NCBI RefSeq assembly: GCF_029338395.1
Contig: NZ_CP119809.1
Span: 2,852,001-2,916,000, forward strand
Origin: Halorussus caseinilyticus
GTDB lineage: Archaea; Halobacteriota; Halobacteria; Halobacteriales; Haladaptataceae
Length of the DNA: 64,000 nucleotides
Reading direction: 5' to 3'
Shown: positions 1-64,000 of the stretch, piece after piece
How positions within the stretch are numbered: the first letter of the stretch is position 1
Layout: each line of letters begins with the position of its first letter
Notes under the pieces: generated by a model
The model's database searches: none
What the model saw: the letters and a program-made list of their open reading frames with translations, nothing else
What the model was told of the DNA's origin: nothing
Position numbers and translations under genes: made by a program

Positions 1-655
1 CGACTGCGGCGGCGACGAACAGCGCGCGGTCCTCGTCGGTGAGTTCGTCGGCCGCGGCGCGGGCGACGACGCCCGTCAGTCGCTCGGGGTCCGGGAAGAC
101 GAATACCTTTTCGCCGAGGGCCTGCGGGCCGAGCAGGAACCCGTCGAGGTCCTCGGGCGGGTCGCCGTCGGGGAGTCGGTCGTCGCCGAACACGGCTTCC
201 ACGCGCTCGCACTCGGTCTCCTGCCCGAGGACGAGGTTGTGGCCCGGGTAGTCGGCGCACTCGTCGGGGTAGGTCTCCTCGTCGTGAATCCGACACTGGA
301 GCGTCGTCGGGTCGAGAAAGGCGCAGGTCGGAAGCCACGTCGGGTCGGCGTCGAACGGACCCACCGGTTTCGGCGGTTTTCGGAGTCCGACGAAGAACGC
401 GGGCCTGCCGTCGATAGCCGCGAGCGACACGCCGTCGGTTTCGACGCCGGACTCGTCGCGCCAGAGTCGCGGCGTCAGCGCGTCGGCCAGTCCCGCGTCG
501 AGGAAGTCGCGGGCGTCCCCCCGAGTCAGCGGAACGAAGTTGTAGGCGTCGTCCAAGGGTTCGCGCGGCCCCCTGCGCTCGTGGTCGCTCGGGTCGGGCG
601 CGAGCGCCCGCCAGTCGATGCAACACCCCGCACACCCCTCGCAGTTCACCTCCAT
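1..655 (-). CDS. YkgJ-family cysteine-cluster protein, partial at left edge
   Basis: The frame opens with ATG at 655 and stays open to base 1, so the C-terminus lies outside the window; about 218 residues are visible. Residues 5-12 carry a C-x2-C-x2-C-C cluster. A second set (Cys111, Cys121 followed by R-I-H, Cys133 before ADYPG) completes the pattern typical of the CxxCxxCC zinc/iron-chelating family (YkgJ, PF03692), often loosely called Fe-S oxidoreductase-like. The protein is probably cytoplasmic and metal binding; no enzymatic role can be assigned. The family call is good and the function is unknown. Confidence 0.85.
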   Translation of the reverse strand, partial: MEVNCEGCAGCCIDWRALAPDPSDHERRGPREPLDDAYNFVPLTRGDARDFLDAGLADALTPRLWRDESGVETDGVSLAAIDGRPAFFVGLRKPPKPVGPFDADPTWLPTCAFLDPTTLQCRIHDEETYPDECADYPGHNLVLGQETECERVEAVFGDDRLPDGDPPEDLDGFLLGPQALGEKVFVFPDPERLTGVVARAAADELTDEDRALFVAAAV

Positions 656-778
656 GACCCCACGCTCTACGACGCGAACCGAGGTAAATCGTCCGGCAGT
701 TCACTCGTCCGACGGTCCGATTCCCGGCGGCCGGGAGTCGGCCACACCGTTATCTCCCGCGAGCGAGTAGTGACGGCT

Positions 779-1081
779 ATGGAGACCGAAACCACCGCGG
801 ACGACCGGACAGACGAGTCGGTCCGGGTCTGGTTAGTCGAGCGCACCTACTCGGACGACGAGCAGAACATCGTCATCCTCGTCTACGCGACCCCGGACGG
901 GACGCGCTATCTCAGGAAGGAGCGTGCCCTGACGAGTTTCGGCGACGACCGGCCGACGACCGCCGCCCTCGACGCGTCCACCGACAACCTCGGTGTCGTG
1001 AACGACCCCGAGACCCGCGAGCGATACGCGACGGAAGCGACCCGACTGGCCGACGAGTACGACCCCGACGACCGGGTGTAG
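779..1081 (+). CDS. Conserved small acidic haloarchaeal protein, function unknown
   Basis: A 100-residue protein starting at ATG 779 and ending in TAG. The frame is open further upstream, but that part is antisense to the YkgJ gene and has no haloarchaeal composition, so the Met giving METET at 779 is preferred. The protein is acidic and soluble, with a short central beta-rich part (VRVWLVERTY, then IVILVYATPDG) and no cysteines or membrane segments. It is divergent from the YkgJ gene and convergent with the following methyltransferase. I do not recognise a named family. Confidence 0.7.
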   Translation: METETTADDRTDESVRVWLVERTYSDDEQNIVILVYATPDGTRYLRKERALTSFGDDRPTTAALDASTDNLGVVNDPETRERYATEATRLADEYDPDDRV

Positions 1082-1091
1082 CGAAACCGAC

Positions 1092-1120
1092 GCGGGACGC
1101 CGCGTTTCGCGGCGTCCCGC
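1092..1120. terminator. Perfect 13-bp GC hairpin between convergent genes
   Basis: Arms at 1092-1104 and 1108-1120 are exact reverse complements around a TTT loop. It sits 10 nt after the stop of the upstream plus-strand gene and 18 nt before the stop of the minus-strand methyltransferase, so a bidirectional 3'-end role is likely. There is no strong T-run. Confidence 0.5.
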
Positions 1121-1138
1121 GCTCGATTCGTCCGACGG

Positions 1139-1951
1139 TCACGGACGACCGGATTTCCGAAACACGTAGGTACAGACCGCCGACGGCGAGTCGGACGGAA
1201 CGTCCTCCCGAAGCAACTCGAACGCGCCGTGTTCGCGGTCGAAATATCGCCGAACTTCCTCGGGAGACGCGAACTCGAATGGGTAGCCGCCCACCCAATC
1301 TCTGACATCCGTCCAGAAACTCATCCCTCGATTCTCCTCGTACTCCCGGACGTGTCGGACCGGGTTCTCCCCGAGTCTCACGGTCCGATACGCGAGGACG
1401 GCACTTCCCCACCCCAAGACGAGAAGCGTCCGAACGGGAGCGGGAGCGTCATTGTAGAAGCGTTTGAGCCGACGTGCCCGGTGAGAGTTCCACAGACCGG
1501 AATCCCGTCGCTGGTAGAGACCGAGACAGAGCGTTCCGCCGTCGGCGACGAGTCGGGTGAGATTGTCGATGGCGCGCCACATGTCGCCGGTGTGGTGGGC
1601 GACGCCCCAACAGTAGACGTAATCGAACTCGTCCAACGCCCGTATCTCGTCGGTGTCGAGGAGGTCCGCGCGCCTCACGTCCCAGTCGTCGGCGTCCACG
1701 TTCGCCCGCAGTCGTCTACAGCAATCGACGGAATCGGCGTCGTAATCCAGACTGACGATGCGGTCCGCGCCGAGGCGGTGGGCCGCGAGCGAGAAGAGAC
1801 CGCTACCGCATCCGAAGTCGAGAAACGTCTCGCCGTCGAGCGTTTCCGTCCCGAACCGCGACCGGAGTTCCCGCGTGGCCCGTTCGATTCGTTCCTCGTC
1901 GAGATGCGCTAAGAAGGTGTCCCAGTTCCTTCCAAAATCGAAACGGCTCAT
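1139..1951 (-). CDS. Class I SAM-dependent methyltransferase
   Basis: A 270-residue protein. Residues about 45-70 form methyltransferase motif I (FLDFGCGSGLFS, then an acidic end of strand 2, SLDYD), the S-adenosylmethionine pocket. The following YVYCWGVAHHTGDMWRAI matches motif IV/post-motif segments of the Methyltransf_11/23 type. The C-terminal third (VREYEENRGMSFWTDV, GGYPFEF, SPEEV) resembles small-molecule methyltransferases that end in a phosphate- or sugar-modified substrate domain, but the substrate cannot be told. The start is ATG 1951. It is convergent with the upstream small gene. Confidence 0.88.
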   Translation of the reverse strand: MSRFDFGRNWDTFLAHLDEERIERATRELRSRFGTETLDGETFLDFGCGSGLFSLAAHRLGADRIVSLDYDADSVDCCRRLRANVDADDWDVRRADLLDTDEIRALDEFDYVYCWGVAHHTGDMWRAIDNLTRLVADGGTLCLGLYQRRDSGLWNSHRARRLKRFYNDAPAPVRTLLVLGWGSAVLAYRTVRLGENPVRHVREYEENRGMSFWTDVRDWVGGYPFEFASPEEVRRYFDREHGAFELLREDVPSDSPSAVCTYVFRKSGRP

Positions 1952-2020
1952 CTATCACCTACCTGCCCCACCACCGTATTAAATTCCGACGGAAGTCGGT
2001 CGTCTGTCGGAAAGCCGAGG

Positions 2021-2344
2021 TCAGTTCGTCCGCCGGACGAAGACGTGTCCGGTGGCGTGAACGTCTACCACGAACCTCCCGACGGAGAACGAGACCCGAC
2101 CAGCGTCTCGCGGCGGTCCGCTACGCGTCGGTCGGAAGATGGCTTCGAGCGCGTCGGGGTCTACGGCGTCGTAGAGTCGGACGGTCAGTTCGTCGCTCGG
2201 GCACTCCGAAGCGTCTTCCAGTGCCTCCAGAATGGTTTGGACGAGCGTCTGGTTGCCTTCTGCATCGTAGAACGCCTGCGAGACGTTCGGCGAGTAGTTC
2301 CCGAGTTCGACTGCGGTCGCTACGAGCGATTCTGGTTCTTGCAT
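2021..2344 (-). CDS. HalOD1 output domain protein
   Basis: A 107-residue protein. The start is ATG 2344 (MQEPESLV) and not the longer open frame, because the part upstream of 2344 is non-haloarchaeal in composition and crosses the promoter of the divergent gene. The C-terminal half reads LYDAVDPDALEAIFRPT followed by GRVSFSVGRFVVDVHATG, the hallmark of the HalOD1 output domain (PF18545), found alone or at the end of haloarchaeal signalling proteins. The N-terminal part (TAVELGNYSPNVSQAFYD) is helical. The role is presumably regulatory, with the ligand or partner unknown. Confidence 0.8.
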   Translation of the reverse strand: MQEPESLVATAVELGNYSPNVSQAFYDAEGNQTLVQTILEALEDASECPSDELTVRLYDAVDPDALEAIFRPTRSGPPRDAGRVSFSVGRFVVDVHATGHVFVRRTN

Positions 2345-2494
2345 TGGTTCTCTCCCACGTCGGACGGGCCGACTTTGATACACACTCTCACGAGGAACTC
2401 CGATAAATACGATTCGGTATCGGTCCGAAACGCGGGGACGACTCGCCAGCGACCCGGCGGCAAGGCTTTGTCGCTGGAGAGGCTGGTGTCGGTC

Positions 2495-2704
2495 ATGGCC
2501 AAAGACACCTGCGACGGGTGTGGCGAGCAGGTGACAATCGCGGGCGGCATCGCCAACCTCTGGACGCTCGAAAGCGATTCGACCGGCGGGATGACGCTGG
2601 AGTTCGACAGCGACGGCACCGAACACTTCCTCTGTTTCGAGTGCATGGAACGTCTCCCCGACGACCCGAGCGCGACGGATGTCGAGGCCCTGTCGGAGTC
2701 GTAG
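2495..2704 (+). CDS. Small CxxC...CxxC putative zinc-binding protein
   Basis: A 69-residue protein starting at ATG 2495 (MAKDTCDGCG). It has CDGC near residue 6-9 and CFEC around residues 48-51, a four-cysteine arrangement that would bind one zinc. The middle carries a beta-hairpin-like stretch (MTLEFDSDGTEHF). The open frame extends upstream to 2045, but that part is antisense to the HalOD1 gene. A TATA-like patch and the divergent start at 2344 place the promoter in the 150-nt gap. No named function. Confidence 0.72.
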   Translation: MAKDTCDGCGEQVTIAGGIANLWTLESDSTGGMTLEFDSDGTEHFLCFECMERLPDDPSATDVEALSES

Positions 2705-2793
2705 GGTCGCCCTCGGGGGCTTCGTCTCCCGACCGATATTCGAATCGGCCGAACCAACAGGCTTTATTCCAGATACCGCCGTGACTTCGAACA

Positions 2794-4845
2794 GTGAACG
2801 CCGACCGGATTTTCGACGAGTTCCCCGCGCCCTCCTACCGCGGCAACCAGCGCGAGGCCCTCTCGGACATCAAAGACGCCTTCGCCGAGGGCAACGACGT
2901 AGTGCTGGTTCGCGCGCCGACCGGGAGCGGTAAGTCCCTCCTCGCGCGGTCGATTGCGGGGTGCGCCCGGACGCCCGACGACGCCGCGCCGAGCGATGCG
3001 ACCGGGGCGTACTACACCACGCCGCAGGTCTCCCAACTCGACGACGTGGCCGCCGACGACCTGCTGGACGACCTCAAAATCATCCGAGGCAAGCGCAACT
3101 ACGACTGCATCCTGCCGGGCGAAACCGACACGCCGGTCGATAGGGCACCCTGCGCTCGGGAGAAGGGCTACGACTGCTCGGTGAAACATCGGTGCCCCTA
3201 CTTCTCGGACCGGGCCATCGCAAGCAACCGGGAGATAGCGGCGATGACGCTGGCGTACTTCATGCGGACCGCGGGGTCGGAGGTGTTCCGCAAGCGCGAC
3301 GTGGTGGTGATAGACGAGGCCCACGGACTCGCGGAGTGGGCCGAGATGTACGCCGCCATCGACCTGAATCCCCGGACGGTCCCCATCTGGGACGACTTGG
3401 AGGTGCCCGAGATTACCGGCGTGGACCGCGCAGTGCGGTACGCCGACCGACTCCAGAACGCCTGCGAGCGCCGGAAAGACGAACTCGTCGCCAAACAGGA
3501 GTTGACGCCCGAAGAGGCCACCGAGCGCGACCGGTTGCAGGAACTAATCGGCGAGTTGGACTGGTTCGTGGAGGACTACCGCGACACCGAGAGCGCGACG
3601 ACGTGGGTCGTGGACCAGCAGGGCGGCGGGGGAAGCGGGATGACCATCAAGCCGATGAACCCCGAGCGGTACCTGTCTCACACCGTCTGGGAGCGCGGGA
3701 ACAAGTTCGCCCTGCTGTCGGCGACGATTCTGAACAAGCAGGCGTTCTGTCGGCAGGTGGGCTTGGACCCCGCGAACGTCGCGCTGGTGGACGTGGGCCA
3801 CACCTTCCCGGTGGAGAACCGGCCGCTCTACGACGTGACCCAAGGGAAGATGACCTACGAGTACCGCGACGACACCCTGCCGAAAATCGCCCGCACGGTG
3901 GTCCGGGTCATGCAGGAACACCGCGGCGAGAAGGGGATTATCCACGCCCATTCTTACGCGATTCAGGAGCGACTCGCCGACAGACTCGCGGAGTTCGGCG
4001 TCGGCGACCGCATCCGGACCCACGACAAGGACGACCGGGACGCCCAACTCGACGCGTGGAAGGCCACTGACGGCGAAGAGGTGTTTCTCTCGGTCAAGAT
4101 GGAGGAGGCCCTCGACCTGAAGGGCGAGTTAGCGCGGTGGCAGGTCCTCTGCAAGGCCCCGTTTCTCAACACCGGCGACTCGCGGGTCGCCCACCGCCTC
4201 GAAGAGGGCCAGTGGGCGTGGTACTACCGGGCGGCGCTCCGAACCGTGATTCAGGCCTGCGGCCGGGTCGTCCGGTCGCCCGACGACTACGGCGCGACCT
4301 ACCTCGCGGATTCGAGTCTCCTGCAGGTGTTCGACCGGGCCGAGAGCGACACCCCTGACTGGTTCCGCGAACAGGTCGAGCGAACGAGTCGCCCGGACCT
4401 TCCGGCGTTCGACCCCCGGAGCGCGAGCGAGTCGGCGGCGGGCGCGAGCGCAGGCCGTCAGAACCGGGGCGGAGTCGCCGGTCGGGGACCGGCGACGGGT
4501 CTCGCTCGGGGTCGGCGTCGGGCGGACGCTCGTCGGGCGGCCAGTCCGCGAGCGGGCAATCCGCGAGCGGACGGTCCTCCGGCGACAACTCGTCCGGCAG
4601 GAACTCCGGGAGTTCTTCGACCGGGCGAAAGAGTCCGATGGCCGACGTGTGGGACGACAGCGTGTGACCTGACGACCGGGACTCGCCCGGCCGACCAACC
4701 ACCGAAACGCGCTCGGCCGACCAAACCACGGTCTGGGCGGACTGAAAGGGGCCGCCCGCTCGCGGCCGAAGGCCGTGGTCGTCTCAGCGACCCCTATCCG
4801 AGACGAATCGAGCGAAGCGAAGATGAGTCGAGGATATGTCGCTGA
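2794..4845 (+). CDS. XPD/Rad3-like Fe-S DNA helicase, C-terminal tail frameshifted
   Basis: ATP-dependent superfamily 2 helicase. The GTG start at 2794 gives MNADRIFDEF. Walker A APTGSGKS is at 41-48. Four cysteines at 105, 120, 128 and 134 match the XPD-type 4Fe-4S domain between motifs Ia and II. DEAH is at 174-177, and a motif VI-like QACGRVVRS lies in the C-terminal helicase domain. After about residue 550 the frame becomes Arg/Pro-rich and unlike haloarchaeal protein. The frame one base earlier encodes a Ser/Gly-rich tail ending in MADVWDDSV with TGA at 4665-4667, the usual type of C-terminus. A one-base deletion near 4440-4490, in a region with two GGGG runs, would explain this. The helicase core is intact. 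Confidence 0.85.
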   Translation: MNADRIFDEFPAPSYRGNQREALSDIKDAFAEGNDVVLVRAPTGSGKSLLARSIAGCARTPDDAAPSDATGAYYTTPQVSQLDDVAADDLLDDLKIIRGKRNYDCILPGETDTPVDRAPCAREKGYDCSVKHRCPYFSDRAIASNREIAAMTLAYFMRTAGSEVFRKRDVVVIDEAHGLAEWAEMYAAIDLNPRTVPIWDDLEVPEITGVDRAVRYADRLQNACERRKDELVAKQELTPEEATERDRLQELIGELDWFVEDYRDTESATTWVVDQQGGGGSGMTIKPMNPERYLSHTVWERGNKFALLSATILNKQAFCRQVGLDPANVALVDVGHTFPVENRPLYDVTQGKMTYEYRDDTLPKIARTVVRVMQEHRGEKGIIHAHSYAIQERLADRLAEFGVGDRIRTHDKDDRDAQLDAWKATDGEEVFLSVKMEEALDLKGELARWQVLCKAPFLNTGDSRVAHRLEEGQWAWYYRAALRTVIQACGRVVRSPDDYGATYLADSSLLQVFDRAESDTPDWFREQVERTSRPDLPAFDPRSASESAAGASAGRQNRGGVAGRGPATGLARGRRRADARRAASPRAGNPRADGPPATTRPAGTPGVLRPGERVRWPTCGTTACDLTTGTRPADQPPKRARPTKPRSGRTERGRPLAAEGRGRLSDPYPRRIERSEDESRICR

Positions 4846-4870
4846 ACGACCGCGAGCGGGCGGGGGCTTT
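4745..4870 (+). repeat. Near-palindromic terminal-inverted-repeat element, copy 1
   Basis: The left end AAAGGGGCCGCCCGCTCGCG and the reverse complement of the right end agree at 20 of 24 positions. Pairing continues inward (GGTCGTCTCAGCGAC against GTCGCTGAACGACC), so nearly the whole element can fold as one long hairpin. A homologous copy lies at 25387-25501 on the other strand. Homology between the copies continues past the right end to about 4915 (a TGCGGTTGC...TGCTGTT block). It lies 78 nt after the presumed true stop of the helicase. Confidence 0.7.
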
Positions 4871-5055
4871 CTGGGCGTTCGACGCTACGACTTCTGCGGT
4901 TGCTATGCTGTTACAGAGCGAGCGGGGGCTTCCTGAGCGTCACCACGGCAGTTCCTGCGGTAGCGGTCACAGTCCGTAGCGAGCGGAGAGACGCTTCCGA
5001 GAACTGCACTCTGGCCTCACGGTCCCGACGACTCCCCCCGGCGCGAGACCGCCGA

Positions 5056-5148
5056 CTACAGAACCGAGACGGTCCACGCGACGCCGGAACTGAGCATCAG
5101 CAGTACGAAGAACACCGAGATGAGTTTCTGGCGCGTGCTGTCGTCCAT
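5056..5148 (-). CDS. 30-residue single-span membrane peptide
   Basis: A short gene with ATG at 5148 and TAG at 5056. It encodes MDDSTRQKL followed by one hydrophobic helix (about residues 9-30: ISVFFVLLMLSSGVAW...) to the end. A charged, short N-terminus plus one transmembrane span is a recurring haloarchaeal small-protein design. An AT-rich TATA-like stretch at 5165-5178 lies about 22-27 nt upstream of the ATG on the minus strand, fitting a leaderless transcript. Function unknown. Confidence 0.6.
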   Translation of the reverse strand: MDDSTRQKLISVFFVLLMLSSGVAWTVSVL

Positions 5149-5220
5149 ACCGACGGCAAGTAATTCGAGTGAAATAATATTTTGGTTCGGGAGCGTGCGA
5201 GTAGACACGAGCGCGCCGAC

Positions 5221-5246
5221 GCGGGCGACGCGAACGCGTCGCCCGC
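5221..5246. terminator. 12-bp GC hairpin downstream of the mscS-like gene
   Basis: Arms 5221-5232 and 5235-5246 are exact reverse complements with an AA loop. The hairpin lies 115 nt after the minus-strand MscS stop and upstream of the small membrane peptide. A T-rich tract (5300-5312 read on the minus strand as AAAAATTT then ATT) sits between it and the MscS stop. Confidence 0.4.
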
Positions 5247-5360
5247 ACCGTCCATGTCGAGAGGAACTTCTAGCATTGGAAGAGCAATAGATACAATTGC
5301 TATAGAAATTTTTATCTGTCTTTCACAGTTCGACCGGGAACTCGAACGACGTTCGCGGCA

Positions 5361-6575
5361 CTACTCGGGATTGACGCGCGAGCGAGTTTCGGCCGGTTCT
5401 CGCCGCTCGTCGGGCGTTCGGTCGCGGTGGACGCGGAAACCCTGCGTCTCCTCGCGGCCCGCGAGTTCGCGCTGGGGGTAGGGAATCTTGATTCCCTCGC
5501 GGTCGTAGGCCGCTTTGACCTCCCGGACGACGGCGGCGATGGCCTTCGTCTTGCGTCTGGCGCTCGGTTTGTCTATCCAGAACCGGAGTTCGAGGACGAC
5601 GGCCGAGTCGCCGAACCGCTTGGGGTAGGCGTCGGGCGTCGGGACGACCATCACCGACTCGACATCGTTCATGGCGTCCTCGGCGATGTCGATTGCCGTC
5701 TCGACATCGGCGTCGTAGTCGATACCCACGTCGAGGCGGAGTCGGATGCGCCCCTTCTTCGTCCGGTTGATGACCGTGCTGTCGCCCACCTTGTCGTTCG
5801 GGATGATGACGAACTCGCCGTCGAAGTTCTCGACGCGGGTGTTGGTTATCGTGATGTCGGTGACGATACCCTCGTAGTCGTCGATTTCCACCCAGTCGCC
5901 GATTTCGAAGGGCCGGGAGAACATCAACACGAATCCGGCGATGAGCGACCCGAGCGTCTGGCGGGCCGCCATACCGACGACGATGCCGAGGAACCCGGCC
6001 CCGACCAGCAGACCGCTGAGGTCCACGTTCCAGATGGACAACACGACGAGTCCGACCGCCGTGAAAATAACCAACTGGAGGACGCGAATCGAAATCTCCT
6101 CTTGGTGTTTGGTCAGGCGGTCGGACTGCTCGGTGAACCGGACGAGCCAGTTTTCGAGAACGTCGGTGCCGACGTACGCGCCGAGGACGAGTACCGCGGT
6201 GAGTCCTATCTGCACCAACACCGGAATGGACTCCTGAAACAGTCCGAAGAGCGTCAACAGAAGTCCGAACTGTCCCCAGACGGCGAGCAACGCTAGTCCC
6301 GTGAACCCGAGAACGACGGCCTGCAACGCCCGGACGAACAGCCACGCCGGAACCCGCCACGGGACGTTCTCGGCGACGAGTTCGACGGCGCGTTCGACCT
6401 GCCCGCGCACGACCGCCTCGGTCAGCGTCTCGTGGACCAAGCGGACCGCCAACGGCGCGAGTAGTCGGGTCGCCGCGACGCCCGCGGTGACGAGCAGGGC
6501 GCTGGCGACCAGTTGCATCTCGGTCTGCGAGACGCCTTCGAGAACGGACAGTATCTGTCGCGGCCACGCGACCAT
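5361..6575 (-). CDS. MscS-family mechanosensitive ion channel
   Basis: A 404-residue membrane protein. Four or more hydrophobic helices occupy the N-terminal half (about 20-40, 80-105, 115-140, 165-185). They are followed by the pore-lining TM3 with the Gly/Ala pattern VGAGFLGIVVGMAARQTLGS and the conserved FSRPFEIGDWVEI entering the beta domain. A soluble alpha/beta vestibule follows (DYDADVETAIDI, LELRFWID). It releases osmolytes during hypo-osmotic shock, relevant for a halophile. The C-terminal 40 residues are charged and disordered. It is monocistronic by spacing. Confidence 0.93.
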   Translation of the reverse strand: MVAWPRQILSVLEGVSQTEMQLVASALLVTAGVAATRLLAPLAVRLVHETLTEAVVRGQVERAVELVAENVPWRVPAWLFVRALQAVVLGFTGLALLAVWGQFGLLLTLFGLFQESIPVLVQIGLTAVLVLGAYVGTDVLENWLVRFTEQSDRLTKHQEEISIRVLQLVIFTAVGLVVLSIWNVDLSGLLVGAGFLGIVVGMAARQTLGSLIAGFVLMFSRPFEIGDWVEIDDYEGIVTDITITNTRVENFDGEFVIIPNDKVGDSTVINRTKKGRIRLRLDVGIDYDADVETAIDIAEDAMNDVESVMVVPTPDAYPKRFGDSAVVLELRFWIDKPSARRKTKAIAAVVREVKAAYDREGIKIPYPQRELAGREETQGFRVHRDRTPDERREPAETRSRVNPE

Positions 6576-6646
6576 CTTCTATCAGACACTCCGCCAATCG
6601 AACTTGAAATTACCGGATTGGGGATACTTCCCGGCGCTCCCCGGTA

Positions 6647-6826
6647 TCACTTGTCGTGGGCAATCGTCCCGAGAACGGCGTCACAACTCGGACACAGCAC
6701 CATCCAGTATCGCTGGCCGGTGGCCGCGGTCACGGTCACGCCGTCGCGGTTCGACTTGGGTTCGACTAACTGTTGGCGGTAGTTCGGGTCGTCGGCGTCG
6801 GCCCGGCAGGACGGACACGTCGGCAT
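6647..6826 (-). CDS. Small double-CxxC zinc-ribbon protein
   Basis: A 59-residue protein (ATG 6826, TGA 6647). CPSC at residues 4-7 and CPSC at about 43-46 flank a beta-rich middle (GVTVTAATGQRYWMVL), the layout of a zinc ribbon. It lies between MscS and the taw2/nmd3 pair on the same strand with its own gap. It is probably a nucleic-acid or protein adaptor; no specific role can be inferred. Confidence 0.68.
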   Translation of the reverse strand: MPTCPSCRADADDPNYRQQLVEPKSNRDGVTVTAATGQRYWMVLCPSCDAVLGTIAHDK

Positions 6827-6941
6827 ACCCCGAACCTCGGACGGACGAGACTTAAAAGTAGGTCGGTGGGAGTCGAGTTCGAGGACAGCGCCGGACGATG
6901 GGTCGCTATCGACCGACGAAAGCCGGTCGAAAGAGACGGAG

Positions 6942-7001
6942 AGTCACTAGCTACTGGTTGAGCCAATCAGCACCGCCACCGCACGGCACCGCAACAGCAA
7001 C
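6942..7001 (-). repeat. Dispersed GCGGT-rich repeat, copy A
   Basis: On the minus strand a run of GCGGTG/GTTGC units leads into GATTGGCTCAACC and then AGCTAGT. The same arrangement occurs at 24201-24290 (plus) and 32185-32244 (minus). This copy begins 6 nt after the stop codon of the Taw2-like gene. Confidence 0.5.
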
Positions 7002-7006
7002 CCCGG

Positions 7007-8092
7007 CTACTCGACTTCGGCGTCCACGACGACGTGCCAGACGCCCTCGCTGTGGCTCTTGACTTTTCGTCGGTCGAGAATCTCCACGTCGCGCCCGGCG
7101 TCCGCGGCCGCCTCGCGCAGGCGCGAGACCGGCCGCTCCCAGAGCAACTTCTCGGGCGTCGCCTCGTGCATATGAACGACGCCACCCGAGGTCAGCACCG
7201 CGAGCGCCGCCTCAAGGTAGTCGTAGGAAGCGTCGGGCGAAGTCCGACTGTCCTCCGAACGCGGTTCGGAGGCCTCGTAGTATCCCATCACCACGCGGTC
7301 CACCTCGGGCGAGACTTCCACGTCCCGGCAGTCGGCGCGGAACGCCGACACCCGGTCGGACACGTCGTTGAGCATCGCGTTCTCGACGAGGAAGCGAAAC
7401 GCCGCGGGGTTGCGCTCGGCCGCGGTCACGTCGGCCCCGGCGCGTGCCATCGGCAGGGTGAAGTAGCCGATTCCGGCGAACATGTCGAAGACACGCTCGC
7501 CGGGTTCGACAACCTCGCCCATCCGAGCGCGCTCGGCCTTGTTGCCCGGCGAGAACATGACTTCCGCGAGGTCGAGCGCGTAGCGCGTGCCGTGTTCGGT
7601 GTGGACCGTCTCGGTGTCGCCCGCGCCCGCGACGACCGACACCGAGGGTTCGCGGTGGTCGCCCGAGACGCCCTCGTGGGCCAGCACGGTGTCTGCCTCG
7701 CCGTGGAGCGAGAGCAGGGCCTCGCCGACTTCCTCGCGGTCGATGCCTCCTTCCTCGGGGTCGTCCTCGTCGCCGAAGGTGACGAGGACGACGCTCCCGA
7801 CGACGGCCCACGAACCCGGCGCACGCTCGATTTCCTCGTCGGACCACCCGCGCTCGCGGAGGTGCGATTCGAGATCCCGCAGTCTGCGCTCGGGACTCAC
7901 CTGCTCGACCACCTTCAGCACCGGCGTCTCTTGGGGCGGGTCAGTGACGGGAAGCGAGACGGTCGTCTCGTCGTACTCCCGGACCTTCCGGGTCGCGTCG
8001 TAGACCCCCTCGTCGCGCAACGCCGCGATGGTCGCCTCGCTCTCGGACTTGCGAACGACCGCCGCGAGGTGGGGGTCGTCGCTACTCGCCAT
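7007..8092 (-). CDS. taw2: Trm5/TYW2-family protein, probably Taw2 wyosine aminocarboxypropyltransferase
   Basis: A 361-residue protein with an N-terminal Trm5-like domain and a Rossmann SAM domain. MFSPGNKAERARM followed by FDMFAGIGYFTLPMARAGA is the family signature. Trm5 methylases have N-L-P at the catalytic motif, whereas this protein reads DRVVMGYYE there. In archaeal Taw2 (which moves the aminocarboxypropyl group of SAM to C7 of 4-demethylwyosine at tRNA-Phe position 37) that motif is replaced in this manner. The stop codon side carries repeat copy A. Its start overlaps the end of nmd3 by 11 nt, indicating translational coupling. Family certain, Taw2 rather than Trm5 likely. Confidence 0.72.
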   Translation of the reverse strand: MASSDDPHLAAVVRKSESEATIAALRDEGVYDATRKVREYDETTVSLPVTDPPQETPVLKVVEQVSPERRLRDLESHLRERGWSDEEIERAPGSWAVVGSVVLVTFGDEDDPEEGGIDREEVGEALLSLHGEADTVLAHEGVSGDHREPSVSVVAGAGDTETVHTEHGTRYALDLAEVMFSPGNKAERARMGEVVEPGERVFDMFAGIGYFTLPMARAGADVTAAERNPAAFRFLVENAMLNDVSDRVSAFRADCRDVEVSPEVDRVVMGYYEASEPRSEDSRTSPDASYDYLEAALAVLTSGGVVHMHEATPEKLLWERPVSRLREAAADAGRDVEILDRRKVKSHSEGVWHVVVDAEVE

Positions 8093-9260
8093 CTTGCTCC
8101 GGCACGACGTGGAGACCCGCGCGACTCTTCAGCACCGGCACCGACTCGGCGTCGGGGTCCATGTAGTCGGGGCGCGCGATGGTCTTCGTCCGGTAGGTCT
8201 CGGGGTCCAGCACTTGGACCGCTCGTTCGTCTTCGACCGCCACCAGCGTCGTCTCCTCGGCGTCTTCGAGACTCCCGAGTCGCCGGGCCTCGGGCGCGTC
8301 ACCCTCCTCGAATCGGGCCTCGTAGTCCTCGCCAGTCGTGAGTCGCGTCCCCTTCAGGTTGCCGCGGACGCTTCGGACCAGCACCGGGCCGTCGTCGTCC
8401 TCGGGGTCGATAATCTCGCCGGGCGCGTACGGCGGCAGGCGCACGGCGTAGGTCACGCGATAGACCTCCTCGCCGTCCTCGTCCTCGGTCACGAGCGTCT
8501 CGGAGTCGGAGTAACTCCCGCCGAACTCCTCGACCACCTTGGCGGCTATCTTCTTGCCGATGTTGGTGGTCGAGACCTTGATGTTCACGCCCTCGTCGGT
8601 CTCGCTCACCTCGGTCACGAAGGCGTCCCGGTCGCCGGTCTCCTCCATCTCGGCGACGATTTCGTGTGCGATGGCCTCGGCGCGTTCGACCTCCTCGCCG
8701 GTCGGGTCGCGGTCCCGAGCCCGGACCTGCACCGTGCTGGCGTAGTAGTCCCCGGCGATGCGTCCGCATCGCTGGCAGGTCTGGCGCGAGATTTTGACCG
8801 GCACCACGACCTCTTCCTCGACGAACGTCTCGCGCACGATGCCCGAGAAGTGACAGTGCATCCGGATGGTGTTCTGGTCGACCTGCTCGGGGTCCACCTG
8901 CCACGACACGTCGTAGGCGTCGAGGTGGACGCCGAGCGACTGGCTGACCTCCTCGATGGCGATGTCGGTGTAGTCGCGGGCGTCCACGTCCACCCAGCGA
9001 TTGCCGCGGTGGACCGCCCCGCACCGCGCACACACCAGCACCTCGATGCGGTCGGGCGCGTCCACGAGGTCGAATCGGTCGAAGTAACACGAATCGCAGA
9101 GCTTCTGCTCCTTGCCGCGCTTTCCTGCGGCGTCATCGGCCGCAGGCCGATTGCTCGCGGAGCCTTGCTCCGCGGTGTCGGGGAGGGGCGTGCGCTCGGC
9201 GGGGTCCACTTCGAGTGCGTCCCCGCAGTTCGGACAGAACTCGCGGGCTTCGGTAGTCAT
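8082..9260 (-). CDS. nmd3: NMD3-family 60S export-like protein
   Basis: A 392-residue protein. The start is ATG 9260 (MTTEAREFCPNCG), since a further in-frame ATG at 9317 would add a hydrophobic, non-conserved leader. The N-terminal NMD3 zinc region shows CPNC, CDSC, CARC and CQRC pairs spread over about 170 residues. The rest is mixed alpha/beta (NIGKKIAAKVVEEFGG, RVTYAVRLP). Eukaryotic NMD3 binds the large ribosomal subunit for export; the archaeal protein is presumed to act in 50S maturation. An insertion of about 25 residues between the first two cysteine pairs is Ser/Ala-rich. It overlaps the downstream Taw2-like gene. Confidence 0.9.
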   Translation of the reverse strand: MTTEAREFCPNCGDALEVDPAERTPLPDTAEQGSASNRPAADDAAGKRGKEQKLCDSCYFDRFDLVDAPDRIEVLVCARCGAVHRGNRWVDVDARDYTDIAIEEVSQSLGVHLDAYDVSWQVDPEQVDQNTIRMHCHFSGIVRETFVEEEVVVPVKISRQTCQRCGRIAGDYYASTVQVRARDRDPTGEEVERAEAIAHEIVAEMEETGDRDAFVTEVSETDEGVNIKVSTTNIGKKIAAKVVEEFGGSYSDSETLVTEDEDGEEVYRVTYAVRLPPYAPGEIIDPEDDDGPVLVRSVRGNLKGTRLTTGEDYEARFEEGDAPEARRLGSLEDAEETTLVAVEDERAVQVLDPETYRTKTIARPDYMDPDAESVPVLKSRAGLHVVPEQDGE

Positions 9261-9313
9261 GGTACGGGGTAGGGGTCTCGGGGGTTTAAGTCTGAAGAAG
9301 GGCGGAGAGCAGT

Positions 9314-9985
9314 TCACTCGCCACGTTCGTCCGCCTTGCGTTCGTCGGCCAGTACGCCTCTAACTCGCTCGTAGCCAAAGAACGAGAGAACGGCCACGAC
9401 GAGAGAGAAGAACGGGATGAGCCACACCCAGTTGTCTTCCAGCCAGTCAACGATAGCCGCGAGTGGGACCCATGGCGAGGGAAGAGGTGAAGTAGTCGGT
9501 TCGGTCGTTGAAGAGAAGTCGGGGATGGTCACGTTCGAGACACTCGACTCGCGCGTGTAATTTCCGTCGTGGAGAAAAGCCGCAGTCGCGTTGATTTCGT
9601 GCGTTCCGGCGGGAGAATCGGAGTACACGACTATTCCGATAAATTCGTGTTCACCGGGCGCGAGATGCAAGTTTTTAGCCCAAAGCGTTTTATTTTCGCT
9701 TTCGAACCACGGCTCGCTATCCGCAACGTCCATCGAGAACGTCTCGTCCATCGTGTTCGCGCCGACTGTCAGAAACACTTGTCTCGCTTCCGTTTGCGAG
9801 GGATTTCGAATCACCACTGCAAATGCGGCAGGATGGTTCTCGCTCACTACGTGGTCGGCAGGTTCGATGTCGAGAACCAACGGCGGTATCGAGTCGGCTT
9901 GGGTTCGGCTCTGTCCGGTCGAACTGCTACTGACGAGTATCAAGACGAGCAACCAGAGTACGACTACTTGTTTAAGACGGCTCAT
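9314..9985 (-). CDS. Secreted, C-terminally anchored surface protein, CARDB-like
   Basis: A 223-residue protein. An N-terminal signal segment (about 5-24: VVVLWLLVLILVSSSS) precedes a beta-sandwich-like region (FAVVIRNPSQTEARQVFL, ending GTHEINATAAF) of the kind found in CARDB/NEW3 domains. Then come a Ser/Thr/Pro linker (about 150-165), a transmembrane helix near 180-203 and a basic cytoplasmic tail. The topology therefore faces outside. A protein of the same build lies at 12061-12765. Partner and function unknown. Confidence 0.65.
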   Translation of the reverse strand: MSRLKQVVVLWLLVLILVSSSSTGQSRTQADSIPPLVLDIEPADHVVSENHPAAFAVVIRNPSQTEARQVFLTVGANTMDETFSMDVADSEPWFESENKTLWAKNLHLAPGEHEFIGIVVYSDSPAGTHEINATAAFLHDGNYTRESSVSNVTIPDFSSTTEPTTSPLPSPWVPLAAIVDWLEDNWVWLIPFFSLVVAVLSFFGYERVRGVLADERKADERGE

Positions 9986-10091
9986 ACTATCGGGACGCTG
10001 GTTTTCGGCGACTAGAAATTATTCATTATAGAATATTAACTTTTTGTAAGTGACTAGAGCGTACCGGGGTTCTGCCGAAAGCAGTTAGAAA

Positions 10092-10529
10092 CTACCGCGA
10101 AATCAGGAGAATCCCCGCCCCGAGAACCTGTAGACTCGCGCCGACCCAGTGAGGGTTGAACGCTTGGGTCCCGTGAACCCCAAGCACGTAGTGGTCCACC
10201 ACGCCGTCGAAGACGTTGAAGAGTCCGGCACCGACGAGCAGACCGCCGAACGCCCGCATCGCGGAGTGGGACTCCGACGACCGATTCAGCGCCCGCCAGA
10301 CTATCCCCGCGCCGACGAGCATGACGAAAATCATGGTCAGCGAGAACACGCCGTCCCAGTAGACGTTCGCCCGCAGGCCCTCGCGGGTCGCCGTGGGGAT
10401 GCGGCCCGAGAGTAGGTGGTGCTACTGGAGAATCAGGTGGAAGACCACCACGTCGAGGAACGCGCCGAGTCCGAACCCGGCCGTGGCGCTTCCGAGCAAG
10501 ACAGTTCTCTCTCCATCAGTTCGAACCAT
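10092..10529 (-). pseudogene. DUF2243 membrane protein interrupted by an in-frame TAG
   Basis: The frame from ATG 10529 to TAG 10092 spans 146 codons. Codon 36 (10422-10424) is TAG, yet the same frame on both sides aligns with DUF2243: before it GLGAFLDVVVFHLILQ, after it HHLLSGRIPTATREGL, VYWDGVFSLTM, LLVGAGLFNVFDGVVDHYVLG. In this family the residue at the stop is the Trp of LQWHH, so a single TGG to TAG change explains it. DUF2243 proteins have four predicted membrane spans and unknown function. It was probably functional until recently. Confidence 0.8.
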
Positions 10530-10836
10530 GCGAGACGTTTGGGAAGAGAGACCGAAAGGCCCCGGGGCCGAGCTTCGTATCGTCGATAGCGCAGTCGCTC
10601 TCCGAAGGATAGTTCCGGAAAAGCATGCGTCCTGACTCGGACTCCCCACTGCGATGCAGTGAGTTGCCCCTGCCAGTTCCGACGACATGACTAGATACGT
10701 AGTTACCGATTAAAAGAGTAATGGTCTAGAACAACAATCGAGACTATTTTGACTCAGTGGTTCGGATACCACGCCACCGGGGTGGTAGCCCCTGCCAGTT
10801 CCGGTTAGCGGCGAAGCCCCAGTTGGAGTCGAAAGC

Positions 10837-10956
10837 ATGCGTTCCGACAACGACGACACGGCAGTACCCGAACGGCTTCCGCGCTGGGTCCGCGTATTGG
10901 CATACGCCCTCATGGCGGCCTACTACGGAGGACGACTCGTCCTTCTGGAAGCGTAG
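10837..10956 (+). CDS. 39-residue small protein with one amphipathic/membrane helix
   Basis: ATG 10837 to TAG 10956. The N-terminal 12 residues are acidic and polar (MRSDNDDTAVPE), followed by LPRWVRVLAYALMAAYYGG, which could insert in the membrane. The same first codons (ATGCGT followed by an acidic stretch) recur near 10624 beside a 16-bp direct repeat (10666-10681 and 10788-10803), suggesting a decayed duplicate upstream. Small-gene prediction only, no known family. Confidence 0.4.
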   Translation: MRSDNDDTAVPERLPRWVRVLAYALMAAYYGGRLVLLEA

Positions 10957-10992
10957 TAAGGGAACCCACCCCGGTACTCCGGAGGCGAACAC

Positions 10993-11886
10993 TCAACTTC
11001 TCACTAACTCCGGCCCTTCGACTTCCTCGTCTCTGGCCTCCCGCCACGAGTGGTCTGGTTCCCAGTCCAGCACCTCGTCGGCCTTCCCAACCGAGAGCGC
11101 CGAGTCGTCGCCCGAGACGTTGCAGTCGTCGGGGAGTTCGCCGAAGAACTCCCGGAGAGCGTCCTCGATGGGTTCCGCCAGATAGTTGTCCGCGGCGGCG
11201 GCGTGGAACGCCTCGTGGCCCGAGAAGTCGGCTTCGAGAGCGGCGGCGACGAGGGACGCCACGTCGCGCACATCCACGTAGGACCAGAAGTTGCCCGCTC
11301 CGTTGGCGAGGTCCTCTCGGGCCTCGACGCACTCGTACTCGCCGGGGTACTGAATCCACGAGGGCCGAATCGAGGCGACGGGTACCTCGTACCGCCGGGT
11401 AACCATCTTGGCGACTTCCTCGCCGACGACTTTCGACGTGCCGTAGGGGTCCTCGGGTTCGAGCGCGGTCGCCTCCCGAATCGGCAGTCGGTCGGGCAGG
11501 CGCTTCTCCTCGGCGAACGGAAAACCGTATGCGCTCTCGCTGGAGGCCCACGCGACGCGCGCGTCCGCTCGTCCCGCGCCCACGAGGACGTTGTACGCCG
11601 CCATCACGTTCGTCTCGAAGACCCGGCCCCCGGCGTGGCGCGTCGGCGACGGCAGGGCGGCCCAGTGGACCACGGCGTCGGGGTTCAGGTCGGCCAAGAG
11701 GTCCAGCGCCTCCCCGCGGTTCGTCAGGTCCGCGGCGCGGAAATCGACGCCCGCGCGGGCGTCGATTTCCCAACCGGGGTGGGTCTGGTCCACGCAGACG
11801 ACTCGCCACCCCTCGTCGGCGAGGTGGTCGGCTATCCAACGACCGGAGCGTCCGAGTCCGCCGGTGACGACGACTTGCTGTGACAT
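10993..11886 (-). CDS. NAD-dependent epimerase/dehydratase (extended SDR)
   Basis: A 297-residue protein. The N-terminal Rossmann motif GGLGRSGRWIADHLADEG binds NAD(P). WASSESAYG and DPYGTSKVVGE give the Ser and the catalytic Y-x3-K of extended short-chain dehydrogenases. A substrate-binding domain follows (IQYPGEYEC, SYVDVRDVASLV). Members act on nucleotide sugars or related carbonyl substrates; the exact substrate is not evident. The start is ATG 11886, with an AT-rich promoter region between 11890 and 12050. Confidence 0.9.
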   Translation of the reverse strand: MSQQVVVTGGLGRSGRWIADHLADEGWRVVCVDQTHPGWEIDARAGVDFRAADLTNRGEALDLLADLNPDAVVHWAALPSPTRHAGGRVFETNVMAAYNVLVGAGRADARVAWASSESAYGFPFAEEKRLPDRLPIREATALEPEDPYGTSKVVGEEVAKMVTRRYEVPVASIRPSWIQYPGEYECVEAREDLANGAGNFWSYVDVRDVASLVAAALEADFSGHEAFHAAAADNYLAEPIEDALREFFGELPDDCNVSGDDSALSVGKADEVLDWEPDHSWREARDEEVEGPELVRS

Positions 11887-12060
11887 CAGTTCGGGATACG
11901 ACGAATCGGCGCTAAACGGTTGGGGTCGGCGCGGTGAAAAACCGGAAGCTATCGGTTACAGAATTGCATAGGAGTGTTTTCTAGTTGAAAATATTTTCTT
12001 TAGCATTTTTTGTATTGTTCTATACGGCGAGTCCGCAAGAAGTCGGACGACGAGACGAGC

Positions 12061-12765
12061 TTACTCGTCTGGTGGTTGGTCGGCAGTGGCATCTACCTGT
12101 TCGCCGCCGCCCGTTCCGCTTTCGGGAGGTAATCGGAGAACGTTCCAGATTTTCTTCCGACCGAAGAAGGCGACGAGGAGACTGAGGATTCCGACGACGA
12201 GTTCGATGTTCCGGACGACCCACGTCGCCAGCAGTTCGACGCGACACTCCACAGGACACCGGATTCCGAACGTGAACTCGGCCTTGTCCGTCAACCTCGG
12301 CTTCTCCGAAATTCGAATAGCACTGATAGTGGACTCGCCGAGTGGGAACTTATCCGTTGACGAGACCGTCACCGGGACGTACTCGTCGCTATCGACCTGT
12401 TCCGCGGGAAGATATGCTACAGCGTCGAAATTTGGATAGAAAAGGGGCGAAGATACCGCTTTCACGTCCGGATTGTGGAACTCGAAGGACGCCGCCACGT
12501 CCGGAGAGGCTCTGAAGCCGAGCAAAACTCCGTTTCGACCGTCGGAGACTATCCGAACGGCGAACGTCGTGGACTGGTCTCTCAAAATGCGATGCTCCGC
12601 TGGCATAATCTCCACCACTACCGACCCGGTCTGCTCGGTCGGGGCCGTAATTTGCTTCGACGCGTCTACCGCGTGCTGATAGCCATCAGACAGTGCGAGC
12701 GAAACCGAACTACCAGTCAGTACGAGAAGCAAGCAAATCACGGCCGACGCCCTGATTCGGTTCAT
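12061..12765 (-). CDS. Secreted, C-terminally anchored surface protein, relative of 9314-9985
   Basis: A 234-residue protein. The start is ATG 12765 (MNRIRASAVICLLLVL), because the frame upstream is basic and overlaps the CPBP protease. A signal peptide covers about residues 5-28. An extracytoplasmic beta-rich domain (VVEIMPAEHRILRDQ, TTFAVRIVSDG) is followed by a transmembrane helix near 185-205 and a basic then acidic cytoplasmic tail. The order of parts and the motif IxPAEHxxxxxxxTFAV match the protein at 9314-9985 (IEPADHVVSENHPAAFAV), so the two are likely paralogs. Function unknown. Confidence 0.65.
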   Translation of the reverse strand: MNRIRASAVICLLLVLTGSSVSLALSDGYQHAVDASKQITAPTEQTGSVVVEIMPAEHRILRDQSTTFAVRIVSDGRNGVLLGFRASPDVAASFEFHNPDVKAVSSPLFYPNFDAVAYLPAEQVDSDEYVPVTVSSTDKFPLGESTISAIRISEKPRLTDKAEFTFGIRCPVECRVELLATWVVRNIELVVGILSLLVAFFGRKKIWNVLRLPPESGTGGGEQVDATADQPPDE

Positions 12766-12869
12766 ACGTTCTCGGCCGGGGTCCGGCCCCCGACTCGTTA
12801 GGAATCTGCCACGCGAGAGAGCATCAAAACTCTGTAAGTCTGGTGATAGAACGGCGTTCTTCCCGTCGC

Positions 12870-13622
12870 TCACGCCACCATCGAGGCACCCTCCGGAACC
12901 GCGTCCGACGACAGCACCAGATACGCGAGTCCGAACAGGAGAGCGTCGTAGAGACCGTGGACCAGAATCGGGACGACCAGATTGTCGGTCCAGACGTAGA
13001 GGTAGCCGAGCAGAATCGAGAGACCGAACAGAATCGCCAGCGTCACGCCGACCGCGAGTGGGTCGGGCGTGGCGACCCACGTCGTCGGCAGGTGAACCAG
13101 CGCGAACAGGACGCTCGTGAGGACGACGGCGGGCGCGCGCGAGAACGCGCCGTCGAGGTACGACTGGATGACGCCGCGGAAGAGCAACTCCTCGGCAGGA
13201 CCGACCACGAGGATGGAGAGCGGAACCAGCAAGAGCAGGGTGTCCAGCACGCCCTGCTCGGCGAGTTGCGTGACCGAGTTACCCGCCAGCGGAAGGCCGA
13301 CGGCCTGCGCGCCGAGAATGGCGACGAGGCGGTAGACGAACAGTGCGACGGTCCCGGCGACGACGAACCCGAGAGCGCGGAGGTCCGGGACGCGGACGCG
13401 GAGGTAGTCGAGTCCGCGGTCGGTCGTCCGCAGGAAGACGACTGCGGCCGCGACGAACCCCAGTTCCGAGAGGACGAGCGCGACCGTGAACTGCGCGAGC
13501 GTGTTCAGCGACACCGCGAGCGCAGGAATCGACAGCAGGACGCTGAGAACGACGCCGAGGACGGTGAGTCCGGTGGCGACCCCGACGCGCCGCGCCGGAC
13601 TCGCGGACTGGTGAGACATCAC
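12870..13622 (-). CDS. CPBP-family intramembrane glutamic endopeptidase
   Basis: A 250-residue polytopic membrane protein. The ABI/CPBP motifs are visible: motif 1 EELLFRG near residue 142 (glutamate pair and Arg), motif 2 FALVHL near 172, and a later H in VPILVHGLYDALLFG near 225. These residues form the glutamate/histidine active site of the CAAX-type (Rce1-like) intramembrane proteases. In prokaryotes the roles vary from bacteriocin immunity to protein processing; no partner is visible here. Start ATG 13622 or the adjacent ATG 13619. Confidence 0.88.
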   Translation of the reverse strand: MMSHQSASPARRVGVATGLTVLGVVLSVLLSIPALAVSLNTLAQFTVALVLSELGFVAAAVVFLRTTDRGLDYLRVRVPDLRALGFVVAGTVALFVYRLVAILGAQAVGLPLAGNSVTQLAEQGVLDTLLLLVPLSILVVGPAEELLFRGVIQSYLDGAFSRAPAVVLTSVLFALVHLPTTWVATPDPLAVGVTLAILFGLSILLGYLYVWTDNLVVPILVHGLYDALLFGLAYLVLSSDAVPEGASMVA

Positions 13623-13747
13623 GAGCGCGTGACAACGGGAGAGACCAAGTAGGTTTGGCGGGCGTCGAATCGCCCGCCGGTGGTCGGTCCGCGCGGGCGG
13701 ACGAAAGTCAAAGAACGCTTAAACGGGGTGAAACCCTATGGACGAAC

Positions 13748-14605
13748 ATGAAGTGGAAAGCAGACTGGGGACTTCGCGGCCGGATGGCCTTGACGATGTT
13801 CCTGCTGTTCGCGCTGTACATCGTCTTCATCGGCGTTCTCTCGCAGTTCACGAATCTGCTCGTGTTGGTGTTGGTGATGGGGTCGTTCTCGCTGGGTCAG
13901 TTCTTCTTCAGCGACAAACTGACCCTCTGGAGCATGGGAGCCAAAGAGGTCAGCGAAGACGAGTATCCCGAACTCCACAGGACGCTCGGTCGCCTCTCAC
14001 AGCAGGCTGACCTGCCGAAACCGAAGGTCGCAGTCATGGATAGCAAGGTTCCGAACGCGTTCGCAACCGGGCGCTCCCAGAAAAACGCCGCCGTCGCGGT
14101 GACGACCGGTCTGATGCGGACCCTCGACAAAGACGAGTTGGAGGGCGTCCTCGCTCACGAACTCGCCCACGTCAAGAACCGCGACATGATGGTGATGACC
14201 ATCGCGTCGTTCCTCTCTACCATCGCGTTCCTCGTGGTCCGGTGGGGTTGGTGGTTCGGCGGCGGCGACGACGACAGTCCGCAAGTCTGGGTCGCCATCG
14301 TCGCCTCGCTGGTGGTCTGGATAGTCAGCTTTCTGCTCATCCGGGCGCTTAGCCGCTACCGCGAGTTCGCGGCCGACCGCGGCGGCGCGACCATCACCGG
14401 CAAACCCTCGGCGCTCGCCTCCGCGTTGATGACCATCGACGGGGACATGAGCAAGGTGCCCAAGAAAGACATCCGCGAGCAGTCCGAGATGAACGCCTTC
14501 TTCATCATCCCCATCAAGGGCGACTTCATCGGGAAAGTGTTCAGCACCCACCCGAGTACGGAGAAGCGCGTCGAGCGACTCCGCGAACTCGAACGCGAGA
14601 TGTAG
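13748..14605 (+). CDS. htpX: M48-family zinc metalloprotease HtpX
   Basis: A 285-residue membrane protease. The start is ATG 13748 (MKWKADWGLR); the longer frame from 13655 runs through a promoter-like gap. Two N-terminal spans (about 13-50) precede the M48 catalytic HELAH at 137-141. Two further spans follow (near 150-170 and 180-200), then the third zinc ligand in RYREFAADRGG. The C-terminal STHPSTEKRVERL is a family signature. It degrades misfolded membrane proteins with the active site in the cytoplasm. A second HtpX lies at 46580-47404. Confidence 0.93.
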   Translation: MKWKADWGLRGRMALTMFLLFALYIVFIGVLSQFTNLLVLVLVMGSFSLGQFFFSDKLTLWSMGAKEVSEDEYPELHRTLGRLSQQADLPKPKVAVMDSKVPNAFATGRSQKNAAVAVTTGLMRTLDKDELEGVLAHELAHVKNRDMMVMTIASFLSTIAFLVVRWGWWFGGGDDDSPQVWVAIVASLVVWIVSFLLIRALSRYREFAADRGGATITGKPSALASALMTIDGDMSKVPKKDIREQSEMNAFFIIPIKGDFIGKVFSTHPSTEKRVERLRELEREM

Positions 14606-14723
14606 CCGAGGCGATTCTCCGTCTTTTTCGAGGTAGTAGCTCTGAGAGGACTGTTTGTCGTGTCTAGACAGATACTCTTAAATTTTTTATAAAAATTGAT
14701 TTATTTACTTTTTGTTTAGAAAG

Positions 14724-14733
14724 TTTAAATTTA
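14724..14733 (+). promoter_or_regulatory. TATA-like box of the subtilase gene
   Basis: TTTAAATTTA lies about 29 nt before ATG 14758, the spacing expected for a haloarchaeal leaderless mRNA. The preceding 60 nt are unusually AT-rich. Confidence 0.5.
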
Positions 14734-14757
14734 GGGTGGAATCGTGTTGGAAATGCG

Positions 14758-16668
14758 ATGTCTGAAGATAACGTTAGCAGACGACAGTTCCTCGAACTGA
14801 CTGGTGCCGGAGCTATCGCCCTAACCGCGGGTGCCGGAACTGCGTCTGCTAAGCCGAGCGAGTTGCAAGCGCAAGCGAAATCCCACGTCGCCTCGGAAAC
14901 CGACGCCGAGGTAGACGACCTCGTTATCGACAACGAATCGGTCGTCACCTTCGGTGCAAGCGGCGAGACCTACTACGACGCGAAACTGTTCGACACCGCG
15001 AACAACGAGAGTCACCGCGCCGCCCTCGACGCGAACGGCGACGCAATCGACCTCGCGGCCGCCGCCGAGCGTGACCGCGAAACCTATCGGCAGAAGTACG
15101 GAAAGCTGACCCCCGAACTCCACGAGACGGTTCGGACCGCCGACGCCGACGAGAAAATCGACGTGGCGGTGTGGGTCACTATCGACCGCGCCGCCGCCGA
15201 GCAAGCCGTCGAATCGCAGGGCTACGCCAGTGAGGACGAACGGCGCTCTCTCCTCTCGGACGAACGAAAGCGACGGTCGGCCGACCAAGCCGCCCGCCTC
15301 GAATCCGCCCTCGACGGCATGCAGGGCGTCGAAGTCACCGAGGTCGGCGAGTACGTCCCGCGGGTCGGCGCGAAGGCGACCCCCGCCGCAGTCCAGCGCA
15401 TCGAGAACGTCAGCGGCGTCTGGGGCGTCTTCGAGCGCGACCCCCGAAACGGCGGCGACGGTCTCGGTTCCGCCAGCGAGACGCACGGTTCCTACAGTCA
15501 GCGCAACGGCGACTACGACGCGACCGGCGAGAAGGTCGGCGTCTTCGAGTGGAGCGGTATCCCCGACACCAACAACATCAACCGCGCGAAGGTGTACGGC
15601 AGTCCCTCCACGACCGACCACGGCAACGTCACGGCCAACTGCGCGGCTTCGACTTCCGACAGCATGCCCGGCATGGCGTCGGAAGCCAGCGTCTACACCG
15701 CTGCAGAGCCGTACAACAGCTTCGACACAAAACTCGGCTGGTTCGCCGACCAAGGCGTCTCGGCGGTCAACTGTAGCTTCTACTGGTACGACTCTGACAG
15801 CTACATCAACAGCGAGGACGTGACCATCGGTCAGTTCATCTACGACCACTACCTCCCGGTCGTCACCATCTCGGGCAACTACCGGACGACCGACTACGAG
15901 ACCTACGACGTGGCGACGCCGGGTCGCGGGTTCAACACCATCACGGTCGGTGCCATCAACGACAAGGACACCGGGTCGGACCTGACCGACGACGACATCT
16001 GGACGAACTCCTGTTACGAGGACCCGACTTCGAAGAACGGCGACCTCTACAAGCCCGAAGTGTCGGCGGTCGGCGAGAACATCGACACCGCGGGCGGGTA
16101 CTCGGGTTGGTACGGGACGAGTTTCGCCGCGCCCCACGTCTCGGGTCTCGTCACCCTCCTCTCGAAGTTCGCGGGGACCGGCGACCCGACGCCGAACGGC
16201 TACCCAGAGTACGCCAAGGCGGTCACGCTCGCCGCCGCGGGCCACGACGCCAGCACGTTCGACAAGGAGGGCGTCGGCACGATTCAGGCACCCGACGCCG
16301 AGAGCATCGTCAAGAACGGTCAGTACGTGACCGACACGTTCGCCCAGAGCAACAGCATCCAGAGCTACGACGCCTCGCTCGACAGCGCCGACAGCGAGGT
16401 CCGCGTGGCGCTGGCGTGGCTGACCAACCCGCAGACGAACAACCTCGTGGACAACGCCTCCGCCCACCCCGACGTGGACCTAGACCTCTACGTCTACGAC
16501 CCCTACGGCACCCGCGTCGATTACTCGACCTCCTACGACTCCGGGTGGGAACACGTCAGCTTCGACCCCTCCTACACCGGCACCTACACCTTCGAGGTTC
16601 AGAAGGCAAACTGGGAGGACAGCGACGACAGCGCCCGAGAGATGGCGCTGGCGTGGTACCGCGGATAG
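14758..16668 (+). CDS. Tat-exported S8 subtilisin-like protease with C-terminal PPC domain
   Basis: A 636-residue protein. A twin-arginine signal (SRRQFLELTG at 7-16) ends near ASA at 29-31. An I9-like pro-region covers about 120-230. In the catalytic domain His288 (TDHGN), the oxyanion Asn374 (SGN) and Ser455 (GTSFAAPHVSG) are clear. The position usually held by the catalytic Asp (V-x-D-T-G) reads GVFEWSG with Glu264, which is atypical. From about residue 540 a beta-sandwich of the pre-peptidase C-terminal type (DVDLDLYVYDPYG, GTYTFEV) follows. It is secreted by the Tat route as usual for folded haloarchaeal proteases. Start chosen by the Tat motif and TATA spacing. Confidence 0.9.
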   Translation: MSEDNVSRRQFLELTGAGAIALTAGAGTASAKPSELQAQAKSHVASETDAEVDDLVIDNESVVTFGASGETYYDAKLFDTANNESHRAALDANGDAIDLAAAAERDRETYRQKYGKLTPELHETVRTADADEKIDVAVWVTIDRAAAEQAVESQGYASEDERRSLLSDERKRRSADQAARLESALDGMQGVEVTEVGEYVPRVGAKATPAAVQRIENVSGVWGVFERDPRNGGDGLGSASETHGSYSQRNGDYDATGEKVGVFEWSGIPDTNNINRAKVYGSPSTTDHGNVTANCAASTSDSMPGMASEASVYTAAEPYNSFDTKLGWFADQGVSAVNCSFYWYDSDSYINSEDVTIGQFIYDHYLPVVTISGNYRTTDYETYDVATPGRGFNTITVGAINDKDTGSDLTDDDIWTNSCYEDPTSKNGDLYKPEVSAVGENIDTAGGYSGWYGTSFAAPHVSGLVTLLSKFAGTGDPTPNGYPEYAKAVTLAAAGHDASTFDKEGVGTIQAPDAESIVKNGQYVTDTFAQSNSIQSYDASLDSADSEVRVALAWLTNPQTNNLVDNASAHPDVDLDLYVYDPYGTRVDYSTSYDSGWEHVSFDPSYTGTYTFEVQKANWEDSDDSAREMALAWYRG

Positions 16669-16738
16669 CCGAGCGCAGTCGCAGAGTCGTCGCGTAGCGT
16701 AGCTATCCCTTTTTATCTCCGGCCGCATAGGGCCGACT

Positions 16739-17344
16739 ATGGGACTGTTCGACGGACTGCGAGAGGTACTGGGCATCCGCGCCGAGGCCGACGCGACCCG
16801 GAAGGCCGACCCCGAGGACCTGTTCGGCATGAGTACCGCCTACGTCACGATGGAGGCCGAACTGGGCTACGCCGCGGTCGGCGAGGCCGCGCTCTGCTTC
16901 TCGGAAGTGGACAGCGCCGACTTCTCCGACGCTGTGGAAGAAGTCCACGAGATTCTGGAAGTCGGCGCGGAGGAGACCGGTACCGAGACCGAGGCCCACA
17001 CCGACGACTACGGCTACTCGTGGGTGATTCTGCGGGATTCGGACTTCGAGGACCTCGTGACCAGCCTCAACTTCGCCGCCGACACCTTGATGGAACGGGG
17101 CTACGGGTCCAGACTGCTCGCGGCGCTCTTCGCCTTCGAACGCGACGGCCAGAAGGCCTACTGGGTCTACTCGTTCCGGCGCGGAGCGTACTACCCCCTC
17201 GTGCCGAAGGGGACCGACGACCGGGATTCCAGCGCCGAGTTCAAACTCGAGAGCAACCTCGATGGCGAACTAGACCTCGAAGAGAACAAGGAGTACTGGT
17301 ACGCGCTCTTGCCCGACTCGCCCGGCAAACATCCGTGGGACTGA
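16739..17344 (+). CDS. PspA-associated protein PspAB
   Basis: A 201-residue soluble acidic protein. The opening MGLFDGLREVLGIRAE and the segment DPEDLFGMSTAYVTMEAEL are characteristic of the haloarchaeal PspAB family, named for association with PspA-type membrane-stress proteins. A later block (SRLLAALFAFERDGQKAYWVYSFRRGAYYPL) is also typical. The molecular role is not established. No pspA gene is visible nearby. It lies between the subtilase and radA with separate gaps. Confidence 0.8.
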   Translation: MGLFDGLREVLGIRAEADATRKADPEDLFGMSTAYVTMEAELGYAAVGEAALCFSEVDSADFSDAVEEVHEILEVGAEETGTETEAHTDDYGYSWVILRDSDFEDLVTSLNFAADTLMERGYGSRLLAALFAFERDGQKAYWVYSFRRGAYYPLVPKGTDDRDSSAEFKLESNLDGELDLEENKEYWYALLPDSPGKHPWD

Positions 17345-17474
17345 CTCCGACCGAGAACGAACCCGACCACCGACGAACGATGCTCCGACTCTTCTCATTT
17401 TAAACCCCGTCAGACGTACATCGTTACCCCGACGCTTGCCGTCATTTTCACTTTCACTTTGGTGTTAACGGGGG

Positions 17475-17482
17475 TTTATATG
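17475..17482 (+). promoter_or_regulatory. TATA-like box of radA
   Basis: TTTATATG lies about 29 nt before ATG 17508. A tandem TTTCACTTTCACTTT tract lies just upstream (about 17446-17461). Confidence 0.5.
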
Positions 17483-17507
17483 ATGGGCCGCACAAGCGAA
17501 GCATACG

Positions 17508-18542
17508 ATGGCAGCAGACGTAGACCTCGAAGAACTGCCGGGCGTCGGCCCGGCGACCGCCGAAAAGCTCCGAGACGCAGGTTTCGACTCCTACGAGGGT
17601 CTCGCAGTAGCCAGCCCCAGCGAACTCTCGAACACCGCCGACGTGGGCGACTCGACCGCCTCCGACATCGTTCAGGCGGCCCGTGAAGCCGCCGACGTGG
17701 GCGGATTCGAGACCGGCAAGAGCGTGCTGGAGCGCCGCGAGAAGATTGGAAAGCTCAAGTGGAAGATAGACGAGGTTGACGACCTGCTCGGCGGCGGCGT
17801 CGAAACTCAGTCGATTACGGAAGTCTACGGCGAGTTCGGTGCCGGGAAGTCACAGGTCACTCACCAACTCGCGGTCAACGTCCAACTGCCCCGCGAACAC
17901 GGGGGTCTCGGCGGGAGCGCCATGTTCGTGGACAGCGAGGACACGTTCCGTCCCGAACGAATCGACGACATGGTGAAGGGACTGCCAGACGAGGCGATTC
18001 AGGCCGCGATGGACGAGCGCGAAATCGAGGGCACGCCCGACGACGACGAGGCGATGGAGGAACTCGTCGAGGACTTCCTCGACAAGATTCACGTCGCCAA
18101 GGCGTTCAACTCCAACCACCAGATGCTACTGGCGGAGAAGGCCGAAGAACTCGCCAACGAGACCCAAGACGACGACTATCCCGTCCGCCTGCTCTGCGTG
18201 GACTCGCTGACGGCCCACTTCCGCGCCGAGTACGTCGGCCGCGGCGAACTCGCCGAGCGCCAGCAGAAGCTCAACAAGCACCTCCACGACTTGGACAAGG
18301 TGGGCAACCTCCACAACACCGCGGTCGTCGTGACGAATCAGGTCGCGTCGAACCCCGACTCGTTCTTCGGCGACCCGACCCAACCCATCGGCGGCAACAT
18401 CCTCGGCCACAAGTCCACGTTCCGCATCTACCTCCGCAAGTCGAAGGGCGACAAGCGCATCGTCCGCCTCGTGGACGCGCCGAACCTCGCCGACGGCGAG
18501 GCAGTCATGCGCGTCGAGGACGGCGGTCTGAAGCCCGAGTAA
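17508..18542 (+). CDS. radA: DNA repair and recombination protein RadA
   Basis: A 344-residue archaeal recombinase. The N-terminal helix-hairpin-helix domain ([19 protein letters not shown] at about 7-25) binds DNA. Walker A GEFGAGKS is at 108-115 and the Walker B region lies in [13 protein letters not shown]. Loop 2 and the C-terminal [16 protein letters not shown] with [18 protein letters not shown] are typical. It forms filaments on single-stranded DNA for strand exchange. No intein is present. Length and start agree with other haloarchaeal RadA proteins. Confidence 0.97.
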
Positions 18543-18859
18543 ACCGTCTCGGTCGTCTCTCGTCTCCGGTCTTCCGTCGTTCGCCCTTCCGTCTCTCTCA
18601 CCCTCGTCGTTCGCTCGCGGCGCTCGCGTACGAGCGCCACGAGCGACCATCTTTAGCTATGTTCAGAAACATCGAGAGAGTTCTCTAATAATGGAATATA
18701 TTGCTCTCGATGACCGACGTTTCGGGACGAGCGCGCGACCCGACGTGGCGAGTCGGCGCGGACGGAGCGCAGACTGCGCTCCGTCCGCGCGCTTGGCCGG
18801 GGTTCGACCCGCTGAGTCGGCCAGTTTCCCTTTACACCCGGAAAGACTCTGTTCGAGAC
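18543..18859. other. 317-nt gap with two inverted repeats
   Basis: No gene is seen. A 17-bp perfect inverted repeat lies at 18756-18790. A looser one has 9-bp arms at 18670-18678 and 18704-18712, flanking an AT-rich core that could be the promoter of the next gene. Confidence 0.6.
18756..18790. repeat. Perfect 17-bp inverted repeat with 1-nt loop
   Basis: Arms 18756-18772 and 18774-18790 are exact reverse complements around one A. It lies 214 nt after radA and 70 nt before the AI-2E-type permease gene. It could be a terminator-like cruciform or a regulatory hairpin. Confidence 0.6.
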
Positions 18860-19849
18860 ATGAAAGCGCGGACGGCGTTTGCGGCCATTCTGGTCGGCGT
18901 TCTCGCGGTACTGTCTCTCCTCGTCGTCAGACCCTTCCTCGACTACCTACTGGCGGCGATGCTTCTGGCGTTCGTCCTCACGCCCGCCCAGCGACGACTC
19001 GCGCCAGAAATCGGGTCGAAGGTATCGGCGTTCGCGCTCGTCGGCCTGACGGTACTGCTGTTCGTCGGGCCGATTGGACTCCTCTTGCGGGTCGCGCTCG
19101 AAAGCCTGAACGACCTTCCGACCTCCGCGAGCGAACTCCCGACGTTCGAGTCGGTCGAACGCGTCGCCGAGCGAACCCTCGGCGTGCAGTTGTCGGGCCA
19201 GTTCGACCGACTCGTGGAGGGCGTGACCGGGATAGTCGCCCAGCAGAGTTCCGGAATCGCGTCCGCGAGCGTCCACGCCTTTCTCGGCGTCCTCCTGTTG
19301 CTGTTTCTGCTGTACTACTTACTGGAGGACGGCGACACGCTGGTTCGGTGGACCAAGAGCGTCACGCCGCTTCCGCGGGCCGTGCAGGACGAACTCTACG
19401 CCGAGGCCGAAGATGCGACGTGGGCGGTGCTGAAGGGCCACGTCTTCGTCGCCACCGTACAGGGGTTCGTGTCGGGACTGGGCCTGTTCGCGCTCGGGAT
19501 ACCCGACGCCGCGTTCTGGACCGTCGTGATGATGTTTCTGGCGATGGTCCCCATCGTCGGCGTCGCGCCCGTGCTGGGCGGCGGAGTCATCTACCTCGCG
19601 GTGAACGGGCGATTTCTCGAAGGCGCGCTGTTGTTCGTCTACGGCATGACCGTCGTCGCCATCACCGACGACTACCTCCGTGCGCTGGTCATCGACAAGG
19701 AGTCGTCGCTCCACTCGGGCGTCGTCCTGATGGGGGTGTTCGGCGCGGCGTACTTCCTCGGCGCTATCGGCATCTTCGTCGGTCCCATCATCCTCGCGCT
19801 GTTCAAGGCGACCATCGAGGTGTTCACCGAGTACTACGACCTCGGGTGA
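18860..19849 (+). CDS. AI-2E family (PerM/YdiK-like) transporter
   Basis: A 329-residue membrane protein. The start is ATG 18860 (MKARTAFAAILVGV); the longer frame crosses the 17-bp inverted repeat. It has paired N-terminal spans, a middle span after a soluble loop (SVHAFLGVLLLLFLLYYLL), and C-terminal spans. The family signature is in the stretch AVLKGHVFVATVQGFVSGL, the PIVGVAPVLGGGVIYLA block and the end SGVVLMGVFGAAYFLGAIGIFVGP. Members are linked to autoinducer-2 export or Na+/H+ antiport; the substrate here is unknown. Confidence 0.9.
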   Translation: MKARTAFAAILVGVLAVLSLLVVRPFLDYLLAAMLLAFVLTPAQRRLAPEIGSKVSAFALVGLTVLLFVGPIGLLLRVALESLNDLPTSASELPTFESVERVAERTLGVQLSGQFDRLVEGVTGIVAQQSSGIASASVHAFLGVLLLLFLLYYLLEDGDTLVRWTKSVTPLPRAVQDELYAEAEDATWAVLKGHVFVATVQGFVSGLGLFALGIPDAAFWTVVMMFLAMVPIVGVAPVLGGGVIYLAVNGRFLEGALLFVYGMTVVAITDDYLRALVIDKESSLHSGVVLMGVFGAAYFLGAIGIFVGPIILALFKATIEVFTEYYDLG

Positions 19850-19871
19850 GTCCGCTCGCGCCGTCCGAGAG

Positions 19872-19879
19872 TATTTAAC
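19872..19879 (+). promoter_or_regulatory. TATA-like box of the 19902-20701 pair
   Basis: TATTTAAC lies about 26 nt before ATG 19902, fitting a leaderless two-gene transcript. Confidence 0.5.
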
Positions 19880-19901
19880 TCACTGTGAACTGTGGTCTCA
19901 C

Positions 19902-20108
19902 ATGGGATACCACGTCATCAACTCCGAGACGGTCGAACCAGCCCCCGACCGACCGTACGTCCAGCGTTCGCTCAGGGACGCCGCGAAGTCGGCGAACGTC
20001 ACAACCGACCGCTACGAGGTCGAACCCGAGGACCGTCGCGTCGAGACGCCCGACGGCGAACGGGTCGTCCCCGAGGGCCACGTCTTCGTCGTGGAATCCG
20101 ACGCATGA
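19902..20108 (+). CDS. Small conserved haloarchaeal protein, function unknown
   Basis: A 68-residue acidic soluble protein. The end (VETPDGERVVPEGHVFVVES) suggests a beta-barrel-like edge, but no motif is diagnostic. Its TGA overlaps the ATG of the next gene (ATGA at 20105-20108), so the two are co-translated. Start chosen by TATA spacing. No family recognised. Confidence 0.65.
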   Translation: MGYHVINSETVEPAPDRPYVQRSLRDAAKSANVTTDRYEVEPEDRRVETPDGERVVPEGHVFVVESDA

Positions 20109-20701
20109 GCGAGGAGAGCGCCGACGCGGACACCCCCGACGACGTGCCCGACTGGGACGACGAGTACGTAGACCGGGTGAGCGACCGCCTGATGTTCAAC
20201 TACGACCTCGAAAAGGACTACCGCGTTCGGGGTCGGCCGTTCACGATGTACGGCGAACTCCGGATGGAGTCCCAGAAGCATTTCCTCCACCCGTCGGTCA
20301 ACTACGCCAACTACGAGGCCCGCGAACATCTGTTCGTCCGGCGCGCCGAGTCGATTTCCGCGGCGGACATCGACGAGTTGGTCGAACTCGGCCACGCCCT
20401 CGCCGACGAGCGGATTGACCCCGACGAGGAACACTACGGTACCGAGTTCACCTTCGCCGTGGTCGTCCCAGAGATTCCCGACGCCGTGCGCGAACGAGTC
20501 GCCGGGTTCCGCGACCGGACCCTGCTCAAGTTCGGCTACTACGGCCACTACGAGGTGAATCTTCTCGTAGTCGCGCCGGACGACGAGCAAGTAGTCGAGA
20601 GCGAGAACGCCGACGTTGCCGCGGCGTTCCGAACGTGGTCGGACGTGCCCGAACAGTCGCCGGGACTGTTGGCCCGGCTCGTCGCCGCGATTCGAAGCTG
20701 A
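20105..20701 (+). CDS. Conserved haloarchaeal protein, function unknown
   Basis: A 198-residue protein starting at ATG 20105, overlapping the previous stop by 4 nt. The N-terminus is very acidic (SEESADADTPDDVPDWDDE). The core has YDLEKDYRVRGRPFTMYGE and HYGTEFTFAVVVPEIPDAV, and the C-terminal segment KFGYYGHYEVNLLVVAP is beta-rich. There are no membrane segments or metal-binding cysteines. Its coupling to the small upstream gene suggests a shared process. No name can be given. Confidence 0.7.
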   Translation: MSEESADADTPDDVPDWDDEYVDRVSDRLMFNYDLEKDYRVRGRPFTMYGELRMESQKHFLHPSVNYANYEAREHLFVRRAESISAADIDELVELGHALADERIDPDEEHYGTEFTFAVVVPEIPDAVRERVAGFRDRTLLKFGYYGHYEVNLLVVAPDDEQVVESENADVAAAFRTWSDVPEQSPGLLARLVAAIRS

Positions 20702-20742
20702 CGCTTCCGGGTCGAGTGCGAAAAAACGAGAGCGTCGGTTAG

Positions 20743-22563
20743 TCAGTCGCCGTCGGGTTCGCCGCCGTCCGCGACCGGCGTTCCGCGCCCGCCACGGACC
20801 TGCTGGATGTTCCTGTAGCCCATCCGAACCAGCGACAGCGCCAGTCCGATGAGAACCAACGCGAGTACGATTTGCGTGATGGCCGATAGCGTCTCGGCCA
20901 GCGTCATCTGTGCCGGACTGTTCTCGATGAACTTGACGTAGAGGTTGTCGTGGAACGCCAACCACCCGAGTCCGAGGATGGTCATGGTTCCCATCAGCGC
21001 CATCGGGACGCCGGTCGAGACGAGTTGCTTCGAGTCGTCCCAGTTGGCTAGCCACACCGTCGCAGTCAGGAGCGCCAGCGCCGCGAGCAACTGGTTCGCG
21101 CCGCCGAACAACTGCCAGAGGGTGAGCCACGACCCGCTGGTGATGAGAACGTACGCCGGGATGCCCTGTATCGCGGCGTTGGCGTAGCGGTTCTTGGCGA
21201 CTTCACCCGCGCTGGAGGCGTTCGTGCCGACGATTTCCTCGACCATGTACCGACCGAGGCGAACCGCGGTGTCGGTCGAAGTCAACAGGAAACTGACCAG
21301 CACCAGCGCCATGAACGGCCCGCCGAACGAAGTCGGGATGCCGAACGATGTGAGGATGATGCCGCCGCCGGTTGCGAACGTCGGGAGCGCGAGACCGATG
21401 CCCCCGCCCACGTCGGGCGCGACGATGGCGACAGTCGCCAGCGCCACCGTCGCCAGCAGGCCCTCGCCGAGCATGCCGCCGTAACCGATGGTCCGCGCGT
21501 CGGACTCCTTGTTCAACTGCTTGGCGGTGGTCCCCGACGAGACCAGCGAGTGGAACCCGCTAATCGTCCCGCACGCGATGGTGATGAACAGGAGCGGGAA
21601 CAGCGGCGTCCCGGTCGCTCCCATGAACCCCTTGTACGACGCGAGTTGGATTTCGAGGGGTTGGTTCGCCGTGCCGAACACGGTGCCAACGATGATAGCC
21701 AACAGCGCGCCGCCGACGCCGGTGTACAGCAGGAACGACGACAGGTAGTCGCGCGGTTGAAGCAACATCCAGACGGGGAGTGCGCTCGCCAGTCCGCCGT
21801 AGAGGATGATTATCGGCACCCACGCCGCGGTGTTGACGCCGAGGCTTCCCGCCGCGGGTATCCACTCCCCGCCGCTGAACAGCACGATAGTTCCGGCGGG
21901 GTAGGCCGCGTCCGCACCGGCCGGGAACAGCGCGAGGGGGTACTCGATGCCCGCGAAGACCCCGCCGAATACGCCAGTCACGAACACGACCGTTCCGAGC
22001 AGGAACGGAAGGTTGAGTTGGTAGAGATAGACGCCGAAGACGAACGCGAGCGCGATGTACACGAAACTCGCCGTCGCCGCCTGCGGGAAGGCGTTGAACA
22101 CGATGGCGACCACCAGCGCGAACACCGCCACGACGAGGATGATGGTCAGGAACGCGAACCACAGCAACATGTTCTTGCCGCGCTCGCCGACGTACTCGCC
22201 GATGATGTAGCCGATAGACTTGCCCTCGTGTCGCAGGCTACTCGACAACGAAACGAAGTCGTGGACCGACCCCATCAGGGGGTTCCCGATGGCAATCCAC
22301 AGGAGCGCGGGTACCCAACCCCACACCACGCCCGCCGTAATCGGCCCGACGATGGGTGCCCCGCCCGCGATACTCGAATAGTGATGCCCCAGTAGCACCG
22401 GCTTTTTCGCCGGTACGTACTCCTGCCCGTCTTCGTATTTGTGTGCTGGCGTCTCACGCTCGTCGTCGAGTTCGACGAACTGCGCGAGGTACCGGGAGTA
22501 GCCCAGATACCCGACGCTGAAGAGCGCGAGAACCGACAGCACCATCCAGATTACTTGCACCAT
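20743..22563 (-). CDS. cstA: CstA-family carbon starvation protein / peptide-pyruvate transporter
   Basis: A 606-residue protein with about 15-16 hydrophobic helices. The N-terminal VLLGHHYSSIAGGAPIVGP and GSVHDFVSLSSSLRHEGKS are CstA-family signatures, and the central GFHSLVSSGTTAKQL is also conserved. Bacterial CstA and its paralogs (BtsT) import peptides or pyruvate under carbon limitation; the archaeal substrate is unproven. The C-terminus is short and acidic. Monocistronic by spacing. Confidence 0.92.
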   Translation of the reverse strand: MVQVIWMVLSVLALFSVGYLGYSRYLAQFVELDDERETPAHKYEDGQEYVPAKKPVLLGHHYSSIAGGAPIVGPITAGVVWGWVPALLWIAIGNPLMGSVHDFVSLSSSLRHEGKSIGYIIGEYVGERGKNMLLWFAFLTIILVVAVFALVVAIVFNAFPQAATASFVYIALAFVFGVYLYQLNLPFLLGTVVFVTGVFGGVFAGIEYPLALFPAGADAAYPAGTIVLFSGGEWIPAAGSLGVNTAAWVPIIILYGGLASALPVWMLLQPRDYLSSFLLYTGVGGALLAIIVGTVFGTANQPLEIQLASYKGFMGATGTPLFPLLFITIACGTISGFHSLVSSGTTAKQLNKESDARTIGYGGMLGEGLLATVALATVAIVAPDVGGGIGLALPTFATGGGIILTSFGIPTSFGGPFMALVLVSFLLTSTDTAVRLGRYMVEEIVGTNASSAGEVAKNRYANAAIQGIPAYVLITSGSWLTLWQLFGGANQLLAALALLTATVWLANWDDSKQLVSTGVPMALMGTMTILGLGWLAFHDNLYVKFIENSPAQMTLAETLSAITQIVLALVLIGLALSLVRMGYRNIQQVRGGRGTPVADGGEPDGD

Positions 22564-22755
22564 GGTATGCCACCTCGTCCCGAGACACGGAAAAGAAGAA
22601 CTTAAAGGTTGTTCTCGATTTTTTCTCGAATTTGATAGCTACGATAGCCGTTAGGAGGTCTCTCGCCGCCCGCAAGCCCCGTCTCCCAGTCGGACTGGTC
22701 CGGGATTTGACGGCAACTTTCGCTTGAAAACTTTCTGGTCGCTACCGGCCCGCGG

Positions 22756-23724
22756 TTAGACGCTCGCCCCCGGCGCGACTTCGATGTCGAGTTCGGCCGC
22801 CACGTCGTCCAACAGGTCTCCTTTGACCTCCTCGACTCGCTGGCGGATGCGGGCCACGACCGGTTCGGGGAACTCCGCGTCGATTTGCCGGATGCGCTCG
22901 CGTTCGGTGGCGTGACGCTGGCGGAGGTACTGCGCGCCGGTCCCCTCCTCGCCCGCGTCGGGTTCGGGCGCGATTTTGTTGACCACCAGTCCCTCGACGC
23001 CCAAGTCGTACTCCGAGAGGTCTTCGATTGCCCGGCGAGTCTCCCGAATCGAGAGTTCGTCGGGGTTCAACACGAGGAAGAAGGTAGCGTCCTCGCGGAG
23101 GGTTCGGCCCGCGAACTCGAACATCTCCTTTCGCTCGGTGAGGCGGGCGATGATGGGGTCCTCGGCGGCCTTCTTGCGCGCCTCGCGTTCGCCGATGGCC
23201 GCCTTCTCGTAGAGGTCGATGCTCTTCTCGCGCTTGGACAGCAGTCGCGCTATCCAACTCTCTAGGAAGTCCGGAAGCGCGAGCAGTCGGAGGGTGCCGC
23301 CGGTCGGCGAGGTGTCGAAGACCACCCGGTCGTACTCCTCGGAGTCGCGCATTACGTCGATGAAGCGGTCGAACAGCGCCGCCTCGTACGCGCCGGGAGT
23401 CCGGTGGGCCAACTCGATTTGGCGGTCGATTTCGTTGACGATGGAGGGACTCACTTGGTCGCTCATCGTCCGCTTTATCTCCCGCATGTGACGCTGTACC
23501 TCCTCGTCGGGGTCCAATTCCATCGCCCAGAGGTTCTCGTGGCCCTCGACTCGCTGGGGGTCGTCGCCGAACTGCTGGTCGAACACGTCGGAGGTGCTGT
23601 GGGCCGGGTCGGTAGAGACCACCAGCGTTCGCAGGCCCTCGCGGGCGCACGTGAGACCGTACGCGCACGAGACGGTGGTCTTGCCGACGCCGCCCTTGCC
23701 GCCGAAGAAGACGAACTTGTTCAT
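22756..23724 (-). CDS. ArsA/Get3-type ATPase, single domain
   Basis: A 322-residue P-loop ATPase. The deviant Walker A GGKGGVGKTT is at 8-17, and VSTDPAHSTSDVF supplies the switch I region. The A-loop and switch II are in VVFDTSPTGGTLRLLALPDFL. It has one ATPase domain, as in archaeal Get3 and TRC40-like proteins, not the duplicated bacterial ArsA, and no arsenite-binding cysteine triad is evident. The likely role is client or membrane-protein handling. It starts 1 nt after the stop of a 98-residue gene, so the two form an operon. Confidence 0.9.
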   Translation of the reverse strand: MNKFVFFGGKGGVGKTTVSCAYGLTCAREGLRTLVVSTDPAHSTSDVFDQQFGDDPQRVEGHENLWAMELDPDEEVQRHMREIKRTMSDQVSPSIVNEIDRQIELAHRTPGAYEAALFDRFIDVMRDSEEYDRVVFDTSPTGGTLRLLALPDFLESWIARLLSKREKSIDLYEKAAIGEREARKKAAEDPIIARLTERKEMFEFAGRTLREDATFFLVLNPDELSIRETRRAIEDLSEYDLGVEGLVVNKIAPEPDAGEEGTGAQYLRQRHATERERIRQIDAEFPEPVVARIRQRVEEVKGDLLDDVAAELDIEVAPGASV

Positions 23725-23725
23725 G

Positions 23726-24022
23726 TTAGAAGTGATACTGCTGACCCTTGCGTTCGATGAGCGATTCGCGGTCCCACATCCGGCGCTCGAACTGCTGAAA
23801 CTCCTCGCCGAGGTACGGCAGGAGTTCGGCGGTGTAGTAGGAGACTGGACTCGGGATGCCGAACGCGTCGGCGAAGCACGCGAACATGAAGGTGTCCTCG
23901 GTGTCCTCGGCCTCCTTCTCGACGAGTTCGAAGGCGGGATGCTCTATCATCCCGTGATAGAGACCGTGAAGCCACTCCTCCACTCGCTCGCGGTACACCG
24001 CTATCCGGTCGGCAAGTGTCAT
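23726..24022 (-). CDS. 98-residue partner of the ArsA-type ATPase, function unknown
   Basis: A helical protein with one short hydrophobic patch, opening MTLADRIAVYRERVEEWLHG and containing MFACFADAFGIPSPVSYYTA. The gene ends 1 nt before the ArsA-type start, so translation is coupled. It has no Cys motif beyond a single residue and no membrane span. It could be an adaptor or substrate-specificity factor of the ATPase; that is inference from position. Confidence 0.72.
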   Translation of the reverse strand: MTLADRIAVYRERVEEWLHGLYHGMIEHPAFELVEKEAEDTEDTFMFACFADAFGIPSPVSYYTAELLPYLGEEFQQFERRMWDRESLIERKGQQYHF

Positions 24023-24200
24023 TGTTTACCACACAGTCGTTCCGCCGATAAAAGGTTGCCGCCACGCCGCCCGCTGAGCGTCGTTTTTCGGGTTCGTGCG
24101 GCCGCGAGATTGGTTTTTCGAAGCGAGAGCTGATTTGATTCGCTCCACGTCGGCGCGTGGGCGTCGTCGGGAGCGAGACGCGCAATCGGTCGGGGGAGGC

Positions 24201-24290
24201 ATGTGGTCCGCAGTAGCGGTGGCGGTGGCAGTTGCGGTGCGGTAGCGGTGGCAGTTGCGGTCTGATTGGTTCCAACCTGAAACTAGCACT
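24201..24290 (+). repeat. Dispersed GCGGT-rich repeat, copy B
   Basis: Imperfect GCGGTGGCGGTTGC-type units (24214-24261) lead into CTGATTGGTTCCAACCTG and ACTAGC. This is the same order as copies A and C. This copy is longer because the GCGGT block is duplicated. It lies in the 424-nt gap 24023-24446, which holds no gene. Confidence 0.55.
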
Positions 24291-24370
24291 TCTTGTTTTC
24301 GCTGAGTACTCCTCTCTGCGTTTTCGCCGCTCGCCGCCGCGGTCGTAATGCGGTCCACAGAGAAACTATT

Positions 24371-24407
24371 TTATTTCTCTAGGAAATAAAAATATTGCTC
24401 TAGCAAT
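24371..24407. promoter_or_regulatory. Two tandem AT-rich palindromes
   Basis: TTATTTC...GAAATAA (24371-24389) and ATTGCTCTAGCAAT (24394-24407) have centres about 20 bp apart, two helical turns. They lie downstream of the minus-strand zinc-ribbon gene, each followed by T-rich sequence on that strand. They could be a terminator pair or a dimer-binding operator. Confidence 0.4.
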
Positions 24408-24446
24408 TAAAAATATTCTTTAAGCACCGGAATAACTATATCCAAC

Positions 24447-24644
24447 CTAGCACGCACACCCCGTCGAGTCCGGCGAGCGCTCGAACTCCATCTCGTCGCC
24501 GCACGTCGGGCAGTCCGGCGCGCCGTCGCCCTCAACTTTCACGTCGCGGATGCGCTCGCTACAGTCGTGACACCAGTACGCGCCCTTCGACTCGGTGGCC
24601 GTCGCCGAACCGCGGTTCGGCGACTCCGTGGACGCCTGCAACAA
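24447..24644 (-). CDS. Small zinc-ribbon protein with ambiguous start
   Basis: 65 residues from TTG 24644. CHDC near residue 25, CPTC near 46 and a final CAC tail make a zinc ribbon of a type common in haloarchaea. The frame stays open upstream, encoding IGILGTAKE before LLQAST. That extension looks native, but its first codon is ATA at 24671, exactly where a leaderless start is expected below a TTTTAAG box (24696-24702). Either the ATG mutated to ATA or a TTG is used. Function unknown. Confidence 0.65.
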   Translation of the reverse strand: MLQASTESPNRGSATATESKGAYWCHDCSERIRDVKVEGDGAPDCPTCGDEMEFERSPDSTGCAC

Positions 24645-24787
24645 CTCCTTGGCTGTGCCTAATATCCCTATGGCGTGAACCTGTCCTGACGGCTGCTTAA
24701 AAGCTCGCCGGTCGTGCGCCGCGTCCGCACGAGCATCCCGCTTGCACGCGGACCCGCGAGCGACGGGCGGACCCGCGGGCGACGGAC

Positions 24788-24818
24788 GGTCGCGTCGCGC
24801 GCGAGGCGCGACGCGACC
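24788..24818 (-). terminator. 13-bp GC hairpin directly after the SRPBCC gene
   Basis: Arms 24788-24800 and 24806-24818 are exact reverse complements with loop GCGAG. The hairpin starts at the base after the minus-strand stop codon (24819-24821). Confidence 0.5.
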
Positions 24819-25226
24819 TCACACGTCCTCGGCCAACCGGTCGAGCGCCCGCCGGAGTTCCCCCTTCCGCTTCCACGCGGCGATGCGGTCCGAAACCGCC
24901 GTCACCGGCAGGTCGAGACTGACCGACGACCGCATCGTCACTCGACTGCCCTCGTTCTCGGGTTCGACCGTGACCTCGGTCTCCATCGACTCGAAGGGTC
25001 CGGCGTCCCCGCGCTGGCGGTAGACCAGACCGTTCTCGCGCTCCTCGAAGTCGAGGTGCATCGTCAATCCCCGCGCGCTGGCGGTCACGGTCCGTCCGTC
25101 GTCGGTCGATTCGACCGCTCGGACCTCGAAACTCCCCTCGTACTCGACCACTGTCTCCGGCGTGAGCGCGCGCTCTACGGACGCGGGCGGCGCGGGCACG
25201 AACGCCGAGACTTCGACTTCGCGCAT
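24819..25226 (-). CDS. SRPBCC-family (polyketide cyclase-like) protein
   Basis: A 135-residue protein with the Bet v1-like pattern: MREVEVSAFVPAPPASVERAL at the start, a beta-rich middle (TVTASARGLTMHLDFEE, TEVTVEPENEGSRVTMRSS) and a long C-terminal helix (AAWKRKGELRRALDRLAED). The start is ATG 25226; the frame upstream runs through repeat material. SRPBCC proteins bind lipids or aromatic ligands in a hydrophobic cavity; the ligand is unknown. Soluble. Confidence 0.82.
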   Translation of the reverse strand: MREVEVSAFVPAPPASVERALTPETVVEYEGSFEVRAVESTDDGRTVTASARGLTMHLDFEERENGLVYRQRGDAGPFESMETEVTVEPENEGSRVTMRSSVSLDLPVTAVSDRIAAWKRKGELRRALDRLAEDV

Positions 25227-25638
25227 CGTCGGCCCTACGCAGGTCGGGACCAAAGTGTTACGGTCGTTCTCGCGGTGGTTCGGAGGGGTCTGGTCCGTTT
25301 CGGGACGGAATCGTCGGAGATAGCATTGGTACCGCGGGAACTGCAACAGCACCGCAACCGCAGAAACTGCGAGTATGAACGTTTCAAAAGCCCCCGCCAG
25401 CTCGCGGTCGCTCAGTGACATATTCTCGCGCCGCACTTCGTTCGGCGCTCGAATAGGGGTCACTGAGACGACCAAGTAGAACGCGAGCGGGCGGCCCCTT
25501 TATCCGCCCGTGTCGGTTGGCGGGCCGAGCGTTCGCTGGCGGTTGGCGGGCCGTCGTCGCTCGGAGGATGTTCCACCTCGTCGCGCCACCGTCGCGCTCT
25601 ACCTCGGACCCTTCTCGTCCCGTCCTCGGTACGAAAAA
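25227..25638. other. 412-nt gap with the palindromic element and short direct repeats
   Basis: No gene is supported. It holds TIR element copy 2 (25387-25501), a GCGGTTGCGGTGCTGTTGC-type tract around 25340-25370, and a 14-bp direct repeat CGGTTGGCGGGCCG near 25512-25525 and 25540-25553. Confidence 0.6.
25387..25501 (-). repeat. Near-palindromic terminal-inverted-repeat element, copy 2
   Basis: Homolog of 4745-4870 on the opposite strand. The ends AAAGGGGCCGCCCGCTCGCG and AAAGCCCCCGCCAGCTCGCG are inverted repeats. Inner arms pair as CAGTGAC with GTCACTG and TATTC with GAATA. The first copy has CAGCGAC/GTCGCTG and TATCC/GGATA at the same places, so the base pairs are kept by compensatory changes. 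It lies 138 nt downstream of the minus-strand gene 25639-25965. Confidence 0.7.
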
Positions 25639-25965
25639 TCACACCACCGCGTGCAAAAGCGGGAGCGAGAGGAGCGCGAACACCCCGCCGACTGCCAATC
25701 CCGCGAGGACGATTCGCCGGATACGAAATTGCGCCGGAACCTCGCGCCGCAGGTCCGGACGGGCGGTCCACACCAGACGGTAGTAGGCGAACCCCGTCAC
25801 CGCCAGAAACGCCATCGTGGAGTAGCCCAGACCCCCCGCCAACTCCGCGCCGAACGCCATCAGGTAACTCGGGCCGAACGTGTAACACAGCAGGAATCCG
25901 AGCGCCGCGACGACCAGAAACGGCACCGGGTCTACCGGCGTGCCGAATCGGTTCCCCCATCGCAT
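25639..25965 (-). CDS. Small polytopic membrane protein, function unknown
   Basis: 108 residues from ATG 25965 (MRWGNRFGTP). A GTG 15 nt upstream is also in frame but less likely. Hydrophobic helices occupy about 13-35, 40-60 and 85-105, with a basic loop (RPDLRREVPAQFRIRR) between the last two. No signature residues. It may be an accessory membrane protein; no family recognised. Confidence 0.6.
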   Translation of the reverse strand: MRWGNRFGTPVDPVPFLVVAALGFLLCYTFGPSYLMAFGAELAGGLGYSTMAFLAVTGFAYYRLVWTARPDLRREVPAQFRIRRIVLAGLAVGGVFALLSLPLLHAVV

Positions 25966-26060
25966 ACCCCTTCTTGACACTCCGGCGTCTTCGCTCTGCT
26001 GGCCCGGCCTGCGGGCGCTGTCGGGAAGAGATAAGTCGGTGTGCGAACGACAGTCGGTCG

Positions 26061-26240
26061 ATGTCGAACTCGAAAGGCGACCCGCGAGTCCTGTTTCTCA
26101 TGAACCTCGTGCTGTCGAGCGCGTTCGCCTCCCTCGTGGTGTGGGGCCTGTCGTATCTGGACCTACTGACGTTCGCGTGGCCGACCGTCGCAGTTGCGAC
26201 CGGCATAGTCATGTTATTGACGTATCTCGTCGTGTGGTAG
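26061..26240 (+). CDS. 59-residue two-span membrane protein
   Basis: ATG 26061 to TAG 26240. A short polar start (MSNSKGDPR) precedes two hydrophobic helices (about 10-30 and 35-58) that end the protein (GIVMLLTYLVVW). It is divergent from the membrane-protein gene 25639-25965 with a 95-nt gap. This size and topology are frequent among haloarchaeal small proteins. Function unknown. Confidence 0.6.
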   Translation: MSNSKGDPRVLFLMNLVLSSAFASLVVWGLSYLDLLTFAWPTVAVATGIVMLLTYLVVW

Positions 26241-26302
26241 TCTCGGCCCCGGTTCAGTGTCAAAACAAAGGAATTAAAACCTTTTCTTTTAATCCCTTTA
26301 CT

Positions 26303-26383
26303 ATGAAAGTACCATCTCGGGAGAGCTGTTTCCCGGCCCAGTTCGACCAGCGGGATTCGCTCGCCGGAGGTGACGGGCAGTGA
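26303..26383 (+). CDS. 26-residue leader ORF coupled to the surface-protein gene
   Basis: ATG 26303 to TGA 26383. A TATA-like AATTAAAA/TTTTAATC region about 20-27 nt upstream suggests this ATG is the leaderless start. Its TGA overlaps the GTG start of the next gene (GTGA at 26380-26383), and a GGAGGTGA Shine-Dalgarno-like motif (26366-26373) sits inside it. The peptide (MKVPSRESCFPAQ...) is polar and not a signal peptide. It is probably a short upstream ORF that feeds ribosomes to the operon. Confidence 0.45.
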   Translation: MKVPSRESCFPAQFDQRDSLAGGDGQ

Positions 26384-27858
26384 AACGACTCTTCGTCCTG
26401 TTGCTCGTCTGTTCGCTCTGTCTGTCGGCCGTACCGGTCGGAACGACCGCGACCGCGGCGTCGTCCGACTCCTACGTCTCCATCGACAAAGTGACCGTCT
26501 CGCCGACGCCGCCGACGCCCGGCGAGGAGTTCACCGTCTTCGCGGCCATCCGCAACCTCCCCAACAGCAGTTCGAACTACAACGTCCAGCACGCCGAACT
26601 CCGCGGCGGTCCCGGCCAAAACCTCACGGTCCACGACGAAACGTCCGTTCCGGGATTCGTGCGCCCCGGCGAGCGCAAGTACGTCCGACTCACCGCGACC
26701 ATCGACGACCCCGGTACCTACTCGCTCCGACTCCACGTCACCGGGACCAACGAGGCGGGCGAGCGCATCCACGTCCAGCGCACCGTCGAGGTGCAGGTGG
26801 GTGCCGAGCGTCCCCAGCTCTCCATCGACGCCGCCGACCCGGTGGCGACCGCCGACTCGACGGTCAACGTCACCGTCGCCAACGGACTACCGTCGGACGC
26901 CCGCAACGTCCGCGTGACGGTCGAAGGGTCGGACATCGCCGTCGAGAACCCCCGGCGCGTTCGGTCGCTTCTCGTCAGCGGTAGCGACGAGACGTTCGAC
27001 TTCACGGTCCGAGCGAACAGTCCGGGAACCCACCGCGTGACCGCTCACCTCCGGTACGCGAGCGGCGACGGGGAACAGCGGACGGTCACCCAGCACGCGA
27101 TGGTCAACTTCTCTGCGCTCTCGAAGCGGGTGACTCTCGACGCCAAGTCCGCCGCCGAGGGGTCGGCAGTGGACGTGACCCTGACGAACTTCGGCAACGT
27201 CCCGGTCACGAACGTCGTAGTGAGCGGCGAGTCGCCCAACGCGACGCTCGCCGACGTACCGATAGACGAAATCGACGCGGGCGAGTCCAAGACGGTCGCG
27301 CTGAACATCACTCGATTCGAAACCGACGGCGACATCCCCGTGAACGTCTCGGCCACCTACGAGGCGGGTGACGCGACGGGCGCGGCGAACACCGCGGTCA
27401 CTATCGCCTCGAACCCCGGCGCGATACGGCTCACCGGTCTCGAAATGGAGCGCGAAGACGGAAAGGTCCACTTCTCGGGAAGCGCCAGCAACGTCGGCCT
27501 GACCGACGCCAACAGCGTCATCGTCAGCGTCGTCCCCACCGAGGGAGTCGAACCGGCACACCCCAACAAGGAGTACTTCGTCGGGACGGTCCCGTCGAGC
27601 GATTTCGTCTCGTTCGACGTGTTCGCCGACGTGGACGATAGCGTCTCGACGGTCCCGCTGAAGGTGAGTTTCCTCGTGGACGGGGAACGCCGGACCTACA
27701 CCGTGAACGTCGAGTACGAGGTGGACGACGACGCCGCGGCCACCGCGAACCAGAGTAGTTCGGGACTCCTCCTCCCGGCGGCAGTCGGTGGCGTCGTCGT
27801 ACTCGTCGTCGGTGCGATTATCGTCGTCGCGTGGAGGAACAGCCGTGACGGTACTTGA
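26380..27858 (+). CDS. Secreted CARDB/NEW3-repeat surface protein anchored at the C-terminus
   Basis: A 492-residue protein with GTG start 26380 and a strong SD-like GGAGGTGA 6 nt upstream. A signal peptide covers about 1-28. Four or so beta-sandwich repeats follow; typical strings are TPGEEFTVFAAIRNLPN, STVNVTVANGLPSDARNV and GSAVDVTLTNFGNVPVTNV, as in CARDB/NEW3 domains. A transmembrane helix lies near 465-485, with a short basic tail. It overlaps the ABC ATPase start by 14 nt. Such proteins encoded with an ABC ATPase and FtsX-like permease act on the outer face of export or lipoprotein-release machines. Confidence 0.82.
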   Translation: MKRLFVLLLVCSLCLSAVPVGTTATAASSDSYVSIDKVTVSPTPPTPGEEFTVFAAIRNLPNSSSNYNVQHAELRGGPGQNLTVHDETSVPGFVRPGERKYVRLTATIDDPGTYSLRLHVTGTNEAGERIHVQRTVEVQVGAERPQLSIDAADPVATADSTVNVTVANGLPSDARNVRVTVEGSDIAVENPRRVRSLLVSGSDETFDFTVRANSPGTHRVTAHLRYASGDGEQRTVTQHAMVNFSALSKRVTLDAKSAAEGSAVDVTLTNFGNVPVTNVVVSGESPNATLADVPIDEIDAGESKTVALNITRFETDGDIPVNVSATYEAGDATGAANTAVTIASNPGAIRLTGLEMEREDGKVHFSGSASNVGLTDANSVIVSVVPTEGVEPAHPNKEYFVGTVPSSDFVSFDVFADVDDSVSTVPLKVSFLVDGERRTYTVNVEYEVDDDAAATANQSSSGLLLPAAVGGVVVLVVGAIIVVAWRNSRDGT

Positions 27859-28507
27859 AGTCGAGAACGCGGTCAAGCGGTACGAGACCGGCGGCGAGAC
27901 CGTCACCGCGCTAAAGGGCATCGACTTCTCGGTCGAACCCGGCGAGTTCGTCTCCGTCGTCGGTCCCAGCGGGAGCGGTAAGACCACCTTCCTCAACGTC
28001 CTCGGCCTGCTCGACGTACCGACTGAAGGGAGCGTGCGACTCGACGGCGACGAGGTGACGGACCTCTCGGACCGCGAGCGCACCCGCGCCCGAAAGCGGA
28101 CCATCGGATTCGTCTTTCAGGACTTCTTCCTCATCCCGACGCTGACCGCCCAAGAGAACGTCGAGGTGCCGCGCCTGTTCGACGACGACCCCGAGACCAG
28201 CGAGCGAGCGGTGGACCTCCTCGAACGCGTCGGACTCGGCGACCGACTCGACCACAACCCCAACGAACTCTCGGGCGGCCAGAAACAGCGCGTCGCCATC
28301 GCCCGGTCGCTCATCAACCGCCCGCGAGTGCTGTTGGCCGACGAACCCACCGGGAATCTCGACCGGGACACGGGCAAGCAGATTCTGGACGAGTTCACCA
28401 ACGTCTGTGACCGCGGGGTCGCGGTCATCACGGTAACCCACGACCCACTGGTCGAAGAGTACGTAGACCGAACTGTCGAACTCGTCGACGGTGACCTGAA
28501 GAAATGA
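27845..28507 (+). CDS. ABC transporter ATP-binding protein (MacB/LolD type)
   Basis: 220 residues from GTG 27845 (MTVLEVENAVKRYETGG), inside the end of the surface-protein gene. Walker A GPSGSGKT is at 40-47. The Q-loop lies in FVFQDFFLIP, the signature LSGGQKQRVAIARS follows, and Walker B is LLADEPTGNLD. The closest class is the LolD/MacB ATPases that pair with FtsX-like permeases. Its stop overlaps the permease start (ATGA at 28504-28507), giving a tight three-gene operon. Confidence 0.93.
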   Translation: MTVLEVENAVKRYETGGETVTALKGIDFSVEPGEFVSVVGPSGSGKTTFLNVLGLLDVPTEGSVRLDGDEVTDLSDRERTRARKRTIGFVFQDFFLIPTLTAQENVEVPRLFDDDPETSERAVDLLERVGLGDRLDHNPNELSGGQKQRVAIARSLINRPRVLLADEPTGNLDRDTGKQILDEFTNVCDRGVAVITVTHDPLVEEYVDRTVELVDGDLKK

Positions 28508-29646
28508 AGTTAGACCGCCTCTACCGACGGTTCCCGGCACTACTGATGGCCCGTCGCAACCTCTCGCGGACGACGTTGCGCTCGGCGCTAGCGGCGCTGG
28601 GAATCATCATCGGCGTGGTCGCAATCGCCTCGCTGGGCATGTTCGGGGCGTCGTTGCGACACTCTGCGACCGACTCGCTGGGCGACATCGGGAGCGATGT
28701 CATCGTCTCGCCGTCGTTCGAGTCGGGCGTCGAGGAACTGACTCAGCGGGACGTGCGACGAATCGAGCGAGTCGTCGACGAACCCGCGGTCACGCCGGTC
28801 AAATCCCGCCAGTCGATGGTGACGTACGCCTCGAACGAGCAGATTACCACGATTTACGGCGTCCGGGACCCCTCAAACGCGTTCGACGCCAAAGAGGGCA
28901 GACTCCCAGACAGACTCCGGAGCGGCGCGCTCGTCGGCGCTGACCTCGCGGACAAACTCGACCTGCGGCCCGGAAACTCCATCACTGTGGACGGCGAGAC
29001 GTACCGCGTCACCGCCGTCCTCGAACGCCAGAGCGGGTTCTCGCCGCTGAATCCGAACCAAGCGGTCGTCGTCCCCCGAGGGGACTTCGACCGGGACGGC
29101 TACAGCCAAGTCGTCGTCTCGGCCAAGACCGGCGAGACTGCGAACCGAAGCGCGATAGCCATCCGCGAGTCGGTCAACGACCGCGAGAAGCGAGTCGACG
29201 TGATGGAACTCGCCCAGATTACCGACCAGATTAGCTCGTTCTTCGACATGCTCAACGCGTTCCTCATCGGCATCGGCTCCATCTCGCTGGTCGTCGCGGG
29301 CGTGAGCATCCTCAACGTGATGTTGATGAGTACGGTCGAGCGCAGGCAGGAAATCGGCGTCCTGCGCGCTGTCGGGTTCCGAAAGCGCGACGTGTTGAAA
29401 GTGATGCTCGCCGAAGCCCTGTTGCTGGGCATCGCTGGCGGCATCGTCGGCGTCGTCCTGAGCGTCGGGGCCGGATTAGCCATCAACCACTTCACCGCCG
29501 GGAGCGCACTGGCCGCGCTTCGGCCGGGCAACCTCGTCTACCTCGTCGTCGCGTTCGGGTTCGCAATCGTCACGAGCGTCGTCAGCGGTCTCTACCCCGC
29601 GTGGAAGGCGGCCAACGAGCGACCGGTCGAGGCGCTCCGGAACTGA
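28504..29646 (+). CDS. ABC transporter permease, MacB/FtsX type
   Basis: A 380-residue protein. One N-terminal transmembrane helix (about 25-48, preceded by ARRNLSRTTLRSALAALG) is followed by an extracytoplasmic MacB_PCD-like domain (about 50-250). Three C-terminal helices of the FtsX domain complete it, with the intracellular loop MLMSTVERRQEIGVLRAVG. The C-terminal GLYPAWKAANERPVEALR is the usual end. It works with the ATPase just upstream and probably with the surface protein encoded first in the operon. Substrate unknown. Confidence 0.93.
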   Translation: MKLDRLYRRFPALLMARRNLSRTTLRSALAALGIIIGVVAIASLGMFGASLRHSATDSLGDIGSDVIVSPSFESGVEELTQRDVRRIERVVDEPAVTPVKSRQSMVTYASNEQITTIYGVRDPSNAFDAKEGRLPDRLRSGALVGADLADKLDLRPGNSITVDGETYRVTAVLERQSGFSPLNPNQAVVVPRGDFDRDGYSQVVVSAKTGETANRSAIAIRESVNDREKRVDVMELAQITDQISSFFDMLNAFLIGIGSISLVVAGVSILNVMLMSTVERRQEIGVLRAVGFRKRDVLKVMLAEALLLGIAGGIVGVVLSVGAGLAINHFTAGSALAALRPGNLVYLVVAFGFAIVTSVVSGLYPAWKAANERPVEALRN

Positions 29647-29824
29647 CCCCTCCGGACGGCCGTATCACCCGAACGTATTCGCGTGAATTGAAGCCGCGAG
29701 GGTGTCTGGACGTTGATTCGTTCCTCCGAGCGACCGGTTTGGCGCGCCGACCCGACGGGTCGGCGCTCGGTCTCGCCGCCTATATTAAGAGATAAGCCCC
29801 CGCGCGCCCGTCGTTCGGACGAAC

Positions 29825-30502
29825 ATGACCATCGAAGACCGCGGGGACGCCAAACTCCTCACGCACGCGCTAGCGCAGGACACGCTGTCGAAACTCCGGG
29901 ACGTAGAGACCGAACAGGTCGGCTTCCGAAAAGGTCTCGTCAAACTCGGCCGCATCTGTGGCTACGAGATTATCGACGGCGCGATGGAGACCGAGTACGT
30001 CGAAATCGAGACGCCGCTGACCGAGACGACCGGCGAGACCGTCAAAGGACTGGACGACGTGGTCATCATCAACGTCCTCCGGGCCGCGACCCCCTTCGTG
30101 GAGGGACTGCTGAAGGCGTTCCCGCGCGCCAAGCAGGGCGTCATCAGCGCGGGCCGCGACGAGGAGGCCGGACGCGACGAGGACGGCACCTTCCCCATCA
30201 CCATCGACTACGTGAAACTCCCCGAAATCCGCGAGGAGGACACCGTTATCGTCGCCGACCCGATGCTGGCGACGGGGTCGACCATGTGCGCGGTTCTCGA
30301 CGAAGTGCTGAACGAGCAACCCGACCCCGAAGACCTGTTCGTCCTCTCGGCGGTCAGCGCGCCCGAGGGCCTGCTCCGAGTCGGCGACGAGTTCGACGAG
30401 GCCGACCTGCTGACCGTCGCCATCGACGACCACCTCAACGACGAGGGCTTCATCGTGCCCGGACTCGGCGACGCTGGCGACCGAGCGTTCCGGACGACGT
30501 AA
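29825..30502 (+). CDS. upp: Uracil phosphoribosyltransferase
   Basis: A 225-residue enzyme that makes UMP from uracil and PRPP in pyrimidine salvage. The PRPP-binding loop [11 protein letters not shown] is at about 148-158, and [17 protein letters not shown] plus the C-terminal [10 protein letters not shown] match the family, including the uracil-binding end. The start is ATG 29825. A TATATTAAGAG box lies about 35-45 nt upstream (29780-29790), so a short leader is possible. Length is normal. Confidence 0.96.
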
Positions 30503-30595
30503 TCGGTCGGTCACAACCCCGAAACGCCGAGCTATCACCTCGCGTCGGCGAACCAGCGGGCAAACACTCTTCACCCCGAATCTACTCTATCGGAC

Positions 30596-30838
30596 ATGAA
30601 CAAGTGGATTCGTCTCGGCGGTTGGATTGCGCTCGGACTCGTCGTTCTTTGGGTCGTGCTGGAAGTCGTAACCGTCGTCGTCGGCATCGTCTCGTGGGTC
30701 GCGAGTACGCTCGTCTCGTTGCTCGTGGCCGCCGGACTGCTCTATCTGGCGTACCTCCTCGTCTCGAAACTCGTCGGCGGGTCCGGTGGTTCGTCTTCCC
30801 GGTCGCGCTCGCGCGAGAGGGAGAAAATCTTCGAGTAA
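30596..30838 (+). CDS. 80-residue membrane protein with Ser/Arg tail, function unknown
   Basis: Two hydrophobic helices (about 6-30 and 35-60) are followed by a flexible glycine and Ser/Arg-rich tail (GGSGGSSSRSRSREREKIFE). The start is ATG 30596 (MNKWIRLGG). It is convergent with the universal stress protein, whose stop lies 4 nt away. No signature residues. The tail could bind nucleic acid or acidic lipids; that is speculation. Confidence 0.68.
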   Translation: MNKWIRLGGWIALGLVVLWVVLEVVTVVVGIVSWVASTLVSLLVAAGLLYLAYLLVSKLVGGSGGSSSRSRSREREKIFE

Positions 30839-30841
30839 CGA

Positions 30842-31705
30842 CTACAACCGGAACACCCGCGACACCAGCGACCCGCCTCCTTTTCGCGCCATGATGACCG
30901 TCCCCTCGGCGCGGCGACCGACCTCCCGCGGCGTCGAACCGACGATTCGCCGCCGAATCGCGCCGGTCCGGGTCGCGCCGAGGACCGTCACGTCGTGGCG
31001 CTCGGACTCCGCGACGATTACGTCGGGCACGCCGCCCTCCCGGACGAGCGTTTCGACTTCGACGCCCGCGAGCAAGTCGGCCTTCCCCGCGAGCAGTTCG
31101 CGGGCCGCGGGTTCGTCGCGGGACGACCCGACCACTCGGAGGAGGGTCACGCTGGCGTCGTTTGCGACCGCGATTGCCCGCGCGACGGAAGCGGCGAGTC
31201 CCGCGTGGCGACTCTCGGCGACCGGGAGGAGGACGGCATCGACCGTCCCGGCGAGCGCGCCGATTTTCTCGACCAACACGTCGCAGTCGGCCCGGCGCAC
31301 GATGCGGTCCACGTTGGTCCCGAGAACCGCGTCCTCGCGGGTTCGCTCGCGCCACCCGATGAGTAGGCTGTCGCAGTCGCGTTCCTCGACCGCCGTGAGG
31401 ACGCCTCTCGCTACCGACGAAGCGACGAAGAGTTCGCCCGAAACGGGGACCCCCGTGCCGGAGGCGACTCCCATCGCCCGGTCGAGGACGGCCCGTCGCT
31501 CGCCGCCGAACTCGCGGGTGATAACCTCGTCGGTGAACAGCGCGAAGGGTGACTCCCGCGGGGTGGAGATGACCCCGACGACGAACACCTCGCCGTCGCG
31601 GACGCGGGCCACGTCCACCGCGGTCCGGACCAACTGCTCGGCGTGGTCGGGGTTGCTGACCGCGACGGCTATCCGGTAGCGGTCGGCCGCCTCGTCGGTG
31701 TCCAT
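30842..31705 (-). CDS. Universal stress protein, tandem UspA domains
   Basis: 287 residues from ATG 31705 (MDTDEAADRYR). A TTG further upstream adds only a non-conserved leader. Two UspA-like halves are visible: YRIAVAVSNPDHAEQLV... at about 9-140, and VDAVLLPVAESRHAGLAASV... at about 170-285. The second ends with VLGATRTGAIRRRIVGSTPREV, the ATP-binding style G-x2-G-x9-G-S/T region of UspA. Such proteins respond to stress and energy limitation; haloarchaea carry many. Cytoplasmic. Confidence 0.85.
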   Translation of the reverse strand: MDTDEAADRYRIAVAVSNPDHAEQLVRTAVDVARVRDGEVFVVGVISTPRESPFALFTDEVITREFGGERRAVLDRAMGVASGTGVPVSGELFVASSVARGVLTAVEERDCDSLLIGWRERTREDAVLGTNVDRIVRRADCDVLVEKIGALAGTVDAVLLPVAESRHAGLAASVARAIAVANDASVTLLRVVGSSRDEPAARELLAGKADLLAGVEVETLVREGGVPDVIVAESERHDVTVLGATRTGAIRRRIVGSTPREVGRRAEGTVIMARKGGGSLVSRVFRL

Positions 31706-32393
31706 CACCGGGACGACACCGCCCGCGAGCAAAAACGTTCGCGTCAGTCACGCGTCTGTTTACGGAGTCGTCTCCGTCGGTCGCTCGGCGTCGAGCGCTC
31801 TCGTGGCCCGTCGGACCCACCGCGTCCGACGGGTCGCGCCGTCCAGCGAACCGACCCTATCGCCTATCCGACCCCGGCCCACCGAACCCCTCCGTATCGA
31901 CTGGAGAATCGCCGGACGGGACCGATTTTTCGCCGACGAATCTCCGAACGAAAGCCACCCCCGAGAGCGAATATAGCGTTCCGGAGCGGTTCGTGTCACT
32001 CCGTACCGACAGTCTTCGAACCCCTTCGTTTCGGGTGTAAAATCGCCCGACTGCGGCGGGAATCTCGGCGTGGGAGCCTCTCACGAAGCCGACCCCCGTG
32101 TGCGAAAAGTGACCAAGGTAACGGTCGGGGTCGCTCTGTTTCCTCGGAGGGTCGGGGAACGATTGAGAGGCGACGAGAGATAAAGAGCTAGCTTCGGGCT
32201 TGAACCAATCGTACCGCAACCGCACCGCCACCGCGAACCACACGCCACCCCAACCGACTCTCTCACTCCCTCCGGTCGTCCCTCGCGCACGTTGCTCGCG
32301 CGCCGGGTGAACGGTCGATACCTCGCTTTCGGAACCTCGCTCGTCGGCGTTTCGGTAAACTATATCGTTCCCTTAGAAATATCCACCGTTTTT
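31706..32393. other. 688-nt gap without a supported gene
   Basis: Many overlapping open frames exist on both strands, but none has acidic haloarchaeal composition or conserved motifs. The gap contains dispersed repeat copy C (32185-32244) and AT-rich spots near 31970 and 32355-32395. Otherwise nothing is seen. Confidence 0.5.
32185..32244 (-). repeat. Dispersed GCGGT-rich repeat, copy C
   Basis: On the minus strand GCGGTGGCGGTGCGGTTGCG is followed by GATTGGTTCAAGCCCGAAGC and TAGC. Same order and similar sequence as copies A (6942-7001) and B (24201-24290). It lies about 150 nt after the stop of the S9 peptidase. Confidence 0.55.
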
Positions 32394-34442
32394 TCAGACA
32401 TCTCCACCATGTTCTCGGCCATCTTCATCGTTCCCCACCGACAGGCCGTCGTCGCCCCGTTCCAGCGCCGTCGGCGCGTCGTGGTGGTCCGAGTAGCCGT
32501 CGAACCAGCGCACGATTCGTTCGAGGCGGTCCACGACGTGTGCGGGTTCGCCGCTCCGCGAGAGTTCGTGACCCTCGCGGGGGTAGCGCACCAGTCGGGT
32601 CTCGACGCCGTTCTTGTTGTAGAGCAGGTAGAGCATCTCGGCGTTGTTCACCGGGACGCGGTAGTCGTCGTCGCTGTGAATCAGGAGCGTCGGCGTATCC
32701 ACCTCGTCGGCGTATGCCGTCGGCGACTGCTCCCAGAGGAACGGGGCGTCGTCCGAGGGCGTGGTGTCGAAGTCCCACTCGATGAGTTTGAACGCGTCCG
32801 TCGAACCGTAGAAACTGTTGAGGTCGTAGACCCCGCGCTGACTGACCGCGCCCGAGAAGCGGTCGGTGTGGCCGACGACCCACGTCGTCATGTACCCGCC
32901 GTAGCTTCCGCCGGTCACGAACATGTCGCCTTCGTCCACGTAGTCCCGACTCGCAACTTCGTCCACGCCCGCCATCACGTCCTCGTAGGCGGGCGGTCCC
33001 CACTGACCCTCGCCGATTTCGGCCATGAACTGCTCGCCGTATCCGGTCGAACCGCGGGGGTTCGACCAGAAGACGACGTACCCGCGGGCCGCGAGCAGTT
33101 GGAACTCGTGCCACATCGTCCCGCTGGTGGTCCACATCGAGTGTGGCCCGCCGTGGATTTCGACCGCGAGGGGATACTCCCCGCCTTCCTCAAAGTCCGG
33201 CGGCGTCAGTACCCAACCCTGAACCTCGTCGCCATCGCCGCCCTCGAACCGGACTTCCTCGGGTTGGCACACCGCCCGGTCGTCCAGATACTCGCTGTTG
33301 ATGCGGGTGAGTCGCCGAGTCTCCGCGCCGCCGAGCGTCGAGACGAACACGTCGCCGGGGTGGTCCCACTCCGACCGGACGAACGCGATTTTGTCCTCGC
33401 CGACCGTGGCCGACCCGACTTCGCCGTCGCCGACCACTCGCTCGGGGTCGGAACTGGCGTCGCCCGGCGCGCGCCAGACGGCGAACTCGCCCTCGTCGGG
33501 CGTCAGGAAATAAATGTTCTCGTCGTTCGGACCCCACTGGACGGGCATCGACATCGAGAGGGTGCGGTCCAGCGACTCGGTGGGCGTCGTCACTTCGCCC
33601 GTCTCGGGGTCCAACACTTCGATTTCGGTCTGACGGAGCGTCGCGTTCTCCTCGGGCGTGTAGGTGTACGCGAGACGCCCGTCGCCCGCGGCCGCGAGCG
33701 TGAGCGACCACCCGGTGGTCTGGGTGACGGTTTCGGTCTCCTCGCCGACTTCGAGGTCGTACTCCGCCACGTCGATGACGGCGTTGTCGTCGGGGTCGCC
33801 CGTCCGGTGTGCGCCGTAGTAGAGCGTCGTCTCGTCTGCCCACTCGGGTTGCTCGTGGTCGTAGTCGCCGTCGGTGAGTCGCGTCACCTCGTCGTCTCCG
33901 AGGTCCGCGACGTAGACGTGCGAGCGCCTCCCGTCGAAGTATCGCTCTCCCGCCCGGTAGACGAGTCGGTCGATGACCCTCGGGTCGGGGTCCTCGGGGT
34001 CGAACTCCTCGCCGCCGAGTCCGAGGTCCCGGCCTTCCTCGCGGTCCTCCGCCGTCGCCTGCTGGACGAACGCGATTCGGCGGCCGTCGGGCGACCACGC
34101 GACTTCGGAGACGCCACCCGCCACGTCGGTCACTCGCCGGGCCTCGCCGCCGTCGGTCGGCATCACCCAGAGTTGAGACCGGTCGTCGTCCGCGCCGCGG
34201 GTGCTGACGAACGCGAGTCGGTCGCCGCTCGGACTCCATCGGGGGTGACTGTCGACGCCCTCGGCGACGGTGAACTGCCGCGGTTCGTCGCCGCCGACCG
34301 GGACGACGTACACCGTCGCCTCGTACTCGTCGTCACCGCTCGGGACCTTTCGGACGAAGGCCACGCGCTCGCCGTCGGGGGAGACCCGCGGGTCCTCGAC
34401 CTGTACGATGTCGTGATAATCGCTCGCACGAATCGTATCCAT
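32394..34442 (-). CDS. S9-family prolyl oligopeptidase-like serine peptidase
   Basis: 682 residues from ATG 34442 (MDTIRASDYHDIVQVED); the frame upstream is not protein-like. The N-terminal beta-propeller carries TolB-like repeats (DPRVSPDGERVAFVR, HPRWSPSGDRLAFVS, EVAWSPDGRRIAFVQ). The C-terminal alpha/beta-hydrolase has nucleophile Ser in TGGSYGGYM, Asp in HSDDDYRVP and His in REGHELS. It cleaves short peptides, probably in the cytoplasm since no signal is seen. The acidic C-terminal tail is typical of halophiles. Confidence 0.93.
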   Translation of the reverse strand: MDTIRASDYHDIVQVEDPRVSPDGERVAFVRKVPSGDDEYEATVYVVPVGGDEPRQFTVAEGVDSHPRWSPSGDRLAFVSTRGADDDRSQLWVMPTDGGEARRVTDVAGGVSEVAWSPDGRRIAFVQQATAEDREEGRDLGLGGEEFDPEDPDPRVIDRLVYRAGERYFDGRRSHVYVADLGDDEVTRLTDGDYDHEQPEWADETTLYYGAHRTGDPDDNAVIDVAEYDLEVGEETETVTQTTGWSLTLAAAGDGRLAYTYTPEENATLRQTEIEVLDPETGEVTTPTESLDRTLSMSMPVQWGPNDENIYFLTPDEGEFAVWRAPGDASSDPERVVGDGEVGSATVGEDKIAFVRSEWDHPGDVFVSTLGGAETRRLTRINSEYLDDRAVCQPEEVRFEGGDGDEVQGWVLTPPDFEEGGEYPLAVEIHGGPHSMWTTSGTMWHEFQLLAARGYVVFWSNPRGSTGYGEQFMAEIGEGQWGPPAYEDVMAGVDEVASRDYVDEGDMFVTGGSYGGYMTTWVVGHTDRFSGAVSQRGVYDLNSFYGSTDAFKLIEWDFDTTPSDDAPFLWEQSPTAYADEVDTPTLLIHSDDDYRVPVNNAEMLYLLYNKNGVETRLVRYPREGHELSRSGEPAHVVDRLERIVRWFDGYSDHHDAPTALERGDDGLSVGNDEDGREHGGDV

Positions 34443-34736
34443 ATTCACCGAGTACGAACCGACCGACAATAGAATTTCTATTCGAAATGTAAGGTTGGTG
34501 GTAACGGCCCGTAGCCGTTCGTGGTGGCGACGGTAACGCGGCGTATCGCCGACGGCATCGGGACGACGACCGACCATATCACGCGATTTCTCTCGCCACA
34601 TCGTCACCAACGCGGCGTTTCCTCGTCTCAGCTACGTCACCTGAACAGGCTTATACAGCTTCGAGGGCTGGAAATTCCCCGTTTCCACTGCGAAGCGTCG
34701 CCGGGATATATTGTGTCTGGCGGTCATGTTCGGTGC

Positions 34737-35765
34737 ATGGTTCGAGATACCAATAGACGCGACGTATTGAAAGCGACCGGTGCCGCGGGACTCGCGGGAC
34801 TTCTCGGCTTCAGCGACCTCGGTCTCGCACAGGACCAACGTCTCTCGTGGCACGCTGGCGGCACAGGTGGGACGTACTTCCCGCTGTCCAACGAGCTCAA
34901 GACCATCATTGAGGATGCCACGGACTTCACGATTCAGGTCCAATCGACCGGCGCGAGCGTCGAGAACGTCGGGAGCCTCGCTCAGGGGGACGCCGACTTC
35001 GCGCTCATCCAGAACGACGTGGCCTTCTTCGCGTTCAACGGGACGGGCATCGACGCCTTCGAGGGGAACGCGGTGTCGAGCCTCCGGGGCGTCGCCACGC
35101 TCTACCCCGAGACCATCCATGTCGTGACGCTGGCCGATTCCGGCATCGAGAGTCTCTCGGACCTCGAAGGCGCGACGGTCAACACCGGCGACCTCGGGAG
35201 CGGGACGCAGGTCAACGCGCTCCAGATTCTGGAGACCGTCGGCATCACGACCGACGACTTCGAAGAACAGAACGCCAGCTTCGCGCAGGCCGCCGACCAA
35301 CTCCGGGACGGCGACGTGGACGCGGCGTTCGTCGTCGGCGGGTGGCCGCTCGGTGCCATCGAGGAACTGGCGACGACCAACGACATCCGCATCGTCGAGA
35401 TTGCTGGCGACACCCGAGAGGGGATACTGAACGCCTCGCCGTGGTTCGCCACCGACCGGATTCCGGCGGGCACCTACAACGGCGTCGATGAGGACGTGCC
35501 GACCGTCTCAGTGCAGGCGATGATAGCGACCCGCGAGGACCTCTCGGCGGATACGGTCGAGGCGGTCACCAACGCCATCTTCGACAACGCGGGCGAACTC
35601 ACCATCAAAGCCGACTTCATCAGCTCCGACACCGCGCTCGACGGGATGTCCATCCCGCTCCACCCCGGAGCCGAGCGTATCTTCGGCGCGGTGACGGTCC
35701 AGACGCCCGCACCGGGCAACGAGACGATGGGCAACGAGACGATGGGCAACGAGACGACCCAGTAG
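34737..35765 (+). CDS. TAXI-family TRAP transporter substrate-binding protein
   Basis: 342 residues from ATG 34737. A Tat signal (NRRDVLKATGAAGLAGLLG) exports it. The mature part reads LSWHAGGTGGTYFPLSNELK, the TAXI-family opening, and continues GDADFALIQNDVAFFAFNG and DLGSGTQVNALQILE. A glutamate or related anion is a possible ligand by family. The C-terminus is a three-fold GNETM repeat (15-bp DNA units). A TATA-like GATATATTG lies about 27-31 nt before the ATG, suggesting a leaderless mRNA. First gene of a three-gene TRAP operon. Confidence 0.93.
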   Translation: MVRDTNRRDVLKATGAAGLAGLLGFSDLGLAQDQRLSWHAGGTGGTYFPLSNELKTIIEDATDFTIQVQSTGASVENVGSLAQGDADFALIQNDVAFFAFNGTGIDAFEGNAVSSLRGVATLYPETIHVVTLADSGIESLSDLEGATVNTGDLGSGTQVNALQILETVGITTDDFEEQNASFAQAADQLRDGDVDAAFVVGGWPLGAIEELATTNDIRIVEIAGDTREGILNASPWFATDRIPAGTYNGVDEDVPTVSVQAMIATREDLSADTVEAVTNAIFDNAGELTIKADFISSDTALDGMSIPLHPGAERIFGAVTVQTPAPGNETMGNETMGNETTQ

Positions 35766-35771
35766 CGACCA

Positions 35772-36371
35772 GTGAGACGACTCCCGATACTGGTCGGAAC
35801 GCTCGTGATGGTCGCGTTGGTCGTCGGCGTCGGCGGGTCGATTAGCGTCGCCCCTCTCGGAGCGGACGACCAGATGGAGTTGTCTTTAGGATACAACGAG
35901 GATACTTTGCGACAAGAGAATAATTATAGCGACCGGAAGCTGTTCGTCGCCGAGGACGCCGAGACCGGCGAGCGACTGCTCTCGGTTCCGGTCTCCGAGG
36001 GGACCACGGTCGCGCTCAACTACACCCACAGCGTCGAGAAGACGCCCGTCCTCGACGTGTACGAAGTGAACGGGACCGAGTTGGAGATGGTCCGGATGGA
36101 GTTCTCGTCCTACGGGGCCGGACTCCCCGCGCAGGCCGAGGTGAACGTCACCGACAACGGCACGTTCGTCTTCGACCCGGAGGGTAGCTACGACCGCATC
36201 TTCGTCTCGCCCGGTCCCGTCGCCGACCATCGACTCGTCGTCGGCGACCGGGCCTACGACCTCGTGGACCTCTCGGACGGTCGGTCCGTGAAGCTCTTCG
36301 TCACGGTCGCTAACTCGACTCCCACCGAGGACCCGGCGACCATCGACACCGAACCAACTACCGACCCATGA
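35772..36371 (+). CDS. DUF1850 protein of the TAXI-TRAP operon
   Basis: A 199-residue protein with GTG start 35772, 6 nt after the TAXI stop. An N-terminal hydrophobic segment (about 5-25) makes it secreted or anchored. The DUF1850 core includes VALNYTHSVEKTPVLDVYEV (the conserved H-S-V-E) and FSSYGAGLP. DUF1850 genes regularly sit between the TAXI binding protein and the TRAP permease, so it is probably an accessory subunit. Its end overlaps the permease start (ATGA). Confidence 0.9.
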   Translation: MRRLPILVGTLVMVALVVGVGGSISVAPLGADDQMELSLGYNEDTLRQENNYSDRKLFVAEDAETGERLLSVPVSEGTTVALNYTHSVEKTPVLDVYEVNGTELEMVRMEFSSYGAGLPAQAEVNVTDNGTFVFDPEGSYDRIFVSPGPVADHRLVVGDRAYDLVDLSDGRSVKLFVTVANSTPTEDPATIDTEPTTDP

Positions 36372-39088
36372 CAGCACGCGACGGAACAGGAGACGAGCCA
36401 ATTCCGGAAGAAGAACAGCAGAAGCTGATTCAGGAACTCGAACACAAGCGGGCACTCCGCGGACCGATGGCCGCGTTCGTCAGCCTCGTGGCTATCGTGT
36501 TCTCGGCGTTCCAGATGTGGCTGGCGGCGCGGGGGTTCGTCCTCGAAGTGACGCTCCCGTTCGTCGGCAACTTCGAACTCGCCGCGCTCCAACTCCTCCA
36601 GATAAACGCGGTCCACGTCGCCTTCGCGCTGGTCCTCACCTTCCTCCTCTTCCCGCCGACAACCGGCGACGGGTTCCTCTCGGGTCGCCTCGCCAGAGTC
36701 GTCCCGGCGACCCGCGGGCGGTTCGGCGACGAGAGTCCGGTGACACGAACCGCCGAGACCGCTCGCGGCGGCGTCCGCTGGCTCTTCATGGACCCCGAGC
36801 GGCGCAGAGTGACGCCCGTTGACGCCGTACTCGCCTTCTTCGCGTTCCTCTCGGCGGCCTACATGATAACCGACTTCACCGAGATTCGCCGGATGCGCGC
36901 CCTCGGTCTTCAGGCCGGGCGGACCATCGACGAGTTCTATCCTTTCTTGGACCCCGTGACCGACGCCTTCACGGCCGTCGGCATCCCGCTGAACGAGACC
37001 TCCTACGCCTTCGTCCTCGGTGCTATCGGCGTTTTGCTCGTGCTGGAGGCCACCCGGCGGGCACTCGGTCTCTACCTGATGCTCATCGTCACGTCGTTCA
37101 TCGTCTACGCCCGGTGGGGCTACCTCATCCCGATAGACGCACCCTACGTCGGCGTCCTCTCCATCACGCCGCTGGGGTGGGACGCCATCGTCCAGAACCT
37201 CTGGTACAACACCGAGAACGGCGTCTTCGGCATCCCAGTGACGGTCAGCGTCCGGTTCATCTACATCTTCATCCTGTTCGGCGCGTTCTTGGAGATGAGC
37301 GGCGCGGGCAAGTGGTTCATCGACCTCGCCTACTCGGCGACCGGCGAGCGTCGGGGCGGTCCCGCGAAGGCCAGCATCATCGCCAGCGGCTTCATGGGCA
37401 CTATCAGCGGGTCGTCCATCGCCAACACCGTCACGACCGGCGCGTTCACGATTCCGCTGATGAAGCGGTCGGGCTACAGCCCCGAGTTCTCCGGGGCGGT
37501 CGAGGCCTCCGCGTCGTCTGGGGGTCAAATTCTCCCGCCAGTGATGGGCGCGGCGGCGTTCCTCATCGTGGAGTACACCCTGACGCCGTTCCGGGACGTC
37601 ATCACGGCGGCCGCGATTCCGGCGGTCGTGTTCTTTTTCGGCGTCTGGGTGATGGTCCATCTCGAAGCCTCGAAGCGGAACATCGGCGGTCTCTCCCCGG
37701 ACGAACTGGTCGCGTGGCGGTCCCACATGCTCCGGGGCTGGTTCTACCTCGTCCCGCTCGTTCTCCTGCTGTACTACCTCATCGTGGTGCGACTCTCGGT
37801 CGCCCGGTCGGCGTGGTTCACGCTGGTCGCCATCGCCGCGCTCATCGCGCTGGTGGCGGCCTACAACGAGGAGACCCGGTGGCCCCTCCTCGGAACCATC
37901 ACCGGACTCTTCCTGCTGGAGTTCGCGGCGTTCCTGACGACCGGCGTCGGACTGGTCGAGGCGGTCGTCGGCGCGGGCGGTGCCGGGACCGCGGCGAGAA
38001 GTCCCGTCGAGGCCGCACTCGCGGCGGGCGGTAAACTCGGGTGGCTGACCCTCGCGGTCAGCCTCGTCACGATGCTGGCCCGACCGAGCGGCGACGCCCC
38101 GTTGCTCGACTTCGACGCGCAGGTCGATAGCGCGGTCGCCTCGGCGGCGAGCGTGTTCCGGCGTCCTCGACTCGCGGACGCCAAGCCCTTCCAGTACGTC
38201 GGGTTCGTCCTGAAGTCGATGGACGCCGGAGCGCGAACCGCGACTACCGTCGTCGTCGCCGTGGCGGCCGCGGGCATCATTCCCGGCGTCATCAGCGTCA
38301 GCGGTCTCGGGCCGAATCTGACCGCGCTCATCCGGTCAGTGGCTGGCGGGTCCATCGTCGTCCTGCTCGTGCTGACCGCCATCTCCTCTATCATCCTCGG
38401 GATGGGGATGCCGACGACCGTGACCTACATCATCCTCGTCTCGATGCTCGGCCCGGCCATCAGCGAGATCGGTGGCATCCCGATTCTGGCGGCTCACCTG
38501 TTCATCCTCTACTTCGGCGTCATCGCGGACATCACGCCGCCGGTCGCGGTGGCGGCCTACGCGGCCTCGGGAATCGCCAAGTCCGACCAGTTCGATACAG
38601 GCGTGACTGCCTTCTCGCTCTCGCTGAACAAGGCTATCGTCCCGTTCGCGTTCGTCCTAACGCCGGGAATCCTCCTATTACGGGGAACCGGAACCGGCGA
38701 GGAGGTCCGAGTCGTCGGTCTCTCGGACGTTGCCGACCTCGGCTATTTCGTGCCAGAGGTCGTGATTCCGGTCGTCGGCGTGTTCCTCGGCGTCGTCGCA
38801 CTCGGTGCGACGGTCATCGGCTACCTCTACACCGACGTCAGTCGAATCGACCGCGGACTCTATGCGCTGGCGGCACTCCTGTTGATGGCTCCGCTGTTGC
38901 TGTTCAACACCGGAACCTCGCTACTGGGACTGTTCGGCGTCGGGGGTGGTATCGAACCCGGTCTGTTCGACCTCGTGCTTCGGGCCGCTGGCGGCGTGCT
39001 GTTCGGCCTCCTCGCGCTGAAGAACCGCCGCCGAGCCGACACCGAACCGGCGACCGAGCGCGGCGAGGAGACGACGGAAGCGGCCTGA
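36368..39088 (+). CDS. Fused TRAP transporter permease (TAXI type)
   Basis: A 906-residue integral membrane protein with about 18-20 helices. It joins the small (DctQ-like) part and the large DctM part in one chain, as in TAXI systems. Conserved DctM stretches include ASGFMGTISGSSIANTVTTG, SASSGGQILPPVMGAAAFL and ILGMGMPTTVTYIILV with PPVAVAAYAASGIA. It imports a small organic anion driven by an ion gradient, using the TAXI protein. The N-terminus is polar and acidic. It overlaps the upstream DUF1850 gene by 4 nt. Confidence 0.95.
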   Translation: MTARDGTGDEPIPEEEQQKLIQELEHKRALRGPMAAFVSLVAIVFSAFQMWLAARGFVLEVTLPFVGNFELAALQLLQINAVHVAFALVLTFLLFPPTTGDGFLSGRLARVVPATRGRFGDESPVTRTAETARGGVRWLFMDPERRRVTPVDAVLAFFAFLSAAYMITDFTEIRRMRALGLQAGRTIDEFYPFLDPVTDAFTAVGIPLNETSYAFVLGAIGVLLVLEATRRALGLYLMLIVTSFIVYARWGYLIPIDAPYVGVLSITPLGWDAIVQNLWYNTENGVFGIPVTVSVRFIYIFILFGAFLEMSGAGKWFIDLAYSATGERRGGPAKASIIASGFMGTISGSSIANTVTTGAFTIPLMKRSGYSPEFSGAVEASASSGGQILPPVMGAAAFLIVEYTLTPFRDVITAAAIPAVVFFFGVWVMVHLEASKRNIGGLSPDELVAWRSHMLRGWFYLVPLVLLLYYLIVVRLSVARSAWFTLVAIAALIALVAAYNEETRWPLLGTITGLFLLEFAAFLTTGVGLVEAVVGAGGAGTAARSPVEAALAAGGKLGWLTLAVSLVTMLARPSGDAPLLDFDAQVDSAVASAASVFRRPRLADAKPFQYVGFVLKSMDAGARTATTVVVAVAAAGIIPGVISVSGLGPNLTALIRSVAGGSIVVLLVLTAISSIILGMGMPTTVTYIILVSMLGPAISEIGGIPILAAHLFILYFGVIADITPPVAVAAYAASGIAKSDQFDTGVTAFSLSLNKAIVPFAFVLTPGILLLRGTGTGEEVRVVGLSDVADLGYFVPEVVIPVVGVFLGVVALGATVIGYLYTDVSRIDRGLYALAALLLMAPLLLFNTGTSLLGLFGVGGGIEPGLFDLVLRAAGGVLFGLLALKNRRRADTEPATERGEETTEAA

Positions 39089-39133
39089 AACAGACCGGGC
39101 TGTGTTCGACCCGGTGGAAGGGACGGGTTTTTG

Positions 39134-39146
39134 TTTTCTAAGAAAA
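39134..39146. terminator. AT-rich palindrome between convergent genes
   Basis: TTTTCTAAGAAAA is a perfect palindrome (6-bp arms) in a T-rich context between the ends of the TRAP permease (39088) and the prepilin peptidase (39159). Confidence 0.45.
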
Positions 39147-39158
39147 TAAAAATATGGC

Positions 39159-40211
39159 TTACGACAGTCCGAGTAGTCCCATCGCGCCGAACAGCAGGTC
39201 ACCGTAGGTCAGCGCCACGGCGGTTCCGACGAACAGCGGAACGACGAACGGGATGCCGGGAGAGACCCACACCGTCTCCTCACTGACCAGTACGTCCAGT
39301 CCGTCGCGCAAGCCTTCGGGCGTCGTGCCGTACGCGCCGTGGTCGATGTCGTCGAGGAACGCCGCCGCACCCCACGGGTCGTCGTCGGGCGCGTCCATTC
39401 CGGACTCCGTTCGTTCGGTTCCGTCCCCCCCAGCGACCGATTCGGCGGCCACGGCCGCCGAATCGGTCTCCGCGGCGGTACCGCCGTCCGCCTGCACCTC
39501 GCCGGTCGAACCGTCGCCCGGTCGGTTCGGTTCCGCGGGCAGGGTGGCCGGGTCCCGGAGTCGGCCAGCGCTCTCGCGCAGGTCCGCCAGCGTCAGGCCG
39601 CGCCACCGGAGGTACATCCGCACCGCGTCCAAGTCCGCGCCGTTTCGGGTCACGCCCTCGGGCGTCTCCAGCAGTCGGCCGTGTTCCTCGGGCACGTCGT
39701 CCCAGTCCACGGGCTTGCCGACGAACATCACCGACGAGAACCGCCCGGCGGCGGCGTTCCGAAGCAAGACGGCGAGCGGATAGAGCGCCCCGAGCAGGAC
39801 CGTGTTCGTGAGGATGGTCAGCGAGAATACGCCGACGGCAGTCTGCTGGTGGGGAAGCACCCAACCGACCACCTCGTAGGTCGGATACGTCGGGAAGAGC
39901 GCCGCGACGACGAGGAACGCCTTCGCGTCCGCGCCGCCGAACGCCCGGAACCACCAGAACGCGATTACGAGCGGTCCGACGAAGCCGAGGCTAACCGCCG
40001 TTCGGACGGCGAACGCTCGGGTCTCGTACGCGGTTCCGGTCCACGCCTGCCAGCCGTCCACCGCCAGCAGGACGACTGCGAGGGCGGCCAGCGGGTACCA
40101 CGTCCGGTTGGGCACGCGGCGGGTCTTCACGTCGCGCCACGCGGCCCACCCGAAGACGGGGACGACGAGCAGTCTGAGGAGGTCGGGTATCGAGGCGTCG
40201 AGTTGTGCCAC
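39159..40211 (-). CDS. A24-family prepilin peptidase with large cytoplasmic insertion
   Basis: A 350-residue polytopic aspartic protease. Catalytic Asp residues are in [11 protein letters not shown] (near 27) and GGADAKAF (near 95), matching the type IV prepilin/preflagellin peptidase pattern. Membrane spans fill 10-25 and about 40-155, and two spans lie near 310-348. Between them is an insertion of about 150 residues, acidic and Gly/Ser-rich ([13 protein letters not shown]...) after a conserved [20 protein letters not shown] block. It processes pilin or archaellin signal peptides. Such insertions occur in haloarchaeal homologs. Confidence 0.85.
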
Positions 40212-40475
40212 GGCGAGTAGTTCTCCGTACGCGAGGTTTGTTTCGCCTTCCTATATAAATGTAAGAGGACCGTCTACCCGGAAACGGCCGGGAGAAAAGT
40301 ATCGTTACTGCGAATCGTCGTCTCTTCGGAGGTATCGGGAGAGGCGAGTGAAGAGAGCGGACCCCTTGTTGCTCCGCTGGCCCTTCTCCGCGGGATGGAT
40401 GGGCCGACTTTCTTTCATATTCCCGGCTTCGATTTCGAGATATAAAAATTTAGTGTCCTAACCCCGCTCACGTCG

Positions 40476-40715
40476 CTATAGTGCTAACGCTAAGGCGGTA
40501 AAAACCATCCCGAAAAAGAGGAGCCCCTGCGTTATCCGTAACAGAAAACTGTTGTACTTTATTTCGTCGACGAGTATCGTCTACTGGGACTCCAATACCG
40601 AGCGCGCTTCTTCGTAGGAGATTTCTACTCGTTTGCAACTCCAGTTCTCTCCGACGCCCGTATCGCTGTCGTCGTATCCGGGCCTTCGCTTTCGCTTTTC
40701 CGCCCCACTTTCCAT
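40476..40715 (-). pseudogene. Remnant of a one-span membrane protein with internal TAG
   Basis: From ATG 40715 the frame gives 44 residues (ending EEARSVLESQ), then TAG at 40581-40583, then 34 more codons in the same frame (TILVDEIKYNSFLLRITQGL, then a hydrophobic end). The part around the stop aligns with the protein at 49621 (RTLDQQVRWIRAIDRKSM, then RILRFN and a membrane helix). Both belong to a haloarchaeal membrane-protein family. The amber codon and missing later helices indicate a decaying gene. Confidence 0.55.
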
Positions 40716-40784
40716 CACCATCACGTAGTCGGTATAGTTTTATAAGACTATTCGTTATCGTTGCGAAACTGAAGTACGTTCTGT

Positions 40785-41045
40785 TCACGTCCCTTCGCGG
40801 ACGGTGTGAATCGTCTTCACTCGCCACGACGCTCCGCCGCCGCTAGTTTCCACCAGCGTCGCGTCGATGGTCCCCGACGAGTTCGCCAGTCGCTCGAACA
40901 GGTCCGCGCCGTCGTCCGGAAGGGGAACCGCGACGTACTCGTCGTCCGAACTACGGAGGGTTACCTCGCGCTCTACGGCGTCGAAGTTCCAGACGAGGAA
41001 GTTATCGCGCATCGTTCGCGTCGAGTTGTCTGGTCGGTCCGGCAT
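40785..41045 (-). CDS. 86-residue conserved haloarchaeal protein, function unknown
   Basis: A soluble small protein from ATG 41045 (MPDRPDNSTRTMRDNFLVWN). An internal ATG (TMRDNF) is an alternative start. It is beta-rich (FDAVEREVTLRSSDDEYVAV) with no cysteines. The end (GASWRVKTIHTVREG) resembles an edge strand. It sits between a pseudogene remnant and the ferredoxin gene with separate gaps. No family can be assigned. Confidence 0.62.
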   Translation of the reverse strand: MPDRPDNSTRTMRDNFLVWNFDAVEREVTLRSSDDEYVAVPLPDDGADLFERLANSSGTIDATLVETSGGGASWRVKTIHTVREGT

Positions 41046-41145
41046 CCTCCGGTGAAACGCCAGCGCTCACCGTAAAAGACACCGCCAGCTAACGCCGAGG
41101 CTACTCGAACGCGGTAGCGCAAAAAAAATGAACTGCGAAGACGGT

Positions 41146-41535
41146 CTATATGACGCGGTTCTGGAGGTAGTCGAGGTGCTTCGCGTTGTAGACGATTTTA
41201 ACTTCGTCGGCGTCCGGACTGCCGATGCAGGTCAGGCGAACGTTCTTCTCTTCGACCTCTTCGTCGGAGAGAATCTGTTGCATGTCCATGTCGATTTCGC
41301 CCTCTTTGACGATGGCGGCGCAGTTCGCACACGCACCGGCGCGGCACGAGAAGGGCCAGTCGTAGCCCTGCGCTTCCGCGGCTTCGAGGATGTACTCGCC
41401 TTCGGCAACGTCGAGGCTGCCGTAGTCCTCGTCACCGAGTCCGGCGTCTTCGGCCTTCTCGAAGAGGTCGTCGTCGTCCATGTCCCAGCCTTGGTCGTCC
41501 AGCACTTCGTAGTTGAGGTATTCTACGGTTGGCAT
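41146..41535 (-). CDS. fer: Halophilic plant-type 2Fe-2S ferredoxin
   Basis: 129 residues from ATG 41535 ([10 protein letters not shown]). Cysteines 64, 69, 72 and 103 ([10 protein letters not shown] and LTCIG) bind a 2Fe-2S cluster. The acidic N-terminal insertion of about 30 residues ([20 protein letters not shown]) is the known halophilic addition that shields the fold. It accepts electrons from 2-oxoacid:ferredoxin oxidoreductases. Length matches Halobacterium ferredoxin. The longer in-frame start at 41559 is not conserved. Confidence 0.97.
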
Positions 41536-41597
41536 CAGCCGAAGGTTCGGCCGCGACATGGTTAGTAGTTATTGTTTTCACCCGAGACGCGCCGAAG

Positions 41598-42800
41598 CTA
41601 CTGATAAATCGGGAAGAACTCGAACAGGAGGAACGACGCTACCGCCGAGATGCTCGGGGTCAGAATCCAGAGCATGATGACGCGACCGGTCGAAGACGGG
41701 TCGAACAGGTCCTTCGTCTGGAGTTCGTCGGGGTCCTCCTCGCCGATTTTCTGCACCTCGTCTTCGGGTTCGGCGGTGAGGGCGTCCACCGACATCTTCG
41801 ACTCGCCGTCGGCTTTTTTCGTCTTCTCGCCGTCGCCCCGGACCGCGGCGGCCGCCGCGTCCCGAACCCTGACGGCCCGAGTCGCCCGCCCCCATCCGAG
41901 ACCGATGATACACATCGTCGCGCTGACCGCGAGACTGGCCGGAATCCCGAGGTACGACAGGAACGTGATGAGCGACGCCGAGACGACTTCCACGATGAGC
42001 GCCGCCAACAGCGGAAGGTCGGTGAGGTCGTTGCCCACCGTGTCGAGGGTCCGGCGCGCGATGGTGAACGCCCCGAGCGCGATGGCACCCGCCGCCAGCA
42101 AGATGCCCTGATTGATTTGCAACTCGCCACTGCCGACCAGCGGTGCGACGGCGTTGGCGACGTTGCTCGCGCCCGCCGAGAACGCCATGTAACAGCCGAT
42201 GACGACCACGAGGACGCTACTCACCAACTCCCTGCGGTTCGTGTTCGCCGCCGGAACCGGGTAGGGAATCGACGCCACGCGGTCGTACTCGAACAGCGGC
42301 CCTTCCGACTGGTCGATGCGGAACCACACGTCCAGATACGGGTAGAGGTAGCGACCGATGACCGCACACACCCAGAACGCGACGATAGGCGCGACCAGCC
42401 ACCACGAGACGATTTGGCCCATCACGCCCCAGTCGATGTCGCCCGCCGCGACCCCGAGTCCGGCAATCGCGCCGACCGCGGTCATCGACGTGGAGGCGGG
42501 GACGCCGAACAGGTTCGAGACGAGCAACGCGAGTCCGACGAAGAAGAGGACGCCGACGCTCGCGGGGAGCGTGAACAGTGCCGACGGGACGATTTTGCCG
42601 CCCATCGTCGCCACCACGTTTCGGCCGACGGTCCACCCGCCGAGGAGCGCGAAACTCGCCATCAGCACGGCCGCGCCGAGTTTCGAGAGGACGCCGCTCC
42701 CGACCGCCGGACCGAACGCGACTCCGGTCGAGGACCCACCGATGTTGAACCCGACGAAGACGGCAACCGCGACACCGACGAGTAGAAGTACGCTAATCAC
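41598..42800 (-). CDS. PiT-family inorganic phosphate transporter (first of tandem pair)
   Basis: A 400-residue membrane protein with GTG start 42800. The duplicated PiT signatures are FNIGGSSTGVAFGPAVGSG near the start and SAGASNVANAVAPLVGSG in the middle, with GVPASTSMTAVGAIAGLG. A hydrophilic C-terminal insertion (about 325-375: EKTKKADGESKMSVDALTAE) precedes the last span. It imports phosphate with a cation. It is about 60 percent like its neighbour at 42921-44060 by eye, the product of tandem duplication. A TTTAAATAAT-like box lies just upstream. Confidence 0.92.
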   Translation of the reverse strand: MISVLLLVGVAVAVFVGFNIGGSSTGVAFGPAVGSGVLSKLGAAVLMASFALLGGWTVGRNVVATMGGKIVPSALFTLPASVGVLFFVGLALLVSNLFGVPASTSMTAVGAIAGLGVAAGDIDWGVMGQIVSWWLVAPIVAFWVCAVIGRYLYPYLDVWFRIDQSEGPLFEYDRVASIPYPVPAANTNRRELVSSVLVVVIGCYMAFSAGASNVANAVAPLVGSGELQINQGILLAAGAIALGAFTIARRTLDTVGNDLTDLPLLAALIVEVVSASLITFLSYLGIPASLAVSATMCIIGLGWGRATRAVRVRDAAAAAVRGDGEKTKKADGESKMSVDALTAEPEDEVQKIGEEDPDELQTKDLFDPSSTGRVIMLWILTPSISAVASFLLFEFFPIYQ

Positions 42801-42920
42801 GGTTCGTACATCGAACCACGGAAACTTAAATAATATCGGTTTCAGTGAAGTTCCGTCGCCGCCTCTCCTTCCCGTTGTTTTCGGATAGCCAACCAGTGAG
42901 TACGACAGGACGACGAACTG

Positions 42921-44060
42921 TCAAAATATCGGTGCGTACTGGAAGACGACGTAGGCGACGACGGTCGCCACGGCGGGCACGAGGTTCTGAAGCAGGACGA
43001 CTCTCGCGGTGGTCGCTGGCTGGTAGAGTTCCGACGCGGCGGGCGAGTCGTCGGGGGTTATCGGCGCGTCGGCGCTCTCGGCGGGGACGCCGACGCTCGA
43101 CGCGGGGACCTGCGGTTCGTCGGGCACCGGGTCGGCCACCGTCGCGCGACCCCATCCGAGACCCACCACGCTCATCGTGGCGATGACGACGAAACTCGCG
43201 GGGATGCCGAGCGCCGACAGGACGGTCACGATGGACGCGCTGACGGTAGCGACCACGAGCGCGGCGACCAGCGGGAGGTCGGTGAGGTCGTTGCCCACCG
43301 TGTCGAGGGTCCGGCGCGCGATGGTGAACGCGCCGAGCGCCGTCGCTCCGCCCGCCAGCAGGATGCCCTGATTCATCGTAATCGCGCCGTTGCCGACCAG
43401 CGGCGCGACGGCGTTGGCGACGTTGCTCGCGCCCGCCGAGAACGCCATGTAACAGCCGATGCCAACGACCAGAAGCGTCCCGCCGAACTCACGCTGGGTA
43501 GTTCCCGGCCCGAGTTCGAAGCCGGGGAGGGTACCGGACCTGTCGATGGTGACCAGCGGACCGTCGCTCCTGTCGATGGCGATGCGCTCGGCGAGTCGGT
43601 CGTACCAGTAGCGCCCCACGACGGCGCTGACCCAGAAGCCGACGATGGGCGCGACCAGCCACCAGCCGACGATTTCGAGGACGGCATCGACCTTCAACCG
43701 GCCGATAGCCAAGCCCAACCCGACGATTGCGCCCACGGCGGTCATCGACGTGGAGGCGGGGACGCCGAACACGTTCCCGGCGAACAGCGCCAGTCCGATG
43801 AACAGGAGGACGGCGATGCTCACCTCCATGGTGAAAGGGTCGCCCGCGACGAGTCCCTTCCCGAGGGTGTCCACGACGCGGCGGCCGAGGGTCCATCCGC
43901 CGACGAGGAAAAAGACGGCCATCAGTCCGGCCGCGCCGAGTTTCGAGACGGTTCCACTTCCGACTGCCGGACCGAACGCGACGCCCGTGTTCGACCCGCC
44001 GATGTTGAAGCCGACGAAGACGGCGACGGCGACACCGACGAGGAGGAGGAGACTGCTCAC
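42921..44060 (-). CDS. PiT-family inorganic phosphate transporter (second of tandem pair)
   Basis: A 379-residue protein. It has the same signatures as its neighbour: FNIGGSNTGVAFGPAVGSG, GVPASTSMTAVGAIVGLGLA and SAGASNVANAVAPLVGNG, about 10-11 spans and a soluble stretch near 320-355 that differs between the two. The start is ATG 44060. The promoter region carries CATTTAAATAATGTCGAT (44083-44100), similar to the box before the first copy. Just upstream on the same strand lies a broken HTH regulator gene that overlaps this promoter. Confidence 0.92.
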   Translation of the reverse strand: MSSLLLLVGVAVAVFVGFNIGGSNTGVAFGPAVGSGTVSKLGAAGLMAVFFLVGGWTLGRRVVDTLGKGLVAGDPFTMEVSIAVLLFIGLALFAGNVFGVPASTSMTAVGAIVGLGLAIGRLKVDAVLEIVGWWLVAPIVGFWVSAVVGRYWYDRLAERIAIDRSDGPLVTIDRSGTLPGFELGPGTTQREFGGTLLVVGIGCYMAFSAGASNVANAVAPLVGNGAITMNQGILLAGGATALGAFTIARRTLDTVGNDLTDLPLVAALVVATVSASIVTVLSALGIPASFVVIATMSVVGLGWGRATVADPVPDEPQVPASSVGVPAESADAPITPDDSPAASELYQPATTARVVLLQNLVPAVATVVAYVVFQYAPIF

Positions 44061-44099
44061 GCTACGTTCTTCGGCGGACGCCCATTTAAATAATGTCGA

Positions 44100-44289
44100 T
44101 TAGTAAAGCGGCTCGACCACGACGAGTTCGGGGACCTTCGCGCGACCCTCGGCGGTCAGGTTCACGATGCCGTGGTCCGCGAGCGTCTGCAAATCGCGCG
44201 AGACGTTCCCGGTGGCCTGCGCTGGTCAGCGCGTCGGCGAGCATCTCGCGACGCTGAACTTCGGCGGGAACGTCTTCTGTCTCGGCCAT
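44100..44289 (-). pseudogene. Frameshifted, shortened HTH transcription regulator
   Basis: From ATG 44289 the frame starts MAETEDVPAEVQRREMLADA. In a second frame, one base shifted after about residue 25, it continues QATGNVSRDLQTLADHGIVN and ends EGRAKVPELVVVEPLY with TAA at 44100-44102. The second part is the recognition helix and wing of the HVO_A0114-type/MarR-like haloarchaeal regulators (G-N-V-S-R-D-L). The expected middle of about 40 residues is missing. It sits directly upstream of the tandem PiT genes. Confidence 0.6.
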
Positions 44290-44408
44290 ATTCTACCTAT
44301 TATTTTTGTCAGTTTTAGCAAAGGTGTGCATATCCAGTTTCGAATCGAAGCCCGGCAAATGGTACTGACGGAGAAAGGGTTATCCCCCCGGCACGAGTTT
44401 TCGTATCC

Positions 44409-45995
44409 ATGAAAGTCCTCGTAACGGACCCCATCGCCGACGCAGGGTTAGACCGACTTCGGGACGCGGGCCACGAAGTCGAAACCGCCTACGACGTAGA
44501 GGGTGACGCGCTCCTCTCGGCCGTCTCGGACGCGAACGGTCTCATCGTCCGGTCGGGAACCGACGTGTCCGAGGAAGTCTTCGAGGCCGCGACGGACCTC
44601 GTAATCGTGGGCCGGGCGGGTATCGGCGTGGACAACATCGACATCGAATCGGCGACCGAACACGGCGTCATCGTCGCCAACGCGCCGGAGGGCAACGTCC
44701 GTGCCGCGGCCGAACACACCGTCGCCATGGCGTTCGCCGCCGCGCGGTCGATTCCGCAGGCCCACGTCCGCCTGAAGGACGGCGAGTGGGCGAAGGGCGA
44801 CTACCTCGGGACGGAAGTCAACGCCAAGACCCTCGGCGTCGTCGGACTCGGCCGCGTGGGTCAGGAAGTCGCCAAGAAACTCGACTCGCTGGGCATGGAA
44901 CTCGTCGCCTACGACCCCTACATCAGCGAGGACCGCGCCAAGCAACTCGGCGCGGAACTGGTGGACTTGGACGAGTGTCTCGACCGCGCGGACTTCCTGA
45001 CGGTCCACACGCCGCTGACTCCCGAGACGGAAGGTCTCATCAGCGACGAGGAACTCGCCCAGATGGAGGGCGGCTATCTGGTCAACTGCGCCCGCGGCGG
45101 CGTCGTGGACGAGGACGCACTCGCGGCGGCAGTCGAGGACGGCGTTCTCGCCGGTGCCGCGGTGGACGTGTTCGCCGACGAACCCGTCTCGCCGGACAAC
45201 CCGCTTCTCTCGGTTGACGACGTGGTGGTCACGCCCCACCTCGGCGCGAGTACCGAGGCCGCACAGGAGAACGTCGCCACCAGCACCGCCGACCAAGTGG
45301 TCGCGGCGTTCGAAGAGGAACCCGTCGTCAACGCGCTCAACGCCCCGTCCATCGACGAGAGCGCCTTCCCCCGCGTGGAACCGTACATCGGACTCGCCGA
45401 GACCGCGGGCAAAATCGCCACGCAACTGCTGGACGAGCGCATCTCGTCCATCGAGGTCCACTACGAGGGCGACATCGCCGACGAGGACGTGGAACTCGTG
45501 ACTGCGAGCGCCCAGAAGGGCGTGTTCCAACCGCTGGAGTGGCAGGTCAACGCGGTCAACGCGCCCCAAATCGCCGAGGACCGCGGCGTCGAAGTCACCG
45601 AGTCGAAGACCCGCCAGACCGAGGACTTCCAGAGCCTCGTGCGCGTGACCGTCTCGGGCGACGACGAGTCCATCAGCGTCGAAGGAACGCTGTTCGCGGG
45701 CGACGACCCGCGCATCGTCCGCGTGGACGACTACCGCATCGACGCCATCCCCCACGGCCACATGCTGGTCGCCCGCAACGAGGACGCGCCGGGCGTCATC
45801 GGGTTCATCGGGACCACGCTCGGCGACCACGGCGTCAACATCGCGGGGATGTTCAACGCCCGCGAGGCCATCGGCGGCGAGGCGCTGACGGTGTACACCC
45901 TCGACGCGCAGGTCCCCGACGAGGCCAAGCAGGCGGTGGAGAACGACGACCGCATCATCGAAGCGCGCTACATCGAGTTGAACGGCGCGGAGTAG
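44409..45995 (+). CDS. serA: D-3-phosphoglycerate dehydrogenase
   Basis: A 528-residue enzyme catalysing the first step of serine synthesis. The NAD-binding motif is GVVGLGRVGQEVAKKL. Catalytic Arg is in NCARGGVVDE, Glu in VFADEPV and His in VTPHLGAST. The long-form ASB domain (IGLAETAGKIATQLL...) and a C-terminal ACT domain (GHMLVARNEDAPGVIGFIGT) follow, where serine may bind for feedback control. The start is ATG 44409. Length matches archaeal long-type SerA. Confidence 0.97.
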   Translation: MKVLVTDPIADAGLDRLRDAGHEVETAYDVEGDALLSAVSDANGLIVRSGTDVSEEVFEAATDLVIVGRAGIGVDNIDIESATEHGVIVANAPEGNVRAAAEHTVAMAFAAARSIPQAHVRLKDGEWAKGDYLGTEVNAKTLGVVGLGRVGQEVAKKLDSLGMELVAYDPYISEDRAKQLGAELVDLDECLDRADFLTVHTPLTPETEGLISDEELAQMEGGYLVNCARGGVVDEDALAAAVEDGVLAGAAVDVFADEPVSPDNPLLSVDDVVVTPHLGASTEAAQENVATSTADQVVAAFEEEPVVNALNAPSIDESAFPRVEPYIGLAETAGKIATQLLDERISSIEVHYEGDIADEDVELVTASAQKGVFQPLEWQVNAVNAPQIAEDRGVEVTESKTRQTEDFQSLVRVTVSGDDESISVEGTLFAGDDPRIVRVDDYRIDAIPHGHMLVARNEDAPGVIGFIGTTLGDHGVNIAGMFNAREAIGGEALTVYTLDAQVPDEAKQAVENDDRIIEARYIELNGAE

Positions 45996-46116
45996 CGCAG
46001 ATATACAGAATTTTTGAAGTCGTTTCGGAATGGGTCAGTAGTGACTTCTTGGGTTACTTCGGGTAGTCAGCCGATAGAACACGCTCGACTACGGAAGTAC
46101 GTCGGATAGAAATCCG

Positions 46117-46195
46117 GCACGGCGCTGCAACGCCGCGCTACCGATGCTCTGGGAAATCTCTCCGCACTGCTGACTGGAGTATCCCAGCCTTCGCT
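46117..46195. ncRNA. Candidate structured RNA or regulatory element, copy 1
   Basis: It contains the hairpin CGGCGCTGCAACGCCG, then TGCTCTGGGAAATCTC, CTGCTGA and CAGCCTTCG in this order. The same blocks in the same order form copy 2 about 170 nt on. The strand of transcription is not known. Read on the minus strand, a TTATTTAACTG box lies about 20-30 nt before CGAAGGCTG. Confidence 0.35.
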
Positions 46196-46287
46196 CAACT
46201 CTAGCAGTCGGCAGTTAAATAACTCTGACGATTGTGACGCAAGTGGATATATAGTCATTTAAACCCACCACTGTCGAACTTCGATTT

Positions 46288-46381
46288 GCGCGGCGCTGCA
46301 ACGCCGCGTGTGATGAAATGTGCTTTGGGAAATATCGACACTCTCGACGCTGCTGATAGTTATCGGAGTCCTCAGCCTTCG
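46288..46381. ncRNA. Candidate structured RNA or regulatory element, copy 2
   Basis: It shares with copy 1 the hairpin GCGGCGCTGCAACGCCGC, TGCTTTGGGAAATATC, GCTGCTGA and CAGCCTTCG, with variable spacers. A TTTAAA box near 46257-46263 lies before it on the plus strand. Conservation of discrete blocks with variable spacers suits structure more than coding. Confidence 0.35.
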
Positions 46382-46444
46382 GTTCGTGCCGAAACGTTGG
46401 GACCGAGTTGACCTGAAGGTCGGGCTTTCGGGCCTGCGCCTGTC

Positions 46445-46494
46445 GGCGGAAGACACGCCCGACGACTCCTCGTAGGAGTCTCGGCACTTCCGCC
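46445..46494. other. Long GC-rich stem-loop
   Basis: GGCGGAAG (46445-46452) pairs with CTTCCGCC (46487-46494). Inside, GACTCCT and AGGAGTC pair around CGT. It lies 85 nt before the second htpX and could end a transcript from the element pair. Confidence 0.45.
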
Positions 46495-46579
46495 CGGTCG
46501 GTTTCTGGCGCTATCCACGCACCGACGAGCCTTCTGCACAACCACCGCTTATTAGTGGCGTCACTGTCCAAGCCCGGAC

Positions 46580-47404
46580 ATGAGAAATCTCGGACTCAAG
46601 GCTCGAATGGCGGTCGTCGGGTCGATGCTGTTCGCGTTCTACGCGGTGGCCGCCGTCGCGGCGATGGGAATCTTCGGCTTCCCGCCGGTCCTCGTCGCGC
46701 TCGGGAGCGTCGCCTTCGTCGGCGTCCAGTACAAAATCGGCAAGTGGGCCGCGCTCCGGAGCGTCGGCGCGGAGGAGATGCCAGAAGACCGCTTCCCCGA
46801 AATCCACCGACAGGTCGAGTCGCTGTCGAAGGACATGGGCATCGACAAGCCCCGCCTGATGGTGGCCCGGATGGGCGTGCCCAACGCCTTCGCGGTCGGT
46901 CGGAAGGGCGCGGGGACCGTCGTCGTCTCCGAGGAGTTACTTCAGATGCTCGACAGTCGCGAGGTCGAGGGCGTCCTCGCGCACGAACTCGCCCACATCC
47001 GGAACCGCGACGTGGTGATGATGGTCCTCGGGCAGGGCGTGGCCTCCATCGTCGCCATCGTCGCTCAGTGGGTGGTCCTGCTGACCGGCGACAACGACCT
47101 CGCCGACTTCTTCCTCGCCATCGTCGTGGGCCAGATTACCCAGATGCTCGTGATGGTGTTCGTCTTCGCCATCTCGCGTTACCGCGAATACGTCGCCGAC
47201 CGCGACGCCGCCGCGGAAATCGGCAGTGGCGAACCGCTGGCCCGCGCACTCGAAAAGATTAGCCGCGGGAGCGAACGCGCCCGCGAGTCCAAAATCGACG
47301 CCGAGACGAGCGCACTGTGCATCTTCGGCGAGGGGACCGGTCTCGCGCGACTGTTCGCCAGTCACCCGCCGGTCGAGAAGCGAATCGAGCGCCTGCGTAA
47401 CTGA
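46580..47404 (+). CDS. htpX: M48-family zinc metalloprotease HtpX, second copy
   Basis: A 274-residue protein. Two N-terminal spans (about 8-50) precede catalytic HELAH at 135-139 (GVLAHELAHIRNRD). Two further spans follow, then the third ligand in RYREYVADRDAA. The C-terminal FASHPPVEKRIERLR is conserved. It differs from the copy at 13748 by a shorter last loop and no DIREQS-type insert. It probably degrades membrane proteins under stress. The start is ATG 46580, with a CTTATTAG TATA-like box about 30 nt upstream. Confidence 0.92.
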   Translation: MRNLGLKARMAVVGSMLFAFYAVAAVAAMGIFGFPPVLVALGSVAFVGVQYKIGKWAALRSVGAEEMPEDRFPEIHRQVESLSKDMGIDKPRLMVARMGVPNAFAVGRKGAGTVVVSEELLQMLDSREVEGVLAHELAHIRNRDVVMMVLGQGVASIVAIVAQWVVLLTGDNDLADFFLAIVVGQITQMLVMVFVFAISRYREYVADRDAAAEIGSGEPLARALEKISRGSERARESKIDAETSALCIFGEGTGLARLFASHPPVEKRIERLRN

Positions 47405-47414
47405 GAGATAGCTG

Positions 47415-47642
47415 ATGGACCTCAGAACCCTCCTCGCGGCCGTTCTCGGCATCGGTCTCGGTCTGTTCTGCCTCGCGTACCCCGAGGCGGTCGTCCGGAT
47501 GCACACCGCGGGTAGGCGGCCGACCGGTCGCGGCGGCGAGTACGGAACGGAGTCGGTCGCGGGTCGGTGGCGGCGACTGGTGCGGGTCGTCGGAGTCGCG
47601 CTCGTCGCTGTGGGTCTGTACTTCAGTGTGGGTCTGTTCTGA
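47415..47642 (+). CDS. 75-residue two-span membrane protein
   Basis: It starts at ATG 47415, 10 nt after the HtpX stop, so it is probably co-transcribed. Hydrophobic helices occupy about 3-24 and 56-74. Between them is a basic, glycine-rich loop (RRPTGRGGEYGTESVAGRWRR). No motif. It may assist the protease; that rests only on position. Confidence 0.6.
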   Translation: MDLRTLLAAVLGIGLGLFCLAYPEAVVRMHTAGRRPTGRGGEYGTESVAGRWRRLVRVVGVALVAVGLYFSVGLF

Positions 47643-47775
47643 TAGGAAGGCTTCAGAACGCGCTGTTGGCTAATCGTTCCCCGCGAGTATGTGATAACTG
47701 CGAAGAACGTGATTTCCCCATTTCCACCCCCTGTGCCCAGAAAGAAATAATATTGTGTGTTTAAGAATTGAAATT

Positions 47776-47790
47776 AATTCCTAAGGAATT
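47776..47790. terminator. AT-rich palindrome
   Basis: AATTCCTAAGGAATT is a perfect 15-nt palindrome in a T-rich stretch between the end of the 47415 gene and the end of the decayed toxin gene. Similar palindromes occur near 24371 and 39134. Confidence 0.4.
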
Positions 47791-47832
47791 ATTTAATTGT
47801 TCCTGGGTCGCTGGCAGGGAGATTGGAGTAAC

Positions 47833-48093
47833 TCATAGGTTGAGGCCGAAGTTCCGAGCGGCCGCTTTTGCGATGCGGTCGGTCGCGTCCGTCGTCAAAC
47901 TCCCCTGCGGCGCGGCGATTCTATCGTGTTTTCTCGTGAACGCGAACTACGGTGATGCGTGAGATTGGTCGTCCATCTGAAACGGTCTCGAAGAGTCGCT
48001 GACGACGACGAACAGGCGCTTCTTGTCATCCTTGAACGGTGCTTTGTGCCAGACTACGTCTCCTCGCTGAAACGGCGAATCTCCGATTGCCAT
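47833..48093 (-). pseudogene. Decayed PemK/MazF-like toxin gene
   Basis: From ATG 48093 the frame reads MAIGDSPFQRGDVVWHKAPF and FVVVSDSSRPFQ, the N-terminal SH3-like core of PemK/MazF RNases. It stops at TAG 47947-47949. The same frame continues for 37 codons after the stop (RKHDRIAAPQGSLTTDATDR, then IAKAAARNFG), resembling the C-terminal helix of such toxins, so the middle is also shortened. It follows a 44-residue ORF by 5 nt, the usual antitoxin position. Not expected to be active. Confidence 0.6.
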
Positions 48094-48098
48094 CGTTT

Positions 48099-48233
48099 TT
48101 ACTCGTCTCGCATCTCGCGCGGGTCAACCGCATTCTCCATCGCCGACTCGAAGTCCGCTTCGCCGTATCGCGCTTCCATCATCTCGTAGGCGTCGAAGCC
48201 AAAAATGACATTCCTCGTACCACTTGTACACAT
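48099..48233 (-). CDS. Putative antitoxin remnant of the PemK/MazF-like locus
   Basis: 44 residues from ATG 48233, ending 5 nt before the decayed toxin. The C-terminal part (FDAYEMMEARYGEADFESAM, then ENAVDPREMRDE) is acidic and helical, as expected for an antitoxin tail that neutralises the toxin. The N-terminal DNA-binding part is short or lost. An inverted arrangement of TTGTACATG and CATGTGTACAAG just upstream (about 48223-48260) could have been its autoregulatory operator. Assignment is by position. Confidence 0.4.
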   Translation of the reverse strand: MCTSGTRNVIFGFDAYEMMEARYGEADFESAMENAVDPREMRDE

Positions 48234-48330
48234 GAACACGGCTGTCACGCATGTACAATCTATAGGACCAGTATGCCGACGCCCCTGCCGCAAAAGCCGG
48301 ACTCAAATACCTTCACGCCCTCGCTCCGGT

Positions 48331-49559
48331 GTGTCCCACGGCCGCGCCGAGACCGACGCCGACGAGTCGAGCGAGCGCCTGCTGACCGGTTACTCCGGTC
48401 GCCTCCTACTCGCCGTCTCGCTCGGGTGGGCCGCCATCCAGACCGGCCGTCTCGTCCTCTCGCCGCTTTTGCCGACCGTGATGGACGACCTCGCTATCAC
48501 CGAGTTTCAGGCGGGAATGGCGTTCACGACGCTGTGGGGGTTGTACGCGCTCGGCCAGTACCCGAGCGGCCGACTCTCGGACAACCTGACCCGCAAGACG
48601 CTTCTCGTCGCCGGTCTCTCGCTGGTCGTCGCCGGGTTCGTCGCCCTCGCCAGCGCCCCGAACTACCCGCTGTTTCTGGTCGGCGCGGCCGTCGTCGGCA
48701 CCGGCGCGGGCCTGTACCCGACCCCGGCGCGGGCGCTGGTCTCGGACCTGTTCGTGGCCCGGCGCGGGCAGGCGTTCGGTCTCCACACCGCGTCGGGCGA
48801 CGTGGGCGGTGCAGTCGCGGCGGGTCTCGCGCTCGCGGCGCTCGCGCTCGCCGGGTGGCGGTCGGCCTACGCGCCGGTCGTCGCCGTCCTCGCGGGGTGG
48901 CGCTCGCGCTCCACGTCTGGAGTCGAGAGCGGTACGTCCGGCCCGAAACGAACCGCGAGACGCTCGCCGCCGGACTCGCCGACGCCAGAGCGACCGCAGG
49001 TCGGCTCTGGAAGAATCCCCGGATGCGGTGGCTCCTGTTGGCCTACGCGCTGTACGCCTTCACGTGGCAGAGCGCGACCGGGTTCCTGCCGACGTTCCTC
49101 CGGGCGTCGAAGGGGTTTCCCGCGGGTCTCGCCAGCGGCGGATTCGCCGCCCTGTTCGTGGTCGGCGCGGCGGTCAAACCCGTCGCGGGGTCGCTCGGCG
49201 ACCGATTCCCGCGGGCCGGGGTCGCCGCGGGCGCGCTGGTCGTCGCGGCGCTGGCGCTCGCCGGTCTGCTCGCCGCCTCCGGAACGCTCGCGGTCGGTGC
49301 CGCCGTCGTCGTCTTCGCGGCCGGACTCATGGCCTACCCGCCGGTGATGCAGGCGCTTCTGATGGACACGTTCCCGGACGGGAGCATGGGCGGGGACCTC
49401 GGCGCGACCCGAACGGTCTACCTCGGTCTCGGGAGTCTCGGACCGAGTTACGTCGGGTTCGTCGCGGGCCGGGTCTCCTACGCCGCGGCGTTCGCTGGCC
49501 TGTTGGTCGGTCTGCTCGTGAGCGCGGCAATCGTCGTCGGACTGGCGCGGAGCGGCTGA
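48331..49559 (+). pseudogene. MFS transporter with a single frameshift
   Basis: The GTG start at 48331 opens a frame with good MFS features: GRLLLAVSLGWAAIQTGRLV, the loop 2-3 motif GRLSDNLTRKTLL, and spans to about residue 190. At 48894-48897 (GGGG) the coding potential moves to the next frame, which reads GVALALHVWSRERYV and continues six more spans to 49559 (MRWLLLAYALYAFTWQSATG...). One extra G would restore a 409-residue 12-span transporter. It could be a recent mutation or a homopolymer error. Substrate unknown. Confidence 0.8.
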
Positions 49560-49620
49560 ATCGGTCGCACCTCTACGGGAATAGAAGGATATTTTTATCG
49601 TCAATATATCCTATCGGATT

Positions 49621-50012
49621 ATGGGTGCTGATGGGCCGTCAAATGAAGACGGGCAGTCTCCGGGAACAGCATCTTCGCAAGGTCGTCCTTACCGTCATCT
49701 CTCCCACCGAAAAGAAAACGATACGGTAGAGCGCGACACGCGCGTCAACAGGTTGAATACTATTCAGAATCAGGCACAGCGAACGCTTGACCAGCAAGTG
49801 CGTTGGATTCGAGCGATTGATAGAAAGTCGATGCGAATCCTCCGATTCAATTTTATCATTATTGGACTATTGCTCACTGGATTCTCTATCGTTACCGACT
49901 TCGGAACTTCCGGAAATGTTGGGAGTGAACGAATCCAATCGACTTCACACGTCGATGACGCGTCTGACGCGCGAACGACGGCGTTTCGACTGGAGGTTAT
50001 TTCGACTGGCGA
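49621..50012 (+). pseudogene. 3'-truncated haloarchaeal membrane protein
   Basis: The ATG 49621 frame encodes a polar N-terminus (MGADGPSNEDGQSPGTASSQ) and then AQRTLDQQVRWIRAIDRKSM, RILRFN and one membrane helix (FIIIGLLLTGFSIV). Family members normally continue with one or two more spans. Here the frame soon becomes basic, and after 50013 it runs antisense through thrC, so the 3' end has been lost. A TATA-like box lies around 49588-49606. The remnant at 40476-40715 is from the same family. Confidence 0.5.
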
Positions 50013-51284
50013 CTACTGTCCGAGGTGTTCCAGCACGCCCTCGGTGTCGGCCGGGACCGGTTCGGGTTCGGCACCCGCCGACGCCGCGGCGTCGGGGTCC
50101 TTCAGCAGGTGGCCCGTCGTCAGGCAGACGACCTGCTCGTCGCTCCCGATTTCGCCCGACTCGCGCAACTTGCGGAGTCCGGCGACGGACGCCGCGCTCG
50201 CGGGTTCGACGCCCACGCCGTCGCGGGCGAGGGCTCGCTGGGCGTCGGTTATCTCCTCGTCGGACACCGCGACTGCGGTGCCGCCCGTCTCCCGGATGCC
50301 GGGCAGGGCCTTCGGCGCGTTGACCGGGTTGCCGATGCGGATTGCGGTCGCACGAGTCTCGACGCTCCCCCACCGGCGCACCTCGTCGTTGCCCTCCTCT
50401 ACGGCTTCGACCATCGGGGCCGCGCCCTCGGCCTGCACGCCGGTCAGGGTCGGCACCTCGTCGGGTTCGAGCGCACCGGCGGCGACCAACTCGCGGAACG
50501 CCTTGTAGAGCGCGCTGGTGTTGCCCGCGTTGCCGACCGGCAGGACGATGCGGTCGGGAAGGTCGCCCGTCCCCTCGCGGAACTGTTCCAAGATTTCGAG
50601 ACCGATGGTCTTCTGGCCCTCCAGTCGGAAAGGGTTGAGCGAGTTCAGCAGGTAGGCCTCCCCCCGGTCCGCGAGGTCCGAAACGATGTCGAGGCAGGCG
50701 TCGAAGTTGCCGTCTACCTCCAGAATCCGCGCGCCGTGGAGACTGGCCTGTGCGACTTTCCCCGCGGCGACCTTCCCTGCGGGGAGTAGTACTAGAACCT
50801 CTGTGCCCGCGCGCGCTCCGTAGCACGCGAGCGCGGCGCTCGTGTTGCCCGTGGACGCGCATGCGAGGCGACCGACACCCAGTCGCTCGGCGACCCGGAC
50901 ACCGACGGTCATCCCGCGGTCCTTGAAACTCCCGGTCGGGTTCATCCCCTCGTGTTTGACCCGCAAGTCGGCGACACCGACTTCTTCCTCGATGGTCGGG
51001 ACCGAGTACAGCGGCGTGTCGCCCTCGTCGATGCTCACGCCCGCGTCGAACGGCAGAGCGTCGGCGTACCGCCAGACGCCGCGTCCCTCCCCTTCGAAGT
51101 CCTCGAAGGTCGGGTGGTCGGCGTACCGGACCTCCAGCAGGCCGTCGCAGTCGGGACATCGGTAGCGAACCTCCTCGAAGGGCGCGCCGGTCCACTCGCA
51201 GTCGATGCAGGATAGCCAAACGCCGTCGTCGGCCGAGTCTGGGGGTGACTCGGTTCCGACGGCAGAAAGCGGTAGTTCGGTCAT
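50013..51284 (-). CDS. thrC: Threonine synthase
   Basis: A 423-residue PLP enzyme that turns O-phosphohomoserine into threonine. An N-terminal zinc-ribbon-like part (CIDC at 26-29, CPDC at 43-46) is common in archaeal ThrC. PLP binds Lys121 (NPTGSFKDRGM). The PLP phosphate loop is PVGNAGNTSALYKAF. The C-terminus is acidic. The start is ATG 51284. It is convergent with the truncated membrane protein, whose remnant frame overlaps it in antisense. Confidence 0.96.
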   Translation of the reverse strand: MTELPLSAVGTESPPDSADDGVWLSCIDCEWTGAPFEEVRYRCPDCDGLLEVRYADHPTFEDFEGEGRGVWRYADALPFDAGVSIDEGDTPLYSVPTIEEEVGVADLRVKHEGMNPTGSFKDRGMTVGVRVAERLGVGRLACASTGNTSAALACYGARAGTEVLVLLPAGKVAAGKVAQASLHGARILEVDGNFDACLDIVSDLADRGEAYLLNSLNPFRLEGQKTIGLEILEQFREGTGDLPDRIVLPVGNAGNTSALYKAFRELVAAGALEPDEVPTLTGVQAEGAAPMVEAVEEGNDEVRRWGSVETRATAIRIGNPVNAPKALPGIRETGGTAVAVSDEEITDAQRALARDGVGVEPASAASVAGLRKLRESGEIGSDEQVVCLTTGHLLKDPDAAASAGAEPEPVPADTEGVLEHLGQ

Positions 51285-51486
51285 CTGGTCGTTGGAAGGC
51301 GACGGAGGGGCAAAAAGGGCCGGGCGGTGGCAGATTTGTCCACGGCGACCGGCCGACGGTGGAACTTCGCCTCTCGGACGGTTTCGACGCTCCCGTCGGA
51401 GTAGGAACTACCGGACGAGCGTCGGGTCAGAAGGGAGTGCAACCGGGGCAGTGCCGACTCGGGCGATTCGTCTTCTTCGGGGGCGT

Positions 51487-52443
51487 TCAGGCAACCACGA
51501 GTTCTCTTTCTTCCTCTTCGCCGAAGGCGTCTTCGAGGTGGGCGTCGATTTCGGCCACGGCGTCCCACGCCTCTTGGACGCGGGGTTCGGACAGATTCGT
51601 GAAGAACGAGTGAACCATGTCGTCGTAGTTCGAGTGCTTGACGGGGACGCCAGCGTCGGCCAGTCGCTCGGCGTACGCGACGCCTTCGTCCTGCAGGGGG
51701 TCCAACTCGGCCGTGAGGACCGTCGCGGGCGGGAGGTCGCTCAGGTCGTTCGCCTGCAACGGCGAGGCGTACGGACTCATGCCGTCGATTTGGTTCTCGA
51801 GGTAGTTGTCCCACGACCATTCGAGGTCGGGTTCGGTGATGAAGTAGTTCGCGCCGCCTTGCGGTTCGTCGGCGAACTCGTAGGAGAACGTCGTCGTCGG
51901 GTAGACCAACACCTGATAGTCGATTTCCGGTCCGCCCTTGTCGCGCGCCATGAGCGAGACGGCCGCCGCGAGGTTACCGCCCGCGCTGTCGCCGCCGACG
52001 ATGATTTTGTCGGAGTCGCCGCCGAGAATCTCCGTGCGGGAGGCGGCCCACTCGACGACGGCGTAGCAGTCCCGAAGTCCCGCGGGGAACTTGTGTTCGG
52101 GCGCGAGTCGGTAGTCGGGCGAGACGACGATACAGCCGAGTTCTTCAGCGAGAACCCGGCAAACCGGGTCGTAGGATTCGATGTCGCCGAGCATGAACCC
52201 GCCGCCGTGCATCCAGACGAGGACCGGGAACGGACCCTCGCCTTCCGGTGTGTAGACGCGGATGGGGACGTTGTTACCGTCCGGGCCCGGAACCACGCTG
52301 TCCTGCACGTCGGCCAGCGACGTGAGGTCGCGTTCGATGGCAAGGAAGTCGGCGTATCCCTGACGTGCCTGTTCGAGCGACAGGGTGTGAAGCGGGGGAA
52401 CTTCGGAAACTATCTCTTCGATGTCGGCGTTGGCCTCTGACAT
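51487..52443 (-). CDS. Alpha/beta-hydrolase esterase of the hormone-sensitive lipase family
   Basis: 318 residues from ATG 52443 (MSEANADIEE). An ATG at 52461 is in frame, but a TTTATTTAT box at 52466-52474 is about 27 nt from 52443, favouring that leaderless start. The oxyanion motif is MHGGGF and nucleophile Ser is in GGDSAGGN. Asp is in TAELDPLQDEG and His in DDMVHSFF. It hydrolyses short acyl esters, cytoplasmic. The upstream gap has a duplicated 23-bp motif (52545-52567, 52604-52626). Confidence 0.93.
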   Translation of the reverse strand: MSEANADIEEIVSEVPPLHTLSLEQARQGYADFLAIERDLTSLADVQDSVVPGPDGNNVPIRVYTPEGEGPFPVLVWMHGGGFMLGDIESYDPVCRVLAEELGCIVVSPDYRLAPEHKFPAGLRDCYAVVEWAASRTEILGGDSDKIIVGGDSAGGNLAAAVSLMARDKGGPEIDYQVLVYPTTTFSYEFADEPQGGANYFITEPDLEWSWDNYLENQIDGMSPYASPLQANDLSDLPPATVLTAELDPLQDEGVAYAERLADAGVPVKHSNYDDMVHSFFTNLSEPRVQEAWDAVAEIDAHLEDAFGEEEERELVVA

Positions 52444-52888
52444 ATTCTGTAGCAATGCCATATGATAAATAAATGTTACGATATAGTTTCATAAGATAAA
52501 ACGTGGAAAAATTAGCTCCAGAGACTCTAAGACGGCTTCCATGCATAAAGGGTACTTCGGCTGAAAATAGAATACAGACAAAACAAGTTGTAATCAGGGT
52601 ATGATAAACGGTACCTCGGCTGAAAACGAGATTCGGGGGTTATCTACCCTCGAAACGGCCGCTCAGAGCAATCTCGAAGCTCGCGCGCGGATTCAGGTCG
52701 CGGTTCTCGAAGGTGGGCCGATTCCGCGCGCCGCGGAATCGGTCCCGTCGGAGTGGCGTCGGCTCCGGTCGCTCGTCCACAGACGCTCGCGCGCGGATGC
52801 CCGTCCGTCGTCTCCTCCCTCGTTCGCGTGTGCAGACCGACCGCACACCCGCCGAACCGGTATTTCAGTGACGGTCGTACCGAGCGCC
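52444..52888. other. 445-nt gap with direct and inverted repeats
   Basis: No gene is supported. It contains a direct repeat (52545-52567 and 52604-52626), an 11-bp perfect inverted repeat with a CGC loop (52718-52742) and promoters for both flanking genes. Confidence 0.55.
52545..52626. repeat. Direct repeat of a 23-bp motif, 59 bp apart
   Basis: ATAAAGGGTACTTCGGCTGA (52545 on) and ATAAACGGTACCTCGGCTGA (52604 on) match at 21 of 23 positions including the following AAA. Both lie in the gap between the esterase and the first 4-TM paralog, upstream of both. Confidence 0.6.
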
Positions 52889-53353
52889 ATGGCTTCGGAA
52901 ACCACCACCGCGGTCGAGCGGCCAACCGAACAGTTCGCGTGGAAGGGCGGCGCGCTAGCCGGTCTCCTCGCCGGAATCGTCATGGGCGCGATGCTCACGA
53001 CTCAGATGGGACCGGTCATCCGGGTCGCCATCCCCTCGATGTACGGACTGGAGGGTCTCGCGGCCGGGTGGGTCGCCCACCTCTTCCACTCGGTCGTCCT
53101 CGGGGTCGCGTTCGCCGGACTCGCAACTGCGGTCGGCGTCGGCGAGTCCACCGGTCGGGCCGCCGCGTTCGGCGTCGGATACGGCGTCGTCCTCTGGGTC
53201 GTCCTCGCGGCGGTCGTCATGCCGATTTGGTTGAGTGCGGTCGGGTCGCCCGCGAACCCGCCGCTCCCGAACTTCGACCCCGAGAGCCTCGTCGGACACG
53301 TCGTCTACGGTCTCGTCCTCGGGGTCGCGTTCCCGTCCCTTCGAGACCTGTAG
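52889..53353 (+). CDS. Four-span membrane protein, paralog 1 of 3
   Basis: 154 residues from ATG 52889. After a polar start (MASETTTAVERPTEQFAW) there are four hydrophobic helices. AHLFHSVVLGVAFAG (His pair in the second helix) and SLVGHVVYGLVLG (His in the last) are shared with the paralogs at 55566 and 56188. Such proteins are often labelled histidine kinase in databases, but no kinase motif is present. The conserved membrane histidines could bind haem or metal; that is inference. Function unknown. Confidence 0.75.
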   Translation: MASETTTAVERPTEQFAWKGGALAGLLAGIVMGAMLTTQMGPVIRVAIPSMYGLEGLAAGWVAHLFHSVVLGVAFAGLATAVGVGESTGRAAAFGVGYGVVLWVVLAAVVMPIWLSAVGSPANPPLPNFDPESLVGHVVYGLVLGVAFPSLRDL

Positions 53354-53416
53354 GTAGCCGGTCGTCGGTCGGCGTCGTTCGTCCGCTCGAAAAAAGCGCC
53401 GGTCGCGGAGTCGCGG

Positions 53417-54007
53417 TCAGTCCTCGTCCTCGACGGTCTCGTCGGCCAGCGTCGGCACGTCGTCGGGCGTGTCGAAGTCGTGGAAGTGTTCGCCCTTCTC
53501 CTTCGAGAGGATGTTGAGTCCCGCCGCGCCGCCGTCGCCCGCCGAGATGACCGCCTCGTACTCGCCGTTGCGGACCATCGCGCCCGTGGCGTAGGCGTCC
53601 TCGACGCTGGTCTCCATCGTCACGTCCACGGCCACCGTCTCGTCGTCCTTGAACTCGCATCCCAACTCCTCGGCGAGGTCGCTGTCGTCGCCGGTGGCGA
53701 GGACCACGTAGTCGGTCTCGTAGTCGTCGTCCTCGGTCGAGACGACGAATCCATCGCCGTCCTGCTCGACGCTCGTGACTTCCTCGCCCTGCTTGCGCGT
53801 GACGCCGCGGTCGTCGACCTGTCCGCGGGCGACTTCCATGAACTCGCTACCGCTGATTGAGCGGACGCCGAGGTAGTTGAACAGGTGAGCGTGGTGCATC
53901 CACGTCTCGTCGGTGTCGAAGACCACGGTGTCGAGTCCGTTCTTCTCGGTGAACAGTGCGGCACTCAGTCCGGCGGGTCCGCCGCCGACGACTGCTACGT
54001 CGAACAT
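53417..54007 (-). CDS. Short FAD-dependent oxidoreductase (thioredoxin-reductase-like)
   Basis: A 196-residue protein. The N-terminal dinucleotide motif VVGGGPAGLSAAL binds FAD and the C-terminal VEDAYATGAMVRNGE corresponds to the second FAD-contact motif. The NADPH-binding domain and the redox CxxC of thioredoxin reductases are absent, and the length is about two thirds. This small form is known in haloarchaea and may bind a flavin for sensing or for an unknown electron donor. It lies between two of the 4-TM paralogs. Confidence 0.85.
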   Translation of the reverse strand: MFDVAVVGGGPAGLSAALFTEKNGLDTVVFDTDETWMHHAHLFNYLGVRSISGSEFMEVARGQVDDRGVTRKQGEEVTSVEQDGDGFVVSTEDDDYETDYVVLATGDDSDLAEELGCEFKDDETVAVDVTMETSVEDAYATGAMVRNGEYEAVISAGDGGAAGLNILSKEKGEHFHDFDTPDDVPTLADETVEDED

Positions 54008-54085
54008 ACCAGCTTCGGATAGGTGTCAGTAGATAATAAAATCCGTCGAATCGGTGAATAGAAGTGGTCGTTTCGAGGACGACCG

Positions 54086-55156
54086 CTACACGTCCACCAC
54101 CAACTCCCCGTCGTCGTCCTCGAACTCGGTCCCGAAGGGTGCCGACAACTCCCGCATCCGCGACCTGCTCCACGCCGCGGCGCGCGGACTCGCCTCGTGG
54201 ACCGCGAAGTCGTGGATTTCGGTCGAAAGCAGTCGGAGTTCGGTTATCTCGCCGTCCTCGACGCCGACCTCGAAGAGGAAACTCCGGTCGTTTCGGCGGT
54301 CCGGGTCCACGGCGTAGTCGTCCACGAAGTCGCCGCAGTCGTACAGAATCGGCGTCCCGTCGTGAATCTCGACGCCCTGAAAGACGTGGGCGCTGTGGCC
54401 GTGAATCAGGTCCACGCCCCGGTCGGCCAACCAGCGACCGAACCGCCGGAAGTACTCGGGCGGTTCCTCGACCATGTTGGGTCCCCAGTGAAGCGACGCA
54501 ACCAGCAGGTCGGAGTCGGTCTCGCGGGCGCGGGCCAGCATCTCGGCCGTCGTCTCGCGGGCCTCGGATTCGTCCGAGAGGCCGATGTGCGCCGTACCGG
54601 GTCTGTCCGGTCCGGCGGCGAACTCGGGCGTGTTGTCCGTCGCCGAGACGAACGCGATTCGGAGGGCGTCGGCGTCCGACGAGTCGGACGCCGATTGGTC
54701 GGACACCGACGCACGGGACGCCGACTCGTCGGCGTCCCGTGCGTCCGTTCCGCCCACTTCGACCGTCGCGGGTTCGCGCGCCGCCTCGCGGTCCGTTCCG
54801 GCACCCGACCGGGCGATTCCCGCCGCGTCGAGGTGGTTTAGCGTGTCCAGCAGTGCGCGTTCGCCGTAGTCCATCAGGTGGTTGTTGGCGAGACTCGCCC
54901 ACCGGACCCCGACCGCTTCGAGGGCGGGCACCGCCCAGTCCGGGTCGGCCCGGAAGTGGAACGGGCGGTAGGTCCGGGTCCACCGCTCGCCGCGCGTCGA
55001 GAGACAACACTCCAAGTTGACGAAGAGAGCGTCTAGCGCGCGCAGGCGCTCGGCGAGATTCCCCCAGACGGCAGTCGCGGGTCGCCGGACGTGACGCTGG
55101 CGCTCGTCTACCTTCCGGCCGAGCATCACGTCCCCCGTGAATCCGAGCCGTGGCAT
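54086..55156 (-). CDS. CapA-family (poly-gamma-glutamate capsule-type) metallophosphatase-like protein
   Basis: A 356-residue protein. The PGA_cap fold motifs are GDVMLGRKVDE at 8-18, NLECCLS, the SLANNHLMDYG block, and SLHWGPN with LIHGHSAHVFQGVE. These supply the metal and phosphate-like ligands seen in this calcineurin-like family. A poorly conserved acidic insertion (about 150-185: DADESASRASVSDQSASDSS) is disordered. It is named after capsule synthesis genes, but the reaction in archaea is unknown. No signal peptide. Confidence 0.88.
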   Translation of the reverse strand: MPRLGFTGDVMLGRKVDERQRHVRRPATAVWGNLAERLRALDALFVNLECCLSTRGERWTRTYRPFHFRADPDWAVPALEAVGVRWASLANNHLMDYGERALLDTLNHLDAAGIARSGAGTDREAAREPATVEVGGTDARDADESASRASVSDQSASDSSDADALRIAFVSATDNTPEFAAGPDRPGTAHIGLSDESEARETTAEMLARARETDSDLLVASLHWGPNMVEEPPEYFRRFGRWLADRGVDLIHGHSAHVFQGVEIHDGTPILYDCGDFVDDYAVDPDRRNDRSFLFEVGVEDGEITELRLLSTEIHDFAVHEASPRAAAWSRSRMRELSAPFGTEFEDDDGELVVDV

Positions 55157-55565
55157 CCGTTTTCACCCCTCCGTTTCGTTTGGAGACCCACCGGCAAAAG
55201 TATCCCGTCGGTGTGGAATCGTCGAACTCCGACCCGCAAGAGAAATATTTTGATTGCTTTCGTATATCTAAACAGTTCTTATACGATGGAGTAGTGAGTA
55301 GACGTTCCGGGGTCGCGCTCGCGGGCGGTCGCTCGAACCGACACCGACCGGCGCGACTGCTCGACTCGAACCGGGCGTCACCCTGCCCGCGGCCCGCCGA
55401 CGGTTGCCGTCGGCGGGCCGCATCCGGCGACTGGCAGATACTCACTGCCACACTCCGGTGCGTCCCCCTCGTCGCTCGGTTCTCGCCGGTAAAACGGACT
55501 CTCGGGGTCTTTCCTGTCTGTTTTCGTCGGATACGTATATCTCGTCTCCCGGCCTCTAGACCCTC
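55157..55565. other. 409-nt gap with one strong hairpin
   Basis: No gene is seen. It carries a 15-bp perfect hairpin (55389-55421), AT-rich sequence around 55240-55285 that may be the promoter of CapA (minus), and the promoter of the second 4-TM paralog near 55530-55545. Confidence 0.55.
55389..55421. repeat. Perfect 15-bp inverted repeat with TTG loop
   Basis: Arms 55389-55403 and 55407-55421 are exact reverse complements. It is intergenic between divergent genes, so a plain terminator role is not obvious. Confidence 0.6.
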
Positions 55566-56045
55566 ATGGCTTCGAGAACCCAAACCGAACCAATCGTCGG
55601 CGAAGAGACCGCAGAACAGGAGATAGTCGTAGAACGGACGTGGACGGGCGCGGCCCTCGGCGGACTCGCGGGCGGACTCGTCTTCGGCGTCCTGCTCCAG
55701 ACCCTCGGCACGATGCCGGTCATCGCGTCGCTCTACGGGATGGAGAGTGCCCTCGCCGGGTGGATGGCCCACCTGTTCCACAGCGTCGTGTTCGCCCTCG
55801 TCTTCGCGGCCGCGGTGGTCCGGACGGACTACCGCGACGCCGGACTCGGGCCGATTACGGCGCTCGGAGCGGGGTACGGCGTCGCCCTCTGGTTCGTCGC
55901 GGCGGCCGTCGTGATGCCCCTCTGGATGGGCGCACTCGGGATGGACGCCCCCGCGATTCCGAACCTCGACGCGAACAGTCTCGTCGGCCACGTCCTCTAC
56001 GGCGCGGTCCTCGGCGCGGTGTTCGCCGTCGCGCGGCGGCGCTGA
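55566..56045 (+). CDS. Four-span membrane protein, paralog 2 of 3
   Basis: 159 residues from ATG 55566. The polar start (MASRTQTEPIVGEETAEQE) is followed by four helices. It shares AHLFHSVVFALVFAA and SLVGHVLYGAVLGAV with paralogs 1 and 3, and a central GAGYGVALWFVAAAVVMP. The third paralog starts 142 nt after its stop. Function unknown; the His pair and the later His are the only polar conserved residues in the helices. Confidence 0.75.
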   Translation: MASRTQTEPIVGEETAEQEIVVERTWTGAALGGLAGGLVFGVLLQTLGTMPVIASLYGMESALAGWMAHLFHSVVFALVFAAAVVRTDYRDAGLGPITALGAGYGVALWFVAAAVVMPLWMGALGMDAPAIPNLDANSLVGHVLYGAVLGAVFAVARRR

Positions 56046-56187
56046 TGCGACTTTTTTCCGACGACGGTGCGAAAGGTCATAGGTAATCGGTGATTTCGGG
56101 CGATAATCGGTCGTGACTCGCCGTCGGCGGCGTGAACTGTGCGAACGAACGTACCGGTTTTTGAGCGACGATGCCCCATCTCGGAAC

Positions 56188-56649
56188 ATGGCCGAGACCG
56201 AAACCGCGGTTCGACGCGACCGGCGTGAGCGAAGCCGATGGGTAGACGCCGCGATTGCCGGACTCGCGGGCGGACTCGTCTTCGGTCTCTACCTCCAGTT
56301 CGTGGTCGGCGTCCTGCCGCCGCGGGCCACCGCCGACGGCGTGGGGTCGCTGGCGCTCGACTGGGCCGTCCACCTGTTCCACAGTCTCGTGTTCGCCGTC
56401 GTCTACGCCGAACTCGTCGGGTGGCCGCGCCTCGCGCGCTACGCAGACCGCGCCGGAACCGGCGCAATCGTCGGCGCTGGCTACGGCGTCGTCCTCTGGG
56501 GGGTCGCTACTCTCGTCGTGATGGCGTTCTGGGCCGTGGCGAACACCGTCTGGGTACTCCCGATACCGGGCCTGAACCTCGGCAGTCTGGTCGGCCACCT
56601 CCTCTACGGCGTGGTCCTCGGCGTCGTCTTCGCCGCGGTCCGCCGGTGA
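56188..56649 (+). CDS. Four-span membrane protein, paralog 3 of 3
   Basis: 153 residues from ATG 56188 (MAETETAVRRDRRERSRW). It shares VHLFHSLVFAVVYAEL, GAGYGVVLWGVATLVVMAFW and SLVGHLLYGVVLGVVFA. The end GVVFAAVRR is close to that of paralog 2. It is convergent with argF, whose stop is 15 nt away. Tandem placement with paralog 2 indicates local duplication. Confidence 0.75.
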   Translation: MAETETAVRRDRRERSRWVDAAIAGLAGGLVFGLYLQFVVGVLPPRATADGVGSLALDWAVHLFHSLVFAVVYAELVGWPRLARYADRAGTGAIVGAGYGVVLWGVATLVVMAFWAVANTVWVLPIPGLNLGSLVGHLLYGVVLGVVFAAVRR

Positions 56650-56664
56650 GTCGGACGGTGCCTC

Positions 56665-57621
56665 TCACTCCCCGAGCAGATGGGCAATCAGCGCCTTCTG
56701 GGTGTGCATCCGGTTTTCGGCCTGCTCCCAGACGATTGCCTGCTCGCTCTCCAGCACGTCGCCGGTAATCTCCTCGCCGCGGTGGGCGGGCAGACAGTGC
56801 ATCACGGCCGCCTCGGGCGCGTTCGCCAACAGGTCGTCGCTCACCTGAAAACCGTCGAAGTCGCCGAGTTTCTCCTCGCGTTCGTCTTCTTCGCCCATGC
56901 TGACCCAAACGTCGGTGTACACTACGTCTGCACCTTCGACGGCCGCCTCCGGGTCGTTGACGACTTCGGGGGCTTGGCCGCGGGCGTCGGCGCGCGCGAG
57001 GACGCCCTCTGCGGGTTCGTACCCCTCGGGCGTCGCCATCGTCAGGTCGAGTCCGGCCATCGCCGCGCCGACGGCGAACGACTGGGCGACGTTGTTGCCG
57101 TCGCCGACCCACGCGACCGACACGTCCTCGAACCCGTCGAACTGCTCGTAGATGGTGAACAGGTCCGCGAGGGTCTGGCACGGGTGGGCGTCGTCCGAGA
57201 GACCGTTTATCACCGGCACCGACGCGTGGGACGCCATCGCTTCGAGGGCGTCGTGGTCGAACACGCGGGCCATCACCGCGTCCACGTACCGAGAGAGGGC
57301 GCGGGCGGTGTCTGCGACCGGTTCGCCGTGGTCCAAGTGAGTCGTGTCCGGACCGAGGTAAATCGCGTGCCCGCCGAGTTGGGTCATCCCCGTCTCGAAG
57401 GAGACCCGCGTCCGGGTACTGGGCTTCTCGAACAGCATGGCGAGCGTCTGGTTCGCCAAGACCGGGTGAGACTTGCCCGCTCGGTGGGCCACCTTCAGTT
57501 CTCCCGCGGTCGAGAACACTTCGGCGAGTTCGTCGTCCGTGAGGTCGTCTACGTCGAGGAAGTGGCTGACTGTCGATTCGGCGGTCGGGTTCGTCGCGGA
57601 CGTGGTGGCGTGTTTGCTCAT
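56665..57621 (-). CDS. argF: Ornithine carbamoyltransferase
   Basis: 318 residues from ATG 57621. Carbamoyl-phosphate loop KPSTRTRVSFE near 65-75, the ornithine site near DDAHPCQTLADL, and MHCLPAHRGEE near 280 are all present. It converts ornithine to citrulline. Its start overlaps the end of the preceding hydrolase gene (ATGA at 57618-57621). It is the last gene of the arginine operon. Confidence 0.97.
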   Translation of the reverse strand: MSKHATTSATNPTAESTVSHFLDVDDLTDDELAEVFSTAGELKVAHRAGKSHPVLANQTLAMLFEKPSTRTRVSFETGMTQLGGHAIYLGPDTTHLDHGEPVADTARALSRYVDAVMARVFDHDALEAMASHASVPVINGLSDDAHPCQTLADLFTIYEQFDGFEDVSVAWVGDGNNVAQSFAVGAAMAGLDLTMATPEGYEPAEGVLARADARGQAPEVVNDPEAAVEGADVVYTDVWVSMGEEDEREEKLGDFDGFQVSDDLLANAPEAAVMHCLPAHRGEEITGDVLESEQAIVWEQAENRMHTQKALIAHLLGE

Positions 57622-58697
57622 TCTTGTAGGGTCTCGGAGACGCGTTTCAGGACCGCGACGGCGCGGTCGAACTCTCCGAGGTCGAGGTGTTCGTTCGGCG
57701 CGTGGTCCAACTCGGAGTCGCCGGGACCGTAGGTCGCCATCGGGCAGTCCCACGCTCCGGCGTAGAGGTTCATGTCGCTGGTTCCGGTCTTGCGGAGGAG
57801 TCGGGGGTCGCCCCCGACTCGTCGAATCGCGGCCCGGAACGCTCGCGCCACCTCGGACCGCGGCGTCTCCATCACGGGCGGAATCGGTTCCTTCCACGCG
57901 ACCGACCCCGATTCGAGTTCGGTCTCGACCGTCTCCCGAATCCCGTCGGCGGTCTCGCCGGGCGGAATCCGGAACTGCACCTCTACGCTCGCCTCCACCG
58001 AGAGACCGTCTGGGGCGGTTCCACCGGAGAACTCGACTGGCTTGGCCGTCACCCGCTCGAAGACGGGGGTTTCGGCGTCGTCGCCGTCCCCTTCCGCGCC
58101 CGCGGCGGTCGAATCGGCGAGCGCCGATTCGACGCGCGACCACCACGCCATCGCCTCCTGCACCGCGTTCGAGTCGGGCCGGGAGGTGTGAACCGAGTCG
58201 GTGCTGGCGGCGTACCCACCGGCCAGAAATCCCCGGTAGCCGAGGGTCACACCGTCCGACCCGGAGGGTTCGCCGTTGACCACCGCGTCGGGTTCCGCGC
58301 GGTCTTCGACGAGGTGGCGCGCGCCGCGGGAGTCTGTCTCCTCGCCGACGACGCCGACGAAACTGACGCCCGTCTCGACTGCCGCCGCCGCCATCGCCGC
58401 GAGGGGTCCTTTGGCGTCTACGCTCCCGCGACCCCAGAGTTCCCCGTCTTCCACCCGGACGGGAACGTCTCCCGGCACGGTGTCGATGTGGGAGGTCAAC
58501 AGCACCGAATCGTCGCCGGGCGCGCGGACGTTGCCCACCTCGTCTAGCCACGCTTCGCGGCCGTGCTCCTCGAAGAAGGCGACCAGACGCTCGGCGCACT
58601 CCCGTTCGTCGCCCGTCGGCGAGGGAATTTCCACGAGGTCCGCGACGAGGCGACGGGCCGCCTCGTCGCCGACGGTCTGGTCGGCGCTCGCGCTCAC
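57618..58697 (-). CDS. argE: [LysW]-ornithine/lysine hydrolase (ArgE/LysK type)
   Basis: A 359-residue M20 metallopeptidase. Metal ligands lie in TSHIDTVPGDV (His, Asp), GRGSVDAKGPL (Asp) and GEETDSRGA (Glu pair). The C-terminal NLYAGAWDCPMATYGPG region completes the site. It releases ornithine (or lysine) from the carrier ArgW. Archaeal ArgE/LysK is carrier-dependent, unlike bacterial acetylornithine deacetylase. It overlaps argD and argF by 4 nt each. Confidence 0.92.
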   Translation of the reverse strand: MSASADQTVGDEAARRLVADLVEIPSPTGDERECAERLVAFFEEHGREAWLDEVGNVRAPGDDSVLLTSHIDTVPGDVPVRVEDGELWGRGSVDAKGPLAAMAAAAVETGVSFVGVVGEETDSRGARHLVEDRAEPDAVVNGEPSGSDGVTLGYRGFLAGGYAASTDSVHTSRPDSNAVQEAMAWWSRVESALADSTAAGAEGDGDDAETPVFERVTAKPVEFSGGTAPDGLSVEASVEVQFRIPPGETADGIRETVETELESGSVAWKEPIPPVMETPRSEVARAFRAAIRRVGGDPRLLRKTGTSDMNLYAGAWDCPMATYGPGDSELDHAPNEHLDLGEFDRAVAVLKRVSETLQE

Positions 58698-59833
58698 GCC
58701 GACACCTCCGCGAGGACGCTCTCTAAGGCCGCGACCACCTCGTCGGCGTGGGCCTCCGAGACGGTCAGCGGCGGGAGCAGGCGGACCACGGTCCGGCCCG
58801 CGGGAAGCGCCAGAATCCCGTGGTCCATCGCCAGATGCTTCAGCATCCGGTTCGCGCCGCGCTTGACTTCGACGCCGAGAAGCAGTCCCTCGCCGCGGAC
58901 CGTGCGAATCGGTAGCTCGCTACCCCCCAGTTTCGACTGGAGATGGTTCCCGACCGTTGCGGCGTTCTCCGGGAGGTTCTCGTCGGCGATGACCGACAGC
59001 GTGGCTTCCGCGGCGGCGCTCACGACCGGGCCGCCCGAGAACGTCGAACCGTGAGGTCCGGCGTTCTCGGCAATCCAGTCGGCACAGAGGGTCGCACCCA
59101 CCGGGAGTCCGCCGCCGAGTCCCTTCGCCGAGGTCAGCACGTCCGGCACGACCCCGCGCTTCTCGCAGGCCCAGAGCGCGCCGGTCCGCCCCAGTCCGGT
59201 CTGAATCTCGTCCAGAATCAGGGCCGACCCGGTTTCTTCGGTCACGTCGCGGGCGGTTTGCAGGTAGCCCTCGGGCGCGGGGTTCACGCCGCCCTCGCCC
59301 TGAATCGGTTCGAGCAGGACCGCGGCGGTGTCGTCGTCCACGGCCTCCGCGAGAGCTTGCTCGTCGCCGTAGGGCACGAACTCGAAGTCCCCGGCGAGGG
59401 GTTCGAAGGGCTTCTTGTACTTGGGTTTCCACGTCGCGGCCAGCGACCCGAGCGTCCGGCCGTGGAACCCGCGCTGGGCCGCGACGATTTTGGAGTTCTG
59501 GGTCGCACTCCGGGCGAACTTGACGGCCGCCTCGTTCGCCTCGGTGCCGGAGTTGCAGAGCCAGACGTTCTCCAAGTCGCCGGGCGCGACCGCGGCGAGT
59601 TTGTCGTAGAGACCGTCGCGGGCCGAGTTGGGATAGCTGGCCTGCACGAACGTCAGTTTCTCGACCTGCGACTGGACCGCCGAGACGACTTCGGGGTGAC
59701 AGTGACCGACCGTGGCGACGGCGTAACTCGCGCCGAAGTCCAGATACTCGTTTCCGGCGTCGTCGTAGAGGTGGACGCCCTCGCCCGACTCGATTTGGAT
59801 GGGCTTCTCGGAGTAGACGAATCCGCCGGTCAT
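58694..59833 (-). CDS. argD: [LysW]-glutamate/aminoadipate semialdehyde aminotransferase
   Basis: A 379-residue class III aminotransferase. PLP-binding regions are visible as NSGTEANEAAVKFAR, GFHGRTLGSLAAT, LILDEIQTGLGRTG (Asp) and the Schiff-base Lys in TSAKGLGGGLPVG. It transfers an amino group to the carrier-bound semialdehyde. ATGA overlaps link it to argB upstream and to the hydrolase gene downstream. Acetylornithine aminotransferase is the bacterial equivalent. Confidence 0.94.
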   Translation of the reverse strand: MTGGFVYSEKPIQIESGEGVHLYDDAGNEYLDFGASYAVATVGHCHPEVVSAVQSQVEKLTFVQASYPNSARDGLYDKLAAVAPGDLENVWLCNSGTEANEAAVKFARSATQNSKIVAAQRGFHGRTLGSLAATWKPKYKKPFEPLAGDFEFVPYGDEQALAEAVDDDTAAVLLEPIQGEGGVNPAPEGYLQTARDVTEETGSALILDEIQTGLGRTGALWACEKRGVVPDVLTSAKGLGGGLPVGATLCADWIAENAGPHGSTFSGGPVVSAAAEATLSVIADENLPENAATVGNHLQSKLGGSELPIRTVRGEGLLLGVEVKRGANRMLKHLAMDHGILALPAGRTVVRLLPPLTVSEAHADEVVAALESVLAEVSA

Positions 59834-60792
59834 CTGACTGCCCCCGGTTGGAACTCGGTCCCGTGGCCGGTCCGGGCCGCGGTGATGGGGTCGCGGTTGT
59901 TCGCGTCCGCGATAGTCACGGAGGCCGCGCCGCCCTCCAGCGCTTCGACCGCGGCCATGACCTTCTTGGTCATGAAACCCTCCGCGGCGTCCTCCGCGTC
60001 TTCCAACTCCGCGGGCGTCCCGACCGACTCGATGAGCGAGTCGGCGTCGTCGGGGTCCTCGTAGACGCCCGCCACGTCGGTCAGCACGACCAACTCGCCG
60101 CCGAGTGCGCCCGCGATTGCGGCGGCCGCGCGGTCGGCGTCGGCGTTGACCGGCGTCCAGTCGCTCGCGTTCGCGCCGCCCTCGTTCTCTTCGGCCAGCA
60201 TCGGCACCGTGACGACCGGGACGTAGCTTCCGGCGAGCAGGGTCGAGAGCAGGTCGTCGTTGACCGCCTCGATTTTGCCGGAGTGGTCGCCGCGCTTTAT
60301 CTTCTTGCGGCCGTCCTCGAGGACTTTGACCGCCGACTTGCGCGGGCCGGTCAGCAGTTTTCCGTCGGTGCCCGAGAGACCGACCGCGTTGACGCCCTGA
60401 TTATGGAGACCCGCCACGAGGTCGGTGTTGAGTTTGCCCGGCAGGACCATCTCGAACACCTCCATCGTGGTCTCGTCGGTGAACCGGCCGACGACGCCGC
60501 CCGGCGTCTCGACGTACTCGGGGTCCTCGCCGAGGCGTTCGAGGGTGTCGTCCACGGCGGTCGAACCGCCGTGGACGACCACCACGTCCTCGCCGTTGGC
60601 GACGAGGTGCGCGATGTCGGCCAGCGCGCCCTCGGGTTCGACGGCGCGCGCGCCGCCGATTTTGACGACGACGGGTGCGTGCTGGTCCTCGCCGGTGACT
60701 CCCCCGTCGGTCCGGAGTCCGTCGTCGCTGAGGTCGTTGTCCACGAGTTGCTCGTGGGCTTCTTCGAGTTCCGATTTGGTGTACTGTGTCAT
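59830..60792 (-). CDS. argB: [LysW]-glutamate/aminoadipate kinase
   Basis: A 320-residue amino-acid kinase. VVKIGGARAVEPEG supplies the N-terminal Lys, VVVHGGSTAVDDTL the Gly-rich loop, VNADADRAAAAIAGAL the nucleotide part and VVLTDVAGVY the conserved Asp. It phosphorylates the side-chain carboxylate of the carrier-linked substrate. An N-terminal extension of about 40 residues (MTQYTKSELEEAHEQLVDND...) is not in bacterial ArgB. It overlaps argC by 4 nt. Confidence 0.94.
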   Translation of the reverse strand: MTQYTKSELEEAHEQLVDNDLSDDGLRTDGGVTGEDQHAPVVVKIGGARAVEPEGALADIAHLVANGEDVVVVHGGSTAVDDTLERLGEDPEYVETPGGVVGRFTDETTMEVFEMVLPGKLNTDLVAGLHNQGVNAVGLSGTDGKLLTGPRKSAVKVLEDGRKKIKRGDHSGKIEAVNDDLLSTLLAGSYVPVVTVPMLAEENEGGANASDWTPVNADADRAAAAIAGALGGELVVLTDVAGVYEDPDDADSLIESVGTPAELEDAEDAAEGFMTKKVMAAVEALEGGAASVTIADANNRDPITAARTGHGTEFQPGAVR

Positions 60793-61877
60793 GGGCTTCC
60801 CACCGGGTGGAGTCCCTGAAAGTCGAGTCCCGCGGTCTCTTCGAGACCGAGCGCGAGGTTCGCGGCGTGGACCGCTTGCCCGGCCGTGCCTTTCACCAGA
60901 TTGTCGATGGCGCTGAAGACGACGAGGCGCTCGTTTCCGGGGTCCAACTCGAAGCCGACTTCGGCGTAGTTGGTCCCCGCGACCGCCTTGGGTTCGGGGT
61001 AGCGATAGACGCCCGACCCGCCCGACTGGAGGCGGACGAAGTGTTCGTCGTCGTAGGTCCCGCGGAAGGCCGACCAGAGGTCGCCCTTCGAGACGGGTCC
61101 GTCCGGGAAGACGTGACAGGTCGCGGCCGCGCCCCGAACCATGTCCACCGCGTGGGCGGTGAACGAGACCGAGGCACCGAGTTCCTGTTCGATTTCGGCC
61201 TCGTGGCGGTGGCCGGTCGGCGCGTAGGGCCGGACGACGCCCGAGCGCTCGGGGTGGCTGGAGGCCTTCCCGCCGCCCGCGCCGCCCTCCGAGGACCCGA
61301 CCTTCACGTCAGCGACGATTCGCTCGCCGCCGGAGAGAACTCCGCCGTCGAACAGGGGGTAGAGACCCAGAATCGTCGCGGTGGCGTTGCACCCGCCCGC
61401 GGCAATCAGGTCCGCGCCGGGCAACTCCTCGCGGTGGAGTTCCGGCAGGGCGTAGACGGCTTCGTCCAGATACTCGGGGGCGTCGTGGCCGTCGTACCAC
61501 TGGTCGTACTGGGCTTCGGTGTTCAACCGGAAGTCGGCGCTCAGGTCTACCACGGTGTCGGCCGACTCGTAGAACTGGTCGATTTGGGCCATCGAGACGC
61601 CGTGGGGCGTCGCGGCGAACACCACGTCCACCGAGTCGAGGTCCGCGGGGTCCGAGAAGCGCAGGTCGCTACCCCGGAGGTTGGGGTGGACCGACCCGAC
61701 GGACTTGCCCGCGTACTCGCGGCTGGTCGCGCCCGCGAGGTCGAAGTTCGGGTGGCCCGCGAGAATGCGGAGGAGTTCGCCGCCCGCGAACCCGCTCGCG
61801 CCGACGACGGTGGCAGTGAGGGTTTCGCCCGCGGCCGACGCCGCGGCGTCGGCCGCGTCCGCGTCTCCGACGGCCAT
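60789..61877 (-). CDS. argC: [LysW]-glutamyl/aminoadipyl phosphate reductase
   Basis: 362 residues from ATG 61877. It has a Rossmann GASGFAGGELLRIL, a catalytic Cys in AAGGCNATATILGLYP, and a conserved His in HRHEAEIEQEL. It reduces the acyl phosphate to the semialdehyde with NADPH. The N-terminal 18 residues are Ala/Asp-rich and not conserved. The ATG overlaps the stop of argX by one base, showing tight coupling. Confidence 0.95.
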   Translation of the reverse strand: MAVGDADAADAAASAAGETLTATVVGASGFAGGELLRILAGHPNFDLAGATSREYAGKSVGSVHPNLRGSDLRFSDPADLDSVDVVFAATPHGVSMAQIDQFYESADTVVDLSADFRLNTEAQYDQWYDGHDAPEYLDEAVYALPELHREELPGADLIAAGGCNATATILGLYPLFDGGVLSGGERIVADVKVGSSEGGAGGGKASSHPERSGVVRPYAPTGHRHEAEIEQELGASVSFTAHAVDMVRGAAATCHVFPDGPVSKGDLWSAFRGTYDDEHFVRLQSGGSGVYRYPEPKAVAGTNYAEVGFELDPGNERLVVFSAIDNLVKGTAGQAVHAANLALGLEETAGLDFQGLHPVGSP

Positions 61878-62749
61878 CAGGCCAGCACCTCCTGCTTCGC
61901 GCCCTCGGCGGCCTTGGCTTCGAGCCAATCGACCACCGCGGCGGGCACGTCGGTCTCGACGGCCTCGTTCAGCGACTTGAACTCGACGGTGTGGTTGACC
62001 TCGTGGACGGTGTACGAATCGCCCGTCTCCATCAGGTCCACGCCGAGCAAGCCGCCGCCAACCGCATCGCTGGCCTGCTGGACTAGCTTCTCGGCTTCGG
62101 CGTCGAGTTCGAACGCCTCGGTCTCCGCGCCCTTCGCGGCGTTCGTGAGCCAGTGGTCCGACGAGCGCACCATCGCGGCGACGGGTTCGCCGTCGGTGGC
62201 GAGGACGCGCACGTCGCGGCCGGGTTTGTCCACGAACTCCTGAACGTAGAACACCTTGTGTTCGTAGTGGCCGAGCGTGGCCTTGTGTTCGAGAATCGCC
62301 TCGGCCGCGCTCTCGGAGTCGATTTTGGCCATCAGGCGGCCCCACGACCCGACCACGGGCTTGAGGACGCAGGGGTAGCCGAACTGCTCGATGCTCTCCA
62401 TCGCCGACTCCTTGGTGAACGCCACGTCGGTCGCGGGCGTGGGCACGCCAGCCTGCGCGAGCGCGAGGCTGTTTTGCACCTTGTCGGCGCAGGTCCGGGC
62501 GGTCTCCGCGGAGTTGACCACGGGGACGCCGTAGGCGTCGCAGAACTTCGTGGCGTAGAGGCTCCGACTCGTGGCGAGACACCGGTCCACCACGATGTCG
62601 AGGTCCGCGAAGAGTTCGGGGGCCTCGTCCAGTCCGAACTGGAGGTTCCGAACGTCTATCTTCACCACGTCGTGGCCGCGCTCGCGGAGTTCCGAGAGCA
62701 GAAGCTTCTCGTCTTTCCGAATCCGGGAGTAGAGTAGTCCAACCTGCAA
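61877..62749 (-). CDS. lysX: ATP-grasp [LysW]-glutamate/aminoadipate ligase (ArgX/LysX)
   Basis: 290 residues from TTG 62749 (MQVGLLYSRIRKDEKLL). The longer frame is the displaced lysW frame and not a real extension. ATP-grasp features are the CADKVQNSLALAQAGVPTP segment, KPVVGSWGRLMAKI (P-loop-like glycine region) and GVDLMETGDSYTVHEVNHTVEF, with the acidic and Asn metal ligands at the end. It joins the substrate amino group to the C-terminal Glu of the carrier. It starts one base after the presumed lysW stop. Confidence 0.93.
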   Translation of the reverse strand: MQVGLLYSRIRKDEKLLLSELRERGHDVVKIDVRNLQFGLDEAPELFADLDIVVDRCLATSRSLYATKFCDAYGVPVVNSAETARTCADKVQNSLALAQAGVPTPATDVAFTKESAMESIEQFGYPCVLKPVVGSWGRLMAKIDSESAAEAILEHKATLGHYEHKVFYVQEFVDKPGRDVRVLATDGEPVAAMVRSSDHWLTNAAKGAETEAFELDAEAEKLVQQASDAVGGGLLGVDLMETGDSYTVHEVNHTVEFKSLNEAVETDVPAAVVDWLEAKAAEGAKQEVLA

Positions 62750-62750
62750 C

Positions 62751-62916
62751 TTACTCCCCCCCAGTCCTCTTCGAGCTCCGGGGCTCGGTCGAGGACTGGC
62801 GGGTTTCGCTCGACGACTTCCAGTTCCGCGCCGCAGGTCGTGCAATCGACGATTTCTCCTACTTCCGCATTGTCGTGCAGGGTTACGTCCGCCCCGCACT
62901 CGACGCATTCGGTCAT
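62751..62916 (-). pseudogene. lysW: Amino-group carrier LysW/ArgW with +1 shift in a G7 run
   Basis: From ATG 62916 the protein has CVEC and CTTC zinc pairs at 4-7 and 25-28, and RAPELEEDWG at 44-53. Family members end in EDWGE at residue 54, the Glu being the attachment site. Here the codons read EDWGG and run on for about 30 unrelated residues, because the DNA has seven G (62756-62762 as C on the plus strand) where six would give GAG TAA. The stop that six G would give is TAA 62751-62753. It could be a homopolymer error or true mutation. An open form as read stops at 62662. Confidence 0.85.
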
Positions 62917-62940
62917 AGCAGTTCTTCGTACACCGGTATA

Positions 62941-62950
62941 CTACTTAAAA
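62941..62950 (-). promoter_or_regulatory. TATA-like box of the arginine operon (argW)
   Basis: TTTTAAGTAG on the minus strand lies about 30 nt before ATG 62916, suggesting a leaderless start at argW. The 137 nt beyond, up to argH, hold AT-rich sequence and a GCGCAAAGTTGC stretch. Confidence 0.5.
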
Positions 62951-63087
62951 CCATCGAACGTGACAACTATTTTTCATTGCGCAAAGTTGCCTCTAAGAGT
63001 CTGAGAAGGCAAATACCGCGTCAAGTCGAAGTCGTTACCAACCTTCGAGAGTATATAAATGCAGTCCCGAGAGGGACCGGCGGTCGG

Positions 63088-64000
63088 TCAGGCATGCCGA
63101 CTCACCTCCCGCCGGAGTTTCGCGTCGGCGTCGGCCAGCGACTCGCGGGCGTCGGCCAGCGCCGCCTCGTCGTCCGCGACGGACGACTCGGCGCTCACCA
63201 GTCCCGCGGCCACCGCGTCGGGCGCGGGACCGCCGGGCGAGTCGCGCGACGCTACGCTCTCTTCGGGGTCGAGCGCGGCCGCGACCGCTTCGCGCTCGAC
63301 GTAGGCGTCGAGCGCGTCGCCCAGAATCTCCTCGGCCGCCGCGTCGAGCGCGTCCAGATAAGCCTCTTTCACGTTGCTTTGAGCAATACTTTCGTTTGCT
63401 TCAGCAACTTTTTCACTGCTTTCGGCGACCATCTCGTGGGCCTTCCGGAAGGGGACGCCCGCCATCGCCAGCAGGTCGGCGACCCCGGTCGCGGTCGAGA
63501 AGCCTTCTCCGGCGGCGTTCGCCAGCGCCTCGTCGTCCCACGTCGCGGTCGCCGCGGCACCCGCGGCGACCGCGACCGCCTCGGAGACGGCATCGACGGT
63601 CTCCCACGCGTGGGGCGTGGCGTTCTGGAGGTCGCGGTTGTACGCGCGGGGCAGGCCCTTCAGCGTGGTGAGCAGGCCGTTCAGCCCCGACGCGGCGTCC
63701 CCGGCGGTCGCGCGAACGAGTTCGAGCGTGTCGGGGTTCTTCTTCTGGGGCATGATGGACGACGTGGACGAGTAGTCGTCGGACAGTTCCACCAGCCCCT
63801 TGTTCGAGAACACCACGAGGTCCTCGGCGAGGCCCGAGACCGTGGTCGCCAGATTTGCGAGCGCGGCGACCACCTCCACGAGGAAGTCGCGGGTCGAAAC
63901 CGCATCCATCGAGTTCGCCACGAGACCGTCGAACCCGAGCAGTTCCGCGGTGCGCTCCCGATTCACGTCGAAGGGCGTGCCCGCGAACGCCGCCGACCCG
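63088..64000 (-). CDS. argH: Argininosuccinate lyase, partial at right edge
   Basis: The frame is open to the window end (304 residues visible, 5' part missing). The fumarase/aspartase signature SSIMPQKKNPD is near the middle and the preceding VSGLAEDLVVFSNK and following ATAGDAASGLNGLL are conserved. It splits argininosuccinate into arginine and fumarate. It lies upstream of argW on the same strand with a 171-nt gap, so it may have its own promoter. The C-terminal third is acidic and variable. Confidence 0.95.
   Translation of the reverse strand, partial: GSAAFAGTPFDVNRERTAELLGFDGLVANSMDAVSTRDFLVEVVAALANLATTVSGLAEDLVVFSNKGLVELSDDYSSTSSIMPQKKNPDTLELVRATAGDAASGLNGLLTTLKGLPRAYNRDLQNATPHAWETVDAVSEAVAVAAGAAATATWDDEALANAAGEGFSTATGVADLLAMAGVPFRKAHEMVAESSEKVAEANESIAQSNVKEAYLDALDAAAEEILGDALDAYVEREAVAAALDPEESVASRDSPGGPAPDAVAAGLVSAESSVADDEAALADARESLADADAKLRREVSRHA

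Follow-up and report, generated by a model that had tools for sequence, protein, structure and literature searches.

Two near-palindromic segments in a 64,000-nucleotide stretch of the Halorussus caseinilyticus genome (hereafter the window) are members of a large hairpin family that appears to be uncatalogued; its elements, about 100 to 130 bases long, are present in most haloarchaeal genomes. The existence of this family is solid. Its fold covaries across genera, and one copy occupies a conserved place beside a single-stranded DNA (ssDNA)-binding-protein gene (ssb) on haloarchaeal plasmids. From this arrangement we infer a mechanism, given in the Discussion, in which the hairpin would act as folded ssDNA.

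RESULTS

Two copies of one structured element

The two segments can be read directly from the sequence as copies of one element on opposite strands (Table 1). The 24-base ends of copy 1 agree at 20 of 24 positions, and the sequence contains both compensatory pairs that the original prediction quoted (CAGCGAC/GTCGCTG versus CAGTGAC/GTCACTG and TATCC/GGATA versus TATTC/GAATA). Folding of both copies, which had also been proposed, beats that of dinucleotide shuffles (z = -6.1 and -5.3). The RNA fold energies were -75.8 kcal/mol for copy 1 and -65.6 kcal/mol for copy 2, values that none of 200 shuffles equaled, and copy 1 folded as DNA gave a z of -5.35. The window matches the end motif GCGAGCGGGCGGGGGCTTT at 4 sites, versus 0.01 expected. 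By BLAST within its own genome, copy 1 is 100% identical over 127 bases to a copy about 2 Mb away (G000:C1:816556-816681).

Table 1. Positions in the window of the two element copies, their parts and their neighboring genes
Feature	Position	Strand	Remarks
Element copy 1, class A hairpin	4745..4870	+	R1 121.7 bits
Element copy 2, class A hairpin	25387..25501	-	R1 107.8 bits
Copy 1 5' arm: AAAG, GGG internal loop (4749-4751), CCGCCCGCTCGCG	4745..4764	+	
Copy 1 3' arm: CGCGAGCGGGCGG, GGG internal loop (4864-4866), CTTT	4851..4870	+	
Copy 1 optional side hairpin, GGCC-GAA-GGCC type	4765..4775	+	
Copy 1 central covarying stem: GGTCG-T-CTCAGCGAC-CCC-TATCC / GGATA-T-GTCGCTGA-ACGACC	4776..4850	+	
5' flank repeat unit (GCTCGGCCGACCAACC...GGG.GG)	4690..4744	+	
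3' flank repeat (TGGGCGTTCGACGC..GGTTGC) with degenerate second 3' arm (GAGCGAGCGGGGGCTTCC)	4871..4975	+	
Gene upstream of copy 1, DNA helicase-like ORF	2794..4667	+	Stop inferred; copy 1 lies 78 bp 3' of stop
Gene with start facing copy 2	24819..25226	-	Start inferred from sequence; copy 2 lies 160 bp 5'
Gene with 3' end facing copy 2	25639..25926	-	Distance 137 bp

The layout shared by the family begins with AAAG, followed by an internal loop of opposed GGG and GGG, a 13-bp stem and a variable side hairpin or linker; inside these lie a central stem, interrupted by a CxC/T internal loop and a bulge of one base, and then an apical hairpin. Copy 2 and many further copies have an unpaired linker in place of the side hairpin of copy 1. 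The apical hairpin that caps the central stem is variable and usually carries a cGNAg triloop, which was found in 73 of 76 copies; such triloops have unusual stability in DNA. At several loci (L003, L096, L158, L255 and, in class C, L269 among others), the insertion of extra hairpins into the arms (for example, GGTCACGCGAGCGAAGCGAGTGTGACC) produces a multi-branched fold.

The flanks of the copies are repetitive. A 5' flank unit, GCTCGGCCGACCAACC...GGGTGGGAT, is common to most copies in the source genome, often in tandem, and paired G-runs lie upstream of the element in 71 of 76 copies. The 3' flank unit is also repetitive and often contains a second 3' arm. At L034 in G007 (positions 1330-1441), a second repeat of about 110 bp, which has many occurrences in Halorussus genomes, lies directly 5' of the element; a related unit, GGTTGGGGAGG..GTGGC, precedes other copies, including those at C1:2291113 and C1:2520926 of the source genome. 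Long GACTCC tandem arrays begin directly after the element at G000:C1:695760, 2668672 and 2677503. Behind the helicase gene of G005 (L115), tandem repeats downstream of the element share the arm variant of their own hairpin (CGACCGGGCGG), so these repeats arise locally.

The helicase-like ORF of the window (open from 2794 to 4845) seems to be frameshifted near 4450-4480, through either a sequencing error or a real change. Its relatives end in ...DVWDDSV*; here that ending is found in another frame (at 4667), and the open frame continues into the element. A small ORF running through the 3' arm (ATG TCG CTG AGC GAC CGC GAG ..., "MSLSDRERAGAF") was rejected because its ATG is missing in the CCCGC...ATATCCC variant and its frame is broken in window copy 1.

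Copies across the genus and the class

A whole-genome search with a covariance model of class A elements (R1), built from 27 copies, detected abundant further copies. In the source genome, R1 gave 106 matches at E < 0.01, about 95 of them full-length, on contigs C1, C2 and C5, together with forms of 43 to 63 nt that retain the end-stem only. A BLAST search with copy 1 returned at least 40 near-full copies from the same genome. Seventeen of 18 genomes of the genus carry copies, from 1 to at least 92 each, and one has none. Under stricter filters, R1 matched 79 of the 292 haloarchaeal genomes, spread over 36 of 77 genera.

Class A shares its terminal stem, AAAG-GGG-.../...-GGG-CTTT, with a second class, class C, and the two make up a superfamily of hairpins of about 100 to 130 nt across haloarchaea. 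GGGNGGG(A)CTG or a variant of it precedes the terminal stem, and the interior core is of at least two kinds, A and C. A scan of 84,980 prokaryotic genomes located the end pattern GGGNGGGACTGAAAGGGGC in at least 120 places, and every one of the 80 stretches listed is haloarchaeal. A matching 3' end lay at most 240 nt away in 76 of 90 pattern matches versus 94 of 6,215 control stretches, the latter scored with the stricter end GGGGCTTTC. A phage origin was rejected, as the element had no match in phage records and the pattern none in viral contigs.

Class A elements are a minority of the end-pattern matches, most of which have the class C core, GACGYAAGCACCGCAG - variable hairpin - GAGGAGCGCAGCGAG. 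The class C consensus has 30 pairs, 22 of them with double changes (counted without a shuffle control). A model built from class C (R2) gave matches in 125 of 145 genomes, from 50 of 58 genera, with at most 27 matches scored per genome. Because R2 also matches both window copies (E values of 2e-6 and 2e-4), the two classes look related in the end-stem at any rate, and some of the R2 matches may be class A. Pairs of elements placed head to head, 41 to 50 bp apart, are common, and the classes are sometimes mixed, as in G067, where a class C element (1718621-1718724) is paired with a class A element (1718769-1718872). The class C core pattern gave no match in the source genome because the copy on C5 has a variant core; R2 detects this copy.

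Covariation and the putative folding strand

Among 61 distinct copies from different genera, 97.3% of cells were paired, and double changes were present in 28 of 38 pairs. The covariation score was 0.371 versus 0.112 for shuffled controls, and none of 500 shuffles reached any of the measures. Slid controls scored at most 0.044, and their paired cells dropped to 31 to 46%. For copies within the source genome, 98.4% of cells were paired and 19 pairs had double changes. These counts lean towards the model, because the alignments were fitted to it; a MAFFT alignment of the first 27 copies already contained double changes in 15 of 38 pairs. The original prediction was that selection maintains the fold, and the covariation on these larger alignments, which exceeds both the shuffled and the slid controls, shows that the fold is indeed under selection. 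With about 95 full copies in the source genome, further copies in the genus and the class, and this strong covariation, neither of the refuting outcomes named in the original prediction occurred. G007 and G009 have orthologous copies at one site, and compensatory blocks distinguish the two (CTCAGCGAC/GTCGCTGAG versus CTGGCCGAC/GTCGGCCAG). The GGG x GGG internal loop was retained in 57 of 65 cross-genus copies, and the stems around it vary freely.

In the paired columns of the + strand, G.T outnumbered A.C by 40 cells to 11 across genera (one mostly-T.G column was set aside) and, with a weak bias, by 17 to 12 in the source genome, in counts whose cells are not independent and under a model that itself scores G.U above A.C. 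On account of this excess, we took the + strand as the one that folds, as RNA or as ssDNA, an assignment that is suggestive only.

Genomic context, gain and loss

We determined the gene context of 76 copies with a simple codon-usage gene caller, with no validation against annotation. All copies were intergenic, at median distances of 150 bp (5' side) and 188 bp (3' side) from the neighboring gene; 33 lay in ++ and 16 in -- contexts, 17 between divergent (-+) genes and 10 between convergent (+-) genes. A position 3' of a gene on the same strand, which had been noted for the window copies, applies to both of them (copy 2 at the same time lies 5' of the next gene). It is no rule for the family, because many copies are found upstream of a gene or in the gap of a divergent pair. 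The 80 bp preceding the element contained a TATA-like box in none of the 76 copies, the GC-rich stems showed no obvious archaeal promoter, and the strand bias of copies along the chromosome followed no clear pattern. A search for a partner gene among recurrent neighbors yielded the plasmid ssDNA-binding protein and, beyond it, just a few orthologous loci.

Among the genomes compared, the site 3' of the helicase gene holds the element in G000, G005 and G010 only, and the L034 site in G007 and G009 only. At three sites without the element (G016, G006 and G003), an isolated GGGCTTTC was followed by element-like downstream bases, so some absences look like loss. Identical cores lie within unlike flanks at L001/L002 and L020-L022, which suggests that copies are homogenized by recombination or were copied recently. 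No target duplication was identified at two filled/empty loci, where the flanks are too diverged to define a junction.

A conserved plasmid copy beside ssb

Most copies are chromosomal and lie away from ssb. On plasmids of several haloarchaeal families, one copy is placed upstream of and divergent from the gene for an OB-fold ssDNA-binding protein, at a distance of about 400 to 630 bp and once about 1 kb. The product is SOSS-B/RPA-like, with a Pfam match only below the cut-off. In Haloarcula, the matches are mostly on large plasmids that encode a type IV coupling protein on the same record, and the element adjoins type IV secretion (T4SS) genes. The T4SS plasmid records examined have one copy each, except CP050017, which has two. 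The element-ssb distance in 11 Haloarcula plasmids was 496 to 503 bp (n = 7) or 588 to 633 bp (n = 4). Between divergent Haloarcula plasmids, the element is 87 to 90% identical, versus about 31% for the 200 bp on its 3' side and 31 to 50% for the 150 bp on its 5' side; a second conserved block, 72 to 76% identical, lies 150 to 250 bp 5' of the element. The genes beyond the element, which include toxin-antitoxin genes, run mostly in the direction of ssb.

The arrangement recurs in other genera. Homologous ssDNA-binding proteins adjoin the element on Haladaptatus plasmids (L032 and L193), and in Natrinema pJ7-1 a class C element lies 452 bp from ssb. Halorussus genomes encode the same protein, with a class A or class C element (by R1 or R2) at the corresponding place in 10 of 17 loci (L203-L219); on contig C5 of the source genome the distance is 494 bp. 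The ssb-linked copy of Halorussus plasmids is usually class C, unlike the class A copies of the window. Between ssb and the element, the Halorussus plasmid loci L204-L219 also carry a very conserved motif with flanking inverted repeats, GCCCGGAATGGTCGGTCGCGAGCGACGCGG, a candidate nick or protein-binding site.

DISCUSSION

The original prediction recognized no described family, and neither did we: Rfam 15 had no match for either class, a search around copy 1 at E <= 1 returned nothing, and no description was found in the open literature searched. An earlier description may exist elsewhere, since the search covered open papers only. The nearest published category is that of the small mobile repeats of Haloquadratum. 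SMR-A and SMR-B of Haloquadratum walsbyi are about 110 bp long, with inverted ends unrelated to known transposons, are too short for a transposase, and are present in tens of copies with no duplication and an "enigmatic" mobilization; SMR-A is mostly inserted into IS605-type transposons and PATEs (PMC3119063). Our element is similar in its length of about 110 bp, its inverted ends, its many copies and its lack of a transposase. It differs from SMR, as published, in its intergenic position (a gap between called genes for each of the 76 copies of the source genome), in its presence in most haloarchaeal genera, in folding over its full length with covariation and in having a conserved ssb-linked plasmid copy. 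As in MITEs, there are terminal inverted repeats and no coding capacity; BLAST of the source genome showed no long element with the same ends that could be an autonomous transposon, and partial matches adjoined full copies. Bacterial REP/BIME sequences are extragenic palindromes with many copies, often in inverted pairs. The haloarchaeal element shares the extragenic position, the palindromic character and the inverted pairs but is much longer and multi-helix, with conserved non-pairing loops, two interior classes and plasmid ssb synteny.

Two systems of mobile replicons are also comparable. In the F plasmid, the entering strand folds into the Frpo1/2 hairpins, which drive the early leading genes, ssb among them (PMC9849209). 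Like such leading-region ssDNA hairpins (Frpo/ssi type), the element is a long imperfect hairpin upstream of a plasmid ssb and near conjugation genes (T4SS genes in the Haloarcula plasmids), and its putative folding strand is the ssb template strand. Unlike them, it has no sequence relation to the F hairpins and no bacterial -35/-10 boxes, and it is also dispersed in chromosomes. Rep-Arvir rolling-circle replicons have a hairpin origin of about 22 nt directly downstream of the rep gene (PMC13107129). This origin is likewise a conserved hairpin-forming DNA of haloarchaeal mobile replicons, whereas our element spans 100 to 130 nt and lies upstream of ssb.

A putative fold on the template strand and a position upstream of ssb on transfer plasmids amount to the same geometry as in the F-plasmid leading region, and for this reason we favor a folded-ssDNA role in plasmid entry. 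We propose, at somewhat less than an even chance, that the element acts as a folded-ssDNA hairpin in the leading region when plasmids are transferred and that its dispersed chromosomal copies are REP/SMR-like. The hairpin would form in one DNA strand while the transferred plasmid DNA is single-stranded; the strand that folds best, with G.T favored over A.C, would be the ssb template strand, and the direction of transfer would follow the F-plasmid pattern. The hairpin could serve as a priming site, as an ssDNA promoter or as part of the transfer origin. The many chromosomal copies of Halorussus and other genera may have spread, been homogenized by recombination and be decaying through internal deletion.

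The original prediction offered a MITE-like element or a structured 3' RNA element. Its multi-copy palindrome and its selected fold stand, but neither label suffices: a 3' RNA is no general rule, given the divergent and upstream copies and the missing TATA-like boxes, and a plain MITE does not account for the fixed GGG x GGG loop, the cross-genus covariation and the single conserved plasmid copy by ssb. The leading rival, which we consider unlikely, is that the element is a selfish repeat of the SMR/REP/MITE-like kind, lacking a transposase and serving neither host nor plasmid, whose compensatory changes result from arm-to-arm correction, by template switching in the hairpin or gene conversion among copies. 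The high and very uneven copy number, the identical cores in diverged flanks (for example, L001/L002), the orthologous sites that hold the element in only part of the species, the BIME-like head-to-head pairs 41 to 50 bp apart and the internal deletion forms all fit this reading. However, the GGG x GGG and CxC/T internal loops persist across genera, and correction between arms should erase such mismatches. A single plasmid copy conserved amid diverged flanks is likewise unexpected, the 3' remnants at some "empty" sites mean that absence can be loss, and neither a partner transposase nor, at the two loci compared, a target duplication was identified.

A structured non-coding RNA read from the + strand, as its own transcript or as a UTR, is rather improbable in our estimate. 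The conserved covarying fold, the cross-genus excess of G.T over A.C, the conserved loop sequence of class C inside a covarying frame (GACGYAAGCACCGCAG ... GCGCAGCGAG) and the same-strand orientation of the downstream gene in 50 of 76 copies would suit it. These points are offset by the lack of a promoter-like box before any of the 76 copies, by the 17 divergent and 10 convergent contexts, by the cGNAg triloops, which are unusually stable in DNA, and by the failure to match any described Rfam family. The strong hairpins 78 and 137 bp 3' of window genes could be taken for a transcription terminator or an mRNA 3'-end stabilizer, but we rejected this very improbable reading on the divergent gene contexts: 17 of 76 copies are upstream of both neighboring genes. 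The hairpin, moreover, lacks a following T-run, and the plasmid copy lies in a gene-free position about 500 bp upstream of ssb.

Haloarchaeal genomes carry tens of copies each of a structured element absent from Rfam. With hundreds of copies that show compensatory changes, a mixture of cores and head-to-head pairing, it is a natural experiment on how a fold is maintained in fast-changing repeats. To our knowledge, archaeal plasmid transfer origins and relaxases are largely uncharacterized. In its widest form, which we hold to be doubtful, the folded-ssDNA reading would make these elements a hitherto undescribed class of hairpins across haloarchaea that start the copying or expression of incoming plasmids and have been amplified into chromosomes, a counterpart of the bacterial leading-region promoter/priming hairpin. 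The G-runs in the core of these elements (GGGNGGG...GGGG...GGGGG) might then fold into a quadruplex, given the high potassium content of the cytoplasm. A plasmid copy that does act as a start signal on transferred DNA would offer a direct handle on how archaeal plasmids become established after transfer.

Follow-up and report, generated by a model that had tools for sequence, protein, structure and literature searches.

A candidate type I toxin-antitoxin-like module with matched hairpin loops between serA and htpX in Halorussus

Antisense control of the Hok/Sok, RNAI/RNAII and CopA/CopT type works by recognition through complementary hairpin loops, and the antisense RNAs of these systems overlap their target genes in cis. 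CreTA combines an RNA toxin with a crRNA-like RNA acting through Cascade, and this antitoxin, which carries parts of CRISPR repeats, is located beside cas genes. To our knowledge, no toxin-like small protein goes with sRNA162, and we know of no earlier type I toxin-antitoxin-like module from archaea. The parts of PMC3919570 and PMC11264685 that deal with zor-orz of Escherichia coli describe a type I toxin-antitoxin system with a hydrophobic protein of 29 aa and a divergent sRNA of limited trans complementarity, and passages of the latter report orphan antitoxins (orz-only loci) in E. coli. Among archaea, CreTA of Haloarcula hispanica is reviewed in a section of PMC12737573, sRNA162 of Methanosarcina mazei is presented in parts of PMC3510493 as an antisense sRNA on 5' untranslated regions, and passages of PMC6523106 describe haloarchaeal RNAs that are antisense to type II systems. 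According to the relevant part of PMC12390103 (2025), the only groups with known type I systems before its cyanobacterial case were Proteobacteria, Firmicutes and Tenericutes. We found no archaeal type I toxin-antitoxin system in the open-licence literature, and the novelty of such a module is regarded here as provisional.

The window (the whole analysed stretch, 64,000 nt of Halorussus caseinilyticus contig NZ_CP119809.1) has an intergenic gap of 584 nt between the serA stop (45995) and the htpX start (46580). Names of neighbouring genes are those of the first-pass annotation or were read from the translated sequence rather than taken from a family search. Because the same gap is only 81-82 nt in G012, G023 and G026, where the serA and htpX orthologues adjoin and the element is absent, about 500 nt are extra in the window; a riboswitch of htpX or serA was rejected on account of these three relatives. 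The first-pass annotation had described two segments sharing four blocks in the same order with TATA-like boxes between them, and all four blocks are found in that order and place. Copy 1 (46117-46193) and copy 2 (46288-46381) have 64 identical columns in a gapped alignment. Their hairpin blocks (46117-46137 and 46288-46308) are 95% identical over 21 nt, TGCTyTGGGAAAT is located at 46145 and 46321, GCTGA is present in both copies, and CAGCCTTCG is located at 46185 in copy 1 and 46373 in copy 2. The boxes between the copies are also there, one in each direction, and they diverge (Table 1). Copy 1 consists of the hairpin, the start-region block and CAGCCTTCG, with about a dozen bases missing between blocks, and contains no long frame.

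Outside the hairpin the window copies reach a local score of 22, compared to a mean of 12.5 and a maximum of 23 for 500 shuffles, which is weak by itself. In relatives, the scores of homologous pairs (27-69) exceed the maxima reached by shuffling (20-25); the duplication is therefore not due to chance. Same-loop tandem hairpins were confined to the loci of this module in about 347 kb of scanned DNA (loci partly overlapping), and shuffled DNA gave none. Conservation of the element in relatives, which had been proposed as a check, was confirmed by homologous loci within Halorussus. Rfam gave no match at gathering thresholds over the window, and for 45990-46600 none even with E up to 1.

Table 1 Predicted features of the serA-htpX gap. 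Positions are those of the window; A and B denote copy 1 and the gene containing copy 2, respectively.
Feature	Positions	Strand	Remarks
Element A, predicted antisense RNA of ~84 nt	46109..46192	-	5' end near 46192, 3' end in hairpin and pyrimidine tract; complementary to B; 11 loci in alignment
A hairpin, possible terminator stem	46117..46138	-	Reverse complement of GCACGGCG-CTGCAA-CGCCGCGC; loop complementary to that of B
TATA-like box for A, TTTAAC	46214..46219	-	27 nt before A 5' block
TATA-like box for B, TTTAAA	46258..46263	+	30 nt before B hairpin
B leader hairpin	46288..46309	+	GCGCGGCG-CTGCAA-CGCCGCGT; predicted mRNA 5' end
B ORF, unannotated	46320..46475	+	GTG start, 51 aa and stop; 12 homologous ORFs, codon-position pattern, structure model
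Hairpin within B ORF	46418..46439	+	Weak in window; strong in most srp54-site homologues, with compensatory changes

The first-pass annotation saw no coding potential in this region, a statement that is not correct. Copy 2 sits in the 5' part of a conserved open reading frame of 51 codons, shorter than the usual 60-aa limit of ORF listings, and, as judged from its homologues, is the leader and first codons of a protein-coding gene. The 12 homologous ORFs occur in 8 Halorussus genomes: beside serA (G000 and G021), before srp54 (G000, G011, G019, G021, G022, G024, G025 and G026), before sucC (G021_x2) and at another site (G021_x1). The proteins are 48-51 aa long (59 in G021_x2), and residues 2-19 are hydrophobic or small in 17-18 of 18 positions in 11 ORFs (G021_x2 left out); B is thus small and hydrophobic like type I toxins, which usually have fewer than 60 aa. 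For the seven indel-free ORFs of srp54 type, pairwise differences by codon position are 92/22/183 in codons 18-50 and 149/121/112 in the 17 N-terminal codons, the latter showing no third-position bias. Pooled pN/pS is 0.59 for the whole of B and 0.47 for its C-terminal part, values that are moderate and partly confounded by the internal hairpin with its compensatory changes. The AlphaFold2 model (mean pLDDT 66) has a helix at residues 2-21 and strands at 30-35 and 38-43, the conserved C-terminal part being predicted as strand-turn-strand; from this model the product appears to be a single-span membrane protein with one N-terminal hydrophobic helix. Neither Pfam and NCBIfam (three proteins) nor a sequence comparison to PDB gave a match. 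The hairpin precedes the start codon by 9-12 nt in the eight complete serA and srp54 pairs, and a plus-strand TATA-like box is found 29-30 nt upstream of the B hairpin in 8 of the 9 complete pairs. The exception, G021_x2, has no box at -30 and counts against the antisense reading developed below. In srp54-type ORFs (L047-L052) we also observed an internal hairpin GGTCAGGCC-GTGG-GGTCTGACC whose pairing is kept by compensatory changes, for example in G024.

Copy 1, referred to as A, reads differently. Similarity between A and B begins at the B hairpin, approximately at the predicted mRNA start, and ends near the predicted minus-strand start of A. In minus-strand orientation the hairpin is the final block of A, and in most elements a pyrimidine-rich tract was seen by eye behind it (in the window, the reverse complement of 46109-46113). 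All 11 A elements have a minus-strand TATA-like match 27-36 nt ahead of the 5' block, compared to matches at 27 of 4873 background positions. Of the 8 base pairs in the stem of the A hairpin, 3 have changes on both sides, and 98.9% of cells are paired. A second hairpin was seen on folding in most A elements; RNAalifold did not recover it from the MAFFT alignment, in which that part aligns poorly, so we claim no covariation for it. In G021_x2, A is located downstream of B and faces it, and a shared divergent spacer is therefore not needed.

The strand tests, like their anchors, were picked after seeing the data. Among non-Watson-Crick pairs in 11 A hairpins, five are G-U only on the minus strand, none only on the plus strand and one is of another kind; the corresponding numbers for 11 B hairpins are two plus, two minus and two other, an even split that speaks against the antisense reading. 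Folding of A gave a mean z of about -2.5 on the minus and -2.1 on the plus strand, with the minus strand better in 8 of 11, which is a weak argument, and the serA element of G024 showed no significant folding on the minus strand. Comparison of A to B in the nine complete pairs gave 603 identical columns, 67 transitions and 44 transversions. Of the transitions, 43 are G-U-compatible in a duplex of A RNA and B mRNA and 24 are not (p 0.027), although transcription-linked base skew could yield the same sign. The left copy is probably a minus-strand antisense RNA, complementary in trans to the leader and start region of B.

The first-pass annotation was right that the element is structured and duplicated and that a small RNA is likely involved. 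Its proposal of two paralogous plus-strand small RNAs, or of tandem cis-regulatory RNAs of htpX, could draw on the fact that the hairpins fold on either strand; we consider it very improbable, since copy 2 is the start of an ORF, the wobbles of A suit the minus strand alone, and serA and htpX do without the element in the three relatives above.

The hairpin loops also support the antisense reading. The six-base loops of A and B are identical in 9 of 9 pairs, and their stems differ in 7 of 9; within pairs, differences amount to 0 of 54 loop bases and 21 of 144 stem bases (Fisher p 0.0013). The loop is CTGCAA at the serA site of G000 and TTGCAG at that of G021, CTAGGA (four genomes) or TCCTAG (two genomes) at the srp54 site, and CTACAA at the sucC site of G021. 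Every change or flip (CTGCAA/TTGCAG, CTAGGA/TCCTAG) is found in both partners together. Dispersed DNA repeats (REP or MITE-like) that landed near a small gene would account for a hairpin as such, and Halorussus genomes do have a dispersed hairpin, GCGCGGCG-CTCGTG-CGCCGCGC, with the same stem letters. However, loops of the module match in pairs and differ among sites, the similarity extends far past the hairpin, and the spacing of the hairpins to TATA-like boxes and start codons is nearly constant, so that a repeat origin seems hardly credible.

As for pairing, the predicted RNA next to the gene is complementary to the B mRNA in 9 of 9 pairs, judged by sequence, with a longest perfect run of 8-24 nt, or 15-24 nt if G-U is allowed. 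By duplex energy the own partner is best in 8 of 9 rows (A) and 9 of 9 columns (B), and, with the hairpin left out, in 7 of 9 and 9 of 9, respectively. The true matching ranks best of all 720 permutations of the six srp54 pairs, and none of 200,000 random matchings of the nine pairs reaches its duplex energy. This cognate preference supports an interaction of A with B and does not prove it, as relatedness and gene conversion can contribute; co-evolution of the two could come partly from gene conversion. A could, on that basis, be a partial copy of the B leader that is in decay, is kept alike by conversion and has no function as RNA. A and B are indeed homologous and co-evolving, and recombination between hairpins was seen (the hybrid hairpin of G011 and the sucC deletion of G019). 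We nevertheless find this explanation improbable: identical loops with differing stems in seven of nine pairs are not expected from conversion, the minus-strand boxes are at near-fixed spacing, most A elements fold a second hairpin, and A outlasts B.

Complete pairs of A and B were found nine times, at three chromosomal sites in Halorussus (before serA-htpX, srp54 and sucC). DNA and profile searches found the B protein in 8 of 18 Halorussus genomes and in none of 10 other Haladaptataceae genomes, with no convincing homologue in the remaining genomes of 392 drawn from the order. An exact pattern scan of genome contigs gave no match. Six weak matches from the order outside Halorussus (L055-L060; E 0.0009 to 0.01) had no same-loop tandem hairpin, and one further weak match outside the genus is in G369 (L104, E 3.4e-4). 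Protein matches in a Natrinema plasmid (E 0.5) and virus HJTV-4 (E 0.1) were rejected as antisense to annotated genes, model matches L135-L140, L148 and L149 were judged by eye to be coding or other hairpins, and pattern matches GGTGCTACGACACC in G013 and G027 were rejected as sitting in long open frames.

Other hairpins and gene remnants were observed during these searches. The dispersed intergenic CTCGTG-loop hairpin, REP or MITE-like and with a distinct loop, occurs in G000 and G024 (L141, L142, L143, L144, L147). G000 has seven or more matches of equal score, four of which were read, and the stem is longer in some copies. A CTGCAA-loop hairpin lies between apparently divergent genes in two secondary contigs of another genus of the family (L015 ~1502-1530; L008 ~1497-1525). 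In G018 and G020 a hairpin GGTGCTGCAACACC or GGTGCTACAACACC with conserved flanks (L085, L087 and L093, near 1501) is unrelated to the module. G021 has a gene between B and a 54-nt remnant of the C-terminal codons of B, and apparently the same gene is located between serA and htpX in G022 (L065 1501-1554; L061; L026).

Decayed loci mostly retain A and lose or silence the B gene. At G024 serA, G019 sucC and G000 srp54, A is kept with B lost or promoterless. At G011 srp54, B is kept, its hybrid hairpin is joined to the outer flank of A and there is no TATA-like box at -30, therefore neither partner should be expressed from its own promoter. At G021_x1 (L063, 1466-1647), B has a leader hairpin (loop CGGCAA) and a TATA-like box TGTATA at 29 nt, and the model search found no A, which is odd for a strict toxin and a counter-example to a strict toxin-antitoxin pair. 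These observations bear on whether the antisense RNA is real but controls a membrane protein other than a toxin, for example a stress regulator. Such a protein would fit the solitary B of G021, the stable chromosomal sites, the absence of relatives in viral contigs (15 stretches fit the pattern), the lack of defence or phage family matches for five proteins in PADLOC and PHROGs, and a conserved, charged C-terminus whose predicted strand pair sets it apart from the shortest pore peptides. On the other hand, loci with A whose B or promoter was lost exceed B-only loci with an intact promoter by 3 to 1, and we regard a non-toxic product as rather unlikely, while giving it more weight than any other alternative weighed here.

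A type I toxin-antitoxin-like module between serA and htpX is our best reading of the sequence. Complementarity, loop matching, co-evolution, coding and promoter placement have support in the sequence, whereas transcription of the two RNAs, the sequence of pairing steps, repression by A and toxicity of B are inferred. A promoter at ~46258 would give a rightward mRNA beginning at the 5' hairpin (loop CUGCAA) and encoding the 51-aa single-span membrane protein, and a divergent promoter at ~46219 would give a leftward RNA of ~84 nt ending in the matching hairpin. First contact between small RNA and mRNA would be made by the complementary six-base loops; pairing would then extend over the start codon and the codons next to it, so that translation would be blocked and the duplex would probably become open to nuclease attack. 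We consider it likely that the small membrane protein is repressed in this manner, by loop-loop contact followed by start-codon pairing. By analogy with Zor/Orz-like type I systems, B would probably be toxic if unrepressed, a step that, taken alone, we rate as roughly even. Our widest proposal, to which we lean a little less than evenly, is that this would be the first archaeal type I toxin-antitoxin family, with the six-base loop as a specificity key for each chromosomal copy, re-keyed when both partners flip or change it, which would keep paralogous pairs of the same cell from cross-talk. If true, small membrane proteins would have come under antisense-RNA control outside bacteria as well, by separate origin or by spread. 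The three natural loop specificities and matched flips may also provide a test set for RNA-RNA recognition in a halophile, and the locus suggests that what look like paralogous RNA copies can turn out to be an mRNA and the antisense RNA directed at it.

In comparison to known systems, the Halorussus module would work like zor-orz in the proposed reading, a likeness of layout with no sequence or Rfam relation seen here. As far as the cited parts of the zor-orz papers describe, the proposed module would share with it a small hydrophobic protein, a divergent sRNA whose complementarity in trans to the mRNA is limited, duplicated paralogous pairs whose specificity is set by a short stretch, and antitoxin-only loci. 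In zor-orz, according to the same parts, the mRNA has a leader of ~180 nt and is paired within it, ahead of the start codon, whereas the predicted pairing of the Halorussus module takes in the start codon as well as the 5' hairpin. Putative archaeal TATA-type promoters and matched hairpin loops also set the module apart. With control of the Hok/Sok, RNAI/RNAII and CopA/CopT type it would share recognition by complementary loops; its A is a separate diverged copy and not a cis overlap. With CreTA the module would share an RNA antitoxin in a haloarchaeon, and it differs by its protein gene and predicted mRNA pairing. sRNA162, in the parts cited, is, like the predicted A RNA, an archaeal sRNA acting antisense on 5' untranslated regions, and the Halorussus module differs from it by its matched duplicate of the target leader.
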